Source of the DNA: Burkholderiales bacterium
Lineage (GTDB): Bacteria; Pseudomonadota; Gammaproteobacteria; Burkholderiales; Casimicrobiaceae
Direction: 5' to 3'
Assembly (NCBI GenBank): GCA_905339295.1
Contig: CAJPFI010000021.1
Coordinates: 186,001-250,000 of the forward strand
DNA: 64,000 bases
Part shown: one piece after another, positions 1 to 64,000 of the stretch
How the letters are laid out: the number at the start of each line of letters is the position of its first letter
Position numbering within the stretch: the first letter of the stretch is position 1
Program-made: the position numbers and the translations under genes
The notes under the pieces: model-generated
The model's input: the letters and a program-made list of their open reading frames with translations, nothing else
What the model was told of the DNA's origin: nothing
Databases searched by the model: none

Positions 1-190
1 GTCCCGCCCGCCCACCGTCGCGCCGACCCGACGGCGGCCACCCGCCAGCCTAGAGGGTCCGCCGTCCGTGTTCAAGGTCCCTGCGCCGCGTGCGAACCCC
101 CGGCCGTCGACGAGGGATCGCGGCGGTGACGACCCGCCCGGCGGAACGGGCTCGACCCACCCGCGCCGCCCGCCGGTCATGCGGGACGCG

Positions 191-982
191 TCAGCCCGCC
201 GACGTCACGGCCCGCGCGGCCATCACGCTGACCAGGTGGGCGCGATAGGCCGGCGACCCGTGCAGGTCGGCGTTGAGCCCCGCCGCGTCGACCTTGACCG
301 CCTTGGCCGCAGCCGCAGTGAAGGACCTCGCGAGAGCGTCCTCGAGCGGCTTGCAGCGGAACACCGACGACGCGGCGCCGGTGACGGCCACGCGCACCCC
401 CGGGCCCGACAGCGCGACGAACACGCCGACCAGCGCGAATCGCGACGCCGGATTCGGAAACTTCGCGTAGGCGGCCTTCTTCGGCACCGGGAAGCTCACC
501 GACACGATGATCTCGTCGTCGGCAAGTGCGGTCTCGTACATGCCGCGGAAGTACTCGTCGGCCGGGACCTTGCGCTTGTTCGTGTGGACCGTCGCGTTCA
601 GGCCGAGAACGGCCGCCGGCCAGTCGGCCGCAGGATCGTTGTTCGCGAGCGAGCCGCCGATCGTCCCCACGTTGCGGACCTGCCGGTCGCCGATGCCTTC
701 CGCGAGCGCCGCGAGCGCCGGAATCGCGCCCTTGACGACGTCCGACGAGGCGATGTCGGCGTGCCGGCTCATCGCCCCGATCGAAACGGCGTCGCCTTCG
801 CGCCGGATGCCCTTGAGTTCGGCCAGTCCGGAGAGGTCGACGACGTGTCCAGGCTGCGCGAGCCTCAGCTTCATCGCCGCGACGAGGCTCTGGCCGCCCG
901 CGAGCGCCTTGCCGCCGGTCTTCGCGAGCAGCGCGGCGGCATCGGCGATCGAGGCCGGCCGGTGCAATTCGAATGGGTACAT
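191..982 (-). CDS. FAD-binding medium subunit of a CO-dehydrogenase-like molybdenum hydroxylase
   Basis: A 263-residue protein of the CoxM/CutM family. It carries the FAD in the electron path from the molybdenum site through the 2Fe-2S clusters to FAD and an external acceptor. The two family FAD motifs are visible: AGGQSL near residue 28 and [11 protein letters not shown] near residue 110. The start has a GAGGAGG ribosome site a few bases upstream. It is the last gene of an S-L-M operon, 13 nt after the large subunit. Family membership is secure; the substrate is unknown. Confidence 0.9.
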
Positions 983-995
983 GGTCGTCGCCTCC

Positions 996-3365
996 TCAGG
1001 CCCGCTTCGCCGACTGGATCGCCTGCCACACGCGGTGCGGCGACGCCGGCATGTCGAGGTTCTTCACGCCGACGGCCGCCAGCGCGTCGTGGACCGCGTT
1101 CATCAGCGCGGCCGGCGAGCCGATGGCGCCCGCTTCGCCGCAGCCCTTCGCGCCGAGCGGATTGTGCGTGCACGGCGTCACCTTGGTGCCGACCTTGAAC
1201 GACGGCAGGTCGTCGGCGCGCGGCATCGCGTAGTCCATGTAGCTGCCGGTCAGGAGCTGGCCGCTCTGCGCGTCGTACACGCAGCTCTCGAGCAGCGCCT
1301 GCCCGATCCCCTGCGCGACGCCACCGTGCACCTGCCCCTCGACGATCATCGGATTGATGATGTTGCCGAAGTCGTCGCAGGCCGCGAACTGCACGACCTG
1401 CACGACGCCGGTGTCGGGATCGACCTCGACCTCGCAGATGTGCGTCCCCGCCGGATAGGTGAAGTTGGTGGGGTCGTAGAACGCGGTCTCGTTCAGCCCC
1501 GGCTCGAGCTTGTCGAGCGGGTAGTTGTGCGGCACGTACGCGGCAAGCGCGACCTCGCCGAACGCCTTGCTCCGGTCGGTGCCCGCCACGGTGAACTTGC
1601 CGTCCTTGAACTCGATGTCGCCTTCCGCCGCCTCGAGCAGGTGCGCGGCGATCTTCCTGCCTTTCGCGATCACCTTCTCGAGCGCCTTCACGATCGCGGT
1701 GCCGCCCACCGCGAGCGAGCGCGACCCGTAGGTGCCCATGCCGAACGGGATGCGGCCGGTGTCGCCATGCACGACGTCGACGTTCTCGACCGGAATGCCG
1801 AGCCGTCCGGCGACCACCTGCGCGAACGTCGTCTCGTGGCCCTGCCCGTGGCTGTGCGAGCCGGTGAACACGGTCACGCTGCCGGTCGGATGCACGCGCA
1901 CTTCGCCCGCCTCGAACAGGCCCGCGCGCGCGCCGAGCGCGCCGGCGACGTTCGACGGCGCGAGCCCGCAGGCCTCGATGTACGACGCGTAGCCGATCCC
2001 GCGCAGCTTGCCGCGCTTCGCCGCCTCGGCCTTGCGCGCCGCGAAGCCGGCGACGTCCGCCATCCGGTTCGCCTCGTCGAGGCATGCGTCGTAGCCGCCG
2101 GTGTCGTAGGTGAGCGCGACCGGGGTCTGGTACGGGAACGTGCGGATGAAGTTGCGCCGGCGCAGCTCGTCCTGCGCAACGCCGGTCTCGACCGCCGCCT
2201 GGTGGATGATCCGCTCGACGACGTAGGTCGCCTCGGGACGCCCCGCGCCGCGGTAGGCGTCGACCGGCGCCGTGTTGGTGAACGACGCGGTCACCTCGCA
2301 ATGGATCGCCGGCGTCGTGTACTGCCCGGCGAGCAGCGTCGCGTAGAGGATCGTCGGGATGCACGAGGCGAACGTCGACAGGTACGCGCCCATGTTCGCC
2401 GTCGTCGTCACGCGGAGCGCGAGGAACTTGCCGTCCTTGTCGAGCGCGAGCTCGGCGTGCGTCACGTGGTCGCGGCCGTGCGCGTCGGTCAGGAACGACT
2501 CGCTGCGCTCGGCCACCCACTTGATCGGCCGGTTGACGCGCTTCGACGCCCACACGAGCGCGGTTTCCTCCGCGTACAGGTAGATCTTCGAGCCGAAGCC
2601 GCCGCCCACGTCGGGCGCGATCACGCGGACCTTGTGCTCGGGAAGCCCCAGGACGAACGCCGTCATCAGGAGGCGCTCGACGTGCGGGTTCTGGCTCGTG
2701 ACCCACAGCGTGTAGGCGTCCTCGGCGCGGTCGTACTTCGCGAGCGCGGCGCGCGGCTCGATGGCGTTCGGGATCAGCCGGTTGTTGACGAGGTCGAGCT
2801 TCGTGACGTGCGCCGCCTTCGCGAACGCGGCGTCGACCGCCGCCTTGTCGCCGAGCGCCCACGTGTAGCACCTGTTGCCCGGCGCCTGGTCGTGGATCTG
2901 CGGCGCGCCCGGCTTCAGCGCGTCGACGCAGTTGACCACGGCCGGCAGCACCTCGTAGTCGACGTCGATGAGCTCGGCCGCGTCCTTCGCCTGGTGGATC
3001 GACTCGGCGACGACCAGCGCGACCGCGTCGCCGACGTAACGGACCTTGCCCTGCGCGAGCACCGGGTGCGGCGGCTCGTTCATCGGCTTGCCGTCGGTCC
3101 CGGTGATGAGCCAGCCGCACGGCAGCCCGTTGACGCCCTCGAGGTCCGCGCCGGTGAACACCGCGACCACGCCGGGCGCCGCCTTGGCGCGCGACGCGTC
3201 GATGCTGCGGAGGCGCGCGTGGGCGTGCGGCGAGCGCAGGAAGACGCCCGCGCTCTGGTTGGCGGCATTGATGTCGTCGGTGAACTGCCCGGTCCCGGTC
3301 AGGAAGCGGCCATCTTCCTTGCGCCTGATCGACTTGCCGATCACGCCCTGCTCGTTCGCGCCCAT
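996..3365 (-). CDS. Molybdopterin-binding large subunit, form II CO-dehydrogenase-like (xanthine oxidase family)
   Basis: A 789-residue catalytic subunit that would bind the molybdenum-pterin cofactor and hydroxylate or oxidise a small substrate. It shows the N-terminal a/b hammerhead region, then the glycine-rich DVGGGFGSK at about 252-260. The active-site loop is AYRGAGR at 370-376. The conserved Glu follows in [11 protein letters not shown] near the C terminus. True (form I) CO dehydrogenases have AYxCSFR at the loop, so this is form II, whose physiological substrate is generally uncertain. The gene lies 10 nt after the small subunit and 13 nt before the FAD subunit. No cofactor maturation genes are visible beside it. 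Confidence 0.9.
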
Positions 3366-3375
3366 GGCCTCTCCC

Positions 3376-3849
<474 letters not shown>

Positions 3850-3923
3850 GTGCTCCTCCTCGGGTGGATGGTGCGGAACGCGCCGGGTGTCGCGTGCCGC
3901 AGGCACCCGTGCGAGACTCGACG

Positions 3924-3952
3924 ACTATACTGCGCCCGCCGCCTCGCGGCAA
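3924..3952 (-). promoter_or_regulatory. Candidate sigma-70 promoter of the molybdenum hydroxylase operon
   Basis: On the minus strand TTGCCG (3952-3947) and TATAGT (3929-3924) are separated by 17 nt. This would start transcription about 70 nt before the GTG of the small subunit. It lies in the 237-nt gap that separates this operon from the divergent flavoprotein gene. Seen by eye only. Confidence 0.5.
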
Positions 3953-4086
3953 TTCGCCGCCCCGCCGCGGCGGATTCGCCACGCGCCGCCAGGCTCCGGA
4001 ATCCGGAGCTGCCGCGGCGTCCCTTGCGCGGGCGCCCGAGGACACGCGATGGCCGCTGCCGCACCGCAATACAACGACGCTTCGCG

Positions 4087-5196
4087 ATGAGCGCGCGCAC
4101 GATCATGCTCGCGGGCGGCGGGCATGCGCACGTCGAGGTGCTGCGCCGGTTCGGCGCGTCGCCCGCCCCGGGGGTGTCCATCGTCCTCGTGTCGCCCGAC
4201 CGGTTCACGCCCTATTCCGGAATGCTGCCCGGCCTCGTCGCCGGCCACTACGCGCACGACGAGGCCCACATCGACCTCGATCCGCTCGCGCGCCTCGCCG
4301 GCGGGCGCGTGGTCCGCGACCGCGTCGTCGGTCTCGACCTCGCCCGCCGCGAGGCGCTGACCGGGTCCGGCGAACGGGTCGGGTTCGACATCGCGTCGCT
4401 GGACGTGGGCTCGGCGCCCGACATGCACTTCCCCGGCGCGCGCGAGCACGCGACCGGCGTGAAGCCGGTCGATGCCTTCCTCGCGCGCTGGACGGAGGTG
4501 CGCGCGGCCGCGATCGCAGGGCGCGTCGGCAGGATCGTCGTCGTCGGCGGAGGCGCGGGCGGCGTCGAGGTGCTTCTCGCGATGCACCATCGGCTCGTGC
4601 GCGACGATCCGCCGCGCATGCCTCGACTTGTTCTCGTGTCGGACCGGTCGAACCTGCCGGCCGCAGCGGGCCGCGCGTTGCTCGCGCGTCTCGTCGCCGC
4701 GGGCGTCGAGACGCACCTCGGCCGCGGCGCCGAGCGCTTCGACGCGGACGGCGTGCACCTCGAGGGGGGCGCGCGCGTCGCCGCCGACATCGTGTTCTGC
4801 GCAACGCCGGCGACCGCCGCCCCGTGGCTCGCCGCTGCGGGGCTCGCGTGCGACCCTCGCGGATTCGTGCGCGTCGACGACAACCTGCGCTCGCCGTCGC
4901 ATCCGTTCGTGTTCGGCGCGGGCGACTGCGTCTCGCAGGACGGCCGCTCTCGTCCGCGCTCGGGCGTCTACGCGGTCAGGCAGGGTCCCCCGCTCGCCGC
5001 GAACCTCCGCGCAGCCGCGACCGGCGGCGCGCTTGCGCGCTACGTGCCGCAGGAACGCGCGCTCGCGCTCATCTCCACCGGCGGCAAGCACGCGGTCGCC
5101 GTCCGCGGACGCCTCTGCGTCGCCGGACGCTGGGTGTGGCGCTGGAAGGACTGCATCGACCGCCGCTTCATGAGGCGCTACCGCGTCGACGCGTGA
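4087..5196 (+). CDS. FAD/NAD(P)-binding oxidoreductase of the type found fused to selenide,water dikinase (SelD)
   Basis: A 369-residue pyridine-nucleotide-disulfide-type flavoprotein. An N-terminal dinucleotide fold ([14 protein letters not shown]), a second GGGAGGVE fold in the middle and an FAD-closing VFGAGDC are visible. The C-terminal GKHAVAVRG...[15 protein letters not shown] is typical of the family known as the N-terminal half of some SelD fusion proteins. Here it stands alone and no selD is visible nearby. The start is the ATG before [10 protein letters not shown]; the longer open frame upstream has no family similarity. Its reaction is not established; a link to selenium or sulfur metabolism is inference from the fusions. 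Confidence 0.8.
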
Positions 5197-5236
5197 GCCG
5201 TGCGTCGCGCGCCTGCGCAGGCGCTAGAATGCGCGC

Positions 5237-6211
5237 ATGGGTCCCGGACGCCGAACGCTCCTGCGGTCCGTGGTCACGCTGCTCGCGGCGTCGTGCGCGG
5301 CTGCGGGCACGCTCGCGCAGCCTTCGATCACGCTCGTTCCCGAGCGCGTCAGCGCGCGGGCATGGATGTTCCGCGGCGAGCCCGGGATGGCGAGCGCTGC
5401 CAATCGCGGGTTCATGTCGAACGCGGGCTTCGTCGTCACCGGCGACGGCGTCGTCGTGTTCGACGCGTTGGGCACTCCCGCGCTGGGACGCGGCATCGTC
5501 GAGGCGGTGGCGAAGCTCACGCGCGAGCCGATCCGCCGCGTCGTCGTCTCGCACTACCACGCCGATCACGTGTACGGGTTGCAGGCGCTGAAGGCGGCAG
5601 GCGCCGAGGTGTGGGCGCACCGGCGCTCGCTCGATTACTTCGCGTCGGGTCTCGCCGCCGAGCGGCTCGCGCAGCGGCGAGCGGACCTGTTCCCGTGGGT
5701 CGACGAGACGACCGAACTCGTACGACCCGACGTCCTGGTCGACGGCGACACCTCGTTCCGGATGGGCGGCACGACGTTCCGCATCATCGACACGGGCGGC
5801 GCCCACGCTCCCGACGACATCATGCTTCTGGTCGAGGGCGAACGCACGCTGTTCGCCGGCGACCTGCTGTTCTCCGGACGCATCCCCTTCGTCGGCAACG
5901 CGGACTCGGGGAAGTGGCTCGCCGCCATCGAGCGGCTGATCCCGATCGGCCCCGCGGCAGTCGTGCCGGGGCATGGGCCGGCGTCGCGCGAGGTCGCGCG
6001 CGATCTCGCGCTCACGCGCGACTACCTCGCCCACCTGCGCGAGGCGATGGGGCGCGCGGCACGCGAGCTCGAGCCGTTCGAGGACGCCTACGCGAAGACC
6101 GACTGGTCGCGCTTCCGCGCGCTCCCGGCGTTCGAGCCGGCCAACCGCATCAATGCGTGGGGCACCTACCTGCGGATGGAGCAGGAGTCGCTCGACCCGG
6201 CGAGGAAGTGA
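5237..6211 (+). CDS. Exported metallo-beta-lactamase-fold hydrolase
   Basis: A 324-residue MBL-fold protein with a probable signal peptide (basic start, hydrophobic RSVVTLLAASCAAAGTLA, about residues 10-27), so likely periplasmic. Zinc ligands follow the family pattern: HYHADH (H106, H108, D110, H111), a later His in GGAHAPDD, Asp in LFAGDLLF and His in VPGHGPA. The sequence resembles the MBL proteins seen with quinoprotein systems, but the substrate cannot be told. Its stop overlaps the next start by one base, so the two are probably co-translated. A TAGAAT hexamer lies 6 nt before the ATG, hinting at a leaderless message. Confidence 0.85.
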   Translation: MGPGRRTLLRSVVTLLAASCAAAGTLAQPSITLVPERVSARAWMFRGEPGMASAANRGFMSNAGFVVTGDGVVVFDALGTPALGRGIVEAVAKLTREPIRRVVVSHYHADHVYGLQALKAAGAEVWAHRRSLDYFASGLAAERLAQRRADLFPWVDETTELVRPDVLVDGDTSFRMGGTTFRIIDTGGAHAPDDIMLLVEGERTLFAGDLLFSGRIPFVGNADSGKWLAAIERLIPIGPAAVVPGHGPASREVARDLALTRDYLAHLREAMGRAARELEPFEDAYAKTDWSRFRALPAFEPANRINAWGTYLRMEQESLDPARK

Positions 6212-7026
6212 TGGCGGACGTCCCGATGATCGGCGATCCGGTCCTCGCGGTGGCGGTCCGCGCCGCGCGCCGGGCCGCGTCCGTGATCGTCGACGCCGGG
6301 CGCGACCTCAAGCGCCTGCCGACGTTCGCGAAGGAGCACGGCGAGATCGCGTCCTCGGCGCGCGACGAGGCGCGCAGCGCGATCGTCGCGACGATCGGCG
6401 CGGCGTTTCCCGAGCACGCGATCCTCGGCGAGGACGCGGGCGACGCGAACGACGCGAAGGGCGGTTCACCGTACAGGTGGATCGTCGACCCGATCGACGG
6501 CGGCACGAACTTCGCGCACGGCTACCCGCACTACGCCGTGTCGATCGCGCTCGCGCACGGCACCGACGTCACGCACGCCGCCGTGCTCGACCCCGCACAC
6601 GACGAGCTCTACACGGCCGTGCGCGGCAAGGGGGCCCAGCTCAACGGCGCGCCGATCCGCGTTTCCGCGTGCACGCGGCTCGAGGACGCGCTCGTCGGCA
6701 CGGTGTTTCCGGGACGCGGCAGCGCGCGCATCGCCGCCTACCTGCCGGTGATGACCGCCGTGATGACGCGCTGCGCCGGACTGCGCCGCGCCGGCGCCTG
6801 CTCGCTCGACCTCGCCTACGTCGCTGCGGGACGCCTCGACGGCTTCTTCGTGACCAGCCGCCAGGCCGGAGACATCGCCGCGGGCGCGCTGCTCGTGAAG
6901 GAAGCAGGCGGGCGCGTCGGGGACTTCGCCGGCGGCGTCGAGTTCCTGCGAACCAGCGAGGTGATCGCCGCCTCGCCCGGGCTGTTCGCACCGCTGCGCG
7001 AGGCGATCGCCGCGGTGCGGGCATGA
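6211..7026 (+). CDS. Inositol monophosphatase family protein
   Basis: A 271-residue Mg-dependent phosphatase of the SuhB/IMPase family. Visible metal-binding motifs are the ILGED motif, DPIDGGTNF (DPxDGTxN class, with G in place of the usual T) and the C-terminal GDIAAGALLVKEAGG. The tryptophan that usually precedes that last Asp is replaced. The start is the ATG sharing its first base with the upstream TGA. It could hydrolyse inositol phosphate, another sugar phosphate or a 3'-phosphonucleotide; sequence alone does not decide. Confidence 0.85.
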   Translation: MADVPMIGDPVLAVAVRAARRAASVIVDAGRDLKRLPTFAKEHGEIASSARDEARSAIVATIGAAFPEHAILGEDAGDANDAKGGSPYRWIVDPIDGGTNFAHGYPHYAVSIALAHGTDVTHAAVLDPAHDELYTAVRGKGAQLNGAPIRVSACTRLEDALVGTVFPGRGSARIAAYLPVMTAVMTRCAGLRRAGACSLDLAYVAAGRLDGFFVTSRQAGDIAAGALLVKEAGGRVGDFAGGVEFLRTSEVIAASPGLFAPLREAIAAVRA

Positions 7027-7264
7027 GCGGCGACGGGCCGCCCCGAGGCGCCCGCCCCTTTCCTTCAGGAGGGGGGCGCGGCGTTCGCGACGCGAACGAG
7101 CCTGGGGGAGGAACCCCATCGAGCGAGGCCGCGTTGCCCCGGGTCGCCGGTGACCGGCACCTCGGACGAGGGCGCCCCCAAGTCGACGCGTCCCCGCGGC
7201 GGAAGCGAGCTCGGCTTGCTTCGCGAGGAGCGCATCCCCCGGTCCTGCAGGAGGAGCGTGCGCG

Positions 7265-8323
7265 TCACGCGATGCGCTGGAACCAGAGCACGGAGAGCGC
7301 CGCGGCCAGCGTCGCGAGCACCGCGGCCGCGGCCGCGAACAGCGCCGAGATCTCCGTATGGATGTGCTCGAACACGTACTGCGCGTTCAGGCCCTCGTAG
7401 ACCTTGACGAGGTCGGCCGCCGACTGCGCGTGGAAGTACGTGGCCTTGGTGACGTCGGCGATCGCCTTGAGCGCCTCCTCGTCGAAGCGCATGTAGACCG
7501 ACCAGCCGTCGAAGCTCACCGGCGCGCCCTCCGCCGTTCCGAAGCCCACCGTGTAGATGCGCACGCCGCGCTCGGCGGCCATGCGCGCCGAGTCGATCGG
7601 ATCGGGACCGGTCGTGCGGCGACCGTCGGTCAGCAGGATGATCGCCGCGGACTTGTGCGATCCCGCGGGCACGGGCGTGAACGCCTTCTTCTCGGGCGCC
7701 GGCGGCGCGGCGTCGAGCGAGCGTCCGAGCTCGATCCCGCGGCCCGCCGCGGCGGAAACGTTGGCGGCGGTCAGGTCCTCGGCCTGCTCCGGGAACAGGG
7801 TCGCGAGCGACGCGAGGATCCCGCTGCCGATCGCCGTGTGCCGCTGCAGCTCGAGCCGCTCGATCGCCGCGACGAGGTCGTCGCGGTTGCGCGTCGGCGC
7901 CTGCACCACGGCCGCCGAACCCGCGAACGACACCAGCGCGACCCGCACTTCGGGAGGCTGCGCCTGAACGAAGGTCTTCGCGGCCGCCTGCGCGGCGGCG
8001 AGGCGCGTCGGCTCGATGTCCGCCGCGCGCATCGACAGCGACACGTCGATCGCGAGCACGATCGTCCGGTGGTCCGACGGAAGCGTGACGCGCGCGCCCG
8101 GACGCGCCGCGGCGACGATCAGTGCGGCGATGGCGAAAAGCAGCAGCACGGGCGGGAGGTGGCGCCGCCATCCGGGCGAGCGCCCGAGCGCCTCGCGCAC
8201 CACGCCCAGGCTCGCGAAGCGCAGCGCGACGCGCTTGCGCCGCCGCTGCAGCCACAGGTAGGCGAGGACGAGCCCCGGCACGGCCAGGAGCAGCCATAGC
8301 ATCTGCGGCCACTCGAAGGACAT
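7265..8323 (-). CDS. VWA-domain membrane protein (BatA-like)
   Basis: A 352-residue protein with two hydrophobic segments near the N terminus (LLLAVPGLVLAYLWL and VLLLFAIAALIVAAA), a von Willebrand A domain and a C-terminal transmembrane segment. The metal-ion-dependent adhesion motif is DVSLSMR, with a later LLTDGRRTTG loop. This is the architecture of BatA/BatB aerotolerance-type proteins. No MoxR ATPase or DUF58 partner is visible in the window. The ATG at 8323 has GAGAGGCG upstream; the longer frame lacks similarity. Confidence 0.85.
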   Translation of the reverse strand: MSFEWPQMLWLLLAVPGLVLAYLWLQRRRKRVALRFASLGVVREALGRSPGWRRHLPPVLLLFAIAALIVAAARPGARVTLPSDHRTIVLAIDVSLSMRAADIEPTRLAAAQAAAKTFVQAQPPEVRVALVSFAGSAAVVQAPTRNRDDLVAAIERLELQRHTAIGSGILASLATLFPEQAEDLTAANVSAAAGRGIELGRSLDAAPPAPEKKAFTPVPAGSHKSAAIILLTDGRRTTGPDPIDSARMAAERGVRIYTVGFGTAEGAPVSFDGWSVYMRFDEEALKAIADVTKATYFHAQSAADLVKVYEGLNAQYVFEHIHTEISALFAAAAAVLATLAAALSVLWFQRIA

Positions 8324-8515
8324 CGTTCGCCTCTCGCCTTGCCCGGCGCACCGGCCGGAGCATTCCCGCCGCCGCCCGCTGCTCGCCGTCAATGTACCAC
8401 CGCGGCGGCGCGATGGAATCCGGGACGACGGGTCCGCCGGCCGAGGGGCCGGTGGCCGGCTGCATGGTCGCTGCGCCGTTGCCGGCAGCCGGCGGCGGAG
8501 AGGTGCCGGCGGACG

Positions 8516-8956
8516 TCAGGTCGCGAACAGGCGGTCGATGTCGCGGAACGCCTTGAACTCGATCGCGTTGCCGAACGGGTCGAGGAAAAACATCGTCGCC
8601 TGCTCCCCCGGCTCCCCGCGGAAGCGCACGTAGGGCTCGATCACGAACGACACGCCCGCGTCTCGCAACTTCGCCGCGAGCGCATCCCAGGCGGCGAGCT
8701 CGAGCACGACGCCGAAATGGCGCACCGGCACGTTCTTCCCGTCGACGAGGCTGGTCGCGTCGGCCATGCCGCCCGTCCCGACCCTGTGCGCGACGATCTG
8801 GTGGCCGAAGAAGTCGAAGTCGACCCAGTCCTCGGCGCTGCGGCCCTCGGCGCAGCCCAGGAACGTCCCGTAGAAGCGGCGCGCCTCGGCGAGGTCGGTG
8901 ACCGGGAACGCGAGGTGGAAACGCGGGTACGGCGTGGTCGGCAGGTGCGTCGACAT
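8516..8956 (-). CDS. VOC-superfamily (glyoxalase/dioxygenase-like) protein
   Basis: A 146-residue single-domain vicinal-oxygen-chelate protein. The N-terminal half [21 protein letters not shown] and the C-terminal half with [15 protein letters not shown] are the two beta-alpha-beta-beta-beta modules. Possible metal ligands are the early His, a central His in [11 protein letters not shown] and the Glu of NAIEFK. The substrate is unknown. The gene lies 7 nt after the zinc-ribbon gene and may be cotranscribed with it. Confidence 0.85.
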
Positions 8957-8963
8957 CGGGAGC

Positions 8964-9218
8964 CTAGCGGGCCGTCACGAGCTCGCGCCTGCCGGTCGTG
9001 CCGCCGGCGCTGTCGGGGTCGCGGTACCAGTCGCGATGCGGCGACACGACACCGCACGCGAGGCATTGCGTCCGATGCCAGCGCGCACCGCAGCCCGGGC
9101 ACCTGCCGCCGGTCGAGAAGGTGTTCCAGACCGTGCCGCAGGCCGGCAGGCAGGTCCAGCGTGCCTCGGCGCCGGGCCGCCAACGGCATGCCGGGCAGCG
9201 GATGTCGGGTTTGCGCAT
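8964..9218 (-). CDS. Small four-CxxC zinc-ribbon-like protein
   Basis: An 84-residue protein that I do not recognise by name. It has four cysteine pairs: C8/C11, C23/C27, C40/C43 and C52/C55, spaced as in two rubredoxin-type zinc knuckles, with many Trp and Arg residues. The tail (about residues 60-84) looks disordered. The ATG is at 9218, and the frame sits tightly between threonine dehydratase (17 nt away) and the VOC gene (7 nt away), which supports it as real. Its role could be nucleic-acid or protein binding; that is a guess. Confidence 0.65.
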
Positions 9219-9235
9219 CGTTCGAAACCGGCAGG

Positions 9236-10219
9236 TCATCGGAACGGCTGCCACGGCAGGCGGTCGAGGTCGACGTTGCCCCCTGACAGGATGATGCCGA
9301 TCCGCGCGCCGGGCGCGGCCAGCGTCCGCTCGAGCAGGCACGCGAGCGGCACGGCCGACGACGGCTCGATGACGACCTTCATGCGCTCGAAGATCATCCG
9401 CATCGCGCGGACGATCGCGTCCTCGCTGCACGTCGCGACCTCGTCGACGTTGGCGCGGATCGCGGCGAGCGTGCGCGCGCAAAGCGGCGTGCGCAGTCCG
9501 TCGGCGATCGTCGCCTTGCCGGCGGGCAGCGGCTCGACCTTGCCTGACCTGAACGCGACTGCCGCATCGCCGGCATTGGCGGGCTCCGCGCCGAACACGC
9601 GGACGCCGGGCTTCACGCCCTTCGCCGCGATCGACGTGCCCGACAGGAGGCCGCCCCCGCCCACCGGCGTGATCACGACGTCCAGCGAAGGCACGTCCTC
9701 GAGGAACTCGAGCGCGGCGGTCCCCTGCCCGGCGATCACGGCGGCGTTGTCGAACGGGTGGACGAGCGTGGCGCCGGTCTCGCGCTCGACCTCGGCGCAA
9801 ACCGCCGCGCGAGACACCGCGTCGGGTGCCGAGTGACGGATCGTCGCGCCGAGACGCCGCACGTTCTCCTGCTTCACCTTCGCCGCGTTCTCGGGCATCA
9901 CGACCCACGCCGGGATGCCGCGGCGGCCGGCCGCGTAGGCGATCGCGGCCCCGTGGTTGCCGGAGGAGTGCGTCACGACGCCGCGCCGCGCGACGTCGTC
10001 GGGAAGCGAGAACACCGCGTTCGACGCTCCGCGCGCCTTGAACGCGCCGATCTTCTGGAGGTTCTCGCCCTTGAACCATAGCGTCGCGCCCACCTCGGCG
10101 TCGATCGCCGCGCAGGTGAACACCGGCGTGCGGTGCACGTGCGGACGGATGCGCGCCTGCGCCGCGCGGATGGCAGCGAGGTCCGGCAGCGCGAGCGAAG
10201 GGTCGAGGCGGTCGTTCAT
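9236..10219 (-). CDS. Threonine/serine dehydratase (PLP fold type II)
   Basis: A 327-residue catabolic-type threonine ammonia-lyase family protein. The PLP lysine is K61 in GAFKARGA; the phosphate and substrate loop is SSGNHGAA and the glycine-rich PLP-phosphate cup is GGGGLLSG. It lacks the C-terminal ACT-like regulatory domain of biosynthetic IlvA. It would turn threonine or serine into the 2-oxo acid and ammonia; a serine racemase or 3-hydroxyaspartate ammonia-lyase activity cannot be excluded. A TATAAT hexamer (10275-10270) about 50 nt upstream could be its -10 box, although no -35 is evident. Confidence 0.88.
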   Translation of the reverse strand: MNDRLDPSLALPDLAAIRAAQARIRPHVHRTPVFTCAAIDAEVGATLWFKGENLQKIGAFKARGASNAVFSLPDDVARRGVVTHSSGNHGAAIAYAAGRRGIPAWVVMPENAAKVKQENVRRLGATIRHSAPDAVSRAAVCAEVERETGATLVHPFDNAAVIAGQGTAALEFLEDVPSLDVVITPVGGGGLLSGTSIAAKGVKPGVRVFGAEPANAGDAAVAFRSGKVEPLPAGKATIADGLRTPLCARTLAAIRANVDEVATCSEDAIVRAMRMIFERMKVVIEPSSAVPLACLLERTLAAPGARIGIILSGGNVDLDRLPWQPFR

Positions 10220-10300
10220 CGGGGGAACGCGGCGGCGGCTGGACGTCCGCGCGGGGGGATCGGGATGCCATTATAGTTGCGCGCGCCCCTGCGCCGCCGG

Positions 10301-11074
10301 TCACGTCGCGGAAAATCCGCCGTCGACGAACAGCGCCTGCCCGGTGATCGCGGCGCCGGCGTCGCTCGCGAGCAGCAGCGCCATGCCGCGGCAGTCGTCC
10401 GGCACGCCGTTGCGCCCGATCATCGTGCGCGCCGCCATCGCGGCGACCCGCGCGGGATCGGCGGACGCCTCGCGCGTGAGCGGCGTCAGCACGAACCCCG
10501 GGACGATCGCGTTGCACGTGACTCCCCGCGACGACCACCGCTCGGCGGTCGAGCGCGTGAGCGAGACCAGCGCGCCCTTCGACGCGCCGTAGGCGCCGCT
10601 GTTGCCGAACGCGCGGACGGCCTGCTGCGACGCGATGTTGACGATGCGTCCCCATCCCCGGGCGGCCATCGCCGGCGCGAGCGCGCGCGTGAGCAGGAAC
10701 GGGCCGGTCAGGTTCGCGGCGATCGTCGCGTCCCAGTCGTCGTCGCGGATCTCCTCGAACGGCATGCGCAGATTGATCCCGGCCGAGTTGACCAGGATGT
10801 CGATGGGTCCTGGCGCGCGCGCCAGGCGCCCGACGAGCGCGGCGATCGACTCGCGATTCCCGACGTCGACCGTCTCGCCCGTGGCCGCACCTCCCCGCGC
10901 GATCAGCGCGGCGACCGTCTCGTCGACCGGCTCGCGCCGCCGCGCCGCCACGACGACGTGGGCGCCCGCGCCCGCGAGCACCCCGGCGATCGCACGCCCG
11001 ATGCCCGAGCTGCCGCCGGTCACGAGCGCGACGCGGCCGTGGAGGTCGAAGAGCCGCGCGAGCGTCTCGTCCAT
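10301..11074 (-). CDS. Short-chain dehydrogenase/reductase
   Basis: A 257-residue classical SDR: NAD(P) motif TGGSSGIGRA near residue 19, NSAGINL (NAG motif), catalytic YGASK with the upstream Ser and the C-terminal GQALFVDGGFSAT. The R residues after the first strand (ARRREP) hint at NADPH preference. The substrate is unknown. It lies 81 nt upstream of the dehydratase, same strand, possibly one transcription unit. Confidence 0.88.
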   Translation of the reverse strand: MDETLARLFDLHGRVALVTGGSSGIGRAIAGVLAGAGAHVVVAARRREPVDETVAALIARGGAATGETVDVGNRESIAALVGRLARAPGPIDILVNSAGINLRMPFEEIRDDDWDATIAANLTGPFLLTRALAPAMAARGWGRIVNIASQQAVRAFGNSGAYGASKGALVSLTRSTAERWSSRGVTCNAIVPGFVLTPLTREASADPARVAAMAARTMIGRNGVPDDCRGMALLLASDAGAAITGQALFVDGGFSAT

Positions 11075-11484
11075 GGGCCGTCCGCGTCGCGTCGCCGGTC
11101 AGGCGCCCTCGGTGCACCGCGTCAGCACGAGTGCGCGGCGTCCGGGCGCATCGGACCGCGTGAACTCTCCGCTCGCGGTGCCCTGCGCCCGGTCACCGAC
11201 CTCGTCGCCTGCATCACCCATCGTGAGCTCGCATTTCAGGAGTGTCGGCGCCTCGACGTCGTCGCGCTCGCCGCGCCCGGGGTCGCGCAGGTCCCGCGTG
11301 CCGGCAGGACCGGGCCGCCGATGCCGCCGGCCGGTCCGGTCGGAACGCGTGGCCCGGCGAGTCCCGGCGCGGGCGCAAGGTTACCATCCCGACGATGGCC
11401 GACGATCCTGCGCGGCGGGCGATCGAACGCGCACAGGATCGCCTCGCGCGCGCCCTGCGGCGCGTCGCGCGCCGCAGGGCGCGG
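11075..11484. other. Intergenic region between rnhB and the SDR gene
   Basis: About 410 nt without a convincing gene. A 40-codon minus-strand frame (11099-11221) and a plus-strand frame starting at 11395 exist, but neither has similarity that I recognise nor a good ribosome site. The one clear structure is the long perfect hairpin next to the rnhB stop, listed separately. Confidence 0.6.
11449..11483 (-). terminator. Perfect 16-bp hairpin just after rnhB, candidate operon terminator
   Basis: Bases 11449-11464 and 11468-11483 are exact inverse complements with a 3-nt loop (TCG on the plus strand). All pairs but one are G-C. It begins 2 nt after the rnhB stop codon, at the end of the long rpsB-to-rnhB gene run. 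No T-tract follows on the minus strand, so it may act as a mRNA 3'-end stabiliser or as a Rho-assisted stop rather than a classical intrinsic terminator. Confidence 0.5.
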
Positions 11485-12066
11485 TCACCACTCGAGCGCG
11501 CGCTGCGCGACGGGCGCGAAGCTCTTCCGGTGCGCCGGGCACGGTCCGTGCCGTGCGAGCGCCGCGAGGTGCTCCGGCGTCGCGTAGCCCTTGTGGCGCG
11601 CGAAGCCGTAGGCCGGATACTCGCGGTCGAGCGCGACGAGCAGCGCGTCGCGCACCGTCTTCGCCAGGATCGACGCCGCCGAGATCGAGGGCACGTCGCG
11701 GTCGCCCCCGACGATCGCGCGCACCGCGCAGCCGACCGACGGGCAGCGGTTGCCGTCGACGAGCACCTCGGCGAGGTCCACGCCCAGCGCCTCGACCGCG
11801 CGCCGCATCGCGAGCATCGTCGCCTGGAGGATGTTGATCGCGTCGATCTCCTCGACCGCCGCCTGCGCGACGGCGTACGCGCGCGCATGCGCGCGGATCT
11901 CGGTCGCGAGCGCTTCGCGTCGCCTTGCCGACAGCAGCTTCGAGTCCGCGAGCCCCTCGATCGGCCGGCGCGGATCGAGGACGACCGCGGCGGCGACGAC
12001 CGGCCCGGCGAGCGGGCCGCGGCCCGCCTCGTCGACTCCGGCGACCAGCAACAGCGCGTGCGTCAC
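11485..12066 (-). CDS. rnhB: Ribonuclease HII
   Basis: A 193-residue enzyme that cuts the RNA strand of RNA-DNA hybrids, including single ribonucleotides in DNA. The N-terminal [14 protein letters not shown] holds the first catalytic Asp-Glu pair, followed by [13 protein letters not shown], the Asp in EVLVDGNR and the usual [10 protein letters not shown] block. Length is normal. It closes the lpxD-fabZ-lpxA-lpxB-rnhB gene order common in proteobacteria, 130 nt after lpxB. Confidence 0.95.
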
Positions 12067-12196
12067 CGGACCTGCTCCCCGGCGCCCGTCGCTTCGCCGC
12101 CACCGCGCCCCCCCTCCGCGAGGAGGCGTCCGGTGCGATCCCCGCGAAGCGCGCGCTGCGCGCCTCGCGCCCGCCGGCCTGTCGGCCCGGCGGCGA

Positions 12197-13375
12197 TCAT
12201 GACGGCACGGCGAGCGACAGCTCGTGCGCGACCGCGTCGGCGGCGATCGCGCCGGTGTCGGCCGAGAGCTCGCGCGCGAAGCCGGCGAACACCTGCTCGA
12301 TCGCGTGGCGCGTGACGGTGTCGTCGAACAGGTTGAGCGCGGCCTGCGCGAGATTCTCCGGCGTCGCGTCCTCCTGCATCAGTTCCGGCACGACGAAGCG
12401 GCCCGCGAGCACGTTGGGCAGACCGACCCAGGGCAACAGGAGCCTGCGGCGCACGATGCTCGCGGTGAGCGCGGTCACGCGGTAGAAGATCACGTGCGGG
12501 CAGCGGGCGAGCGCGGCCTCGAGCGTCGCCGTGCCCGAAGCCACGAGTCCGATGTCCGCCGCCTTGAGGGCGTCGTTCGCATGCCCGTACAGGAGCGCGA
12601 ACGTCCCCGGATCCGCTCCCTCGCGCCAGATCGCCTGCTCGAAGGCGTCGCGCGTCGCGCGCGAGACGAGCGGCACGAGGAACCGCGCGTCCGGGCGCGC
12701 CCGCGCGATGCGCTTCGCCGCGCCGATGACCATCGACGCGTGCATCCCGAGCTCCGAGAGCCGGCTGCCGGGCAGCAGCGCGAACACCGGCGTGGCGAGC
12801 CCGATGCGCAGCCGCTCGCGCATCGTTCGGCGGCTCCAGTCGGAGGCCGCGTGCGAGGCCATCGGGTGGCCGACGTAGCTCACCGGGATGCCCGCCTGCT
12901 CGTAGAGCGGCGGCTCGAACGGGAACAGCGCGAGCACGCGGTCCGCCGCGCGGCCGATCGTCGCGAGCCGTTCGCGCCGCCATGCCCACACCGACGGGCT
13001 CACGAAGTGGATCGTGCGCACGCCGCGCGCCTTGAGCCTGCGCTCGAGCCCCAGGTTGAAGTCGGGCGAGTCGACGCCGATGAACAGCCGCACGCGCTCG
13101 GCGACAAGTCGCGCCGCGAGCGCACGGCGAAGCGACACGAGCCGCGGAAGATGTCGCACCACTTCGACGATTCCGCGGACCGCGAGCGTCTCGGACGGCT
13201 CCCACACCTCGCAGCCCGCCGCCGCCATCTTCGGCCCGGCGACGCCTGCGAAGCGGACTTGCGGCAGGCGCGCACGCACGGCGGCGATCAGCGTCGCGGC
13301 CAGCGCGTCGCCCGACGCCTCGCCGGCGACGATCCCCACGGTGACCGGCGCCGCCGTTCCTGCAGCGTCGCGCAT
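12197..13375 (-). CDS. lpxB: Lipid-A-disaccharide synthase
   Basis: A 392-residue GT19 glycosyltransferase. It joins UDP-2,3-diacylglucosamine to lipid X at the inner face of the cytoplasmic membrane during lipid A synthesis. The start region [20 protein letters not shown], the [10 protein letters not shown] motif and the C-terminal [18 protein letters not shown] block are diagnostic. The ATG at 13375 fits the family length; the upstream open frame is the end of lpxA read out of frame. It lies 11 nt after lpxA. Confidence 0.95.
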
Positions 13376-13386
13376 CGTCGCCTCCG

Positions 13387-14163
13387 TCAGCGCACGATGC
13401 CGCGCCCGCCGGCCGACAGGAACTCGACCAGCGGCGCGAGCACGGGCTCGCTCGCCGCCTCGCGCTCGAGGCGCGCGCGGGCGTCCTCGAGCGACAGGCC
13501 CTCGCGATAGAGCGTCTTGTACGCTCGGCGCACCGCGAGGATCTGCGCGGGCGTGAAGCCGCGGCGCCGCAATCCCTCGCTGTTGGTGCCCTTCGGCACC
13601 GCCGGGTAACCCTGCACGATCGTGTAAGGAGGAACGTCCTGCAGGACGATCGCCCCCGCCGCGAGCATCGTGTGCGCGCCGACGCGGCAGAACTGGTGGA
13701 CGCCCGCGTACGCGCCGAGCACCGCCCAGTCGCCGACGTGCACGTGTCCGGCCACCTGCGCGTTGTTCGACCACGTCGTGCGGTCGCCGACGACGCAGTC
13801 GTGCGCGACGTGCGTGTAGGCGAGGAACCAGTTGCCGTTGCCGATCGTCGTGTCGGCGCGGTCCTGCGCGGTGCCCGCGTGGATCGACACGTACTCGCGG
13901 ATGACGTTGTCGTCGCCGATCGTCGTCGTCACCGGTTCGCCGCCGTACTTGCGGTCCTGCGAGATCTGCCCGATCGACGCGAACGGGAAGATGCGGTTGC
14001 GCGCGCCGATCGTCGTCTTCCCGTCGATCACGACGTGCGGTCCGACCGTCGTCCCGGCGCCGATCGCGACACCCGCGCCGACGACCGAGAACGGCCCGAC
14101 CTCGACGTCGTCGGCGAGATCGGCGCCGGGATCGACCAGCGCCGACGGGTGGATGCGCGCCAT
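13387..14163 (-). CDS. lpxA: UDP-N-acetylglucosamine O-acyltransferase
   Basis: A 258-residue left-handed beta-helix protein that starts lipid A synthesis by moving a 3-hydroxyacyl chain from ACP to UDP-GlcNAc. It opens with MARIHPSALVDPGADLADDV and runs through many hexapeptide repeats (IGAGTT, IGDDNV). The catalytic His lies in YTHVAHDC, and the C-terminal helical domain is intact. ATG at 14163, 11 nt after fabZ. Confidence 0.95.
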   Translation of the reverse strand: MARIHPSALVDPGADLADDVEVGPFSVVGAGVAIGAGTTVGPHVVIDGKTTIGARNRIFPFASIGQISQDRKYGGEPVTTTIGDDNVIREYVSIHAGTAQDRADTTIGNGNWFLAYTHVAHDCVVGDRTTWSNNAQVAGHVHVGDWAVLGAYAGVHQFCRVGAHTMLAAGAIVLQDVPPYTIVQGYPAVPKGTNSEGLRRRGFTPAQILAVRRAYKTLYREGLSLEDARARLEREAASEPVLAPLVEFLSAGGRGIVR

Positions 14164-14174
14164 CGCGGCCCGGG

Positions 14175-14636
14175 TCAGGGCGTGCCCGAGGCGGGCGCCG
14201 GCCGCAGCACGGAAAGCAGCGTGCCCTCGCACGCGAGCTGGCCGTCGACGGTCGCGCGCACCGCGTACTTCCCGATGTCGCGCATCCCCTTCAGGAACGT
14301 CGACTCGAGGATCAGGGTGTCTCCCGGCACCACCTGCCGCTTGAAGCGCGCGTCGTCGATCCCGGCGAACATGAACAGCTTGCGTCCGCCCATCGCCTCG
14401 GGGTCGCTGCGGTAGGCGACGATCGCGGAGGCCTGGGCGAGCGCCTCGATGATCAGCACGCCGGGCATGACCGGGTAGTGCGGGAAGTGCCCCGGGAAGA
14501 ACGGCTCGTTGATCGTCACGTTCTTGAGCGCCTTGATGCGCACGCCAGGCTCGAGCTCGAGCACGCGGTCGACGAGCAGCATCGGGTAGCGGTGCGGCAG
14601 CGTCGCGCGGATGGCGTTGATGTCGAGCGTTTCCAT
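14175..14636 (-). CDS. fabZ: (3R)-hydroxyacyl-ACP dehydratase
   Basis: A 153-residue hot-dog-fold dehydratase of fatty acid synthesis. The signature [13 protein letters not shown] and the catalytic [23 protein letters not shown] (His in GHFP, Glu in IIEA) are present. Its place between lpxD and lpxA is standard; FabZ and LpxA compete for the same 3-hydroxyacyl-ACP pool. 15 nt after lpxD. Confidence 0.96.
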
Positions 14637-14651
14637 GCCCCTCCCGGGCGG

Positions 14652-15704
14652 TCAGTCCGCGCGTTCCCGCGCGGCGAGCGCGCGCTCGAGCGCGGCGATG
14701 CGGTCCGCAAGGCGGTCGAGCTGGCGCAGGCGCGCGGCGTTGCGCCGCCACTCGCCGAACGGCTGAACCGGATAGGCGCCGCTGTACGCGCCGGGCTCCG
14801 CGATCGACGACAGCACCGTCGTCGCGCCGCCGAGCGTCGTCCCGTCGGGGATCGACAGGTGCCCGGCGATGCTCGCCGCGCCGCCGATGCGGCACCGGCG
14901 GCCGACGCGCGTCGACCCCGCGATCCCGACGCAGCCCGCGATGGCGGTGCCCTCGCCGATCACGCAGTTGTGCGCGATCTGGATCTGGTTGTCGAGCTTG
15001 ACGTCGTCCTCGATCACCGTGTCGTCGATCGCGCCGCGGTCGATCGTCGTGTTCGCGCCGATCTCGACGCGGTCGCCGATCACCACGCGCCCGACCTGCG
15101 GCACGCGCAGCCACCGCCCGCCGTCCTCGGCAAGGCCGAAGCCGTCGGCGCCGATCACGGCGCCGGCGCAGAGCAGCGTGTCCGACCCGATCACGCAGCC
15201 GTCGTAGACCACGACGTGCGCGTCGAGCCGCGATCGCGGCCCGATGCGGACGTCGCGGCCGATCGCGCACCCCGGTCCGACCACGACGCCCTCGCCGATC
15301 GACGCGCCGGCGCCGACCGTCGCGTGCGGGCCCACGGACGCCGACGGCGCGATCGCAGCGCGCGCGTCGACGACGGCGGTCGCGTGGACGCCCGGCGACG
15401 GCGGCGCGGGCGGGTACAGCAGCGTCGCCACGCGGGCGTACGTGAGGTAAGGGTGCGGCGTGACCAGCTTGGGCAGGCTCGTGCGCGGCGCGTCGGCGGG
15501 CGCCACGATCACCGCGGTGGCACGCGTCGTCCCGAGATTCGCCGCATACTTCGGATTTGCGAGGAACGCGATCGCGCCGTCGCCCGCGCCCTCGAGCGTC
15601 CCGACGCTCGCGATGCGCACGGAGCCGTCGCCCTCGAGCGCGGCGCCGCTGCGGTGAGCGAGCTCGGCGAGCGTCCAGGCGGCCGGGGCGTCGTGCCGCG
15701 CCAT
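14652..15704 (-). CDS. lpxD: UDP-3-O-acylglucosamine N-acyltransferase
   Basis: A 350-residue trimeric left-handed beta-helix acyltransferase for the third step of lipid A synthesis. The N-terminal uridine-binding domain (AFLANPKYAANLGTTRATAVIV) precedes long hexapeptide repeats with the catalytic His in IQIAHNCVIG. A C-terminal helix (residues about 320-350) follows. It is preceded by skp and followed by fabZ, the canonical order. Confidence 0.95.
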   Translation of the reverse strand: MARHDAPAAWTLAELAHRSGAALEGDGSVRIASVGTLEGAGDGAIAFLANPKYAANLGTTRATAVIVAPADAPRTSLPKLVTPHPYLTYARVATLLYPPAPPSPGVHATAVVDARAAIAPSASVGPHATVGAGASIGEGVVVGPGCAIGRDVRIGPRSRLDAHVVVYDGCVIGSDTLLCAGAVIGADGFGLAEDGGRWLRVPQVGRVVIGDRVEIGANTTIDRGAIDDTVIEDDVKLDNQIQIAHNCVIGEGTAIAGCVGIAGSTRVGRRCRIGGAASIAGHLSIPDGTTLGGATTVLSSIAEPGAYSGAYPVQPFGEWRRNAARLRQLDRLADRIAALERALAARERAD

Positions 15705-15729
15705 CGCGCTGGCGCCTCGCGGGCGCGCG

Positions 15730-16245
15730 CTACTTGTCCGCCAGCGCCTTGATCACCTTGTCGGTGATGTCGATGCGCTGGCTCGCGTAGACCACCGGGT
15801 CCTGCAGGATCAGGTCGAACTTCTCGCTCTCCGCGATCTGCTGGATGACCTTGTTGGCGCGCTCCTGCAGCTGCCCGAGCTCCTCGTTGCGGCGCAGGTT
15901 CAGGTCCTCGCGGAACTCGCGCTGCGCGCGCTGCAGGTCGCGCGACAGGTTCGCGAGGTCGCGCTCCTTGTTGCGTCGGTCGCTCTCCGCCATCGTCGCG
16001 CCGTCCTTGTCGAGCGACGCCTGCAGGTCGCGCACCTGCTTGGTGAGCTTCTGGACCTCCGCGTCGCGCGTGGCGAACTCGCGCTCGAGCTTGGCCTGCG
16101 CGCGCTTGGCCGGCGCGGCCTCGCGGAACAGGCGCTCGGTGTTGACGAAGCCGATCTTGTAGGCCGCGGTGACCGCCTGGGCCGACGCGAGGGTCGCGGT
16201 CGCCGCGAGCGCCGCGGCCGCCGCGAGGAAGAGGATGCGTTTCAC
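15730..16245 (-). CDS. skp: OmpH/Skp-family periplasmic chaperone
   Basis: A 171-residue protein with a signal peptide (VKRILFLAAAAALAATATLASAQA) and a long charged coiled-coil core (about residues 45-135), the Skp tentacles that hold unfolded outer-membrane proteins for BamA. GTG at 16245 is chosen as start because AGGAG lies 7 nt before it. An ATG 15 nt further upstream is the alternative. The gene sits directly after bamA, as usual. Confidence 0.9.
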   Translation of the reverse strand: MKRILFLAAAAALAATATLASAQAVTAAYKIGFVNTERLFREAAPAKRAQAKLEREFATRDAEVQKLTKQVRDLQASLDKDGATMAESDRRNKERDLANLSRDLQRAQREFREDLNLRRNEELGQLQERANKVIQQIAESEKFDLILQDPVVYASQRIDITDKVIKALADK

Positions 16246-16273
16246 TTGGGTCTCCTGCATCGGGTCGCCCGGG

Positions 16274-18607
16274 TCAGAACACCGAGCCGACCTGGAACTG
16301 GAAGCGCTGGATCTTGTCGCCGGGCTTCTCGTTGATCGGGTATGCGTAGCTGAACTTGAGCGGGCCGAGCGGCGAGTTCCACGCGAGCCCGACGCCGGTC
16401 GAGTAGCGGAACGACTCGAAATCCGGTTGCAGGCCTTCCGCGTAGATCTGGCCCGCGTCGGCGAAGAACGACAGCCGGACTGCCTGCTGGCCGGCGAGGA
16501 GCGGGTAGAACAGCTCCGCATTGCCCACGATCTTGCGATTGCCCCCGAGGACGTTGCCGAAGGTGTCGCGCGGTCCGAGCGAGCTCGACTCGTAGCCGCG
16601 CACCGATCCGACGCCGCCGGCGTAGAACGCCTTGAAGAACGGCAACGGCTTGCCCGAGTACCCGTCGCCGTAGCCTGCCTCGCCGCGCAGCATGAGCACC
16701 CACGGCGAGACCACCGGCCAGAACCACTGGTGCACGTACTGCGCCTTGTAGTACGACAGGTCGCCGATCGGCAGCCCCACCTCGAGGAGCACGCTCTGCA
16801 GCCGGCCCTGGTTAGGATAGAGAATGTCGTCGCGCGTGTCACGCGCCCAGCCCAGCGTGACGATGTACGCGCTCGTCGTCGCGCCGAACCTGTCGACGTA
16901 GTCGACGTAGACCGGCGGGCTGTCCTGCAGCAGCATGAGCTTCGTGTGGTCGTAGCGGAATCCGAGGTTGACGGTGTCCGTCTCCGTCACCGGCACGCCG
17001 AAGCCGACCGCGGCGCCGATCGTGTCCGACGAGTACTGCGAGATCGACAGGAGCTGCGACGGGTCGAGCCGGCGCACGTAGAACTCGAGCGTTCGCGACA
17101 CGCCGTCCACCGTCCAGTACGGCTCGGTGTACAGGGCCGAGTAGGTGCGGTTGATCTTGCTCGTGTTGAACGCGAGCGAGATCGCGTTGCCCGAGCCGAA
17201 CACGTTCTGCTGCGCCACCGAACCGTTGAACACGACGCCTTCCGAGCTCGAGTAGCCCAGCCCCGCGAGCAGGTTGCCGGTCGACCGCTCGACCACCGAG
17301 AACTCGACGTCGATCTGGTCCGACGCGCCGGGCACCGGCGGCGTCTCGACGTTCACGTCGTCGAAGTAGCCCAGCCGCCGGATGCGGACCTTCGAGCGCT
17401 CGATGCGCTGGCCGTCGAACCACGCGCCCTCGAGCTGCCGCGCCTCGCGTCGAATCACCTCGTCGCGCGTCTTGGTGTTCCCGCTGATGTTCATGCGGCG
17501 CACGTAGACGCGGCGGCCGGGATCGACGTAGATCGTGAAGGCGGCGGTGGCCTTCACGCGGTCGATGTCGGGCACCGCGTTCACGTTGGCGAACGCGTAG
17601 CCCTCGGCGCCGAGCCGGTCGGAGATGTCCTTGGCGGTCTTCTGCAGCTTCTCGCGCGAGTAGACTTCCCCCTCGCGGATGCGCACGAATCCGCGCAGCT
17701 CGGACTCGTCCACGGCCAGGTCGCCGGCAAGCCGCACCTCGCCGACCGTGTAGCGCGGACCCTCGACCACGTTGACCGTGATGAAGATGTCCTCCTTGTC
17801 CGGCGAGATCGACACCTGCGTCGACTCGATCTCGAACTCGAGGTATCCGCGGTTCTGGTAGAACGAGCGCAGCGCCTCGAGGTCGCCCTGCAGCTTCTGT
17901 TTCGAGTACTGGTCGTTCTTCGTGTACCAGGTGAGCCAGCCCGGCGTCGTGAGCGTCATCTCCTTGCGGAGCTGCGCCTCGGTGAACGCCGTCGCGCCGA
18001 TGATGTTGATGCGCGAGATGCGCGACGCCGAGCCCTCGTCGATCGTGAAGTTGATCGCGACCCGGTTGCGCTCCTGCGGCGTCACCGTCGTCTGCACCCT
18101 GGCCGCGTACAGCCCGCGCGTGATGTACTGGCGCTTCAGCTCCTGCTCGGCGCGGTCGAGCGCGGAGCGGTCGAAGATCCGCGCCTCGGCGAGCCCGATG
18201 TCCTTCAGCGCCTTCTTGATCGTGTCGGTCTCGAACTCCTTGTTGCCGACGAACGACAGCGCCGAGATCGTCGGGCGCTCCTGCACGGCGACGACCAGCA
18301 CGTCGCCCTCGCGTTCGAGCCGGACATCGCGGAAGAAGCCGGTCGCGTAGAGGGCCTTGACCGCGGCCGAGAGCTTCTCGTCGTCGACGCGCTCGCCGAC
18401 CTTGATCGGCAGGTAGGAGAAGATCGTGCCCGCCTCGGTGCGCTGGACGCCCTCGACGCGGATGTCGCGCACGACGAACGGATCGGCCGCGGGAGCGGGA
18501 AGCGGGACCGCGAGGGCGGCCGCGAGCGCCGCGGCAGCCGCGAACGCGGCGAGCCCGCGTCGGCGGCGCACCGGAGGCCGGCGGTCAGAACAGTCGGGAA
18601 ACGTCAT
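16274..18607 (-). CDS. bamA: Outer-membrane protein assembly factor BamA
   Basis: A 777-residue Omp85 protein that folds beta-barrel proteins into the outer membrane. A signal peptide (about residues 1-40) is followed by five POTRA repeats (from FVVRDIRVEGVQRTE) and a 16-strand barrel. The lid-lock motif VRGYESSSLGPRD and the C-terminal aromatic ending QFQVGSVF are visible. Length is normal. Its start lies inside the 3' end of rseP (23-nt overlap), so the two are likely coupled. Confidence 0.96.
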   Translation of the reverse strand: MTFPDCSDRRPPVRRRRGLAAFAAAAALAAALAVPLPAPAADPFVVRDIRVEGVQRTEAGTIFSYLPIKVGERVDDEKLSAAVKALYATGFFRDVRLEREGDVLVVAVQERPTISALSFVGNKEFETDTIKKALKDIGLAEARIFDRSALDRAEQELKRQYITRGLYAARVQTTVTPQERNRVAINFTIDEGSASRISRINIIGATAFTEAQLRKEMTLTTPGWLTWYTKNDQYSKQKLQGDLEALRSFYQNRGYLEFEIESTQVSISPDKEDIFITVNVVEGPRYTVGEVRLAGDLAVDESELRGFVRIREGEVYSREKLQKTAKDISDRLGAEGYAFANVNAVPDIDRVKATAAFTIYVDPGRRVYVRRMNISGNTKTRDEVIRREARQLEGAWFDGQRIERSKVRIRRLGYFDDVNVETPPVPGASDQIDVEFSVVERSTGNLLAGLGYSSSEGVVFNGSVAQQNVFGSGNAISLAFNTSKINRTYSALYTEPYWTVDGVSRTLEFYVRRLDPSQLLSISQYSSDTIGAAVGFGVPVTETDTVNLGFRYDHTKLMLLQDSPPVYVDYVDRFGATTSAYIVTLGWARDTRDDILYPNQGRLQSVLLEVGLPIGDLSYYKAQYVHQWFWPVVSPWVLMLRGEAGYGDGYSGKPLPFFKAFYAGGVGSVRGYESSSLGPRDTFGNVLGGNRKIVGNAELFYPLLAGQQAVRLSFFADAGQIYAEGLQPDFESFRYSTGVGLAWNSPLGPLKFSYAYPINEKPGDKIQRFQFQVGSVF

Positions 18608-19937
18608 TGACGAGCGCGAGAGTCATCAGCATGGCGAGTAGCGCCATCCCGATGCGCTGCCCGACCTCGAAGGCGCGGTCGGATACCGGTCGGCCCAGAA
18701 CGATCTCGGCCAGATAATACAGCAAATGCCCGCCGTCCAGCAGCGGGATCGGGAGCAGGTTGAGGACGCCCAGGCTGATGCTGATCAGCGCGAGATAGCC
18801 GATGAACGTGAGCACGCCGGCCTGCGCCGTCTGGCCGGCGAAGTCGGCCAGCGTGATCGGTCCGGACAGGTTCTTGAGCGAGGCGTCTCCGGTGACCATC
18901 CGCCCGAGCATGCGCAGCGTGAACGTCGCGAGCTCCCAGGTCTTGCGCGCGCCCTGGCCGAGCGCGTCGATCGGCCCCGACCGGACGGTGATTGCGACGC
19001 GCTGCGCCGCGGCCGGATCGACCTTGAGGCGCAATCCGGCGAGCCCGACGCGCTTGCCGTCCTGCTCGATCGACTCCGGCACCACCGTGATGTCCGACTC
19101 GGCGCCATCGCGCGCGACGCGGAAGACGATCGGGGTTCCCGGGTGCGCGTTGGTCGCTCCGGCGACATCCGACGGCGACCGCGCGGCGCGGCCGTCCACC
19201 GCGAGGATGCGATCGCCCTGCCGCATGCCCGCGGCCTCGGCGGGCTTGCCCGGCGACACCAGGTCGACGATCGGCGCGCCGAGGTCCGGCCGCAGTCCCA
19301 ACGCGCCGAGCGGATTGCCCTCCCAGGCGGCCATCGACAGGCCGGATACCGGCAGCGTTCGCGTCGCCCGGCTGCCGTCCGCCCGCTCGACCTCGACCGC
19401 GACGCTGTCGCGGCCCTGAGACCTCACGATTCGCCAGCGCAGATCCTGCAGGCTCGCGACCGGATCGCCATCCACCGCGACGACCCGGTCGCTTCCGGCG
19501 AAGCCGGCCGCGGCGGCCGGCGTCCCCGGCAACGGCGGCGCGAGCAACGCCACCTGACCGGGCACGCCCGCCACGAAGGTTCCGGCGAACAGCAGGATGG
19601 CGAGCAGCAGGTTCGCGACCGGGCCCGCCGCGACGATCGCGATGCGCTTGCCGACGCCTTGCCGGTTGAACGCGCGCGGAACATCCTCCGGCGCGAGGTC
19701 GTCCTCGCGCTCGTCGGCCATCTTGACGTAGCCGCCCAGCGGGATCAGCGACAGCGCCCACTCGGTCCGGTCGGATCCGACGCGCCGCGACCACACGACG
19801 CGGCCGAATCCCACCGAGAAGCGCAGCACCTTGACTCCGCACCACCGCGCGACGAGGTAGTGGCCGAGCTCGTGGAACACCACGAGCACGCCCAGGACGA
19901 CGAGGAACGCGCCGGCCTTCCAGGCGATGTCGATCAT
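18585..19937 (-). CDS. rseP: RseP-family intramembrane zinc protease (site-2 protease)
   Basis: A 450-residue S2P protease that cuts anti-sigma factor RseA in the envelope stress response. HELGH (about residues 22-26) supplies zinc ligands and [14 protein letters not shown] near the C terminus supplies the third. Between them are two PDZ domains. Four membrane segments are visible. The ATG at 19937 overlaps the dxr stop as ATGA, which fixes the start. Confidence 0.94.
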
Positions 19938-21139
19938 GCGGCGAGCGGGATGCCGGAAGCATCCGCGGGCAACTGGAGGATCGCGCACGCCGTCCGGCGC
20001 GCGTCGGCGTCGGCGGCAAGCGCGTCGTCGAGCGTGCGCGCCTCGCGCGAAGGCATCCGTGCGAGCGTTTCCGCGCAGGTTGCGTGGATCGCGGAGAAGC
20101 TCGCGCGTCCGGCGAGGAACGCGGCCACCGCGATCTCGTTCGCCGCGTTCAGCACCACCGTCGCGGCACCGCCCGCGGCGAGCGCGCCGTACGCGAGCAC
20201 GAGGCACGGGAAGCGCGCCGCGTCGGGCGTCTCGAACGACAACGCGGCGAGAGACGCGAGGTCGAGACGCTCGACGCCGCTCGCGATGCGCTCGGGATAC
20301 GCGAGCGCCTGCGCGATCGGCGTGCGCATGTCGGGATGGCCGAGCTGGGCGAGCACGGAGCCGTCGACGTACTCGACCAGCGAATGGATGACGCTCTGCG
20401 GATGGATCACGACGTCGATCGCGGCCGGCGGCACGCCGAACAGCCAGTGCGCCTCGATCACCTCGAGTCCCTTGTTCATCATCGTCGCCGAGTCCACCGA
20501 GATCTTGCGCCCCATGCGCCAGTTCGGATGCGCGCACGCCTCGTCGGGCGTGACGCCGGCCAGGTCCGCGAGCGCCCTCTGCCGGAACGGGCCGCCCGAC
20601 GCCGTCAGGATCAGCCGCCGGATGCCTGCGCGCGCCGGCTCGCCTTCGTAGCCCGCCGGCAGGCACTGGAACACCGCATTGTGCTCGCTGTCGATCGGCA
20701 GCAGCGTCGCGCCGCCGGCGCGCGCCGCCTGCATGAACGCGGCGCCTCCGATCACCAGCGCCTCCTTGTTCGCGATCAGGAGCCGCTTGCCCGCACGCGC
20801 GGCCGCGAGCGTCGGCTCGAGCCCGGCCGCGCCGACGATCGCGGCGAGCACGGTGTCCGCGCCCGGAACCGTCGCCGCCTCGATCAGCCCCGAAGGACCC
20901 GCGACGACGCGAGTCGGGAGCCCCTCGCCCGCGAGGTCGCGCTCGAGCGCCCGCGCCGCGTCGACGTCGAGCAGCGCGGCGACGGCGGGACGGAAGCGGC
21001 GGCACAGCGAGGCGAGCTTGTCGGCATTGCGATGCGCGGCGAGCGCCTCGACCGAGTAGCGATCCGGGTGGCGCGCGATCACGTCGAGCGTCGAATCGCC
21101 GATCGAGCCGGTCGCGCCGAGGAGGCTCACCCTTCGCAC
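19934..21139 (-). CDS. dxr: 1-deoxy-D-xylulose 5-phosphate reductoisomerase
   Basis: A 401-residue NADPH-dependent enzyme of the MEP isoprenoid pathway. [13 protein letters not shown] is the dinucleotide motif; ANKEALV, SASGGPFR and [23 protein letters not shown] carry metal and substrate ligands. The start codon is GTG at 21139, 4 nt after the cdsA stop; a second GTG at 21130 is possible. It supplies precursors used by the neighbouring uppS and by the hopanoid genes elsewhere in the window. Confidence 0.95.
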
Positions 21140-21143
21140 CGCG

Positions 21144-21992
21144 TCAGCCCCCGAGGAACCAGTATGCCGCGAGCGCGGCGGGCGGCATCGCCGCGACGAG
21201 CGCGTCGATCCGGTCGAGCACGCCTCCGTGGCCCGGCAGCAGCGATCCGCTGTCCTTGACGCCGGCGACGCGCTTCTGCCACGACTCGAACAGGTCGCCC
21301 ACGACCGACAGCATCGCGAGTGCGACCGCGATCGCGGTCCACGCGACGATCGCCGCCGGGCCGACGGGACCGCCGTAGCCCGCCGACCGCGCGAGAGGAA
21401 CGAGCGCGACCGCGTAGACCGCGACGGCGGCGAGGCCGCCCCAGACGCCTTCCCAGGTCTTGCCCGGGCTCACGAGGGGCGCGAGCTTGCGCCGGCCGAA
21501 CGCGCGTCCGGCGAAGTACGCCGCGGTGTCCGCGACCCACACGATCGCCATCGCGGCGAGCACCAGCCACGGCGAGCGCGATTGCAGCTCGACGAGCGCC
21601 ACCCACGCGCCTGCGAGCACGACCAGGCCGGAAAGCGCGAGCACGGCCGGCGAGCGCGTGGCCCAGCGCCGGATCGTCCACGGCAACGCGACGGCGAGCC
21701 AGAACAGCGTCGCGACGCCGCACACGGCGACGAGGATGCCTCCCGGCCACCCGTCGGCGAGTCCCGGCCACGCCGCGTACAGCAGCGCCGCGCCGACGGC
21801 GAACACGACGGCGACGAACATGAGCCGGCGCGCGCCGGCGAAGCCGGCCAGGCCCGCCCACTCGTGCGCCGCGACCAGCAGCACGCCGAGCGTCGCGACC
21901 GCCCACCCCCGGGCGGGCAACAGGAACAGCGCGGCGATCACGCACGGAACCAGCACGGCAGCGGTGGCGACGCGTGTCGCCAGCGGCGTCAT
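21144..21992 (-). CDS. cdsA: Phosphatidate cytidylyltransferase
   Basis: A 282-residue multi-pass membrane enzyme that makes CDP-diacylglycerol for phospholipid synthesis. At least six hydrophobic segments are visible. The C-terminal signature [31 protein letters not shown] is complete. The ATG at 21992 overlaps the uppS stop as ATGA; the longer frame upstream is out-of-frame uppS. Confidence 0.94.
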
Positions 21993-22756
21993 GGGCTCGT
22001 CGCCGGCGCCGCGACCTGCTCGCTCGTGCGCCCGTAGCGCCGCTCGCGCGTCCGGTACGAGGCGATCGCCTCGTCGAGCGCGGCCGCGTCGAAATCCGGC
22101 CACAGCCGGTCGGTGAACCAAAGCTCGGTGTACGCGAGCTGCCACAGCAGGAAGTTGGAGACGCGCTTCTCGCCGCCGGTCCGGATGAAGAGATCGGGCT
22201 CGGGCGCATACGCGAGCGCGAGGTGCGGCACGAGCGCGTCCGGGTCGAGCGGCGCGCCGTCGGCCAGCGCCTCCGGGTGCCTGCGGTAGTGCATGCGCGC
22301 CGCCTGCGCGATGTCCCAGCGCCCGCCGTAGTTCGCGGCGATCGTCAGCGTGAGTCGCGAGTTCGTCGCGGTCAGCGCCTCGCCGGACGCGATCAGGCCG
22401 CGGATGCGCTCGTCGAAGCGCGAGGTGTCGCCGACCACCTTGAGCCGGATGCCGTTGTCGTGGAGCTTGGCGACCTCGACCTCGAGCGCACGCAGGAACA
22501 GGTCCATCAGGATCGAGACCTCGTCCGCCGGGCGCCGCCAGTTCTCGCTCGAGAACGCGAACAGCGTGAGGTAGCCGATGCCGCGATCGACGGCGGCACG
22601 CACGACCGCGCGCACCGCCTCGACGCCTCGCCGGTGCCCGGCGACGCGCGGCAGCAGGCGCTGCTTCGCCCAGCGGCCGTTTCCGTCCATGATGATCGCC
22701 ACGTGCCGGGGCACGTCTCGATTCTCGGGAATCTCGCGGGTGGAGGAGGTGAACAC
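21989..22756 (-). CDS. uppS: Polyprenyl diphosphate synthase (undecaprenyl diphosphate synthase)
   Basis: A 255-residue cis-prenyltransferase that builds the C55 lipid carrier for peptidoglycan. [11 protein letters not shown] holds the catalytic Asp; the FSSENW block and the C-terminal [24 protein letters not shown] block are present. No ATG fits. GTG at 22756 gives a normal N terminus, but neither it nor the GTG at 22714 has a strong ribosome site, so the exact start is uncertain. Confidence 0.9.
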
Positions 22757-22809
22757 TGCGTGGCCGGGGCGACGGTGCGCGGCGCCCCGATCTCGTCCGG
22801 ACGTCGTCG

Positions 22810-23367
22810 CTACACGGCGAGCAGTTCCGCTTCCTTCGCGTGCAGGATCCTGTCGATCTCGGCGACGGAGCGGTCGGTGAGCTTCTGGATGTCCTCCTGC
22901 GCGCGACGCTCGTCGTCCTCGGCCACCTTGTGCTCCTTCAGGAGCTTCTTCAGGTGCTCGTTCGCGTCGCGGCGGACGTTGCGCACGGCGACGCGCGCGT
23001 TCTCGGCCTCGTGCCGCACGACCTTGATCAGGTCGCGGCGGCGCTCCTCGGTCAGCGCGGGCATCGGGACGCGGATCATGTCGCCGGACGTGGCCGGATT
23101 GAGCCCCAAGTCCGAGTCGCGGATCGCCTTCTCGATCGCCGGGACGAGCTTCTTCTCCCACGGCTGCACGGTGATCGTGCGCGCATCGGCGAGCGTGACG
23201 TTCGCGACCTTCGGAACCGACGTCATCGTGCCGTAGTAGTCGACCATGATGTGATCGAGCAGGCCCGCGTGCGCGCGGCCGGTACGCACCTTGCCGAGGT
23301 CGAGCTTGAGCGTGTCGATCGACTTCGCCATCTTCTGCTCGGCACCCTTCTTGATCTCCGCGATCAT
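22810..23367 (-). CDS. frr: Ribosome recycling factor
   Basis: A 185-residue protein that splits post-termination ribosomes with EF-G. The three-helix coiled-coil domain ([26 protein letters not shown]) and the block [36 protein letters not shown] are typical. GGGGAAGGG stands before the ATG. It follows pyrH by 16 nt, the standard pair. Confidence 0.96.
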
Positions 23368-23383
23368 CGTCCCTTCCCCCTCG

Positions 23384-24250
<867 letters not shown>

Positions 24251-25147
24251 CTACGCCTTCGCCATCGCGGCCACTTCCGCCGCGAAGTCGTCCTTCCGCT
24301 TCTCGATGCCTTCGCCGACGACGAACATGGCGAATGCCGCGACGGTCGCGCCCTTCGCCTTCAGCACCTTCTCGACCGTCTCGTCCGGGTTCCTGACGAA
24401 CGGCTGGCCGAGCAGCGTGACCTCCGCCAGGTACTTGGCGATCCGCCCCTCGACCATCTTCGCGACGATCTCGGCCGGCTTGCCCGACTCCGCCGCCTGC
24501 GCCGCGTAGATCGCGCGCTCCCTCGCGACCAGGTCGGCGGGCACCTCGGCGCGCGACACGGCCACCGGCCGGATCGCCCCCGGCGCGCCGGACGCGGCGA
24601 CGTGCATCGCGATGTCCTTGCCGAGCGCGTCGTCGCCGCCGTCGAACTCGACGATGACGCCGATGCGGCCGCCGCCGTGCACGTAGCTCGCGAGTCGCGC
24701 GGCCGTGTGGAAGCGGCGGAAGCGGCGGATCGTCATGTTCTCGCCGATCTTCTGCACCAGCGCCTGGCGCACGCCCTCGACCGTGCCGCCGTCGAGCGGG
24801 AGCGCCGCGAGCGCCGCGACGTCGGCCGGATGCTGCAGGGCGACGAGCCCGGCGAGCTTCCTCACGAACGCGACGAAGTCCTCGTTCCGCGCGACGAAGT
24901 CGGTCTCGCAGTTCACCTCGACCATCGCGCCGCGCTTCGCGTCGGGCGACATCCAGACGCCGACGACCCCTTCCGCGGCGACGCGCCCCGCGGCCTTCGA
25001 CGCCTTCGCGCCCGAGCGGATGCGCAGCAGCTCCTCGGCCTTCGCCATGTCGCCGCCGGCCTCGGTGAGCGCCTTCTTGCATTCCATCATGCCCAGCCCG
25101 GTGCGGCTGCGCAGTTCCATCACCATGCTTGCGGAGATGTCCGCCAT
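24251..25147 (-). CDS. tsf: Elongation factor Ts
   Basis: A 298-residue nucleotide-exchange factor for EF-Tu. The N-terminal UBA-like domain with [19 protein letters not shown], the [10 protein letters not shown] signature and two core subdomains are present. Length is normal. It follows rpsB after a 123-nt gap that holds two hairpins. Confidence 0.96.
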
Positions 25148-25204
25148 GCTTCGTGCTCCGTGTCTCGCTCGACCGGCGCGGCGCCGTTGCGCGCCCCGCG
25201 CCGC

Positions 25205-25252
25205 CCCGCCGGAAGGCGGGACCTGCTGAAAGGATGGGGGCCGTCGGCCCCC
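25205..25252 (-). promoter_or_regulatory. Two hairpins in the rpsB-tsf intergenic region, candidate attenuator
   Basis: Between the rpsB stop and the tsf start two perfect stems are visible: 25236-25242 with 25246-25252 (7 bp, 3-nt loop) and 25205-25210 with 25215-25220 (6 bp, 4-nt loop). Neither is followed by a T-tract. Partial termination between rpsB and tsf is known in E. coli; here its presence is inferred from position only. Confidence 0.35.
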
Positions 25253-25270
25253 TCGTGTCCCGGGGCCGGC

Positions 25271-26014
25271 CTACTTCACCGCCTCGTCGGCGACCTCGAC
25301 GAACTCGTCGCTGCCCTGGACGATCTCCTGGATCACCGTGCTGCGGCCCTCGAGGACCGCGTCGGCGGCGCCGCGCGCGTAGAGCCGGATGGCGCGCGAG
25401 GAGTCGTCGTTGCCCGGGATCACGTGCGCGATCCCTTCCGGCGAGTGGTTGGTGTCGACCACCGCGACGACCGGGATGCCGAGCTTCTTCGCCTCGGTGA
25501 CCGCGATCTTGTGGAACCCGACGTCGACGACGAACATCGCGTCGGGCAACGCGTTCATGTCCTTGATGCCGCCCAGGCTCTGCTGCAGCTTCGCGAGCTC
25601 GCGCTTGAGCTGCAGCGCCTCCTTCTTGGCCATCCGGTCGAACGTGCCGTTCTCGGCCATCTGCTCCAGGTCCTTCAGCCGCTTGACCGAGCCCTTGACC
25701 GTCTTGAAGTTGGTCAGCATGCCGCCGAGCCAGCGCTGGTCGACGTACGGCATCGAGCAGCGGCGCGACTCCTCGGCGATGATTTCGCGCGCCTGCCGCT
25801 TCGTGCCGACGAACAGGATCGTGCCCTTGTTCGACGCGAGCTGGCGGACGTACTTCATCGCGTCGTTGTACTTCTCGAGCGTGCGCTCGAGGTTGACGAT
25901 GTGGATCTTGTTGCGGTGGCCGAAGATGTACTCGGCCATCTTCGGGTTCCAGTAGCGGGTCTGGTGGCCGAAATGGACCCCGGCCTCCAGCATCTGGCGC
26001 ATCGTGACGGACAT
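25271..26014 (-). CDS. rpsB: 30S ribosomal protein S2
   Basis: A 247-residue S2 protein. The start [26 protein letters not shown] and the blocks [17 protein letters not shown] and [20 protein letters not shown] are unmistakable. GAGGTAG before the ATG at 26014 decides between two in-frame ATGs. It is the first gene of the long minus-strand series and probably carries its main promoter in the 275-nt gap to ygfZ. Confidence 0.97.
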
Positions 26015-26230
26015 GGCGACTACCTCGTTCTCAGGGTTGAAGAGCGACACCCGGGGACAAATCTGGTTCGACGTGCGGCGGCGCCATCGCGTCGTCGCGC
26101 CCGTCGAACACCCTGAACCCCGCGGGTGCGCGGATTGCCCGTCCGGGGCGGCGCTTGCGCGGCGGGGGGATCCGTCCCTGCGGGCGGCCCCCTTCCACGC
26201 CCGGCACCGACCGGGACGAGCTAACTTGAT

Positions 26231-26236
26231 ATTCTA
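26231..26236 (-). promoter_or_regulatory. Candidate -10 element of the rpsB promoter
   Basis: TAGAAT on the minus strand (26236-26231), in an A+T-richer pocket of the rpsB/ygfZ gap, would give a leader of about 210 nt. No convincing -35 hexamer lies 16-18 nt upstream. The same pocket read on the plus strand could serve ygfZ. Confidence 0.3.
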
Positions 26237-26289
26237 GCACGCTTTTGCCGTTCCCCTCCCGCCCAGCCAACCCCTCACCGGAGCCGCCG

Positions 26290-27294
26290 ATGACCCTCTC
26301 CTCCCCCGATCCGGCCACCGCCTTCCGGGCCGCCCGAGACGCCGCCTTCGTGGCCTGGCTGCCGGGGGTGGCCGTGCTGGAGGCGGACGGTCCCGACACG
26401 ATCGCCTTCCTGCACGCCCAGCTCTCGAGCGACGTCGCCGGCCTCCAGGCCGGCGCCGCGCAATGGTCCACCTACAACTCGCCCAAGGGCCGGATGCTGG
26501 CGACGCTTCTCGTGTGGCGCCCGGCCGAGGGCCCCGCCTGCCGGCTCGCGCTCGCCGCGGACCTGGCCGAGCCGATCCGCAAACGGCTCTCGATGTTCGT
26601 GCTGCGCTCCAAGGTGAAGCTCGTCGTGCCCGATCCCGCGCCGCCCGCGCTCGGCGTGGGCGGGCCGGCCGCCGCCGACGCGGTACGCCGGGCACTCGGT
26701 GTCGACGCCGCGCCGTTGCGCGCGGTCGACGTCGACGGCGGCGGCACCTCGATCGGCCTCCCCGACGGCCGCATCCTCGTCGTCGCGCCGCCGGCGGCCG
26801 CCGGGGCGATCCATGCGCGGCTCGCGGCACACGCAGCCGCGGCCGGCGAGGATGCATGGCGCTGGCTCGGGATCCGCGCCGGTGTGGCGCAGGTGACGCT
26901 CGCCACTCAGGAACGCCACGTCGCGCAGACCGCGAACTGGGAAGTGGTCGGCGGCGTAAGCTTCGCCAAGGGATGCTACCCGGGACAGGAGATCGTCGCG
27001 CGCTCGCAGCACCTCGGCATCCTCAAGGAACGCGCCCACCCTTTCCACGTTGCCGCGCCGCCACCGGCGCCCGCGACGCCGGTCTACAGCCGCACGTTCG
27101 GCGAGCAGGCATGCGGCAGCATCGTCGACTCGGTCGCGCTCCCGGACGGCGGCAGCGACCTCATCGCGGTGGTGCAGCTTGCGGCCGTCGAGAGCGGTGA
27201 CCTGCATGTCGGCGCTCCCGACGGGCCGGCGCTCGAGCGGCTGCCCCTGCCCTACGCGCTGCCGGCGAGCGCGCCGAAGCGCGTAAAGCTGTGA
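26290..27294 (+). CDS. ygfZ: YgfZ/GcvT-family folate-binding Fe-S cluster protein
   Basis: A 334-residue relative of the glycine cleavage T-protein that helps repair or mature certain Fe-S enzymes using tetrahydrofolate. The diagnostic KGCYPGQEIVARSQHLG with its conserved Cys is present, along with the N-terminal FLHAQLSSDV block. The ATG at 26290 has GGAG 8 nt upstream; the longer frame adds a Pro-rich stretch without similarity. Confidence 0.92.
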   Translation: MTLSSPDPATAFRAARDAAFVAWLPGVAVLEADGPDTIAFLHAQLSSDVAGLQAGAAQWSTYNSPKGRMLATLLVWRPAEGPACRLALAADLAEPIRKRLSMFVLRSKVKLVVPDPAPPALGVGGPAAADAVRRALGVDAAPLRAVDVDGGGTSIGLPDGRILVVAPPAAAGAIHARLAAHAAAAGEDAWRWLGIRAGVAQVTLATQERHVAQTANWEVVGGVSFAKGCYPGQEIVARSQHLGILKERAHPFHVAAPPPAPATPVYSRTFGEQACGSIVDSVALPDGGSDLIAVVQLAAVESGDLHVGAPDGPALERLPLPYALPASAPKRVKL

Positions 27295-27310
27295 GCGCGG
27301 CAGCGGCGAG

Positions 27311-27607
27311 ATGAACGCACCCTCCTACTTCGTCTGGTACCGCCTGGCGGGCGACGCCTGCGAGGCGCGCTCGGCGGTCACGGCGATGATGCTCGACGTC
27401 GCGATCGACTGCGGCGTCGTCGGTCGGCTCATGAAGCGCGCCGACGACCCGTCGACCTGGATGGAGGTCTACGAGGCCGTCGACGACCCGGACGCGTTCG
27501 AACACGCGCTCGCGGAAGCCCTCGCCCGGCACGGCACGGCGGACTACGCCGACGGCGGCCGCCATGTCGAGCGCTTCGTTGCCTGCGGCGCGCTCGACGG
27601 CGAGTGA
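27311..27607 (+). CDS. DUF4936 family protein
   Basis: A 98-residue protein of unknown function: SYFVWYRLAGD at the start, a central MEVYEAVDDPDAFEHALAEAL and a C-terminal HVERFVACG. The shape suggests a small alpha/beta ferredoxin-like fold. The family occurs mostly in betaproteobacteria beside ygfZ and NRDE genes, as here, with gaps of 16 and 22 nt. Confidence 0.8.
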   Translation: MNAPSYFVWYRLAGDACEARSAVTAMMLDVAIDCGVVGRLMKRADDPSTWMEVYEAVDDPDAFEHALAEALARHGTADYADGGRHVERFVACGALDGE

Positions 27608-27629
27608 CCGGCCGCCCGCCGCACCGACC

Positions 27630-28388
27630 ATGTGCCTCGTCGCCATCGCGCTCGACGTCCATCCGCGCTACGCGCTCGCGATCGCCGCCAATCGCGACGA
27701 GTTCCACGCGCGCGCCGCGAAGCCCGCGCACTGGTGGCCCGAAGGGTGGCTCGCGGGACGCGACCTTGCCGCCGGCGGCACGTGGTTCGGCGTGCGACGC
27801 GACGGCCGCTGGGCGCTGGTCACCAACGTGCGCGAACCCGGCCGCACGGAGGCGGGCGTCGCGTCGCGCGGCGCCCTCGTGATCGACGCGCTGTCGGCGC
27901 CGTCGGTCGACGGCTTCGTCGCTGCGCTCGCGCGCGACGGGGCTCGCTACAACGGCTACAACCTGCTCGCGGGCGGCCCCGGCGGCGCGCGCTGGACGTC
28001 GAACCGTCACGGCCCGTCGCGTCAGGTCGGTCGCGGCGTGACGGCGCTTTCCAACGCCGCGCTCGGCACGCCGTGGCCGAAGGTCGAGCGGCTGACCGGC
28101 GCCGTCGCGGCATGGACCGGGCGCCGCGACGACGACCTCGAGCCGCTGTTCGACGCGCTCGCCGACCGCGAGCGCGCGCCCGACCACGCGCTGCCGTCGA
28201 CCGGCGTCCCGCTCGAGCGGGAACGGATGCTGTCGGCGCCGTTCATCGTGAGCGAGGACTACGGGACGCGCTGCTCGTCCGTGCTCGCGGTCTCGCGCGA
28301 CGGAAGCGCGCGTTTCATCGAGCGATCGTTCGACGCGGCCGGACGGCCGGCGGGCACCGTCGACGAGCGGTTCGACCTCGCGCGCTGA
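27630..28388 (+). CDS. NRDE (TANGO2-like) family protein
   Basis: A 252-residue protein of the Ntn-hydrolase-like NRDE family. The family-naming motif occurs as AANRDEF, and the start MCL puts a Cys at position 2, the potential nucleophile after Met removal; this fixes the start at 27630. Other blocks: GGTWFGV, ALVTNVREP and YNGYNLL. The reaction is unknown; the eukaryotic relative TANGO2 has been tied to haem or lipid handling. Confidence 0.88.
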   Translation: MCLVAIALDVHPRYALAIAANRDEFHARAAKPAHWWPEGWLAGRDLAAGGTWFGVRRDGRWALVTNVREPGRTEAGVASRGALVIDALSAPSVDGFVAALARDGARYNGYNLLAGGPGGARWTSNRHGPSRQVGRGVTALSNAALGTPWPKVERLTGAVAAWTGRRDDDLEPLFDALADRERAPDHALPSTGVPLERERMLSAPFIVSEDYGTRCSSVLAVSRDGSARFIERSFDAAGRPAGTVDERFDLAR

Positions 28389-28404
28389 CCCCCGGACGGC
28401 CGCG

Positions 28405-28839
28405 TCAGCGCAGCGCGCGCTCCATCGCGCGATGCGGAATGCCGGCGTCGTCGTATTCGTCGCCGGCGACGGCGAAGCCGTGCGCCTCGTAGAACGGGAT
28501 CGCGTGCGTCTGCGCGTTGAGTCGCGCGACGGCGTGGCCGCGCGCCCGCGCGCGCGCGACGAGATGCTCGAGGATCGCGCCGCCCACGCCGCGTCCGCGC
28601 CACTCCCGCAGCACCGCCATGCGGCCGATGTGCCCGTCCGGCAGCAGGCGGGCGCATCCCACCGGCGATCCGGCGCCGTCCTCCGCGATCGCGTGCTCGC
28701 AGTCGGCGTCGATGCCATCCCACTCGAGGTCCTCGGGCACCTTCTGCTCGACGACGAAGACGGCATGGCGGAGCCGCCGCAGCGTCTCGTCGTCGCGCGC
28801 CCAGTCGGCCGTCCGCACCTTGCAGTCGTGCGCGCTCAT
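28405..28839 (-). CDS. GNAT-family N-acetyltransferase (ElaA-like)
   Basis: A 144-residue acetyltransferase. The N-terminal RHAVFVVEQKVPEDLEWDGID is the ElaA-type start; the acetyl-CoA loop is REWRGRGVGGAIL and the C-terminal FYEAHGF is the usual motif B. The substrate is unknown. The ATG at 28839 overlaps the ldcA stop as ATGA, so it is translated after ldcA. Confidence 0.88.
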   Translation of the reverse strand: MSAHDCKVRTADWARDDETLRRLRHAVFVVEQKVPEDLEWDGIDADCEHAIAEDGAGSPVGCARLLPDGHIGRMAVLREWRGRGVGGAILEHLVARARARGHAVARLNAQTHAIPFYEAHGFAVAGDEYDDAGIPHRAMERALR

Positions 28840-29723
28840 CGTGCGATCCGCATGGACAGCCGTGCCAGGCCATCGCGAACGGCGAGCCGCGCCCGGCCGC
28901 CGACCGGCAGGGTCAGCTTGTCGCGCACGTGCCCGAACGGAAGTCCGGTCACGATCGGCACGCCGCAGGTGTCGCGCAGATGGCCGATCGCCTCGCCGAG
29001 GTCGTAGCCGTTGTCGTGCCCGGCAAGCTCGTAGCCGGTGAACGCGCCGATCACGATCGCGCGCTGGCGGGCGAGAATGCCCGCGTACAGCAGCTGCTGG
29101 AACATCCGCTCGATCCGGTACGGGTGCTCGGAGACGTCCTCGACGAACAGGATGCCGCCGTCGACTCGCGGCAGGTACGGCGTGCCGACGAGCGTCGCGA
29201 TCATCGTGAGATTGCCTCCCCACAGCGTGCCCTCTGCGTCGACGTCCGGCCCCTCCGACGCGAACGACACCTCGTCCTCGCCCCGATCCAGCATCGCGAA
29301 GGCATGCTCGATCGTGAACGCCGAGGGCTCAGCGGCGCCGAAGTCGAACGTCGCCATCGGCCCGGCGTAGGTCCCGGCTCCGGTCGACGCGAGCATCGCG
29401 AGCTGGAACGCGGTGAAGTCCGAGTGGCCGACCCAGCGCTTGCCGCTGGCCGCGAGCGCGCGATAGTCGAGCCGGGGCAGCAGGCGCGTCCAGCCGTAGC
29501 CGCCGCGCAGCGCGAGCGCGACGTCGACGCCGGGCAGCGCCGCGGTGCGCGCGACCGCGGCGATACGCTCCTCGTCGGTGCCGGCGAAGCGCGTGTGGCG
29601 CGCGAGCGCGGACGCGTCGACGTGCACCTCGCATCCGCGCGCGACGAGCAGCGCCACCGCGCGGTCGAGCGCCGACGGGTCCTGTACATAGCCGGACGGC
29701 GCATAGATCGCGATGCCGCGCAT
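28836..29723 (-). CDS. ldcA: LD-carboxypeptidase (peptidase S66)
   Basis: A 295-residue serine peptidase that trims the terminal D-alanine of murein tetrapeptides during peptidoglycan recycling. The nucleophile is the Ser in GHSDFTAFQLAM (about residue 115), after LRGGYGWTRLLPRLD. The Glu and His of the triad fit in LFVEDVSEHPYRIERM and GLPFGHVRDKLTLPVG. The start is the ATG at 29723, 2 nt after tadA. Confidence 0.88.
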   Translation of the reverse strand: MRGIAIYAPSGYVQDPSALDRAVALLVARGCEVHVDASALARHTRFAGTDEERIAAVARTAALPGVDVALALRGGYGWTRLLPRLDYRALAASGKRWVGHSDFTAFQLAMLASTGAGTYAGPMATFDFGAAEPSAFTIEHAFAMLDRGEDEVSFASEGPDVDAEGTLWGGNLTMIATLVGTPYLPRVDGGILFVEDVSEHPYRIERMFQQLLYAGILARQRAIVIGAFTGYELAGHDNGYDLGEAIGHLRDTCGVPIVTGLPFGHVRDKLTLPVGGRARLAVRDGLARLSMRIAR

Positions 29724-29725
29724 GA

Positions 29726-31036
<1,311 letters not shown>

Positions 31037-31040
<4 letters not shown>

Positions 31041-31552
31041 GCGCGCTCCACCGGCCGCGCGAGACGGGTGTGGACGAACACCATGCCCGCGCGCGTCGCA
31101 CCGTTCGGGTCGAACGCGTCGCCGGGGATCCCCCCGGCCTCGAGCCCGCCTCCGCGACGGTGGAGCCGCACGGCGTCGGACGCCTCGCGCGTGTCGAGCG
31201 TGAGTAGCGTGCGGCCGGCCTCGAACGCCCGGGCCGCCGCCGCCGTCATGAGCGCCCGTCCGAATCCGCGCCGTCGCATCGGCGAATGCGCGCACAGCTT
31301 CCGGGCGTCGGCGCGCTGCGGTTGGCTCGGCTTCGCGCACGGCGCGAACGGCACCGAACCCGCGGTCGTCGCGTCGACGTCCGCGGCGAGAACGATGCGC
31401 GCGCCGGCCCCGACGTCGCGCGCGGCCTCGCGCCCGTGGGCCTCGAGCTCGCCGATTCGGATGCGGCTCGCGCCGTCACTCCTGCGCAAGAGAGCGCCAC
31501 CAGCCATCGCGCGCGCTCCGTCGGGCCCCGTCCGCTGAACCGGCTCGTGCAT
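31037..31552 (-). CDS. GNAT-family acetyltransferase, apparently worn or frameshifted at the N terminus
   Basis: The last 120 residues follow a GNAT family: [21 protein letters not shown]-like [11 protein letters not shown], the acetyl-CoA loop [30 protein letters not shown] and [10 protein letters not shown]. Several normally fixed positions are altered, e.g. YRRLGW appears as HRRGGGL and the HP before RRR is SP. The expected Trp-Trp N-terminal motif (GWWRSLAQE) occurs at 31507-31481 in another frame and ends in a stop, which suggests a frameshift. The ATG at 31552 is only the most plausible start. It may no longer be functional. Confidence 0.5.
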
Positions 31553-31706
31553 CCCCGTCGTCACGCGCGCCCGGGCATCGCAGCGGCGAAACGACCGTCG
31601 CGGCCCATCTGCGTCCGCGCCGCGGCGACCGGTTCGCCCACGAAGACGGTCGCGCGCCTGCGCTCGAGACGCGCGGCGGCGCAGCGCTGCGCGCTCGCGG
31701 ATCCCA

Positions 31707-32027
31707 CTATCGCGCAACTGCGGGGCCCTCGGCCGCCCGAGCCCAGGGCTTGATCTTCGCCAGAGCCTTGGCGAGCGTCGGTTTCGCGGTCTCGGTGTCG
31801 TGGTCGGCCTGCAGGCGCAGCCACCATCCGTCCGAGAGACCGAAGAACCGGCACAGTCGCAAATCGGTATCGACGCTGATCGCACGCTTGCCGGCGAGTA
31901 TTTCGCCGATGCGTTGCGCGGGCACGCCGATCTCCTTCGCCAATCTGTAATTGCTCATGCCCAGAGGCTTCAGGAATTCCTCCGCGAGCATCTCGCCCGG
32001 CGATACCGATCTGCGCTTCCTGCTCAT
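31707..32027 (-). CDS. higA: HigA-family antitoxin
   Basis: A 106-residue helix-turn-helix protein of the HigA/VapI family: SPGEMLAEEFLKPLGMSNYRLAKEIGVPAQRIGEILAGKRAIS, then the family-typical RLCRFFGLSDGWWLRLQADHD. It would bind its operator and neutralise HigB. GGAG precedes the ATG. The reading frame looks intact, although the toxin gene immediately upstream is broken, so it is an orphan antitoxin. Confidence 0.88.
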   Translation of the reverse strand: MSRKRRSVSPGEMLAEEFLKPLGMSNYRLAKEIGVPAQRIGEILAGKRAISVDTDLRLCRFFGLSDGWWLRLQADHDTETAKPTLAKALAKIKPWARAAEGPAVAR

Positions 32028-32307
32028 GCTCGGCTCCGCAAACGGCAGTCCGCGATCCTTACGTCCTCGGCGCCCACCCGGCGAAGGCAGGCGCGGAACC
32101 GGTCACCGACCCGGCTGCTCCCCCGACGCGCAAGATCACCTTCCAACTGCACGAGTCGGTTCACGGCGACGCACGCAGATCCTCCAACCCGCGGGCCGGC
32201 TCGAAATGCCCGAGCCTGCGCCGCGCGGTTCGCGCGATGCCCATGAACCGCGGCCCGCGGCGGAAACTGTGCAGGACCCCGCTTCCCGCGGACTCGAACG
32301 CCGTCAT
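32024..32307 (-). pseudogene. higB: higB toxin gene remnant with a frameshift
   Basis: Two adjacent frames together give a HigB/RelE-like toxin. The first runs from an ATG at 32307 to a stop at 32161-32163 and reads as RRLGHFEPARGLEDLRASP at its end. The second reads NRLVQLEGDLARRG...DRFRACLRRVGAEDVRIADC up to 32024. Aligned end to end they follow the family order (RKL.L.aa..l.dLr.PPgNRLe.LkGDraG...iRiNDqfRicFrw.....DVeIvDyH). The break falls at 32159-32166 and a one-base deletion would explain it. Family residues are also eroded. The frame end overlaps the higA start by 4 nt, the usual higBA arrangement. Confidence 0.75.
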
Positions 32308-32414
32308 CGCGACCGACAGGATAGTAACGTGCCGCGTCATTATCGTCAAGCGCAACCACGGTCGGACCGCGGATGGCTCCCGGGTTCGACGGCACACCGT
32401 TGCGGAGTGCGCGC

Positions 32415-33010
32415 GTGAAGCAAACGGAAGCGCATGCAGCAGCACCGCGGTGGCATGGCCGCTCGGCTGATGACGCCCTTGCCGCCCTCGAAGCCACGCT
32501 GGCCGGGCTGAGCGCGAGCGCGGCGGCGACCCGGCTCGATGCCTGCGGTCCGAACCGGCTGCGCGAGCCGCCCGGGCGCAGCGGCTGGAGGGTGGAAGGC
32601 GACCCGATGGAAGGCGCGCGGCTGGCCTTCGCCGGCAAGGCGGGAACCGAAACGTCGGCATCTATGCCTATGCAATCGACCGCGGCTGCGCCGCGGAACC
32701 CGCCTGCACGATCGCGCTCGACACCGGTCGTGATGGAGATCTTCCATCTGTTCTTCGTCCGCAACATCCAAGGGGCCTCGCCGACGTGGAAGGCGGTGCG
32801 CGGAACGAAAGTCGTGTGGCTGACGGTCAGGTCGTCGTGGTCGCGCAGGTCTCGATCACGTACCTTCCGCCACTGCAGACGATCTTTCGAACGCAGGCAG
32901 TTCCGCTGCTCGACGGCCTGCTCGTCGTCGGGGTGGGCGTCGTACTGTTCGCGATCATCGCGATCGAGAAGCAGATCCGCCTCAGGCCAGGAGTGATGCG
33001 CGCCGCGTGA
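32415..33010 (+). pseudogene. P-type cation-transporting ATPase remnant, central part deleted
   Basis: About 50 N-terminal codons (from GTG 32415) match the cation-ATPase N-terminal domain: WHGRSADDALAALEATLAGLSASAAATRLDACGPNRLRE. They run almost directly into pieces of the C-terminal membrane domain. NVGIYAYAIDRG (from about 32649) is in one frame, VVMEIFHLFFVRNIQG...TWKAVRGTKVVWLTV in a second, and ITYLPPLQ...LLVVGVGVVLFAIIAIEKQIRLR in a third, ending with the stop at 33008-33010. The phosphorylation (DKTGT) and ATP-binding parts, about 700 residues, are missing. At least two frameshifts add to the deletion. Such ATPases are often found beside phosphoketolase, which follows here. Confidence 0.8.
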
Positions 33011-33264
33011 CGCGGACCGACGAGTACGGCCATGCGACGCGCCAACGCGCGTCCGTTCGCGTACGATTGTCGACTTCGTCGCCGCTTTCGACCAGTGCCT
33101 TGTCGCAGTGTGTCGCTGCAAGCAGGGCCATGAGAGTGTCTCGAGCACCGGGAACAGCGCCGTGCGTGGAAGATGCTCGCGGCGGGAGCATTCCGACGAA
33201 TGAGGCCCGCGTCATCGCGCGGAAAGCGCTTGCCGCCGCAACGGCGTAACCGATGAGGAAAGCG

Positions 33265-35673
33265 ATGAAGCCGACAACCGGGATCGAGAATGCAGGCACA
33301 ACGCCTGAGCCTGCATCCGAAGAACTCGCGCGTCTGGATGCATGGTGGCGCGCGGCCAACTACCTGTCGGTCGGGCAGATCTACCTGCTCGACAATCCGC
33401 TGCTGAACATCCCGCTCGAGACCGGGCACGTCAAGCCCCGGCTGCTCGGTCATTGGGGCACGACGCCCGGACTGAACTTCATCTACGTTCACCTGAACCG
33501 CATCATCGGCAAGTACGATGTCGATGCGATCTACATCGCGGGGCCCGGCCATGGCGGCCCGGCGCTGGTAGCCAACACCTGGCTCGAGGGCAGCTACAGC
33601 GAGGTCTATCCGGACGTTTCGCGCGACGCCGAAGGCATGCGGCGGCTGTTCCGGCAGTTTTCGTTTCCCGGCGGGGTGGGCAGCCATGTCACCGCCGAAA
33701 CGCCGGGCTCGATACACGAGGGCGGCGAGCTCGGCTACGCGCTCTCGCACGCTTACGGCGCCGCCTTCGACAACCCCGATCTCCTGGTCGCCTGCGTTGT
33801 GGGCGACGGCGAGGCCGAGACCGGGCCGCTCGCGGCCGCCTGGCATTCGAACAAGTTCCTCAATCCCGTGAGCGACGGCGCGGTCCTGCCGATCCTGCAT
33901 CTCAACGGCTACAAGATCGCCAGCCCCACCGTGCTCGCGCGCATTCCGCGCGCCGAGCTCGAAGCGCTGTTCGTGGGTTACGGTTACAGGCCGTACTTCG
34001 TCGAGGGATCCGAACCTGCGGCGATGCACCGGGAGATGGCAGCGACGCTGGATACCGTCATCGAGGAGATCCGCGCGATCCAGCGCGCGGCACGTGCCAG
34101 CGGGGTCGCGAAACGCGTGCGCTGGCCGATGATCGTGCTCAACACCCCGAAGGGATGGACGGGGCCGAAAGCCGTCGACGGCAGGATGATCGAAGGTTCC
34201 TGGCGCTCGCACCAGGTGCCGTTCGCCGACACCGCCAGCAATCGGGAGCACCTGAAGCTGCTCGAACAATGGATGAAGAGCTACCGGCCCGCGGAGCTGT
34301 TCGACGAACACGGCGCGCCGCGCCCGGAAATCGCCGCGCTCGCGCCGAGGGGTGCGCGCCGCATGGGATCGAATCCGCACGCCAACGGCGGACTGCTGCT
34401 CAGGGATCTCCGGCTGCCGGACTTTCGCGACTACGCCGTGGAAGTGCCGCTGCCCGGCGCGGTGACCGCCGAGGCGACGCGCGTGATGGGCGGCCTGCTG
34501 CGCGATGTGATGCGGCTGAACCTCGATACCCGCAACTTCCGTGTCGTCGGCCCGGACGAGACTGCCTCCAACCGCCTCGGCGCGCTGTTCGAGGCGACCG
34601 ATCGCACCTGGGTCGCCGAGCGCCTGCCGGAGGACGAGCACCTGGCGCCGGACGGAAGAGTCATGGAAATCCTCTCCGAGCACACCTGCCAGGGCTGGCT
34701 CGAAGGGTACCTGCTCACGGGCCGGCACGGGCTGTTCTCGTGCTACGAGGCGTTCATTCATATCGTCGCCTCGATGTTCAACCAGCACGCCAAGTGGCTC
34801 AAGGTCTGCAACGAGGTCGCGTGGCGGCGGCCGATCGCGTCGCTCAACATCCTGCTGACCTCGCACGTCTGGCGCCAGGATCACAACGGCTTCTCTCACC
34901 AGGATCCCGGCTTCATCGACCATGTGGTGAACAAGAAGGCCGACACCATCCGCGTGTTCCTGCCGCCCGACGCGAACACGCTGCTCTGCCTCACCGACTG
35001 GTGCCTGCGCTCGCGCAACTTCGTCAACGTGATCGTCGCCGGCAAGCAGCCGCAGGCGCAGTGGCTGGCCATGGACGCCGCGATCAGGCACTGCGCCGCC
35101 GGCATCGGCATCTTCGAGTGGGCGAGCAACGACCAGGAAGGCGAGCCCGACGTCGTGATGGCGTGCGCGGGCGACGTGCCGACGCTCGAGACGCTCGCTG
35201 CCGTGGACCTGCTTCGCCGACACCTGCCGTCGCTCAAGGTGCGGGTGATCAATGTCGTGGACCTGATGACCCTGCAACAGAAGGAAGAGCACCCGCATGG
35301 GCTGTCCGACCGCGACTTCGACACGCTGTTCACGACCGACAAGCCGGTCGTGTTCGCCTACCATGGCTACCCGTGGCTCATCCACCGGCTGACCTACCGG
35401 CGCACCAATCACCCGAACCTGCACGTGCGCGGCTACAAGGAGGAAGGCACCACGACCACGCCCTTCGACATGGCGGTTCTGAACGACCTGGACCGCTTCC
35501 ACCTGGTCGCGGACGTCGTCGACCGGGTGCCCGGCCTCGGCTACCGGGCCGCCTACCTGAAGCAGTTCCTGCGCGACAAGCTCATCGAGCATCGTCAGTA
35601 CATTCGCGCGCACGGTCAGGACATGCCGGAAATACGCGACTGGAAGTGGCCGGCCGGCGCGGCACAGGCCTGA
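33265..35673 (+). CDS. Xylulose-5-phosphate/fructose-6-phosphate phosphoketolase
   Basis: A TPP-dependent enzyme of 802 residues that splits sugar phosphates with inorganic phosphate to give acetyl phosphate. Family blocks: [13 protein letters not shown], the signature [33 protein letters not shown] (TPP/Mg site), [13 protein letters not shown] and the C-terminal [19 protein letters not shown]. The ATG at 33265 has GAGGAA 4-5 nt upstream; an ATG at 33253 has none. Full length, no breaks, although it follows a ruined ATPase gene. It may feed acetate/ATP metabolism under oxygen limitation; inference. Confidence 0.94.
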
Positions 35674-35863
35674 TCGGCACCGCGAATGACCCGACGGGTC
35701 GACGTCATCGCGGGGATGCCTTCCTGCCATCCGTTTTCCGGCAGCAGCCGTCGGAGATCGAATTTTCCCGACGCGGGAGGCGAGAGATGAACGGTTGTCG
35801 TCAGCTTTCCGCGGCGGCATCGCTCGCCGTCATCCCGGGATCGCATGCCGCGAGGGGGACCGA

Positions 35864-36766
35864 ATGATCGTGAATAGCGCGTCGGGTGCACTGGCGCTCG
35901 TCGTCGCCGTCGATGGGTCTGCCGATGCCGATGCGGCAGTGCGATGGGTTGCCGGACTTCATTCAGCGGGAATTCCGCTGCGCTGCGTGCTCGTCAACGC
36001 GCAAAAGCCGGTCATGTCGGGTGACGTGGGGGCGATCTCGCCCGCAAGCCACGTGATCGCCGAGCGTGAACGCAGCGCCGCCGAGATCCTCGAGCACGCG
36101 GGCGGCATCCTTCGAGCCGCTGGCGTGCGGTACGACCTGGACGAACGAATCGACGACCCCGTGACGGCTGTCGTGGCGTGCGCCGAGGCGCAGCGATGCG
36201 ACGCCATCGTCCTCGGCAGGCGGGGCCACGGGGCGTTGCGCGCAGCGCTCCTGGGGTCGGTATCGTCCGAGGTGGTGCGATGCTCGCGGGGTCCGGTCAT
36301 CATCGTCCACGCCGATGTCCCTGCACGATTTGACCCTCCGCTGCGTGTCCTGCTGGCCGCGGACGACTCCAAGGCGGCGATACGCGCGGCGGCGTTCGCA
36401 GCCCGACTCGCCGGCTCGGTCGCCGGGGGTGAAGTCCACGTCCTGCACGTGCATCCGGGCCTCACGGTGGCCGGCACCGTGCTGGGCCCGCGCGAGCATC
36501 TGCTAGAGCACTGGTCCGGAAACGCGTCGGAGCAGGTGTTTGCCTCGGTGCGCGGGATCCTCGAGCGGGCGGGTTGCACGTGCTTCACGCATCCGGTTCA
36601 AGGCGATGTTCCCGGCGAGGCGATCGTACGCGAGGCGGACAGGCTGGGCTGCGGAGTGATCGCCATGGGCACGCGCGGGCGCGGACCTGTCGTCGAACTG
36701 CTGCTCGGATCCGCCGCGCGGCACGTGGTGGAACACGCCCGCGTTCCACTCGTCGTGACGCGCTGA
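35864..36766 (+). CDS. Tandem universal stress protein (two UspA domains)
   Basis: A 300-residue protein with two UspA domains in a row (about 10-150 and 158-300). Each ends with the ATP-binding signature G-x2-G-x9-G(S/T): GRRGHGALRAALLGS and GTRGRGPVVELLLGS. The start at 35864 is preceded by GAGGGGGA; an ATG at 35795 opens a longer frame without similarity. It is 190 nt after phosphoketolase. Tandem Usp genes commonly sit in low-oxygen or acetate stress clusters. Confidence 0.9.
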   Translation: MIVNSASGALALVVAVDGSADADAAVRWVAGLHSAGIPLRCVLVNAQKPVMSGDVGAISPASHVIAERERSAAEILEHAGGILRAAGVRYDLDERIDDPVTAVVACAEAQRCDAIVLGRRGHGALRAALLGSVSSEVVRCSRGPVIIVHADVPARFDPPLRVLLAADDSKAAIRAAAFAARLAGSVAGGEVHVLHVHPGLTVAGTVLGPREHLLEHWSGNASEQVFASVRGILERAGCTCFTHPVQGDVPGEAIVREADRLGCGVIAMGTRGRGPVVELLLGSAARHVVEHARVPLVVTR

Positions 36767-37347
36767 CCACGGCGCCCGAAAAGGTCATCCGCTCGCCGGC
36801 GCTCGGCGAACCGCCAGCACGCCGCGCGCCCTTGGGTCGGGTCGCGATCCGCGGCGTGCCGCAGGTCGAGTCGCTGTCGGCGAGGAATCGCCGGACTTGC
36901 CGACAGGCGCCGGCGCGTGCCACCGATGGATGCCGTGAGATCCGGAGAGACACTTCCCGGTCGACACAGGCACTCGACGGGGAACGTGGATCGTCCCCCA
37001 AAGTCCCTGAACGACCTGGGCCCATCCCCACTCGATCATCAACGAGCCTTCCAAGCTGTTGATTGGCAAGGCACCGGGCGCTGGTTTGAAGATTTTTACC
37101 GTCACTTTAACGTCAAAGTGCTTAGCACCAGCATTGGCGCGGGTTTGCAGGCGATTCGGTCTGAAGTGACCTTTCGAGATCTATCGACATCTATCGACTC
37201 CCGCGACCATCGGCGACAGCATCGACGTGCGTCCATGTCGGTCAGGGACACGCCCAAGAAGGGCCGGGATCAAACGCCATAGGCTATTGTCCCTGCTCAC
37301 TTTTCCGCCAGTTTTTTTTGACGTCGGGGACACCCATCAAGTCCCGT
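36767..37347. other. Non-coding, locally A+T-rich stretch between the stress gene and the TOTE/AbiE cassette
   Basis: No convincing gene in 581 nt. The plus frame 36917-37282 has no recognised similarity. Composition drops sharply: in 37081-37140 only 27 of 60 bases are G or C, in a window that is otherwise very G+C-rich. Seen here: a near-perfect 18-bp dyad at 37103-37120 (CACTTT and AAAGTG arms), two tandem copies of ATCTATCGAC at 37179-37198, and a run of eight T near 37312. GGGACA boxes occur twice directly (GTCAGGGACAC near 37239, GTCGGGGACAC near 37323) and once inverted (TTGTCCCTG near 37288). It looks like worn mobile-element DNA. Confidence 0.6.
37022..37040. repeat. Degenerate copy of the guaA 3' end (possible attachment-site remnant)
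   Basis: CCCACTCGATC at 37027-37037 is identical, in the same orientation, to 41540-41550 inside the last codons of guaA. With flanks, 14 of 19 positions agree (37022-37040 against 41535-41553). The two copies bracket the abiE/TOTE cassette. The guaA 3' end is a known integration site of genomic islands. No integrase is present. Confidence 0.45.
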
Positions 37348-39777
37348 TCAGATGGGTCGTTTGAGGCAAGGCATGGCCTGCATAACGGGCGGCGGCTCGG
37401 CGATCCGGTAGCCCATCGCCCGGTAGCCGCGCTGGCGCTTGTCCCACATTCGCATCAAAGCCGGGTGGCCGGTATCCACGAAGTCGATGATCCGCACGCT
37501 GGCCTTGCTGGCGTGCTCCCGATGCAACCGGCCAGCGTATTGCTGTAACGTTCCCCTCCACGAGACGGGCATCGCCAAGACCATGGTGTCGAGGGGCGGA
37601 TGGTCGAATCCTTTGCCGACGAGCTTGCCGGTGGCCAGCAGAATGCGAGGCGAATCGGGTGGGAGCGCGTCGAGTTCTGCAATGAGCATGGCGCGTTGCT
37701 TTCTGGACATCCGCCCGTGAAGAACGAAGGGTAGCGGGACCTCGAAACCCAGGGCCGCCCGCATGGCTTCAAGGTGCGCGGTGCGCTCGGTCAGAACCAG
37801 CACCTTGCGCCCCTGATCGAACGCCGTTCTGACTTCTGCGGCGATTGCTGCCGTCCGTGATCGATCGTTGGCGAGGTGCCGAAACACCTCCTGAATCCCC
37901 GACTCCGGCGGCAGGTCAATGCGAGCAAGGCACGATCGAGGCAGCACCTGCAGGTCATGGGGGGTCTCAACGGGTCTCGCCGCCGTGTGCCGAATCGGTC
38001 CGCACTGCATGAAGATGATCGGTTGCTGACCGTCTCGGCGGATCGGCGTGGCGGTCAGGCCAAGCACGTACTTGGCCTTGCATCGCTTCAGGATGGCGTC
38101 GAACGACACCGCGCCGACGTGATGGCACTCGTCCACGATGACGTGGCCGTAGTTCTCGACGAGGGCACTGACCTCCCCTTGGCGGGACAGCGACTGCATC
38201 ACCGCGATGTCGATCTTGCTGGTGGGTTTCGCCGTGCCGCCTCCGATCGTGCCGACCACACCACCGCCAACGCCGAGAAAGGTCTGCAATCGCTCCTGCC
38301 ACTGCTTGAGCAGTTCGGTTCGATGCACCAGCACCAGGGTGTTCACGCCTCGGCGGGCGATCAGCGCGGCAGCGGTAACGGTCTTGCCGAATGCGGTCGG
38401 GGCACACAGCACGCCCACATCGTCACGCAGCATCGCGGCAACGGCGGCCTCCTGATCAGTTCGAAGCGTCCCTGCGAATCCCACATCAATCGGCTCACCG
38501 GTGTTGCGCTCGTCCCTGAAATCACAGTGGACTGCATTTTCACGCAGCAAGTCTTGCGCGGCATCGAAGCAGCCGCGCGGCAGTGCAATGTGACGGGGAT
38601 AGTTCTCCGCGCAGCCGATCACCCGGTGCTTGTCCCACACCGACAGCCGCATTGCCTGTGCCCGGTAGAACTCTGGGTTCTGAAACGCGGCAAGTCGGAT
38701 CAGGCGGTTGGCCAATGGCTGCGGAAGCTCCGCGTTCTCGAAATAGATGAGGTTCGCCAATGTCACCGTGAGCGCCTTCGGCATCACGCCCAGCATCTTC
38801 ACAGTCGGTACCGAAGTGCGCTTCCACGGCGTCGCCAGATCCTCAGCGTCGATAAAGGTCACGTCGAGAAGATGGACGCCGCCTGTGGCCCGAACGATCG
38901 TCGGCTCGATGTCGTGCGGCGACATCGGCTGGATCGATGCCAGGAACTCCCACTGGTCGGGGTTCGGTCGCAGATCGGAGTCGACAAACACAGTGCACCC
39001 GGCCTCCCGCGGCTTCTTCTGCAGCGGCAAGGCGATCAGATTGCCGAAGCCGCCCTTGGGCATGGTGTCCTGATTGGGAAACAGGCGATCGTAGGACGTG
39101 AGCTTCAGTTGCCGGGTGCGCGCGCAGGTGTGGCTGATGATGGCAGTGCCCATCCGACGCGCATCCCGCGCCGACACACGCTCGGCGAAGAAGATCCAGG
39201 CGTGCGCCCCGTTTCCCGAGCGGGAAGTCTCGATCGCAACCGGGACGCCGAGATCGGTGCACGAACCGGCGAAAGCGCGAACATCCTCTCTCCACTCGGC
39301 TTCGTCGAAATCGATCGCGAGGAAGTAGCAGCTGTCGTCCTCCAGCAGCGGGTAGACACCGATCGTGTGGTCACCGGCCAGGTGGGCGTAGATGGCAGCG
39401 TCCGAAAGCGGGATCAAAGAGCGATTCCGACAGTCTCCGCACTTGATTCGCGGCTTCTCGCATACTCCAGCGCGCCACTCGTTCGCGCAGGCAGGTGCGT
39501 AACCCGACTTGCCGGTCGTCTTGCTCTCCCAGCGCACGGGATAGACATCCGTGCGACCCCGAGACCGCCGGCGAAAGAGCGCCACTTTCGCCTCGGTGGA
39601 GAGTCGCGACGATTCGGCCTGCGGAGGAGAAGTTGTCCGTTCCGTCGCGCGACGCCACTCGATTCCGTTTGCCTCCAAGAGCGCGATCAGTCGCTCGTTC
39701 TCCGCCTGCAGCACGGCCAAGGACTCGGGCTCCGACGTCGATCGTTCGCTCGGCAGTGATCTCTCCGAAGCCGTCAT
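37348..39777 (-). CDS. TOTE-family AEP primase fused to an SF2 DEAD/DEAH helicase
   Basis: An 809-residue two-part protein. A short leucine-rich coiled coil (about 17-37) precedes an archaeo-eukaryotic-type primase. The primase has DVYPVRWE (77-84), four Cys (C97, C106, C113, C116) likely binding zinc, the catalytic AIDFD (D156, D158) and SRSGNGAHAWIFF (185-197). This matches the primase domain described for TOTE conflict systems. From about 430 a superfamily 2 helicase follows: APTAFGKT Walker A (459-466), DECHH (549-553), GLTATPIRRDG and a helicase C domain with QQYAGRLHRE. The ATG at 39777 overlaps the abiEii stop as ATGA; a longer frame upstream is abiEii out of frame. No nuclease domain is evident. 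A defence role is inference. Confidence 0.85.
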   Translation of the reverse strand: MTASERSLPSERSTSEPESLAVLQAENERLIALLEANGIEWRRATERTTSPPQAESSRLSTEAKVALFRRRSRGRTDVYPVRWESKTTGKSGYAPACANEWRAGVCEKPRIKCGDCRNRSLIPLSDAAIYAHLAGDHTIGVYPLLEDDSCYFLAIDFDEAEWREDVRAFAGSCTDLGVPVAIETSRSGNGAHAWIFFAERVSARDARRMGTAIISHTCARTRQLKLTSYDRLFPNQDTMPKGGFGNLIALPLQKKPREAGCTVFVDSDLRPNPDQWEFLASIQPMSPHDIEPTIVRATGGVHLLDVTFIDAEDLATPWKRTSVPTVKMLGVMPKALTVTLANLIYFENAELPQPLANRLIRLAAFQNPEFYRAQAMRLSVWDKHRVIGCAENYPRHIALPRGCFDAAQDLLRENAVHCDFRDERNTGEPIDVGFAGTLRTDQEAAVAAMLRDDVGVLCAPTAFGKTVTAAALIARRGVNTLVLVHRTELLKQWQERLQTFLGVGGGVVGTIGGGTAKPTSKIDIAVMQSLSRQGEVSALVENYGHVIVDECHHVGAVSFDAILKRCKAKYVLGLTATPIRRDGQQPIIFMQCGPIRHTAARPVETPHDLQVLPRSCLARIDLPPESGIQEVFRHLANDRSRTAAIAAEVRTAFDQGRKVLVLTERTAHLEAMRAALGFEVPLPFVLHGRMSRKQRAMLIAELDALPPDSPRILLATGKLVGKGFDHPPLDTMVLAMPVSWRGTLQQYAGRLHREHASKASVRIIDFVDTGHPALMRMWDKRQRGYRAMGYRIAEPPPVMQAMPCLKRPI

Positions 39778-40664
39778 TGCGACTGATTCCGATCTCGGGG
39801 CATCAGCAGCGCTGGATACCGCTTTGCACGCAATTCCTCGATGACCGCATCGGAGAGCTTCCATCTGTCTCCGCCGATTCGCGCGATCAACTCGGTCCAG
39901 ACGCGCTCGAACGCCTGGATCGCATCCGCATCGCTCCAGCGCACGCTCGCCGGCAACATCGGTGCGACGTCTTCGGTCAGGCGTCGCGTCAACTTCTCCA
40001 GCATGCGCTGCTCGGCCATCGCTCGCGTGATCGGCTTGCCCTCCAGAGCCAGGTAGTGGTCGAAGCAGGCGATGACTTTCTCCGGATCCAGCGGCAGCTG
40101 TTCGAGTCCCTGGCGCAGATCGAACAGGTCACGGTTCCTGCGCCGCTGCAGCAGCGCGCGCAGCTTCGTGCCGAACAGTTCCTCGGGCTCGTAGGAGGCG
40201 ATCTGCGCAGTTCCGCGGTACCAGTCGCTTTCCACGGCGAACGGATAGCGTCGAACACCAAACAAGCTCGCGTGTTCCCGAGTGTTGATCTCGACCTTCA
40301 GTTTGAGCGTCGCCTGCGCATCGATCTCGGGCGTGAACTTGAACACCAGGTGCATCGAGTGCCCGGCCTGCTCCCGGCTGCATTTCCCGAGCCACGACAG
40401 CGCCACGCGAATCGCGTCGACCGTGCCACCGATAGGCTCGGGTTGCGCCTGGACCAGATCGATATCCTCCGAGTAGCGCAGCGGCTGCTTGAAAAGCAGC
40501 TTGTGGATCGCCGTACCACCGCGGAATGCGATCTTCCCCGCCAACGCCGGCGCATTGAACAGGTCGCACAGGGCGCGACAGATGATCAGGTCCTGCTCGA
40601 CCTGCCGCAGGTCCGGCCACGGCGCTTTCGTACTCCACGCTTGCAGAAAGGCGGTGGGAATCAC
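39774..40664 (-). CDS. abiEii: AbiEii-family nucleotidyltransferase toxin
   Basis: A 296-residue protein of the AbiEii/AbiGii toxin family, DNA polymerase beta-like nucleotidyltransferases that arrest growth in phage-infected cells. FRGGTAIHK (GG at 49-50) and YSEDIDL (D67, D69) are the metal-binding motif; ELFGTKLRALLQRRRNRDLFDL is the family's second block. The start is GTG at 40664, overlapping the abiEi stop as GTGA. The stop overlaps the primase-helicase start as ATGA, so production of all three proteins is tied together. Confidence 0.9.
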   Translation of the reverse strand: MIPTAFLQAWSTKAPWPDLRQVEQDLIICRALCDLFNAPALAGKIAFRGGTAIHKLLFKQPLRYSEDIDLVQAQPEPIGGTVDAIRVALSWLGKCSREQAGHSMHLVFKFTPEIDAQATLKLKVEINTREHASLFGVRRYPFAVESDWYRGTAQIASYEPEELFGTKLRALLQRRRNRDLFDLRQGLEQLPLDPEKVIACFDHYLALEGKPITRAMAEQRMLEKLTRRLTEDVAPMLPASVRWSDADAIQAFERVWTELIARIGGDRWKLSDAVIEELRAKRYPALLMPRDRNQSQ

Positions 40665-41479
40665 TCCGCGATCTCCACCGCTTCATTGATCAGGAGCTTC
40701 CACCTTGGATTTCGCTCGCCAGACTGGGCCAAAGCCTTCACGAGCGGCCTGACGGACGGATCGAGCGGCAGTGCGGTCCTGGCGCGCTTCACGAAGGCTT
40801 GCAGCGCATCGGCCTGGCGCGCGTGTCCCGCCAGATCGAGCAGGTAGCCAAGCCGGCGGACCGCCGAGTTCTCGTAGGCGCCGGCCGCCTTCTGCAGCAG
40901 GCGCGGTCTGGCCTTGGCGCCGACGTCCTTGACGATCTGAGCGACGCTGCTGATGCCAGCTGCCTTGTGGAAGTAGCGCACGCTGTCGAGCAGCGTCAGC
41001 TCGACGCCAGCCACCGTGGCGAAGCCGGCGTCGCTCTTCATCTGGTCCACCAACGACGACTGATTGACCTGACTGAATGCGTCCGGACCCTGATAAAGGA
41101 ACTGCAGGCGATGGCGACCCAGATCGAAGTTCCGCAACTGCCTCGGGACGACGACCTGGAAGACCATGCTGGCCTGGTGCGAGGCGCCGTGGAATGCCGC
41201 CGCGCGCAGCAACGAAACGCGGTAGTCGATCCCCTGATGCTTCATCAGCGGGTCGATCCACTTGACAGGGTCGGGCGCGCCGGCGACCCGATCTTCCGGG
41301 CGCAGGATGAGATAGAAGCCGTGCCTGGGATTCGCCAGTCGGCGATTGTTGATCGCGCGCGTGATCGCCGCCGCCAGTGCCGACGGCTTCAGGCCAAGCG
41401 CAGCGACTACCTCATCCCGGGAGAAGTAGGCTCGGCCGCGTGCGAGCAGATCGTCGAGGTAGGACTCGAGGGAAGCCAT
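40661..41479 (-). CDS. abiEi: AbiEi-family antitoxin and autorepressor
   Basis: A 272-residue protein. The N terminus MASLESYLDDLLARGRAYFSRDEVVAALGLKPSALAAAITR is the winged helix-turn-helix of AbiEi antitoxins, followed by RRLANPRHGFYLILRPEDR and the larger C-terminal antitoxin domain. AbiEi proteins silence AbiEii in a type IV manner and repress their own operon by binding inverted repeats. Exactly such a repeat overlaps its promoter here. The ATG lies 5 nt after the -10 box, so the message should be leaderless. Confidence 0.9.
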   Translation of the reverse strand: MASLESYLDDLLARGRAYFSRDEVVAALGLKPSALAAAITRAINNRRLANPRHGFYLILRPEDRVAGAPDPVKWIDPLMKHQGIDYRVSLLRAAAFHGASHQASMVFQVVVPRQLRNFDLGRHRLQFLYQGPDAFSQVNQSSLVDQMKSDAGFATVAGVELTLLDSVRYFHKAAGISSVAQIVKDVGAKARPRLLQKAAGAYENSAVRRLGYLLDLAGHARQADALQAFVKRARTALPLDPSVRPLVKALAQSGERNPRWKLLINEAVEIAE

Positions 41480-41484
41480 ACCAG

Positions 41485-41527
41485 ATCATACGCAAAACGC
41501 GACAAATAGTCAAGAGTTTTGCATATG
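41485..41527 (-). promoter_or_regulatory. Promoter and AbiEi-type operator of the abiE-primase/helicase operon
   Basis: On the minus strand TTGACT (41513-41508) and TATGAT (41490-41485) are 17 nt apart, a near-consensus sigma-70 promoter. Inverted arms CATATGCAAAAC (41527-41516) and GTTTTGCGTATG (41498-41487) agree at 11 of 12 positions and are 17 nt apart. One abuts the -35 and the other overlaps the -10 by 4 nt. Repressor binding there would block RNA polymerase. Only 5 nt separate the -10 from the abiEi ATG, so transcription should begin at the start codon. Confidence 0.75.
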
Positions 41528-41534
41528 CTTTGGG

Positions 41535-41553
41535 TCACTCCCACTCGATCGTG
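41535..41553. repeat. guaA 3'-end segment repeated at 37022-37040
   Basis: The last codons of guaA (IEWE-stop on the minus strand). The core CCCACTCGATC at 41540-41550 recurs exactly at 37027-37037. Together the two copies would be the left and right borders of a 4.5-kb insert that leaves guaA intact. The abiE operator starts 7 nt beyond the guaA stop codon. Confidence 0.45.
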
Positions 41554-43127
41554 GCCGGCGGCTTGCTCGACACGTCGTAGACGACGCGGTTGATCCCGCG
41601 CACCTCGTTGGTGATGCGGTTCGACACCCGCGCCAGGAGGTCGTGCGGCAGCTGCGCCCAGTGCGCAGTCATGAAGTCGGTGGTCTGGACCGCTCGCAGC
41701 GCGACCGCGTGCTCGTAGGTGCGGCCGTCGCCCATGACGCCGACCGACCGGATCGGCAGGAATACCGCGAACGCCTGCGCCGTCAGGTCGTACCACGACG
41801 TCCCGCTCGCGTCGCGCGCGGCCCGCAACTCGTCGATGAAGATCGCGTCGGCGCGGCGCAGGAGCTCGGCGTACTCGCGCCTGACCTCGCCCAGGATCCG
41901 CACGCCCAGCCCCGGTCCCGGGAACGGGTGGCGGAACACCATCTCGCGCGGCAGCCCGAGTTCCAGGCCCAGCTCCCGCACCTCGTCCTTGAAAAGCTCG
42001 CGCAACGGCTCGAGGAGACCGAGGTGCAGCGTTTCCGGCAGCCCGCCGACGTTGTGGTGCGACTTGATCGTGTGCGCCTTCTTGGTCTTCGCGCCAGCGC
42101 TCTCGATCACGTCCGGGTAGATCGTTCCCTGCGCGAGCCACTTCGCGCGCGGCAGCTTCGCCGCCTCGCGCTGGAACACGTCGATGAACAGCTTCCCGAT
42201 GACCTTGCGCTTGGCTTCGGGATCGTCGACGCCCTCGAGCGCCGACAGGAACTCGTCCGAGGCGTCGACGTGGATCACGTGCACGCCGAGGTTGCGCGCG
42301 AACGTGTCCATCACCTGCACCGCCTCGTTCTGGCGCAGCAGGCCGTGATCGACGAACACGCAGGTGAGCTTCGCGCCGATCGCGCGGTGGATCAGCGCCG
42401 CGGCGACCGACGAATCCACGCCGCCCGACAGCCCGAGGATCACCTCGTCGTCGCCCGCCCTGGCGCGGATCGATTCGACCGCCTCGTCGACGTAGGCGTG
42501 CATGTTCCAGTCCGCGCCGCAGCCGCAGATCTCGTGCGCGAAGCGCGCGAGGATCGCCTTGCCCTGCGGGGTGTGCGTGACCTCGGGATGGAACTGCACC
42601 CCGTAGAAGCGCCGCGACTCGTCCTCGATCGCCGCGATCGCGCAGGCGTCCGACGATCCGATCTGGCGGAAGCCGGGCGGCATCGCGGTGACCTTGTCGC
42701 CGTGGCTCATCCACACGTCCATCAGCCCGTGGCCGTCCGCGTTGGTCCGGTCCTGGATGCCGCGGAACAGCGGCGAGTGCCCGCGCGCGCGCACTTCCGC
42801 GTAGCCGAACTCGCGAACGTTCCCCGCCTCGACCGTGCCGCCCAGCTCGCGCGCCATCGTCTGCATGCCGTAGCAGATGCCGAGCACCGGGACACCGAGC
42901 GACCAGACCGCGCCGGGCGCGCGTCCCGCGCCCTCGTCGTAGACGCTCGCGTGGCTGCCCGACAGGATCACGCCCTTCGCGCCGAATCCGCGCACGAAGC
43001 CGTCGTCGACGTCGTGCGGATGGATCTCGCAGTAGACGTGCGATTCACGCAGCCGGCGCGCGATGAGCTGCGTCACCTGCGAGCCGAAGTCGAGGATCAG
43101 GATGCGGTCGTGCTGGGCGGCGGACAT
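41535..43127 (-). CDS. guaA: GMP synthase (glutamine-hydrolysing)
   Basis: A 530-residue enzyme making GMP from XMP, ATP and glutamine. The class I amidotransferase domain has Cys85 in LGICYGMQ and the His/Glu of [10 protein letters not shown]. The ATP pyrophosphatase domain has the P-loop [13 protein letters not shown], and the C-terminal dimer domain ends [18 protein letters not shown]. The ATG at 43127 matches the family start ([19 protein letters not shown]). It follows guaB by 157 nt on the same strand. Complete in spite of the insertion behind it. Confidence 0.96.
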
Positions 43128-43284
43128 GGCGGGTCGGATCGCGGATCGTGGATCGCGGGGCCTCGCGCGCATCGGCGTCGCGGTGGCGACGAGGTCGGGA
43201 GAGCCGGTTCGTGCAGGTCGACGGCGCACCGGTGCGGCGCCGGGCACCCCCGACTCCCCGGTTCCCGCCCTGCGTTCCCTGCCC

Positions 43285-45401
<2,117 letters not shown>

Positions 45402-45433
45402 CGCGTGCGGGGCCTCGCGCCCGCCCGCGGCGG

Positions 45434-47404
45434 CTACGGCATCATGCGCCGTCCCCCCGAGGGCCGTTTGGCGGGGGGAGTCGACGTCGTGCGGACTTCC
45501 CCTTCCTGCTTCTCGAGCAGCGCCTGGTCGATCGTGACGTCCGATCGCGCCCGCAACGACGCGAGGTAGGCGCTGACGAACTCGCGCCCGAGCTGGTCGC
45601 CCAGCCGGTCGCCGGCGAGCTTCAGGCGCGCCTCGTCGATCGCCTCCGGTTCGATCACCCTGATCACGCGGAAGATCGCGAAGCCGCCGCGCGGCGTAAC
45701 GCCGGTCACGTAGGACGGGAGCGACGACGGGGTGACCTGGAAGATCTTCGCGAGCGCGTCGGGCGGGACGCCCGCCGCCGGCTGGTTGCGCGAGAGCTCG
45801 ACGGGTTTGCCGAATGCCAGCCCCGCCTCGCGATCGGACTTGCCCTGCTCGAGCAGCGCGAGCTTCTCCCGGCCGACCCGCGCGGCCGCGTCCGCGGCAG
45901 CCTGTCGCTCGAGCTGGCGGCGGATCTCGGCCTTGACCGCGTCGTAGGGCTGCGGCGCCGCCGGCCGGTACTCGACGATGCGTCCGGCGACGAGCGTGCT
46001 GGGCGCGACCTCGATCGCGTCGGTGTTGCGCTTTCCCTGCACCGACTCCGGCGAGAACAGCGCCTCGGCGAACTTCGCGCTATTGCCGGCGAGTTGCTGC
46101 GCCTGCGTGCGCGTGACGAAGTCCGTGGTCTGGACCGCGATGCCCAGCGCCTTGCCGACGCCCTGCAGCGAGTCCGCCTGCTCGTAGACGAGGTTCTGGA
46201 ACTGGTCCGCCGCCGACTGGAACGCCTCCTGCGCGGCCGCGCGCCGCAGGTCGGCCTCGATCTGGGCCCTCACCTCGTCGAACGGCCTCTGCGTGGCGGC
46301 CCTGGCGCCGGTGACGCGGATCACGTGCCAGCCGAAATCGGTTTCGACCGGCCCGACGATGTCCCCCGCCTGCGCCGCGAACACGGCGTCCTCGAACGGC
46401 TTGACCATCGATCCGCGCTGGAACGAGCCCAGGTCGCCGCCCTGTCCCGCCGAGCCGGGGTCCTGCGATTCCGCCCTGGCGATCTCCGCGAAGCGCGCCG
46501 GGGCCGCGCGCACGCGCGCGGCGACGTCCCCGGCCTTCTTCTTCGCCGCGGCCTTGTCCGCATCGCTCGCGTCCGCGCGCGCCGCGATCAGGATGTGCGC
46601 CGCGCTGCGCTCCTCCGGCGTCGTGTAGGTCGCGAGATGGTCGTCGTACTGCTTGCGCACGGCGGCCGCATCGACCGCCGACTTCTCCGCGATCGCGTCG
46701 ATCGACAGCGTCGCAATCTCGATCTTCGCCTGCTCCGGCGTCATGAACGCGTTAGGGTTCTGGTCGTAGAACGCCTTCACCGCGTCGTCGTCGACCTTCG
46801 CGTCCCTGGCGAACGACTCGGCGTCGATCAGCGCCGCGGCCACCTCGCGGCGCTGCTCGAGCAGGCTCAGGTAACGCAGCGCCGAACTCCGCGCGACGAG
46901 GCTTCCCGATGCGAGCGGCTCCTGCAGCGGCGCAAGTGCGAGGTCGCGTCGCAGGCGCTCCTCGAACCCCGCCGGCACCATGTTCTGCGCCTGCAGCACG
47001 TCGCGGTAGCGCTCGGGCGAGAACTTTCCGTCGACGTGGAAAGCCTCGATGCCGGCGATGAACTGCGCGAGCTGCACGTCAGACACGCGGAACCGCTCGC
47101 GCGTCGCCTCGCCGACGAGCAGGCGCTGGTTGACGAGGTTCTCCACCACTGCATAGCGCACTTCGGGGTTGTCGAGGAGCGCGGGATCGTAGCCGCGACC
47201 GAGCGACTGGCGCATCCGGTCGCCCTGGTCGCGCAGCGCCTGGTCGAACTCCTGGCGCGTGATCGGGTCGCCGCCGACGGTCGCCAGCGGCGGCTCGTCG
47301 CCGCCGCCGCCGTACCGGTCGACGCCGAAGAACAGGAACGGCAGCACCGCCAGCGTCAGCAGGACCTGGACGATGCGTTTGTGCTTGGCAAGGAAGTCGT
47401 ACAT
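45434..47404 (-). CDS. ppiD: PpiD/SurA-family membrane-anchored peptidyl-prolyl isomerase
   Basis: A 656-residue periplasmic chaperone. One transmembrane segment ([18 protein letters not shown], about 10-27) anchors it and a SurA_N-like chaperone domain follows. A parvulin PPIC domain starts near residue 260: ERSAAHILI, then [21 protein letters not shown] and [10 protein letters not shown]. The C-terminal part is a second, degenerate PPIase-like region. It would help outer-membrane proteins leave the Sec channel. ATG at 47404 fits the family start (YDFLAKHKR). Confidence 0.92.
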
Positions 47405-47512
47405 GGTCGAAGGCCCGGTGTCGGTTCGCCGCGGCGGGGCCCCTGGCCCCTGCACTGCCGCGCGCGGGTTCGTGCGCGTTCAGGGTACCGGATGCGCGGC
47501 GGCACCGGCACG

Positions 47513-47539
47513 AAAAAGGGCGAACTCGCGTTCGCCCTT
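47513..47539 (-). terminator. Intrinsic terminator after tRNA-Asp
   Basis: On the minus strand a perfect 9-bp stem (AAGGGCGAA with TTCGCCCTT, 6-nt loop) is followed by T residues. It lies 8 nt beyond the encoded CCA of tRNA-Asp and would end the tRNA transcript before ppiD. Confidence 0.75.
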
Positions 47540-47546
47540 CGGGATT

Positions 47547-47623
47547 TGGCGGAGTGGACGGGACTCGAACCCGCGACCCCCGGCGTGACAGGCCGGTATT
47601 CTAACCAACTGAACTACCACTCC
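47547..47623 (-). tRNA. tRNA-Asp (anticodon GTC)
   Basis: A 77-nt cloverleaf on the minus strand. The acceptor stem is GGAGTGG with CCACTCC, and the discriminator is G. The anticodon arm is CCGGC-CTGTCAC-GCCGG, and the T arm carries GGTTCGAGTCC. CCA is encoded. 62 nt after tRNA-Val. Confidence 0.95.
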
Positions 47624-47685
47624 CTTCCGGGCGACTCGCCGGCCGGCTCTCGCCGGGTTCCGCGCAGGCGCCTGCAACGAACAGC

Positions 47686-47761
47686 TGGTGGGTGCTGACG
47701 GGATCGAACCGCCGACATTCGCCTTGTAAGGGCGACGCTCTACCGGCTGAGCTAAGCACCC
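47686..47761 (-). tRNA. tRNA-Val (anticodon TAC)
   Basis: A 76-nt cloverleaf on the minus strand. The acceptor stem is GGGTGCT with AGCACCC, and the discriminator is A. The anticodon arm is TCGCC-CTTACAA-GGCGA, and the T arm has GGTTCGATCC. CCA is encoded. Confidence 0.95.
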
Positions 47762-47841
47762 GCTCGTGCGAGTCCCGAGCACCCCCGCCGCTGCCGCCCG
47801 CTCCCGACTTCCGCCGGGTGCGACGCAGCGTCGACAGCCGG

Positions 47842-48114
47842 TTATTTTAGCTCATCCTTGAGCGCTTTGCCAGCCCGGAACTTGGGCACCTTGGCCGCCT
47901 GGATCCGGATCGTGTCGCCGGTGCGCGGATTGCGCCCGGCGCGCGCCGTTCGCCGGCCCACGTAGAACGAGCCGAAGCCGACCAGCGTGACGATGTCGCC
48001 CTTCTTGAGCGAGACCCTGATCGAGTTCATGGTCGCATCCAGCGCGCGGCCGGCGGCCGCCTTGGAGATGTCGGCGTGGCGCGAGATCGCGTCGATGAGA
48101 TCGTTCTTGTTCAC
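47842..48114 (-). CDS. hupB: DNA-binding protein HU-beta
   Basis: A 90-residue nucleoid protein. [21 protein letters not shown] and the signature [24 protein letters not shown] are diagnostic. The start codon is GTG at 48114, with GAGGA 8 nt upstream. It follows lon in the tig-clpP-clpX-lon-hupB order but has its own promoter and lies behind a strong lon terminator. Confidence 0.95.
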
Positions 48115-48220
48115 GAATGCGTCCTCTGACGGATGCCTGATGGAATGCGCAGCGGCCGGGGCGCGCGCGCGTCGCTCGTCCTGATCGGGGATCGGCGCGA
48201 AGGCACGCGCCGCAGGCTTC

Positions 48221-48250
48221 GTTATATCGCCCGCGTTTTTCGAGTGTCAA
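48221..48250 (-). promoter_or_regulatory. Sigma-70 promoter of hupB
   Basis: On the minus strand a consensus TTGACA (48250-48245) and TATAAC (48226-48221) are separated by 18 nt. The leader to the GTG start would be about 100 nt. Confidence 0.7.
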
Positions 48251-48355
48251 GCGACGAATCGCGGGCGCGCGCCGCCGTCGTCACGTGGCGCATGAGGTTG
48301 CACGCGCTAAGTGGTTGACGCGTCGCGCGGCACGCGCGTTCGAGCGTGTGCGGCG

Positions 48356-48397
48356 AAAATGCAACGCGCGCGGGCACGCTTCGTGCCTCGCGCGCGT
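48356..48397 (-). terminator. Intrinsic terminator of lon
   Basis: On the minus strand, 10 nt after the lon stop, a stem of 15 pairs with one bulged A forms around a 3-nt AAG loop. The outer arms are ACGCGCGC and GCGCGCGT, the inner arms GGCACG and CGTGCC. TGCATTTT follows. It separates lon from hupB. Confidence 0.75.
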
Positions 48398-48407
48398 CGC
48401 GCCGCGA

Positions 48408-50849
48408 TCAGTGCTTGAGGAGCGCGCCCTGGTCCTCGGGGACCGGCGCGGCGGGCACCGGCGCCTCCGCGTCCTTCTTGTCGTCCGGCAGCGGCGTGGG
48501 CTGGCGCTCGAGCGCCGCCTCGAGAACCTGCTCGATCCAGCGAACCGGCCGGATCTCGATGCGGTTCTTGATCTCGTCGGGAATCTCGGCGAGATCCTTG
48601 ACGTTCTCCTCGGGAATCAGCACGGTCTTGATGCCGCCGCGGCCGGCCGCGAGCAGCTTCTCCTTCAGCCCGCCGATCGGCAGCACCTCGCCGCGCAACG
48701 TGATCTCTCCGGTCATCGCGACGTCGCAGCGAACGGGAACGCCGGTGAGGATCGACACGATCGCCGTGGCGATCGCGGCGCCCGCGGAAGGCCCGTCCTT
48801 GGGCGTCGCGCCCTCGGGCAGGTGGACGTGCAGGTCCGTCTTCTGGTAGAAGTCCGGCGGGATGCCGAGCGTGCGCGAGCGGTGGCGGACGACTGACAGC
48901 GCCGCGGCGATCGACTCGTTCATCACCTCGCCGAGCTTGCCGGTGCTCGTGGTCTTGCCCTTGCCGGGCAGCGCGACCGCCTCGATCGTCAGGAGGTCGC
49001 CGCCCACCTCGGTCCACGCGAGGCCGGTGACCTGCCCCACCTGGTTCCTTCTCTCGGCGATGCCGTAGGTGAACCGGCGCACGCCCAGGTACTTGTCCAG
49101 GTTCTTCGACGTCACCTCGACCGGCCCCTTGGCCCTGCGCGCCTTGCCCTCGCTCTCCTTGAGGAGCAGCGCCTTCACCACCTTGCGGCAGATCTTGCTG
49201 ATGTCGCGCTCGAGGTTGCGCACGCCCGCCTCGCGCGTGTAGTAGCGCACGATGTCGCGCAGCGCGCTCTCGGCGACGTGCAGCTCCTCCGGCTTGATGC
49301 CGTTGTGCTTCATCTGCTTGGCCAGCAGGTACTGCTTCGCGATCGCGATCTTCTCGTCCTCGGTGTAGCCCGAGAGCCGGATGACCTCCATCCGGTCGAG
49401 CAGCGGCGCCGGGATGTTCATCGTGTTCGCGGTCGCCACGAACATCACGTCCGACAGGTCGTACTCGACCTCGACGTAGTGGTCGACGAAGGTCGAGTTC
49501 TGCTCGGGGTCGAGCACCTCCAGCAGCGCAGAGGACGGGTCGCCGCGGAAGTCCATGCCCATCTTGTCGACTTCGTCGAGCAGGAACAGCGGGTTGCGCA
49601 CGCCGATCCGGCTCATGTTCTGCAGGATCTTGCCCGGCATCGAGCCGATGTACGTGCGCCGGTGTCCACGGATCTCCGCCTCGTCGCGCACGCCGCCCAG
49701 CGACATGCGCACGAACTTGCGGTTGGTCGCCTTCGCGATCGACTGTCCGAGCGAGGTCTTGCCCACGCCGGGCGGCCCGACGAGGCACAGGATCGGCCCC
49801 TTCAGCCGGTCGACGCGCTGCTGGACCGCGAGGTACTCGATGATCCGCTCCTTGACCTTCTCGAGACCGTAGTGGTCGGCGTCGAGCACCTTGACCGCGT
49901 GCGCGAGGTCCTTGTTGATCTTGCTCTTCTTGCGCCACGGCAGGCCGACGAGCGTGTCGACGAAGTTGCGCACGACGGTCGCCTCGGCCGACATCGGCGA
50001 CATCATCCGGAGCTTCTTCAGCTCGCCCATCGCCTTGGCCTCGGCCTCCTTCGACATCTTCGCGGTCTTGACCTTCTTCTCCATCTCCTCGAGGTCGGCG
50101 TTCTCGTCGCCTTCGCCCAGCTCCTTCTGGATCGCCTTGACCTGCTCGTTCAGGTAGTACTCGCGCTGGCTCTTCTCCATCTGCCGCTTCACGCGGCCGC
50201 GGATGCGCTTCTCGACCTGAAGGATGTCGACCTCTCCCTCGAGCAGCCCGAGCAGGTGCTCGAGGCGCTTGACCGGGTCGCTCATCTCGAGGATCTGCTG
50301 CTTCTGCTCCAGCTTGAGCGGCAGGTGCGCCGCGATGGCGTCCGCGAGGCGGCCGCCGTCGTCGATCCCGGACATCGAGGTAAGGATCTCGGGCGGGATC
50401 TTCTTGTTGAGCTTCACGTACTGATCGAACTGGGCGAGCAGCGCGCGGCGCATGGCCTCGACCTCGTGCGCCGGGCCCGCGTCGACCGCGATCGGCCGCG
50501 CCTCGGCGTTCAGGAGGTCGGCCAGGTCGCGGACCGACTCGATCCGGGCGCGCTGCGTTCCCTCGACCAGCACCTTCACGGTGCCGTCGGGCAGCTTGAG
50601 CATCTGCAGCACGGTCGCCACGCTGCCGATGTCGTAGAGATCCTCGGCACCAGGGTCGTCCTTGGCGGCCTGCTTCTGGGCGACGAGCAGGATGTGCTTG
50701 CCCGACTCCATCGCGGCGTCGAGCGCCTTGATCGACTTCGGCCGCCCCACGAAGAGCGGGATCACCATGTGCGGGAAGACGACGACGTCGCGCAGCGGGA
50801 GCAGCGGGAGGGTCATCGGCTCGTTCGAAAGGGGGGTGTCCTCGGCCAT
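48408..50849 (-). CDS. lon: ATP-dependent protease Lon
   Basis: An 813-residue AAA+ protease for damaged and regulatory proteins. It has the N-terminal substrate domain ([23 protein letters not shown]), a coiled coil, Walker A GPPGVGKT (358-365), and the Ser-Lys protease domain with the catalytic Ser in [17 protein letters not shown]. Length is normal. A sigma-32-like promoter and its own terminator frame it. It is downstream of clpX on the same strand. Confidence 0.96.
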
Positions 50850-50878
50850 GCTGGGAACCTCTCAGGGGGATACGGCCA

Positions 50879-50907
50879 ACATGGGGCGGGCAGGCGGCCT
50901 TGTCAAG
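50879..50907 (-). promoter_or_regulatory. Sigma-32 (heat-shock) promoter of lon
   Basis: On the minus strand CTTGACA (50907-50901) and CCCCATGT (50886-50879) are 14 nt apart. The heat-shock consensus is CTTGAAA and CCCCATnT. It lies in the 92-nt clpX-lon gap, about 30 nt before the lon ATG. Confidence 0.65.
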
Positions 50908-50941
50908 CCGCCCGTCGCACCACGTTGGTGCGCCCGGGGAA

Positions 50942-52210
<1,269 letters not shown>

Positions 52211-52244
52211 TCAACGACCTGCGTCGATATCCTGTAAATGCACT

Positions 52245-52856
52245 TTACGCGCTCTGCGCCCGCTTGTGCAAGACCTGGTCGATCAGCCCGTAGGCCACGG
52301 CGTCCTCGGCGGTGAGGAAGTTGTCGCGGTCGGTGTCGCGGTCGATCTTCTCGACCGACTGGCCCGTGTGCTGCGCCAGGAGCTTGTTCAGGCGCTCGCG
52401 CAGCGACAGGATGTACTTGGCGTGGATCTCGATGTCCGACGCCTGGCCCTGGAATCCGCCCAGCGGCTGGTGGATCATCACCGTCGAGTTCGGCAGCGCG
52501 AAGCGCTTGCCCTTGGCGCCCGCCGCGAGCAGGAACGCCGCCATCGAGGCGGCCATCCCGGTGCACAGCGTCGACACGTCCGGCTTGATGAACTGCATCG
52601 TGTCGTAGATCGCCATCCCCGCCGACACCGATCCGCCCGGGGAGTTGATGTAGAAATGGATGTCCTTGTCCGGGTTCTCGGACTCGAGGAACAGCATCTG
52701 CGCGACGACGAGGTTCGCCGTCGTCTCGTTCACCGCCCCCACCAGGAACACGACACGCTCCTTGAGCAGGCGCGAATAGATGTCGTACGCGCGCTCGCCG
52801 CGTCCGCTCTGCTCGATCACCATCGGGATGAGCCCGAGGCCGCGTGGTTCGCTCAT
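52245..52856 (-). CDS. clpP: ATP-dependent Clp protease, proteolytic subunit ClpP
   Basis: A 203-residue serine protease forming the ClpXP chamber. The nucleophile is S104 in [11 protein letters not shown] and the general base H129 in MIHQPLGG; the triad Asp is in the RDTDRDNF block. The ATG at 52856 gives the usual short propeptide region ([26 protein letters not shown]). A sigma-32-like promoter lies upstream. Confidence 0.96.
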
Positions 52857-52917
52857 GTGCCTGCTTTCTGCGTTGTAGTTGACAACACGGCGGACGGAGT
52901 GCCCGACGCTGCCTTCA

Positions 52918-52946
52918 AGATGGGACTCCTGCGGGCGGTCGTCAAG
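52918..52946 (-). promoter_or_regulatory. Sigma-32-like promoter of clpP-clpX
   Basis: On the minus strand CTTGACG (52946-52940) and TCCCATCT (52925-52918) stand 14 nt apart, the same spacer as the lon promoter. It lies in the 116-nt tig-clpP gap and would start about 55 nt before clpP. Confidence 0.55.
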
Positions 52947-52972
52947 CGGTCTCGCGCCGACGGGCGTGCCCG

Positions 52973-54283
52973 TCAGCCGCGCGACGGCCCCATAAGGGCC
53001 TCGAAGGTCGTCGGGCGATCGACCACGCGGGTCCGCGAAAGCACCCAGTCGACGACGTTCTGCTCGAGCGCCGCCGTCTCGAACTCGGCGATGCGCTCGG
53101 GCTTCTCGTAGTGCCAGCGCACGACCGCCTCGGGCTGCTCGTAGGTCTGCGCGGCCGCCTCGACCCGGGCGCGGACCTGCTCGCGGGTCGCGGCGAGACC
53201 GTGGTTGCGCACCAGGTCGCCCAGCACCAGGCCGGTGACCACGCGCGCTTCGGCCTCCTCGCGGAACATGCTCGGCGTGAGCCGCGCCTCCTCCGCCTTG
53301 ATGCCCTGCTGCCGGAGCGACTCTCCCAGGCGGTCGGCCAGCGCCTGCTCCTCGGCCTCGACGAGCGCGCGGGGCGGCGTGAACGTCGCCTTCGCGCGGA
53401 GCGCGGCGAGCGCCTGGTCCTTCACCACCGATTCGATCTTGCGCGCGAGCTCGAGCTCGAGGTTCTGGCGGATCTCGGCGCGCAGGTCGGCAAGCGATCC
53501 GGAGGCGATGCCGAACCTCAGGGCGAACGCCTCGTCGAGCGGGGGCAGCTCGGGCGCCGAGACGCGCTTCGCGGTCAAGTCGAACTCCGCCGACTTCCCG
53601 GCGACTTCCTTGCCGTGGTAGTCCGCGGGAAACGTCAGCGGAAACGATGTCCGCTCGCCCGCGCGCATGCCGTGGATCGCCGCCTCGAACTCGGGCAGCA
53701 TGCGGTGCTCGCCGAGCTCGATCGTGAAGTCGCGGGCCTGGCCACCCGCGAACTCGACCGCGTCGATCGTGCCGGTGAAGTCGACGAGCACCCGGTCGCC
53801 CTCCTGCGCGCCGCGGTCGACGTCGTGCCACGTCGCGTGCTGGCGGCGGAGGACCTCGACCGTGCGGTCGACGTCGCTCTCGGCCACGTCGACCTGCGGG
53901 CGCTCGATCGTGACGCCCGCGAGATCGCCCAGCGTGATCTCCGGATAGACCTCGAAAACCGCCGAGAACTCGAGCGCCTGGCCCGGCGACGTCGGGTTCG
54001 GGCTGGGCTCGATGCGCGGGTAGCCGGCGATGCGCAGGTTCTGCGCGCGCACCTGCTCGCTGAAGCGCGACTGCACCGCCTCCGAGATCACGTCGGAGCG
54101 GACCTGCGGACCGTACTGCTGTGCGACCATCTTCATCGGGACGTGGCCCGGGCGGAAGCCCGGCAGCTTCACCGTCTTCGCGAGGTTGGCGAGTCGCTTC
54201 TGCACCTCGCCGTCGATGTCGCTCAGCGGAATGGCCACGTCGAGGCGGCGCTCGAGGCCGGTGGCGGGAGAGGTCTCGGTCAT
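52973..54283 (-). CDS. tig: Trigger factor
   Basis: A 436-residue ribosome-bound chaperone and prolyl isomerase. The N-terminal ribosome-binding domain carries the signature [14 protein letters not shown]. The FKBP-like domain is [42 protein letters not shown], and a helical C-terminal domain follows. First gene of the tig-clpP-clpX-lon order. Confidence 0.95.
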
Positions 54284-54393
54284 GGATGGGGTCGATGAAG
54301 TCGTGGAAGGGACGGGGGCGTGTCGGGAGCGCGGATCGCCCGTGCTACAGTCGCCGCCGGCTCGCCCGTCGCCCGAGGCGACGTCGGCGGCGT

Positions 54394-54478
54394 TGGTGCG
54401 AAAGGGGGGACTCGAACCCCCATGGGTGACCCCGCCGGAACCTAAATCCGGTGCGTCTGCCGATTCCGCCACTTTCGC
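54394..54478 (-). tRNA. tRNA-Leu (anticodon TAG)
   Basis: An 85-nt class II tRNA on the minus strand. The acceptor is GCGAAAG with CTTTCGC and discriminator A. The anticodon arm is CCGGA-TTTAGGT-TCCGG, followed by a long variable arm and T arm GGTTCGAGTCC. CCA is encoded. Confidence 0.95.
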
Positions 54479-54529
54479 GGCGCGCGGGTCTCGAAGGAAG
54501 TCCAGCCGACCCCGGCTGCCAAACGTAAA

Positions 54530-54558
54530 ATTATAGCCGATCGGGGCCCCGCCTTCCA
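54530..54558 (-). promoter_or_regulatory. Promoter of tRNA-Leu
   Basis: A consensus TATAAT on the minus strand (54535-54530), with a weak TGGAAG 17 nt upstream (54558-54553). Transcription would start about 45 nt before the tRNA. Confidence 0.5.
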
Positions 54559-54595
54559 GCGGCCAGCCGCGACGCCCTCCCGGGAAGGATTGCGC

Positions 54596-55429
54596 GTGTC
54601 CGTCGGCCATTACGAGAACTTCCCGGTCGCGTCGTTCCTCGTGCCCGCGCGCGAGCGACGGGCGGTCGTGGCGATCTACCGGTTCGCGCGCGCCGCGGAC
54701 GACCTCGCGGACGAAGGCGACGACCCGCCAGAGGCACGGCTCGAAGCGCTCGCGCGCTTCCGGCGCGCCGTCGACGCGATCGCCGCGGGCGTCGACGACC
54801 CGCTCGTCCGGGAGCCGCCCTTCGCCGAGCTCGCGCGCGCGGTGCGCGAGCACGCGCTGCCGACCGCGCCGCTCGCCGACCTGCTCTCCGCGTTCGCGCA
54901 GGACGTGACCGTGCTGCGCTACGCCGACTTCGCGGCGCTCGCCGACTACTGCCGCCGCTCGGCCGACCCGGTGGGGCGCCTCCTGCTCGCACTCTATCGG
55001 CGCGATTCCGCCGCCAACCTTCCCGCGAGCGACGCGATCTGCACCGGGCTCCAGCTCGCGAATTTCTGCCAGGACGTCGCGATCGACCATGCGAAGGGCC
55101 GCGTCTACCTGCCGCAGGACGAGCTCGCCCGCCACCGCGTCACCGAGCGGCAGATCGCCGACGGGCGCGTGGACGATGCCTGGCGTGCGCTGATGCTCGA
55201 GCAGACCGCCCGGGCGCGCGCGCTGCTCCTGCGGGGCCGGCCGCTCGCGTCGCGGCTTCCGTGGCGCCTCGGCCTCGAGCTCTCGGCAATCGTCGCGGGA
55301 GGCCTCGCGATCCTCGATCGCGTCGACGCCGTCGGCGGCGACGTGTTCCGCGCCCGTCCGGTCCTCTCGGGGCTCGACTGGGCGCGTGTCGGATGGCGCG
55401 CGCTCGTCCCGCACGCCGGCGCGGCATGA
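54596..55429 (+). CDS. hpnC: HpnC, hydroxysqualene synthase component of hopanoid synthesis
   Basis: A 277-residue member of the squalene/phytoene synthase fold. In the HpnCDE route HpnD makes presqualene diphosphate, HpnC turns it to hydroxysqualene and HpnE reduces that to squalene. Start block GHYENFPVASFLVPARERRAVVAIYRFARAADDLADEG with the first Asp-rich motif; the second is NFCQDVAIDHAKGRVYLPQDEL. GTG at 54596 is chosen as start because GGAAGGA stands 6 nt before it. Its stop overlaps the hpnD start as ATGA. Confidence 0.92.
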   Translation: MSVGHYENFPVASFLVPARERRAVVAIYRFARAADDLADEGDDPPEARLEALARFRRAVDAIAAGVDDPLVREPPFAELARAVREHALPTAPLADLLSAFAQDVTVLRYADFAALADYCRRSADPVGRLLLALYRRDSAANLPASDAICTGLQLANFCQDVAIDHAKGRVYLPQDELARHRVTERQIADGRVDDAWRALMLEQTARARALLLRGRPLASRLPWRLGLELSAIVAGGLAILDRVDAVGGDVFRARPVLSGLDWARVGWRALVPHAGAA

Positions 55430-56259
55430 CGCCCGACCAGTACTGCGAGTCGAAGGCCGCGCAAAGCGGCTCGTCGTTCTACTACAGCTTCCGGCTCCTG
55501 CCGGCGGAGCGGCGGCGCGCGATCACGGCGCTCTACGCGTACTGCCGCGAGGTCGACGACGTCGTCGACGAGACGCACGACCCGGCGGTCGCGCGCGCGA
55601 AGCTCGCGTGGTGGCGCATCGAGATCGCCGCGGTCTACGATGGCGCGCCGCAGCACCCGGTCGGGAAGGCGCTGGCGCCGGTGGTCCGCGCCTACCGCCT
55701 GCCGCGCGAGCACTTCGACGCCGTGATCGACGGGATGGCGATGGACCTCGAGCAGCGGCGCTACGCGGACTTCGCGGAGCTCGAGCGCTACTGCCACCGC
55801 GTCGCCGGCGTCGTCGGCCTGATGTCGGCCGAGATCTTCGGCTACGAGGAGCGGTCGACCGCGGGTTTCGCGCGCGACCTCGGCATCGCGTTCCAGCTCA
55901 CCAACATCATCCGCGACGTCGGCGAGGACGCGCGTCGCGGCCGCGTCTACCTGCCGCAGGACGAGCTCGCGCGCTTCGGCGTCCAGGCGTCGTCGATCCT
56001 GCGCGCGCGGGCCGAGCCCGGTTTCGCGGCGCTGATGGCCTTCGAGGTGGCGCGCGCCCGCGAATGGTACGACCGGGCGATGCGTCAGCTCGCCCCGCGC
56101 GACCGCAGGGCGCAGCGCGCGAGCCTCGCGATGGCGGCGATCTACCGGACGCTCCTCGACGAGATCGAGCGCGACGGCTTTCGCGTGCTCGACCGGCGCA
56201 TCGCGCTGACGCCGCTGCGCAAGCTCTGGATCGCGTGGCGCACCGCGCGCGCGGCATGA
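55426..56259 (+). CDS. hpnD: HpnD, presqualene diphosphate synthase
   Basis: A 277-residue squalene/phytoene synthase relative. It condenses two farnesyl diphosphates. SSFYYSFRLLPAERRRAITALYAYCREVDDVVDE holds the first Asp motif, IIRDVGEDARRGRVYLPQDEL the second. Both ends overlap neighbouring genes by 4 nt (ATGA), so hpnC-hpnD-hpnE is translated as one unit. Confidence 0.93.
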   Translation: MTPDQYCESKAAQSGSSFYYSFRLLPAERRRAITALYAYCREVDDVVDETHDPAVARAKLAWWRIEIAAVYDGAPQHPVGKALAPVVRAYRLPREHFDAVIDGMAMDLEQRRYADFAELERYCHRVAGVVGLMSAEIFGYEERSTAGFARDLGIAFQLTNIIRDVGEDARRGRVYLPQDELARFGVQASSILRARAEPGFAALMAFEVARAREWYDRAMRQLAPRDRRAQRASLAMAAIYRTLLDEIERDGFRVLDRRIALTPLRKLWIAWRTARAA

Positions 56260-57644
56260 CGATGGCGCACGGCGAACCCGCGCCGCGCGACGCGCGCGGG
56301 CGGCCAGTCGCGGTGATCGGCGGGGGCTGGGCCGGGTGCGCGGCCGCGTGGACGCTCGCGAGCCGAGGCGTCCCGGTCGTGCTGCACGAGGCCACGGGAG
56401 CGCTGGGCGGGCGCGCGCGCCGCGTCGAGCGCGCCGGTCTTCCGATCGACAACGGCCAGCACCTACTGGTCGGCGCCTACGAGGCGACGCGGTCGCTGCT
56501 GTGGGCCGTGCACGGGCGCCGCGTCGATCCCGGCATGCGCCGCCAGCGCCTCGCCATCACGCCGTTCGCACCCGCCTCCGGCGCGCCGGCGCTCGCCACG
56601 GCGGGCCTGCCCCCGCCGTGGAACCTGGTGATCGCGGTCGCGCGCGCGCGCGGGCTGAGCTGGGACGAGCGCGTCGCGACGTTGCGCTGGATGTCGGCGC
56701 TGCGCGCCGCGCGCTACGAACGAGCCGCGGGCGAGACCGTCGACGCGATGCTCGACGCGTTGCCGCGCCGCGTCGCGCGAGGCATCTTCGCGCCGCTCGC
56801 GCTGGCGGCGCTCAACACGCCGACCGCGCGCGCGTCTTCGCGCGTGTTCGCGCACCTTCTCGGCCGCATCTCGCGCGGTCGCGGCGCGTCGGACTTCCTG
56901 CTGCCGGCACTCGACCTTTCCGAGCTCCTGCCGGAGCCGGCCGCGCGCCGCGTCGAGGCGCGCGGCGGCGAGATCCGCCTGCGCGCGGCGGCCGTGGTCA
57001 CGTCCGCGACCGATACCGGCGTCGACATCTATGCGGGCGGCGGACGCTGGCGCGCCGCCGCCGCGATCGTCGCGGTCGGGCCGCACCAGCTCGCGCACGT
57101 GTTCGCGCCGGGCGTCACCGCGCATCCCGATGTCGCCGACGCGCTCGAGGCGGCCGCGGCGATGCGATTCGAGCCGACCGCGACGATCTACCTGGGCTTC
57201 CGCGAGCGCTACCGCATCCCCGGACGGATCGCGCGGCTCGACGACGCGCCGGGCCAGTGGATCTTCGACCGGCACGACGTGCTCGACCGCGCGCCGGAGG
57301 CCGCGACCGCCCGCGCACTCGAAGGCCTGGTCGCCGTGGTGATCTCGGCGGGCGCCGCGTCCGACGACCTCGATGCCAGGGCGCTGGCGGCTCGCGTGCA
57401 GTCGCAGCTCAAGCGCCTCGACGCCTCGTTCCCGGTCGCGGTGTGGTCGCAGGTGATCGTCGAGCGGCGGGCGACGTTCGCCTGCGAGCCCGGGCTGCGC
57501 CGGCCGCGAACCGCCGCGATCGGGCCGCGGATCCACCTCGCCGGCGACTACCTCGACCCGAACCTGCCGGCGACGATCGAGGCGGCCGTCGCGAGCGGCG
57601 AGGCGGCCGGTCGCGCGATCGCGCGCGCGCTCGCTGCGACGTAG
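56256..57644 (+). CDS. hpnE: HpnE, hydroxysqualene dehydroxylase
   Basis: A 462-residue FAD-dependent protein of the phytoene-desaturase type, the last step to squalene. The dinucleotide motif is VAVIGGGWAGCAAAWTLASRG and the flavin-closing region is IGPRIHLAGDYLDPNLPATIEAAVASGEAAGR. The ATG at 56256 overlaps the hpnD stop; a second ATG two codons later is also possible. No squalene-hopene cyclase lies in the window. Confidence 0.92.
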   Translation: MTMAHGEPAPRDARGRPVAVIGGGWAGCAAAWTLASRGVPVVLHEATGALGGRARRVERAGLPIDNGQHLLVGAYEATRSLLWAVHGRRVDPGMRRQRLAITPFAPASGAPALATAGLPPPWNLVIAVARARGLSWDERVATLRWMSALRAARYERAAGETVDAMLDALPRRVARGIFAPLALAALNTPTARASSRVFAHLLGRISRGRGASDFLLPALDLSELLPEPAARRVEARGGEIRLRAAAVVTSATDTGVDIYAGGGRWRAAAAIVAVGPHQLAHVFAPGVTAHPDVADALEAAAAMRFEPTATIYLGFRERYRIPGRIARLDDAPGQWIFDRHDVLDRAPEAATARALEGLVAVVISAGAASDDLDARALAARVQSQLKRLDASFPVAVWSQVIVERRATFACEPGLRRPRTAAIGPRIHLAGDYLDPNLPATIEAAVASGEAAGRAIARALAAT

Positions 57645-57655
57645 CAGCCTCGGGG

Positions 57656-59305
57656 TCAGAGCGCCTTCGCGCGCTCGCGCAGCGCGAACTTCTGGATCTT
57701 GCCGGTCGACGTCTTCGGCAGCGGGCCGAACACGACGCTGCGCGGTGCCTTGAAATGCGCGAGCCGCTCGCGGCACCACGCGATGATCTCGTCGCCGGAC
57801 ACGGCGCTCGCGTCCGGCTTCAGCGTCACGAACGCGCACGGCGCCTCGCCCCAGCGCTCGTCGGGCCGGGCGACGACCGCCGCCTCCATCACCTGCGGAT
57901 GGCGGTAGAGGCACTCCTCGACCTCGAGCGAGCTCACGTTCTCGCCGCCGGTGATGATGATGTCCTTGCTCCGATCGCGGACCTCCGCGTAGCCGTCGGG
58001 ATGCCACACCGCGAGGTCTCCGGTCGCGAACCAGCCGTGCGCGAACGCCGTCGCGGTCGCCGCCGGGTTCTTGAGGTAGCCCTTCATGATCGTGTTCCCG
58101 CGGAGCATCAGTTCACCCATCGTCGCGCCGTCGCGCGGAACCGGCGTGCCGGTCGCGGGATCGGCGACCTGGATCCCGGAGAGCGTCGGCATCGCGACGC
58201 CCTGCCGCGCCATGCGGCGCGCCCGGTCCGCGAGCGGGAGCGCCGCCCAGTCGTCCTGCGGCGCGCACAGCATGGCCGGGCCGTAGGACTCGGTGAGCCC
58301 GTAGAGATGCGTGACGCGAAAGCCCATGGCCTCCATCGCCTCGATGACGGCCGACGGCGGCGCCGCGCCGCCGGTCGCGACGTCGACCGTGTGATCGAAG
58401 CGGAGCTTCGCCCCGGCGGGCGCGTGGATCAGCATCGACAAGACGATCGGCGCGCCGCACAGGTGCGTGACGCCGCGGTCGCGGATCGCGCGAAAGATCG
58501 CCGCCGGCTCGACGCGCCGCAGGCACACGTGCGTGCCGCCGGCGGCCGTGACCGCCCACGTGTAGGTCCACCCGTTGCAGTGGAACATCGGCAGCGTCCA
58601 CAGGTACACGCTCTGCGCGGAAAGCCGCAGCGCGAGCGCGTTGCCGAGCGCGTTCAGGTACGCGCCGCGGTGGTGGTAGACGACGCCCTTCGGGTCGCCG
58701 GTCGTGCCGGACGTGTACAGCAGCGCGATCGAGTCCCATTCGTCGAGCGGTCCCGGCCACGCGTACGCCGGATCGCCCTCCGCGAGCAGCGCCTCGTAGC
58801 TCACGCCGCCGAGCCGCTCGCCGCCCGGCCCCTCGGCATCGTCGATGTCGACGACCAGGATGTCCCGACCGAGCGCCGCGAGCGCGGCGCGCATCGTCGG
58901 CGCGAACTCGGGATCGGTGACGACGACCTTCGCTTCGCCGTGCGCGAGGCAGAACGCGAGCGCCGCGGCGTCGAGGCGGACGTTGAGCGCGTTCAGCACC
59001 GCGCCCAGCGCAGGCACCGCGTAGTGCAGTTCCAGCATCGCAGGGATGTTCGGCGCCATGACCGCCACGGTGTCGCCCCGACCCACGCCGCGCGCGGCGA
59101 GCGCGCTCGCAAGGCGGCGCGCGCGGGCGCCGAACTCGGCGTAGGTGTACGCAAGCCGGCCGTGCCTGACGGCGATGCGGTCCGGCCAGACCGCCGCGCT
59201 GCGCTCCAGGAACGAAACCGGCGAGAGCGGGACGTGGTTGGCCGGCGCGCGAGCGAGGTCGCGCACGAACGGGTGGCCGGGGTCGAGCGGTCGGGTGTCG
59301 GTCAT
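57656..59305 (-). CDS. Acyl-CoA synthetase (AMP-forming)
   Basis: A 549-residue ANL-superfamily ligase. ATP loop YTSGTTGDPKGVVYHHRG, middle motif YGLTESYGP, hinge DRSKDIIITGGENVSSLEVE and the C-terminal catalytic Lys in PKTSTGKIQKFALRE are all present. It resembles medium-chain and methylmercaptopropionate-type ligases; the acid cannot be chosen. AAGGA lies 8 nt before the ATG at 59305, so this is preferred over the ATG at 59314. Convergent with hpnE. Confidence 0.9.
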   Translation of the reverse strand: MTDTRPLDPGHPFVRDLARAPANHVPLSPVSFLERSAAVWPDRIAVRHGRLAYTYAEFGARARRLASALAARGVGRGDTVAVMAPNIPAMLELHYAVPALGAVLNALNVRLDAAALAFCLAHGEAKVVVTDPEFAPTMRAALAALGRDILVVDIDDAEGPGGERLGGVSYEALLAEGDPAYAWPGPLDEWDSIALLYTSGTTGDPKGVVYHHRGAYLNALGNALALRLSAQSVYLWTLPMFHCNGWTYTWAVTAAGGTHVCLRRVEPAAIFRAIRDRGVTHLCGAPIVLSMLIHAPAGAKLRFDHTVDVATGGAAPPSAVIEAMEAMGFRVTHLYGLTESYGPAMLCAPQDDWAALPLADRARRMARQGVAMPTLSGIQVADPATGTPVPRDGATMGELMLRGNTIMKGYLKNPAATATAFAHGWFATGDLAVWHPDGYAEVRDRSKDIIITGGENVSSLEVEECLYRHPQVMEAAVVARPDERWGEAPCAFVTLKPDASAVSGDEIIAWCRERLAHFKAPRSVVFGPLPKTSTGKIQKFALRERAKAL

Positions 59306-59371
59306 CGGCGTCATCCTTGCGGGGTGTCGCGCCCGGCGGTGGCCCGCAAGCCCTCCGCCGGCGCGGACTCG

Positions 59372-59836
59372 TCAGCGGGCGCGCGTGCTTCCCGGACGCT
59401 GGCGCAGCAGGCGCTGCTGCTCGCGGTCCCACTCGCGCTCGCGGATCGCGGCGCGCTTGTCGTGCTGCTTCTTGCCCTTCGCGAGCCCGACTTCCAGCTT
59501 CACGAGCCCGCGCTTGTAGTGCAGGTCGAGCGGGATGAGCGTGTAGCCCGCGCGCTCGACGCGCCCGATGAAGCGGTTGATCTCCTCGCGGTGCATCAGC
59601 AGCCGGCGCGTGCGCGTCGGATCCGCCTGGACATGGGTCGAGGCCTGGGCGAGCGGCGAGATGTGCGCGCCGACGAGCGCGATCGCCCCGTTCCTGACGA
59701 CCACGTACGCCTCCTTGAGGTTCGCGCGACCCGCCCGGATGGCCTTCACCTCCCAGCCCTCGAGCGCGAGACCGGCCTCGACCCGTTCCTCGATAAAATA
59801 GTCGTGGAACGCCTTCCGGTTCTCGACGATGCTCAT
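59372..59836 (-). CDS. smpB: SsrA-binding protein SmpB
   Basis: A 154-residue tmRNA partner for rescue of stalled ribosomes. [36 protein letters not shown], the YAIV-like KEAYVVV and the C-terminal [20 protein letters not shown] tail are diagnostic. TACAAT lies 6 nt before the ATG, again suggesting a leaderless message. Divergent from ratA, a common pairing. Confidence 0.95.
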
Positions 59837-59869
59837 GGCCGGATTGTAGCCAATGCCCCCGCCTCCGCC

Positions 59870-60307
59870 ATGAAGCGCCTCCAGCACTCGGTCCTCGTCC
59901 CCTATGCCGCACGCGAGATGTACGACCTCGTCGACCAGGTCGAGCACTATCCGCGGTTCCTGCCGTGGTGCGGCGGCGCGCGGGTGGTCGACGACGGCCG
60001 GCCGGGCCGGCTCGTGCGGCTCGACATCGATTACCACGGCATCCGTGCGCACTTCACGACCTCGAACGTCAACGTCGAGGGCGAGTCGATCGTCGTGACC
60101 CTGGTCGACGGCCCGTTCCGGCACCTGCACGGCGAGTGGCGCTTCCGCGTGCTCGCCGAGGCCGCATGCAAGGTCGAGTTCGAGTTCGCCTACCAGTTCG
60201 CGAGCGGACTGCTCGAGCGCGCGGTCGGCCCGGTGTTCGACCACATCGCGTCGACGTTCGTCGACGCGTTCGTGCGCCGCGCGGAATCGGTGTACGGCCC
60301 GCGATGA
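59870..60307 (+). CDS. ratA: RatA/Coq10-family START-like protein
   Basis: A 145-residue lipid-binding-fold protein. [40 protein letters not shown] and the C-terminal [36 protein letters not shown] are typical. E. coli RatA blocks ribosome subunit joining; the mitochondrial relative Coq10 handles ubiquinone. The role here is open. Its stop overlaps the rnfH start as ATGA. Confidence 0.92.
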
Positions 60308-60624
60308 GCCTCCTGCGCGTCAGCGTGGCGTGGGCGTCGCCGCGGTCGACCGGCACCGTCGCGCTCGACCTGCCGCGCGGCGCGACCGTCGCCGACGCGG
60401 TGTCGGCGTCGGGCGCGCTCGCGCGCGCGGGCGTCGACGAGGCGACGGCCGGCTTCGCGATCTTCGGCCAGACCGCGCATGCGTCCACGCCGCTCGCGGA
60501 CGGCGACCGGGTCGAGGTCACCCGCCCGCTCGTCGCCGACCCCGGGGCCGCGCGGCGCGACCGGGCGGCGGCCCATCCGCTGCCGCCTGCGCACCTGCGG
60601 CAGAAAACGCCGAGGCGCCGCTGA
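60304..60624 (+). CDS. rnfH: RnfH family ubiquitin-fold protein
   Basis: A 106-residue beta-grasp protein: [29 protein letters not shown], then [31 protein letters not shown]. Always paired with ratA, as here by a 4-nt overlap. The function is unknown. The C-terminal 25 residues are Arg/Pro-rich and variable. Confidence 0.9.
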
Positions 60625-60674
60625 CGGACGGCGTCCGACTGGCGCGCCCGCGCCCGTTCGGCCACAATTCGCCG

Positions 60675-61262
60675 ATGCCCGGGTTCCCGAAGCGCGCCGC
60701 CTCGCTGGTCGCGCTGGCCCCCCTTGCGCTCGCGCTGGCCGCGCCGCCGGCGCGCGCGCTCGACGGCGCGGACGCCGCGTTCGCGCCGCGGGCGCGCGCG
60801 GGCGTAGAGCGCGCCTGGCACGACGCGCAGGACGTCGCGATCTTCGCGCTCGGCCTGATCGGCGTGAGCTACCGCTACGGCAGCGAGTCTCCCGAGCGCG
60901 GGCTCGATTGCAGCGGCCTCGTGCGCCATGCCTTCCAGCAGGTCACCGGCGTGACGCTGCCGCGGACGTCGAAGGCGATGAGCGGCGTCGGCGAGCCGGT
61001 CGCGCACGCGGACCTCGCGCCGGGCGACCTCGTGTTCTTCGACACGCGCCGCTTCGCCTACTCGCACGTCGGCATCTACCTCGGCGAAGGGCGCTTCGTG
61101 CACGCGCCGGCGCGCGGCCGCGCGGTCCAGGTCGCCGAGATCGACAACGCCTACTGGCGCAAGCACTTCAACGGCGCGCGCCGCCTGGTCGGCGTGCTGC
61201 CCGGCCTCGTCCCGGAGGCCCGAGCCGCGTCGGTCGCCGCCGCGGCGGCCGCCCGTCGCTGA
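60675..61262 (+). CDS. NlpC/P60 (C40) family peptidoglycan endopeptidase
   Basis: A 195-residue protein. A signal peptide (SLVALAPLALALAAPPARA) leads to a C40 domain with the catalytic Cys79 in GLDCSGLVRHAFQ and His in YSHVGIYLGEGRFVHAPA. It would cut peptide cross-links in the cell wall. CACAAT lies 6 nt before the ATG. The Ala-rich tail is of no known meaning. Confidence 0.9.
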   Translation: MPGFPKRAASLVALAPLALALAAPPARALDGADAAFAPRARAGVERAWHDAQDVAIFALGLIGVSYRYGSESPERGLDCSGLVRHAFQQVTGVTLPRTSKAMSGVGEPVAHADLAPGDLVFFDTRRFAYSHVGIYLGEGRFVHAPARGRAVQVAEIDNAYWRKHFNGARRLVGVLPGLVPEARAASVAAAAAARR

Positions 61263-61278
61263 GAGGGCGCGAAGCGCG

Positions 61279-61920
61279 TCAGTCGCGCGCGCCGGCGCGC
61301 TTCAGCCGCTCGATCATCGCCTCGTCGCCGTTGCGCGTCGCCCATCCGAGCGCCGACGCGCCGTTCTCGTTACGACGGTTGACGTTCGCGCCGCGCGCGA
61401 TCAACAGGATCGCCGTCGAGTAACGGTTCTCGCGGACCGCCATCATCAGCGCCGTCGTGCCGTTCGGGGACGCCGCGTCGATGGCGGCCCCCTCGCCCAG
61501 CAGCCAGCGCACGATGTCGTCGTGGCCGCCGGTCGCGGCGTAGATCAGCGGCGTCCAGCCGCTCGGCGTCACCGAGGCGCCGCGCGCCCGCAGCGCCCTG
61601 GCGACACCCGCGTGGCCGTTCAGGCACGCGACCATCATCGCGGTGTCGCCCCAGCGGTTTCGCCGGTCGGGCTCGGCCTTCGCGGCGAGCAGTGCGTCGA
61701 CTGTCGCCGCGCTGCCTTCGCGCGCCGCGACGACCAGCGCCGGCTCGCCGTTCGCGTCGACGCTGTTCGGGTCGATGCCGCGCGCGAGGAGTTCGCGCAC
61801 CTGCCCGACCCGGTCATTCCTGATCGCGATGAAGAAGTCGTCCAGCAATCCCTGCGCGGCGAGCGGGAGCGCGCAGGCGAGCGCCAGGATCGCGAGCGGA
61901 AGGCGGAGGTCAGGGCGCAT
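61279..61920 (-). CDS. Exported ankyrin-repeat protein
   Basis: A 213-residue protein. The signal peptide (LRLPLAILALACALPLAAQ) is followed by five to six ankyrin repeats with recurring G-x-T/A-ALMxAxxxG patterns, e.g. NGEPALVVAAREGSAATVDALL and NGTTALMMAVRENRYSTAILL. Likely a periplasmic protein-binding module with unknown partner. Its start lies 11 nt inside the end of tatD, so it is probably translated with tatD. Confidence 0.88.
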   Translation of the reverse strand: MRPDLRLPLAILALACALPLAAQGLLDDFFIAIRNDRVGQVRELLARGIDPNSVDANGEPALVVAAREGSAATVDALLAAKAEPDRRNRWGDTAMMVACLNGHAGVARALRARGASVTPSGWTPLIYAATGGHDDIVRWLLGEGAAIDAASPNGTTALMMAVRENRYSTAILLIARGANVNRRNENGASALGWATRNGDEAMIERLKRAGARD

Positions 61921-62686
61921 CGGGATCGATCCTGAAAAGCCGGAAGAAATTGGCCGACGTCGCGTGCGCGACGGCGGCGAGGCCGTCGCCGCGCAGGCGC
62001 GCGATCGCCTCGGCGACGTGCACGACCCACGCGGGCTCGTTGGTGCGGCCGCGGTGCGGCACCGGCGCGAGGTACGGGCTGTCGGTCTCGATCAGCATGC
62101 GGTCGAGCGGCACGCGGCGCGCGACCTCGTGCAACGCCGACGCGTTCCTGAACGACACGATGCCGGAGAACGAGATGTGGAAGCCGAGGTCCATCGCGGC
62201 GGCCGCGACCTCCCACGATTCGGTGAAGCAGTGCATGACTCCGCCCACCTCGTGCGCGCGCTCGTCGCGCAGGATCGCGAGCGTGTCGTCCGCGGCGCTC
62301 CGCGTGTGCACGACCAGCGGCTTGCCCGCCTCGCGCGCCGCGCGGATGTGCGTGCGGAACCGCTCGCGCTGCCAGCCGAGGTCTCCCGTGAGGCGGTAGT
62401 AGTCCAGGCCCGTCTCGCCGATCGCCACGACCTTCGGCCGTGCCGCCAGCGCGACCAGCGTCGCCACGTCCGGCTCGGTCGTGTCCGGGTAGTCGGGGTG
62501 CGTGCCCGCGGTCGCGTAGAGGTTCGCGTGCCCGGTCGCGAGCGCGTGCACGCGCGGCCAGTCCGGCAGGTCGACCGAGATGCACAGCGCGTGCGTGACG
62601 TTCGCCGCGCGCATCGCGTCGAGCCTCGCGGGCAGGTCCGCCGAGAGCTCGGGGAAGTCGAGGTGGCAATGGGAGTCGACGAACAT
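61910..62686 (-). CDS. tatD: TatD-family metal-dependent hydrolase (DNase)
   Basis: A 258-residue TIM-barrel hydrolase. DSHCHLDFPELS supplies two metal His; IGETGLDYYR the Glu; VVHTRSA and MHCFTES further His; IETDSPYLAP the Asp. TatD proteins act as 3'-5' exonucleases in DNA repair. Its place after holB and pilZ is conserved in proteobacteria. Confidence 0.93.
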   Translation of the reverse strand: MFVDSHCHLDFPELSADLPARLDAMRAANVTHALCISVDLPDWPRVHALATGHANLYATAGTHPDYPDTTEPDVATLVALAARPKVVAIGETGLDYYRLTGDLGWQRERFRTHIRAAREAGKPLVVHTRSAADDTLAILRDERAHEVGGVMHCFTESWEVAAAAMDLGFHISFSGIVSFRNASALHEVARRVPLDRMLIETDSPYLAPVPHRGRTNEPAWVVHVAEAIARLRGDGLAAVAHATSANFFRLFRIDPDAP

Positions 62687-62775
62687 CTCGGGTACCAGAC
62701 ATCAGGCATCGGGCACCAGGAAGAGCGCGGCGCGCTGCGCTGCGTCACCGATCGCTGACTGCCGATCCCCGACGC

Positions 62776-63153
62776 CTACAAGGTATGCGTCGACCGCGAC
62801 GACGCGAGCGACTCGCCCAGGATCCTCTCGATGGTCGCGCGCGCGGCCGCGCCGGTCTCGTCCAGCGTGAACTGCACGCCGATGCCCTGCGTGCGGCTGC
62901 CCTGCACGCCCTCGGGCGTGATCCAGACGACCTTGCCCTGCACGGCGATGCGGTTCGGGTCGTCCATGAGCGACAGCAGCATGAACACCTCCTCGCCGAG
63001 CAGGTAGCTGCGCGACGTCGGGATGAAGATGCCCCCGCCCTTCAGGAACGGCATGTAGGCGGCGTAGAGCGCCGCCTTCTCGCGGATGTTGAGCGACAGG
63101 ACGCCGGGGCGCGCTACGCCCACCGGCGGAGTGACGCTCCTGGGCTCCGCCAT
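62776..63153 (-). CDS. pilZ: PilZ-domain protein (non-canonical, type IV pilus type)
   Basis: A 125-residue protein matching the founding PilZ of pilus biogenesis: LSLNIREKAALYAAYMPFLKGGGIFIPTSRSYLLGEEVFMLLSLMDD, then GKVVWITPEG and TQGIGVQF. The RxxxR and D/NxSxxG c-di-GMP motifs are absent, as in the P. aeruginosa PilZ prototype, so it probably acts by protein contact. ATG at 63153, 2 nt after holB. Confidence 0.9.
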   Translation of the reverse strand: MAEPRSVTPPVGVARPGVLSLNIREKAALYAAYMPFLKGGGIFIPTSRSYLLGEEVFMLLSLMDDPNRIAVQGKVVWITPEGVQGSRTQGIGVQFTLDETGAAARATIERILGESLASSRSTHTL

Positions 63154-63155
63154 CG

Positions 63156-64000
63156 TCAGCCGAACAGGGCGCGATAGTCCGCCAGCAGGGCCTCGGCGAC
63201 GAGCCGCGGCTGCAGCGGATGGGCGAGACGGGCGCGCTGGACAAGCACCGATCGATGATAGCGGCAAAGACCGATCCTCGCCACCTTCGGCGCGAGCGAA
63301 GCCAGCGCCGCCGCATGGACGGGCAGCCGCTGCGGCGCCCCGCCCGCCGACACGCGCGCGAGGTCCGCCGTCCAGCGCGCGAGCGCGTCGACCGCGACGG
63401 CGAGCCGCGGCCGCCGCTCGTCCTTGCCCCCGCTCTCGATGCGCGCGCCCAGCGCGATCGGCGCGAGGCGCTCGGGGCGCGCGAACGCGTCGTACCAGGC
63501 CTTGCGCTCGGCGCGGCCGCCGGGCTCGGCCAGCGCGAGCGCGGCCATCGGAGCCCCCCCTGCTTCGGCGAGGACGTCGGCCGGCTCGGCGACACCCTGC
63601 GATCGCAGCCACGCGATCGCCTCGTCCGTCCCCGGGACCGGCGCCGGCACGCGCAGGCAGCGGCTGGTGACGGTGGGCATCAGCCGTCCGGGCTGGTGGG
63701 AGACGAGCAGGAGGGTCGTGCCGGGCGGCGGCTCCTCGAGGGTCTTGAGCAGCGCGTTCGCCGCCGACGCGTTCATCCGTTCCGCGGGCACGATCACGGC
63801 GACGCGCCCGCCGCGGCGATGCGTCGAGACCTGCATCATCTCGACGAGATCGCGCACCTGCTCGACGTCGATCTCCTGGACCGGCTTGCGCTCGCCGGTG
63901 TCCCTGTCGGTCCTGAAAAGCTCGAGCACGCGCAGGTCCGGATGGGTTCCCGCCGCGACGTAGCCGCATCCCGCGCAGGCGCCGCAGGCGAGGCCTCCCT
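63156..64000 (-). CDS. holB: DNA polymerase III delta' subunit, 5' end outside the window
   Basis: About 280 codons of a clamp-loader subunit; the frame runs off the right edge. At the edge CGACAGCGY gives three of the zinc-binding Cys of delta'. The block ERMNASAANALLKTLEEPPPGTTLLLVSHQPGRLMPTVTSRC is the AAA+ sensor region with the SRC motif. The C-terminal collar domain is complete. Followed at once by pilZ and tatD. Confidence 0.92.
   Translation of the reverse strand, partial: GGLACGACAGCGYVAAGTHPDLRVLELFRTDRDTGERKPVQEIDVEQVRDLVEMMQVSTHRRGGRVAVIVPAERMNASAANALLKTLEEPPPGTTLLLVSHQPGRLMPTVTSRCLRVPAPVPGTDEAIAWLRSQGVAEPADVLAEAGGAPMAALALAEPGGRAERKAWYDAFARPERLAPIALGARIESGGKDERRPRLAVAVDALARWTADLARVSAGGAPQRLPVHAAALASLAPKVARIGLCRYHRSVLVQRARLAHPLQPRLVAEALLADYRALFG

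Follow-up and report, generated by a model that had tools for sequence, protein, structure and literature searches.

An AbiE toxin–antitoxin pair and an AEP-TOTE primase-helicase in one operon that appears to travel as a small cassette at the guaA end

The locus described here raises the question of whether an AbiE toxin–antitoxin pair and the primase-helicase encoded directly downstream of it form a single defence system, or are two functions that are expressed and moved together. The genes lie on the minus strand of the window, i.e., the whole 64,000-nucleotide stretch of Burkholderiales DNA that was analysed. Their order (abiEi, abiEii, primase-helicase), with a 4-nt overlap at each junction (GTGA between abiEi and abiEii, ATGA between abiEii and the primase-helicase gene), had been proposed in the first-pass annotation and was confirmed by open reading frames, Pfam, PADLOC and reading of the junctions:

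40661..41479, minus strand: abiEi, antitoxin/transcriptional regulator of 272 aa (PF09407, 68.6 bits; PADLOC AbiEi, 4.4e-91)
39774..40664, minus strand: abiEii, nucleotidyltransferase (NTase) toxin of 296 aa with a GTG start (PF08843, 106.9 bits; motifs GG49-50 and D67/D69)
37348..39777, minus strand: AEP-TOTE primase fused to an SF2 helicase, 809 aa, ATG start (PF22548, 326.6 bits; ResIII; Helicase_C)
38905..39588, minus strand: AEP primase domain, residues 64-291 (Pfam and alignment)
37519..38469, minus strand: SF2 helicase, residues 437-753 (Pfam, fold match and alignment)

The first two proteins carry the C-terminal antitoxin domain, the winged helix and the NTase motifs of an AbiE type IV toxin–antitoxin. 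AbiEi is matched by PF09407 above the cut-off (E 8.4e-19) and by the PADLOC model over residues 3-270, its N-terminal winged-helix domain (PF13338) scoring 17.7 bits, below the cut-off of 25; AbiEii is matched by PF08843 (E 2e-30) and by the PADLOC AbiEii model (1.3e-98). In the third protein an AEP-TOTE domain (PF22548, E 1.1e-97, cut-off 27 bits) is followed by ResIII and Helicase_C; the longest reading frame begins at 39864, and the start recurring among relatives is the ATG at 39777. The catalytic residues named previously were correct, namely GG49-50, D67 and D69 in AbiEii, D156 and D158 in the primase and the Walker A lysine, which is K465. D156/D158 are present in all 111 aligned proteins, the primase-domain cysteines C97, C106, C113 and C116 are each kept in 109 of 109 letters, and in the helicase part, whose best fold matches are T4 UvsW and XPB, K465 is found in 110 of 111 proteins and D549/E550 in 111 of 111. 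The window copy of the helicase may be impaired, because residue 722 is K instead of the E present in 109 of 110 aligned proteins.

In AbiE type IV systems, AbiEi autorepresses by binding an inverted repeat at the promoter, and a comparable arrangement precedes the operon:

41485..41513, minus strand: sigma-70-like promoter of the operon, TTGACT-17-TATGAT (pattern scan of 37000-41700)
41487..41527, minus strand: inverted repeat CATATGCAAAAC ... GTTTTGCGTATG around the promoter, candidate AbiEi operator (by eye in alignment)

The sigma-70-like pattern is weak when taken alone, with one match in 37000-41700 against a shuffle mean of 0.6, i.e., not above the shuffles. The inverted repeat is largely retained in eight AbiE-TOTE loci and weaker in L163, L164 and L091 (by eye in the alignment); it is possibly the AbiEi operator. 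Both proteins, their gene order, the 4-nt overlap, the NTase motifs and the promoter inverted repeat are those of AbiE type IV systems, from which the window differs in having a primase-helicase gene that overlaps abiEii downstream and guaA-type att borders. With the TOTE conflict systems (TPR, OB, TBP, Effector; Aravind, Iyer et al. 2022, cited via PMC12458937) the window shares an AEP-TOTE domain joined in one protein to an SF2 helicase, so the earlier assignment to a TOTE-type conflict system holds at the domain level. At the system level it fails and a full TOTE system is ruled out, because TBP (PF00352) is without a match in the window genome, the one genome searched, against matches in 4 of 14 controls, all of them archaea; by Pfam, neither TPR nor OB domains occur in the three operon proteins or five neighbours. 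No described AbiE–primase-helicase system was found in the literature searched, mostly papers outside subscription journals.

The case made in the first-pass annotation depended on the adjacency being present in other genomes, and AbiEii of the same subfamily does stand directly upstream of the primase-helicase in 10 distinct loci; the overlap is conserved in part, as ATGA in 7 of the 10, with a short gap instead in 3. The relatives' loci are the best 80 of 564, biased to close relatives, and include same-contig pairs (L126 = L019, L146 = L021, L145 = L062, L013 = L038), of which L013 was dropped and L126 is still included in one locus count. In the 399-genome order sample, all six AbiEii copies of at least 82% identity have the primase-helicase next, in two of them as a broken gene, and at least 7 of 25 AEP-TOTE genes (E <= 1e-30; G015's two pieces taken as one) are directly downstream of a same-strand listed AbiEii, as counted by eye; this is a lower bound, because gene matches were listed down to about 1e-26 and three of the genes (G433, G639 and G648) begin at a contig end. 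The identities of AbiEii and of the primase-helicase are correlated (r = 0.94, 28 non-independent pairs), and dN/dS is 0.105-0.328 across the gene pairs compared.

The genes of the operon stand as described, but its status as cargo at a guaA site had escaped notice. This guaA-site unit lies beyond the coordinates of the original finding and is the strongest new result; it gives what was a curious neighbourhood of genes defined limits that can be tested:

41535..43247, minus strand: guaA (GMP synthase), the host gene, with the insertion site at its 3′ end (PF00958, PF00117)
41539..41546, minus strand: left att core GAGTGGGA, within the guaA 3′ end (sequence reading and published guaA core)
37027..37046, minus strand: right att-like site CTCGTTGATGATCGAGTGGG at the distal cassette end, with its core GAGTGGGG at 37026-37033 (sequence reading)

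The second core has the same orientation as the left one and a different last base, and the right site strays from the consensus after the core. The paired sites bordering such units have the written form ATYGAGTGGGARTGA. Between the GAGTGGG sites lie about 4.5 kb, with the operon as sole recognised cargo and a GC content of 0.629 vs 0.709 and 0.698 in the 10-kb flanks; comparable guaA-site units span 3.5-6.1 kb in four relatives. The genes called between the two att sites are abiEi, abiEii, the primase-helicase gene and one unsupported 98-aa frame, with no integrase among them. Integrases adjoin guaA in L177 and L183. Across 138 loci, the 13-base pattern AT[CT]GAGTGGGA[AG]T was matched 21 times in the TOTE orientation (7 at guaA's own 3′ ends, 14 elsewhere), once in the opposite one and never in five Markov shuffles, and the att core is found about 60 nt ahead of abiEi in all eight cassettes with upstream sequence and in none of three other AbiE loci aligned.

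GAGTGGGA is the core published for a guaA-site integrase, an enzyme that mobilises the CR2-sul2 unit between att sites as well (PMC9376610). The window shares with the guaA 3′-end islands described there (GIsul2 and the CR2-sul2 unit) the insertion gene and the core, and with CR2-sul2 a layout in which one att core sits at the guaA 3′ end and another of the same orientation at the far end, bordering a unit that, as we interpret it, would be moved by an integrase seemingly not its own. It differs in its cargo of toxin and primase-helicase, in its size of about 4.5 kb and in being known here from sequence alone; the integrase next to guaA that belongs to a complete guaA-site genomic island is absent from the window. 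The abiE–primase-helicase pair thus appears to travel as a small mobile cassette at the guaA end, a mobility read from the repeats because no relative showed guaA unoccupied and next to the flank that it has in the window (guaA was found, in five stretches, two of about 1 kb or less, with the window's downstream genes not beside it) and no right-hand att site was seen in L020 and L055. Many guaA-site copies of the primase-helicase gene may be decaying, since it is called in pieces in L151, L157 and L161 and is short in L130.

How tightly the two functions are bound is where the explanations diverge. A chance neighbourhood within a defence island, with no lasting link, would accord with the many different neighbours of the primase-helicase, but the same order in 10 loci, the kept overlaps and the correlated identities contradict it, and we regard it as extremely improbable. 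The opposite extreme is the interlocked abortive infection put forward in the first-pass annotation, in which the primase-helicase would detect or process invading nucleic acid and so release AbiEii to arrest the cell. With it agree the kept junctions, the six close AbiEii copies, the identity correlation, the conserved catalytic residues and the presence of two further AbiE subfamilies directly before a primase-helicase, i.e., PF08843 with AbiEi_4 in L115 (by Pfam) and in L042 and L121 (by cluster), and PF08843 with AbiEi_3 in L148. Unrelated partners, however, occupy the same upstream place, which is frequently taken by a different defence or toxin gene (type I RM, McrC, BrxL, Schlafen, HipA or other AbiE families), and the primase-helicase tree bears 19 upstream-partner labels in addition to "none" (labels from our gene caller and from Pfam run on a single representative of each cluster, after clustering of upstream genes within 700 nt). 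On this tree the AbiE label covers 7 rows and changes 6 times, 3 of them of necessity given the starred branches, the change counts being inflated because "none" includes L022 and L158, which begin at contig ends, and loci with guaA upstream. The AbiE pairs of 71-74% identity in L163 and L164 have no primase-helicase beside them, abiEi and abiEii are open where the primase-helicase is broken (L016, L147), and in L020 abiEi is split with the other two genes open. A recurrent link is thus supported by the recurring order, the correlated identities and the dN/dS values, and an interdependent machine is not supported in view of the partner kinds, the solitary AbiE pairs and the damaged cassettes; given this promiscuity and separability, a tight composite is only partly supported. 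The pairing is real and recurrent, the two need not work as one machine, and interlocking is judged unlikely.

The primase-helicase might instead be the replication or maintenance protein of a mobile unit, with AbiE and other toxin pairs as addiction cargo and antiphage action secondary, a reading that we consider quite unlikely. AEP primases fused to helicases are known in mobile elements (PMC5862659). The protein is carried on plasmids (91 records with at least 80% of it covered, 326 with any match), an integrase, resolvase or transposase adjoins it in some loci, and guaA-site units keep it as their small neighbours change (L079, L151, L157, L161, L144). Among known systems, P4-like satellites resemble the cassette as compact integrated elements that combine a primase-helicase with exchangeable defence genes; the window differs from them by its insertion at guaA and its lack of a recognised integrase. 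Against a maintenance role, other guaA-site units are without the primase-helicase (L174, with another AbiE; L175, with Fic), and in many loci it is the closing gene of a chromosomal operon for defence or toxin functions. AEP-TOTE primase-helicases emerge as a recurrent, partner-swapping last gene of many such operons.

The explanation that we prefer, with confidence about evenly balanced, is that abiEi-abiEii-TOTE forms a single transcription unit controlled by AbiEi, has two arms that can be separated, and moves as an integrase-less guaA cassette. Because one promoter-like site and an overlapping inverted repeat, which AbiEi probably binds, precede all three genes, AbiEi probably controls production of the primase-helicase. 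As in the known AbiE type, AbiEi would restrain the toxin AbiEii, and the lifting of its repression would lead to growth arrest and help to retain the cassette, of which the AbiE pair is possibly an addiction module. The other arm, a primase with a presumably intact active site joined to an XPB/UvsW-like translocase, would act alone on the nucleic acid of incoming replicons where it is branched or primed. The arms would be co-regulated and co-mobile yet separable, rather than a mutually locked sensor and effector, and movement would need a guaA-type tyrosine integrase supplied from elsewhere. The six of six close AbiEii copies with a primase-helicase and the correlated identities count against separable arms, as both are expected too from a tighter functional bond. 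The cassette offers a clean test of whether the AbiE pair and the primase-helicase act jointly or merely share a promoter.

More tentatively, and with less than even expectation, tandem, integrase-less, GAGTGGG-bordered defence cassettes may accumulate at guaA 3′ ends in the order of the window and in its kin (by record titles, Burkholderiales and other betaproteobacteria), a tyrosine-integrase counterpart of integron cassettes, in which the primase-helicase is frequent, toxin modules (AbiE and others) are swapped ahead of it and AbiEi would make toxin and primase-helicase one regulated response; beyond the window, "integrase-less" is taken from gene lists, the Pfam scan having covered some of the genes. 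Such arrays would then be L144 (primase-helicase, att, AbiE with primase-helicase, att), L130 (guaA, att, att, a unit with a short primase-helicase gene, att) and G015 (guaA, an integrase element and, about 100 kb on, an att site with an AbiE cassette). If mobilised in trans, guaA cassettes would provide a compact route of spread for toxin and defence genes without an integrase of their own.

A few side candidates were also considered. A phage origin was rejected, as pattern-based scans of IMG/VR, which find close relatives, matched the primase-helicase in four contigs and AbiEii in no contig. The 181-aa partner has no PDB match at E <= 0.001, and its predicted model is all-helical. A SNF2-family helicase gene (CxC...CxH motif, by eye) follows the primase-helicase in L019, L020, L021, L022, L061, L081, L133 and L148 and stands before it in L114; it is absent from the window genome, where only partial matches of at most 37% identity occur. 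Its loss from a truncated four-gene operon in the window is not supported, because alignments of the primase-helicase run through its C-terminal tail, as far as residue 809 with L081 and 803 with L016. The genes of about 520 aa before the primase-helicase in L151, L157 and L161, considered as transposases, are guaA, and the neighbour in L058 is IS66.

Directly after guaA, on the minus strand, the window carries an operon of three genes, at whose distal end an att-like site forms the border of the cassette:

40661-41479, minus strand: abiEi, downstream of guaA
39774-40664, minus strand: abiEii
37348-39777, minus strand: primase-helicase of 809 aa (N-terminal AEP-TOTE primase, C-terminal SF2 helicase)
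37027-37046: right-hand att-like site, CTCGTTGATGATCGAGTGGG

The 4-nt overlaps described in the first-pass annotation, GTGA between abiEi and abiEii and ATGA between abiEii and the primase-helicase gene, are borne out by the window sequence, and the catalytic residues it gave are right, the Walker A lysine being K465. Among 111 aligned primase-helicase homologues D156, D158, D549 and E550 are invariant (111/111), K465 is kept in 110, and the cysteines C97, C106, C113 and C116 each account for 109 of 109 letters; position 722 is K in the window protein, whereas it is E in 109 of 110 aligned proteins. The top fold matches of its structure model (mean pLDDT 77, pTM 0.62) are T4 UvsW and XPB chains, with TM-scores to the query of at most about 0.4; the helicase makes up only part of the protein. 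Ahead of abiEi there is one promoter-like site, TTGACT-17-TATGAT, which alone is not above shuffles and which, in an alignment of the sequence before abiEi, sits within an inverted repeat common to AbiE loci. The window gene is the sole AEP-TOTE match of its genome, and a second AbiEii gene, with a stronger Pfam match (158.5 bits), lies on another contig (G000:C4:63294-63980).

The suggested search for AbiEii genes with a primase-helicase as the next gene shows that the adjacency recurs. In the 399-genome sample of the order, AEP-TOTE matches occur in 34 genomes and AbiEii matches in 167, and at least 7 of 25 AEP-TOTE genes (E <= 1e-30) lie directly 3' of a listed same-strand AbiEii gene, with the AbiE subfamily of the window in the genomes G000 (the window's own), G015, G538, G456, G751 and G750, and with another subfamily in G656. 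With the genome collection (best 80 of 564 relatives) added, window-type AbiEii directly precedes the primase-helicase in 10 distinct loci (the window, L016, L019, L020, L021, L039, L061, L062, L144 and L147); at contig ends, L039 shows no abiEi and L062 only its end. The abiEi/abiEii overlap is conserved in 9 of 9 loci with sequence there and the ATGA overlap in 7 of 10, the latter being replaced by a short gap in L039, L061 and L144. Across the gene pairs compared dN/dS is 0.105-0.328.

Taken singly, AbiE, the AEP-TOTE domain and guaA islands are all known. TOTE systems, in the definition of Aravind, Iyer et al. (2022) quoted in PMC12458937, comprise TPR, OB, TBP and effector; the window locus differs, with no TBP found across the whole genome. 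The first-pass annotation knew of no described system coupling AbiE to a primase-helicase, and likewise the literature extracts returned by our search describe neither such a unit nor guaA defence cassettes.

In its borders the cassette resembles GIsul2. According to PMC9376610, the integration core of that island is GAGTGGGA at the guaA 3' end, and the island's integrase mobilises the CR2-sul2 unit as well. This core stands about 60 nt before the abiEi start codon in 8 of 8 aligned cassettes with sequence there (the window, L016, L019, L020, L021, L061, L144, L147), in the window and L020 as the guaA 3' end itself, and was not found before abiEi in L163, L164 and L091 in the same alignment. 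The primase-helicase operon lies directly 3' of guaA, co-directionally, in seven loci (the window, L020, L055, L079, L151, L157, L161), the gene being called in pieces in the last three. Past the operon a second att-like copy was found in five of the seven (4.5 kb in the window, 4.0 in L079, 6.1 in both L151 and L157, 3.5 in L161) and not in L020 or L055. With a search pattern built from the window, CTCGTTGATGATCGAGTGGG resembles the sequence before abiEi in L016, L019, L021, L144 and L147, with 1 to 3 changes. Over 138 loci, the 13-base pattern AT[CT]GAGTGGGA[AG]T matches 21 times in the primase-helicase orientation (7 of these being guaA ends themselves), once in the other, and never in 5 Markov shuffles. 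Just past the right border of the window cassette (33253-36766) lies a phosphoketolase gene, followed by a gene that matches universal stress protein twice.

As a control, 160 of 359 genomes from the order contain the 15-base ATYGAGTGGGARTGA, in line with what guaA itself should give, and 2 contain its reversed form. By our count 17 genomes hold two copies, including G468, G521, G538 and G750, all primase-helicase genomes; G682 has only a fragment match. Some guaA-site units lack the primase-helicase, as L174 (another AbiE pair) and L175 (a Fic protein), in which no integrase was recognised among the genes scanned (part of each unit), and in larger elements an integrase does occur at guaA (e.g., L177, by Pfam); the unit is thus a site-type, with the primase-helicase as one recurrent cargo rather than as its universal core. 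L174, L175 and also L176, which holds other genes, are each bounded by two ATYGAGTGGGARTGA copies. In G015 an integrase gene follows guaA; the AbiE cassette, att core included, comes about 100 kb later in the same direction. L144 is an array of a primase-helicase, att, abiEi-abiEii-primase-helicase with three more genes, and att; its tandem primase-helicases, with an att site between them, are 47% and 78% identical to that of the window. Past the guaA site of L130, two att-like sites flank a short primase-helicase copy that runs in the opposite direction.

A same-strand gene lies within 150 nt upstream of the primase-helicase in 82 of 113 loci and downstream in 34 of 116 (our gene caller; Fisher p 5e-11, on related loci in overlapping, non-identical sets), so the gene tends toward the last place in its operon. 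Clustering of the upstream genes, with Pfam run on cluster representatives, identified, among others, RhuM, YhcG nuclease, HsdR, HsdS, McrC, BrxL, Schlafen AlbA, YgjP-like protease, HipA, ParE, PIN, Sir2, HTH proteins, another nucleotidyltransferase, two further AbiE subfamilies, and an all-helical protein of 181 aa, whose cluster has 31 members standing one or two genes upstream. The latter (L075:6466-7011) has a weak DUF6155 match, under cut-off, and its gene often overlaps the primase-helicase by 8 nt and follows genes for RhuM or type I RM. Scored as 19 kinds plus "none" (20 labels), the partners require 58 changes (39 without "none") on a quick 111-protein tree, several branches of which are long, against a minimum of 19, and shuffled labels require 69 on average, with 58 or fewer in 0 of 200; partners have therefore been exchanged often, yet non-randomly. 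Window-type AbiE carriers form two groups, supported by SH-aLRT values of 100 and 99, and may reflect one acquisition or two; the second group also takes in L055 and L049, both without window-type AbiE.

What is observed is the promoter-like site, the inverted repeat, the gene overlaps, the conserved active sites and the borders; in the probable mechanism, AbiEi would repress the operon and neutralise AbiEii, the primase-helicase would rise on relief of AbiEi, and this enzyme would act on branched or primed nucleic acid. We favour one AbiEi-controlled unit with two separable arms. Were the AbiE pair and the primase-helicase instead strictly interdependent, close AbiEii copies should keep their neighbour, and they do: the window AbiEii finds copies in 11 of the 399 genomes, and in all six that are 82-100% identical the primase-helicase follows directly, although it is broken in two of them (G015, G750) and truncated by the contig end in G456. 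AbiEii and primase-helicase identities are also correlated (r = 0.94 over 28 non-independent pairs from 8 loci, L091 left out; 0.91 over 36 such pairs with L091), and both observations count against separable arms. Strict interdependence is nevertheless argued against by the partner exchange of the primase-helicase and by AbiE pairs without it: the 74% (G577, L164) and 71% (G668, L163) copies have no adjoining primase-helicase. Of the other copies, the one at 79% (G561) is cut by a contig end, and those at 40% and 35% come from genomes that are not among the AEP-TOTE genomes of the sample. Moreover, 3 of 10 AbiE cassettes have one part broken and the other open: in L016 an insertion splits the primase-helicase and in L147 its similarity stops at about residue 170, both with open AbiE genes, whereas in L020 an insertion splits abiEi, leaving abiEii and the primase-helicase open.

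Two further families adjoin the primase-helicase. One is an SNF2-family helicase, about 820 aa long and showing by eye a CxC...CxH motif, which stands downstream in L019 (5382-7853), L020 (9454-11940), L021 (9454-11955), L022, L061, L081, L133 and L148 and upstream in L114, overlapping it by 4 nt in L019-L021; it may be a fourth AbiE cassette member in some lineages. The other, a family of about 386 aa without Pfam matches in the members scanned and often accompanied by a gene of about 107 aa, recurs in L055 (9410-10576), L031, L049, L127, L144, L151 and L157, and upstream in L012 and L059, where it was assigned by eye.
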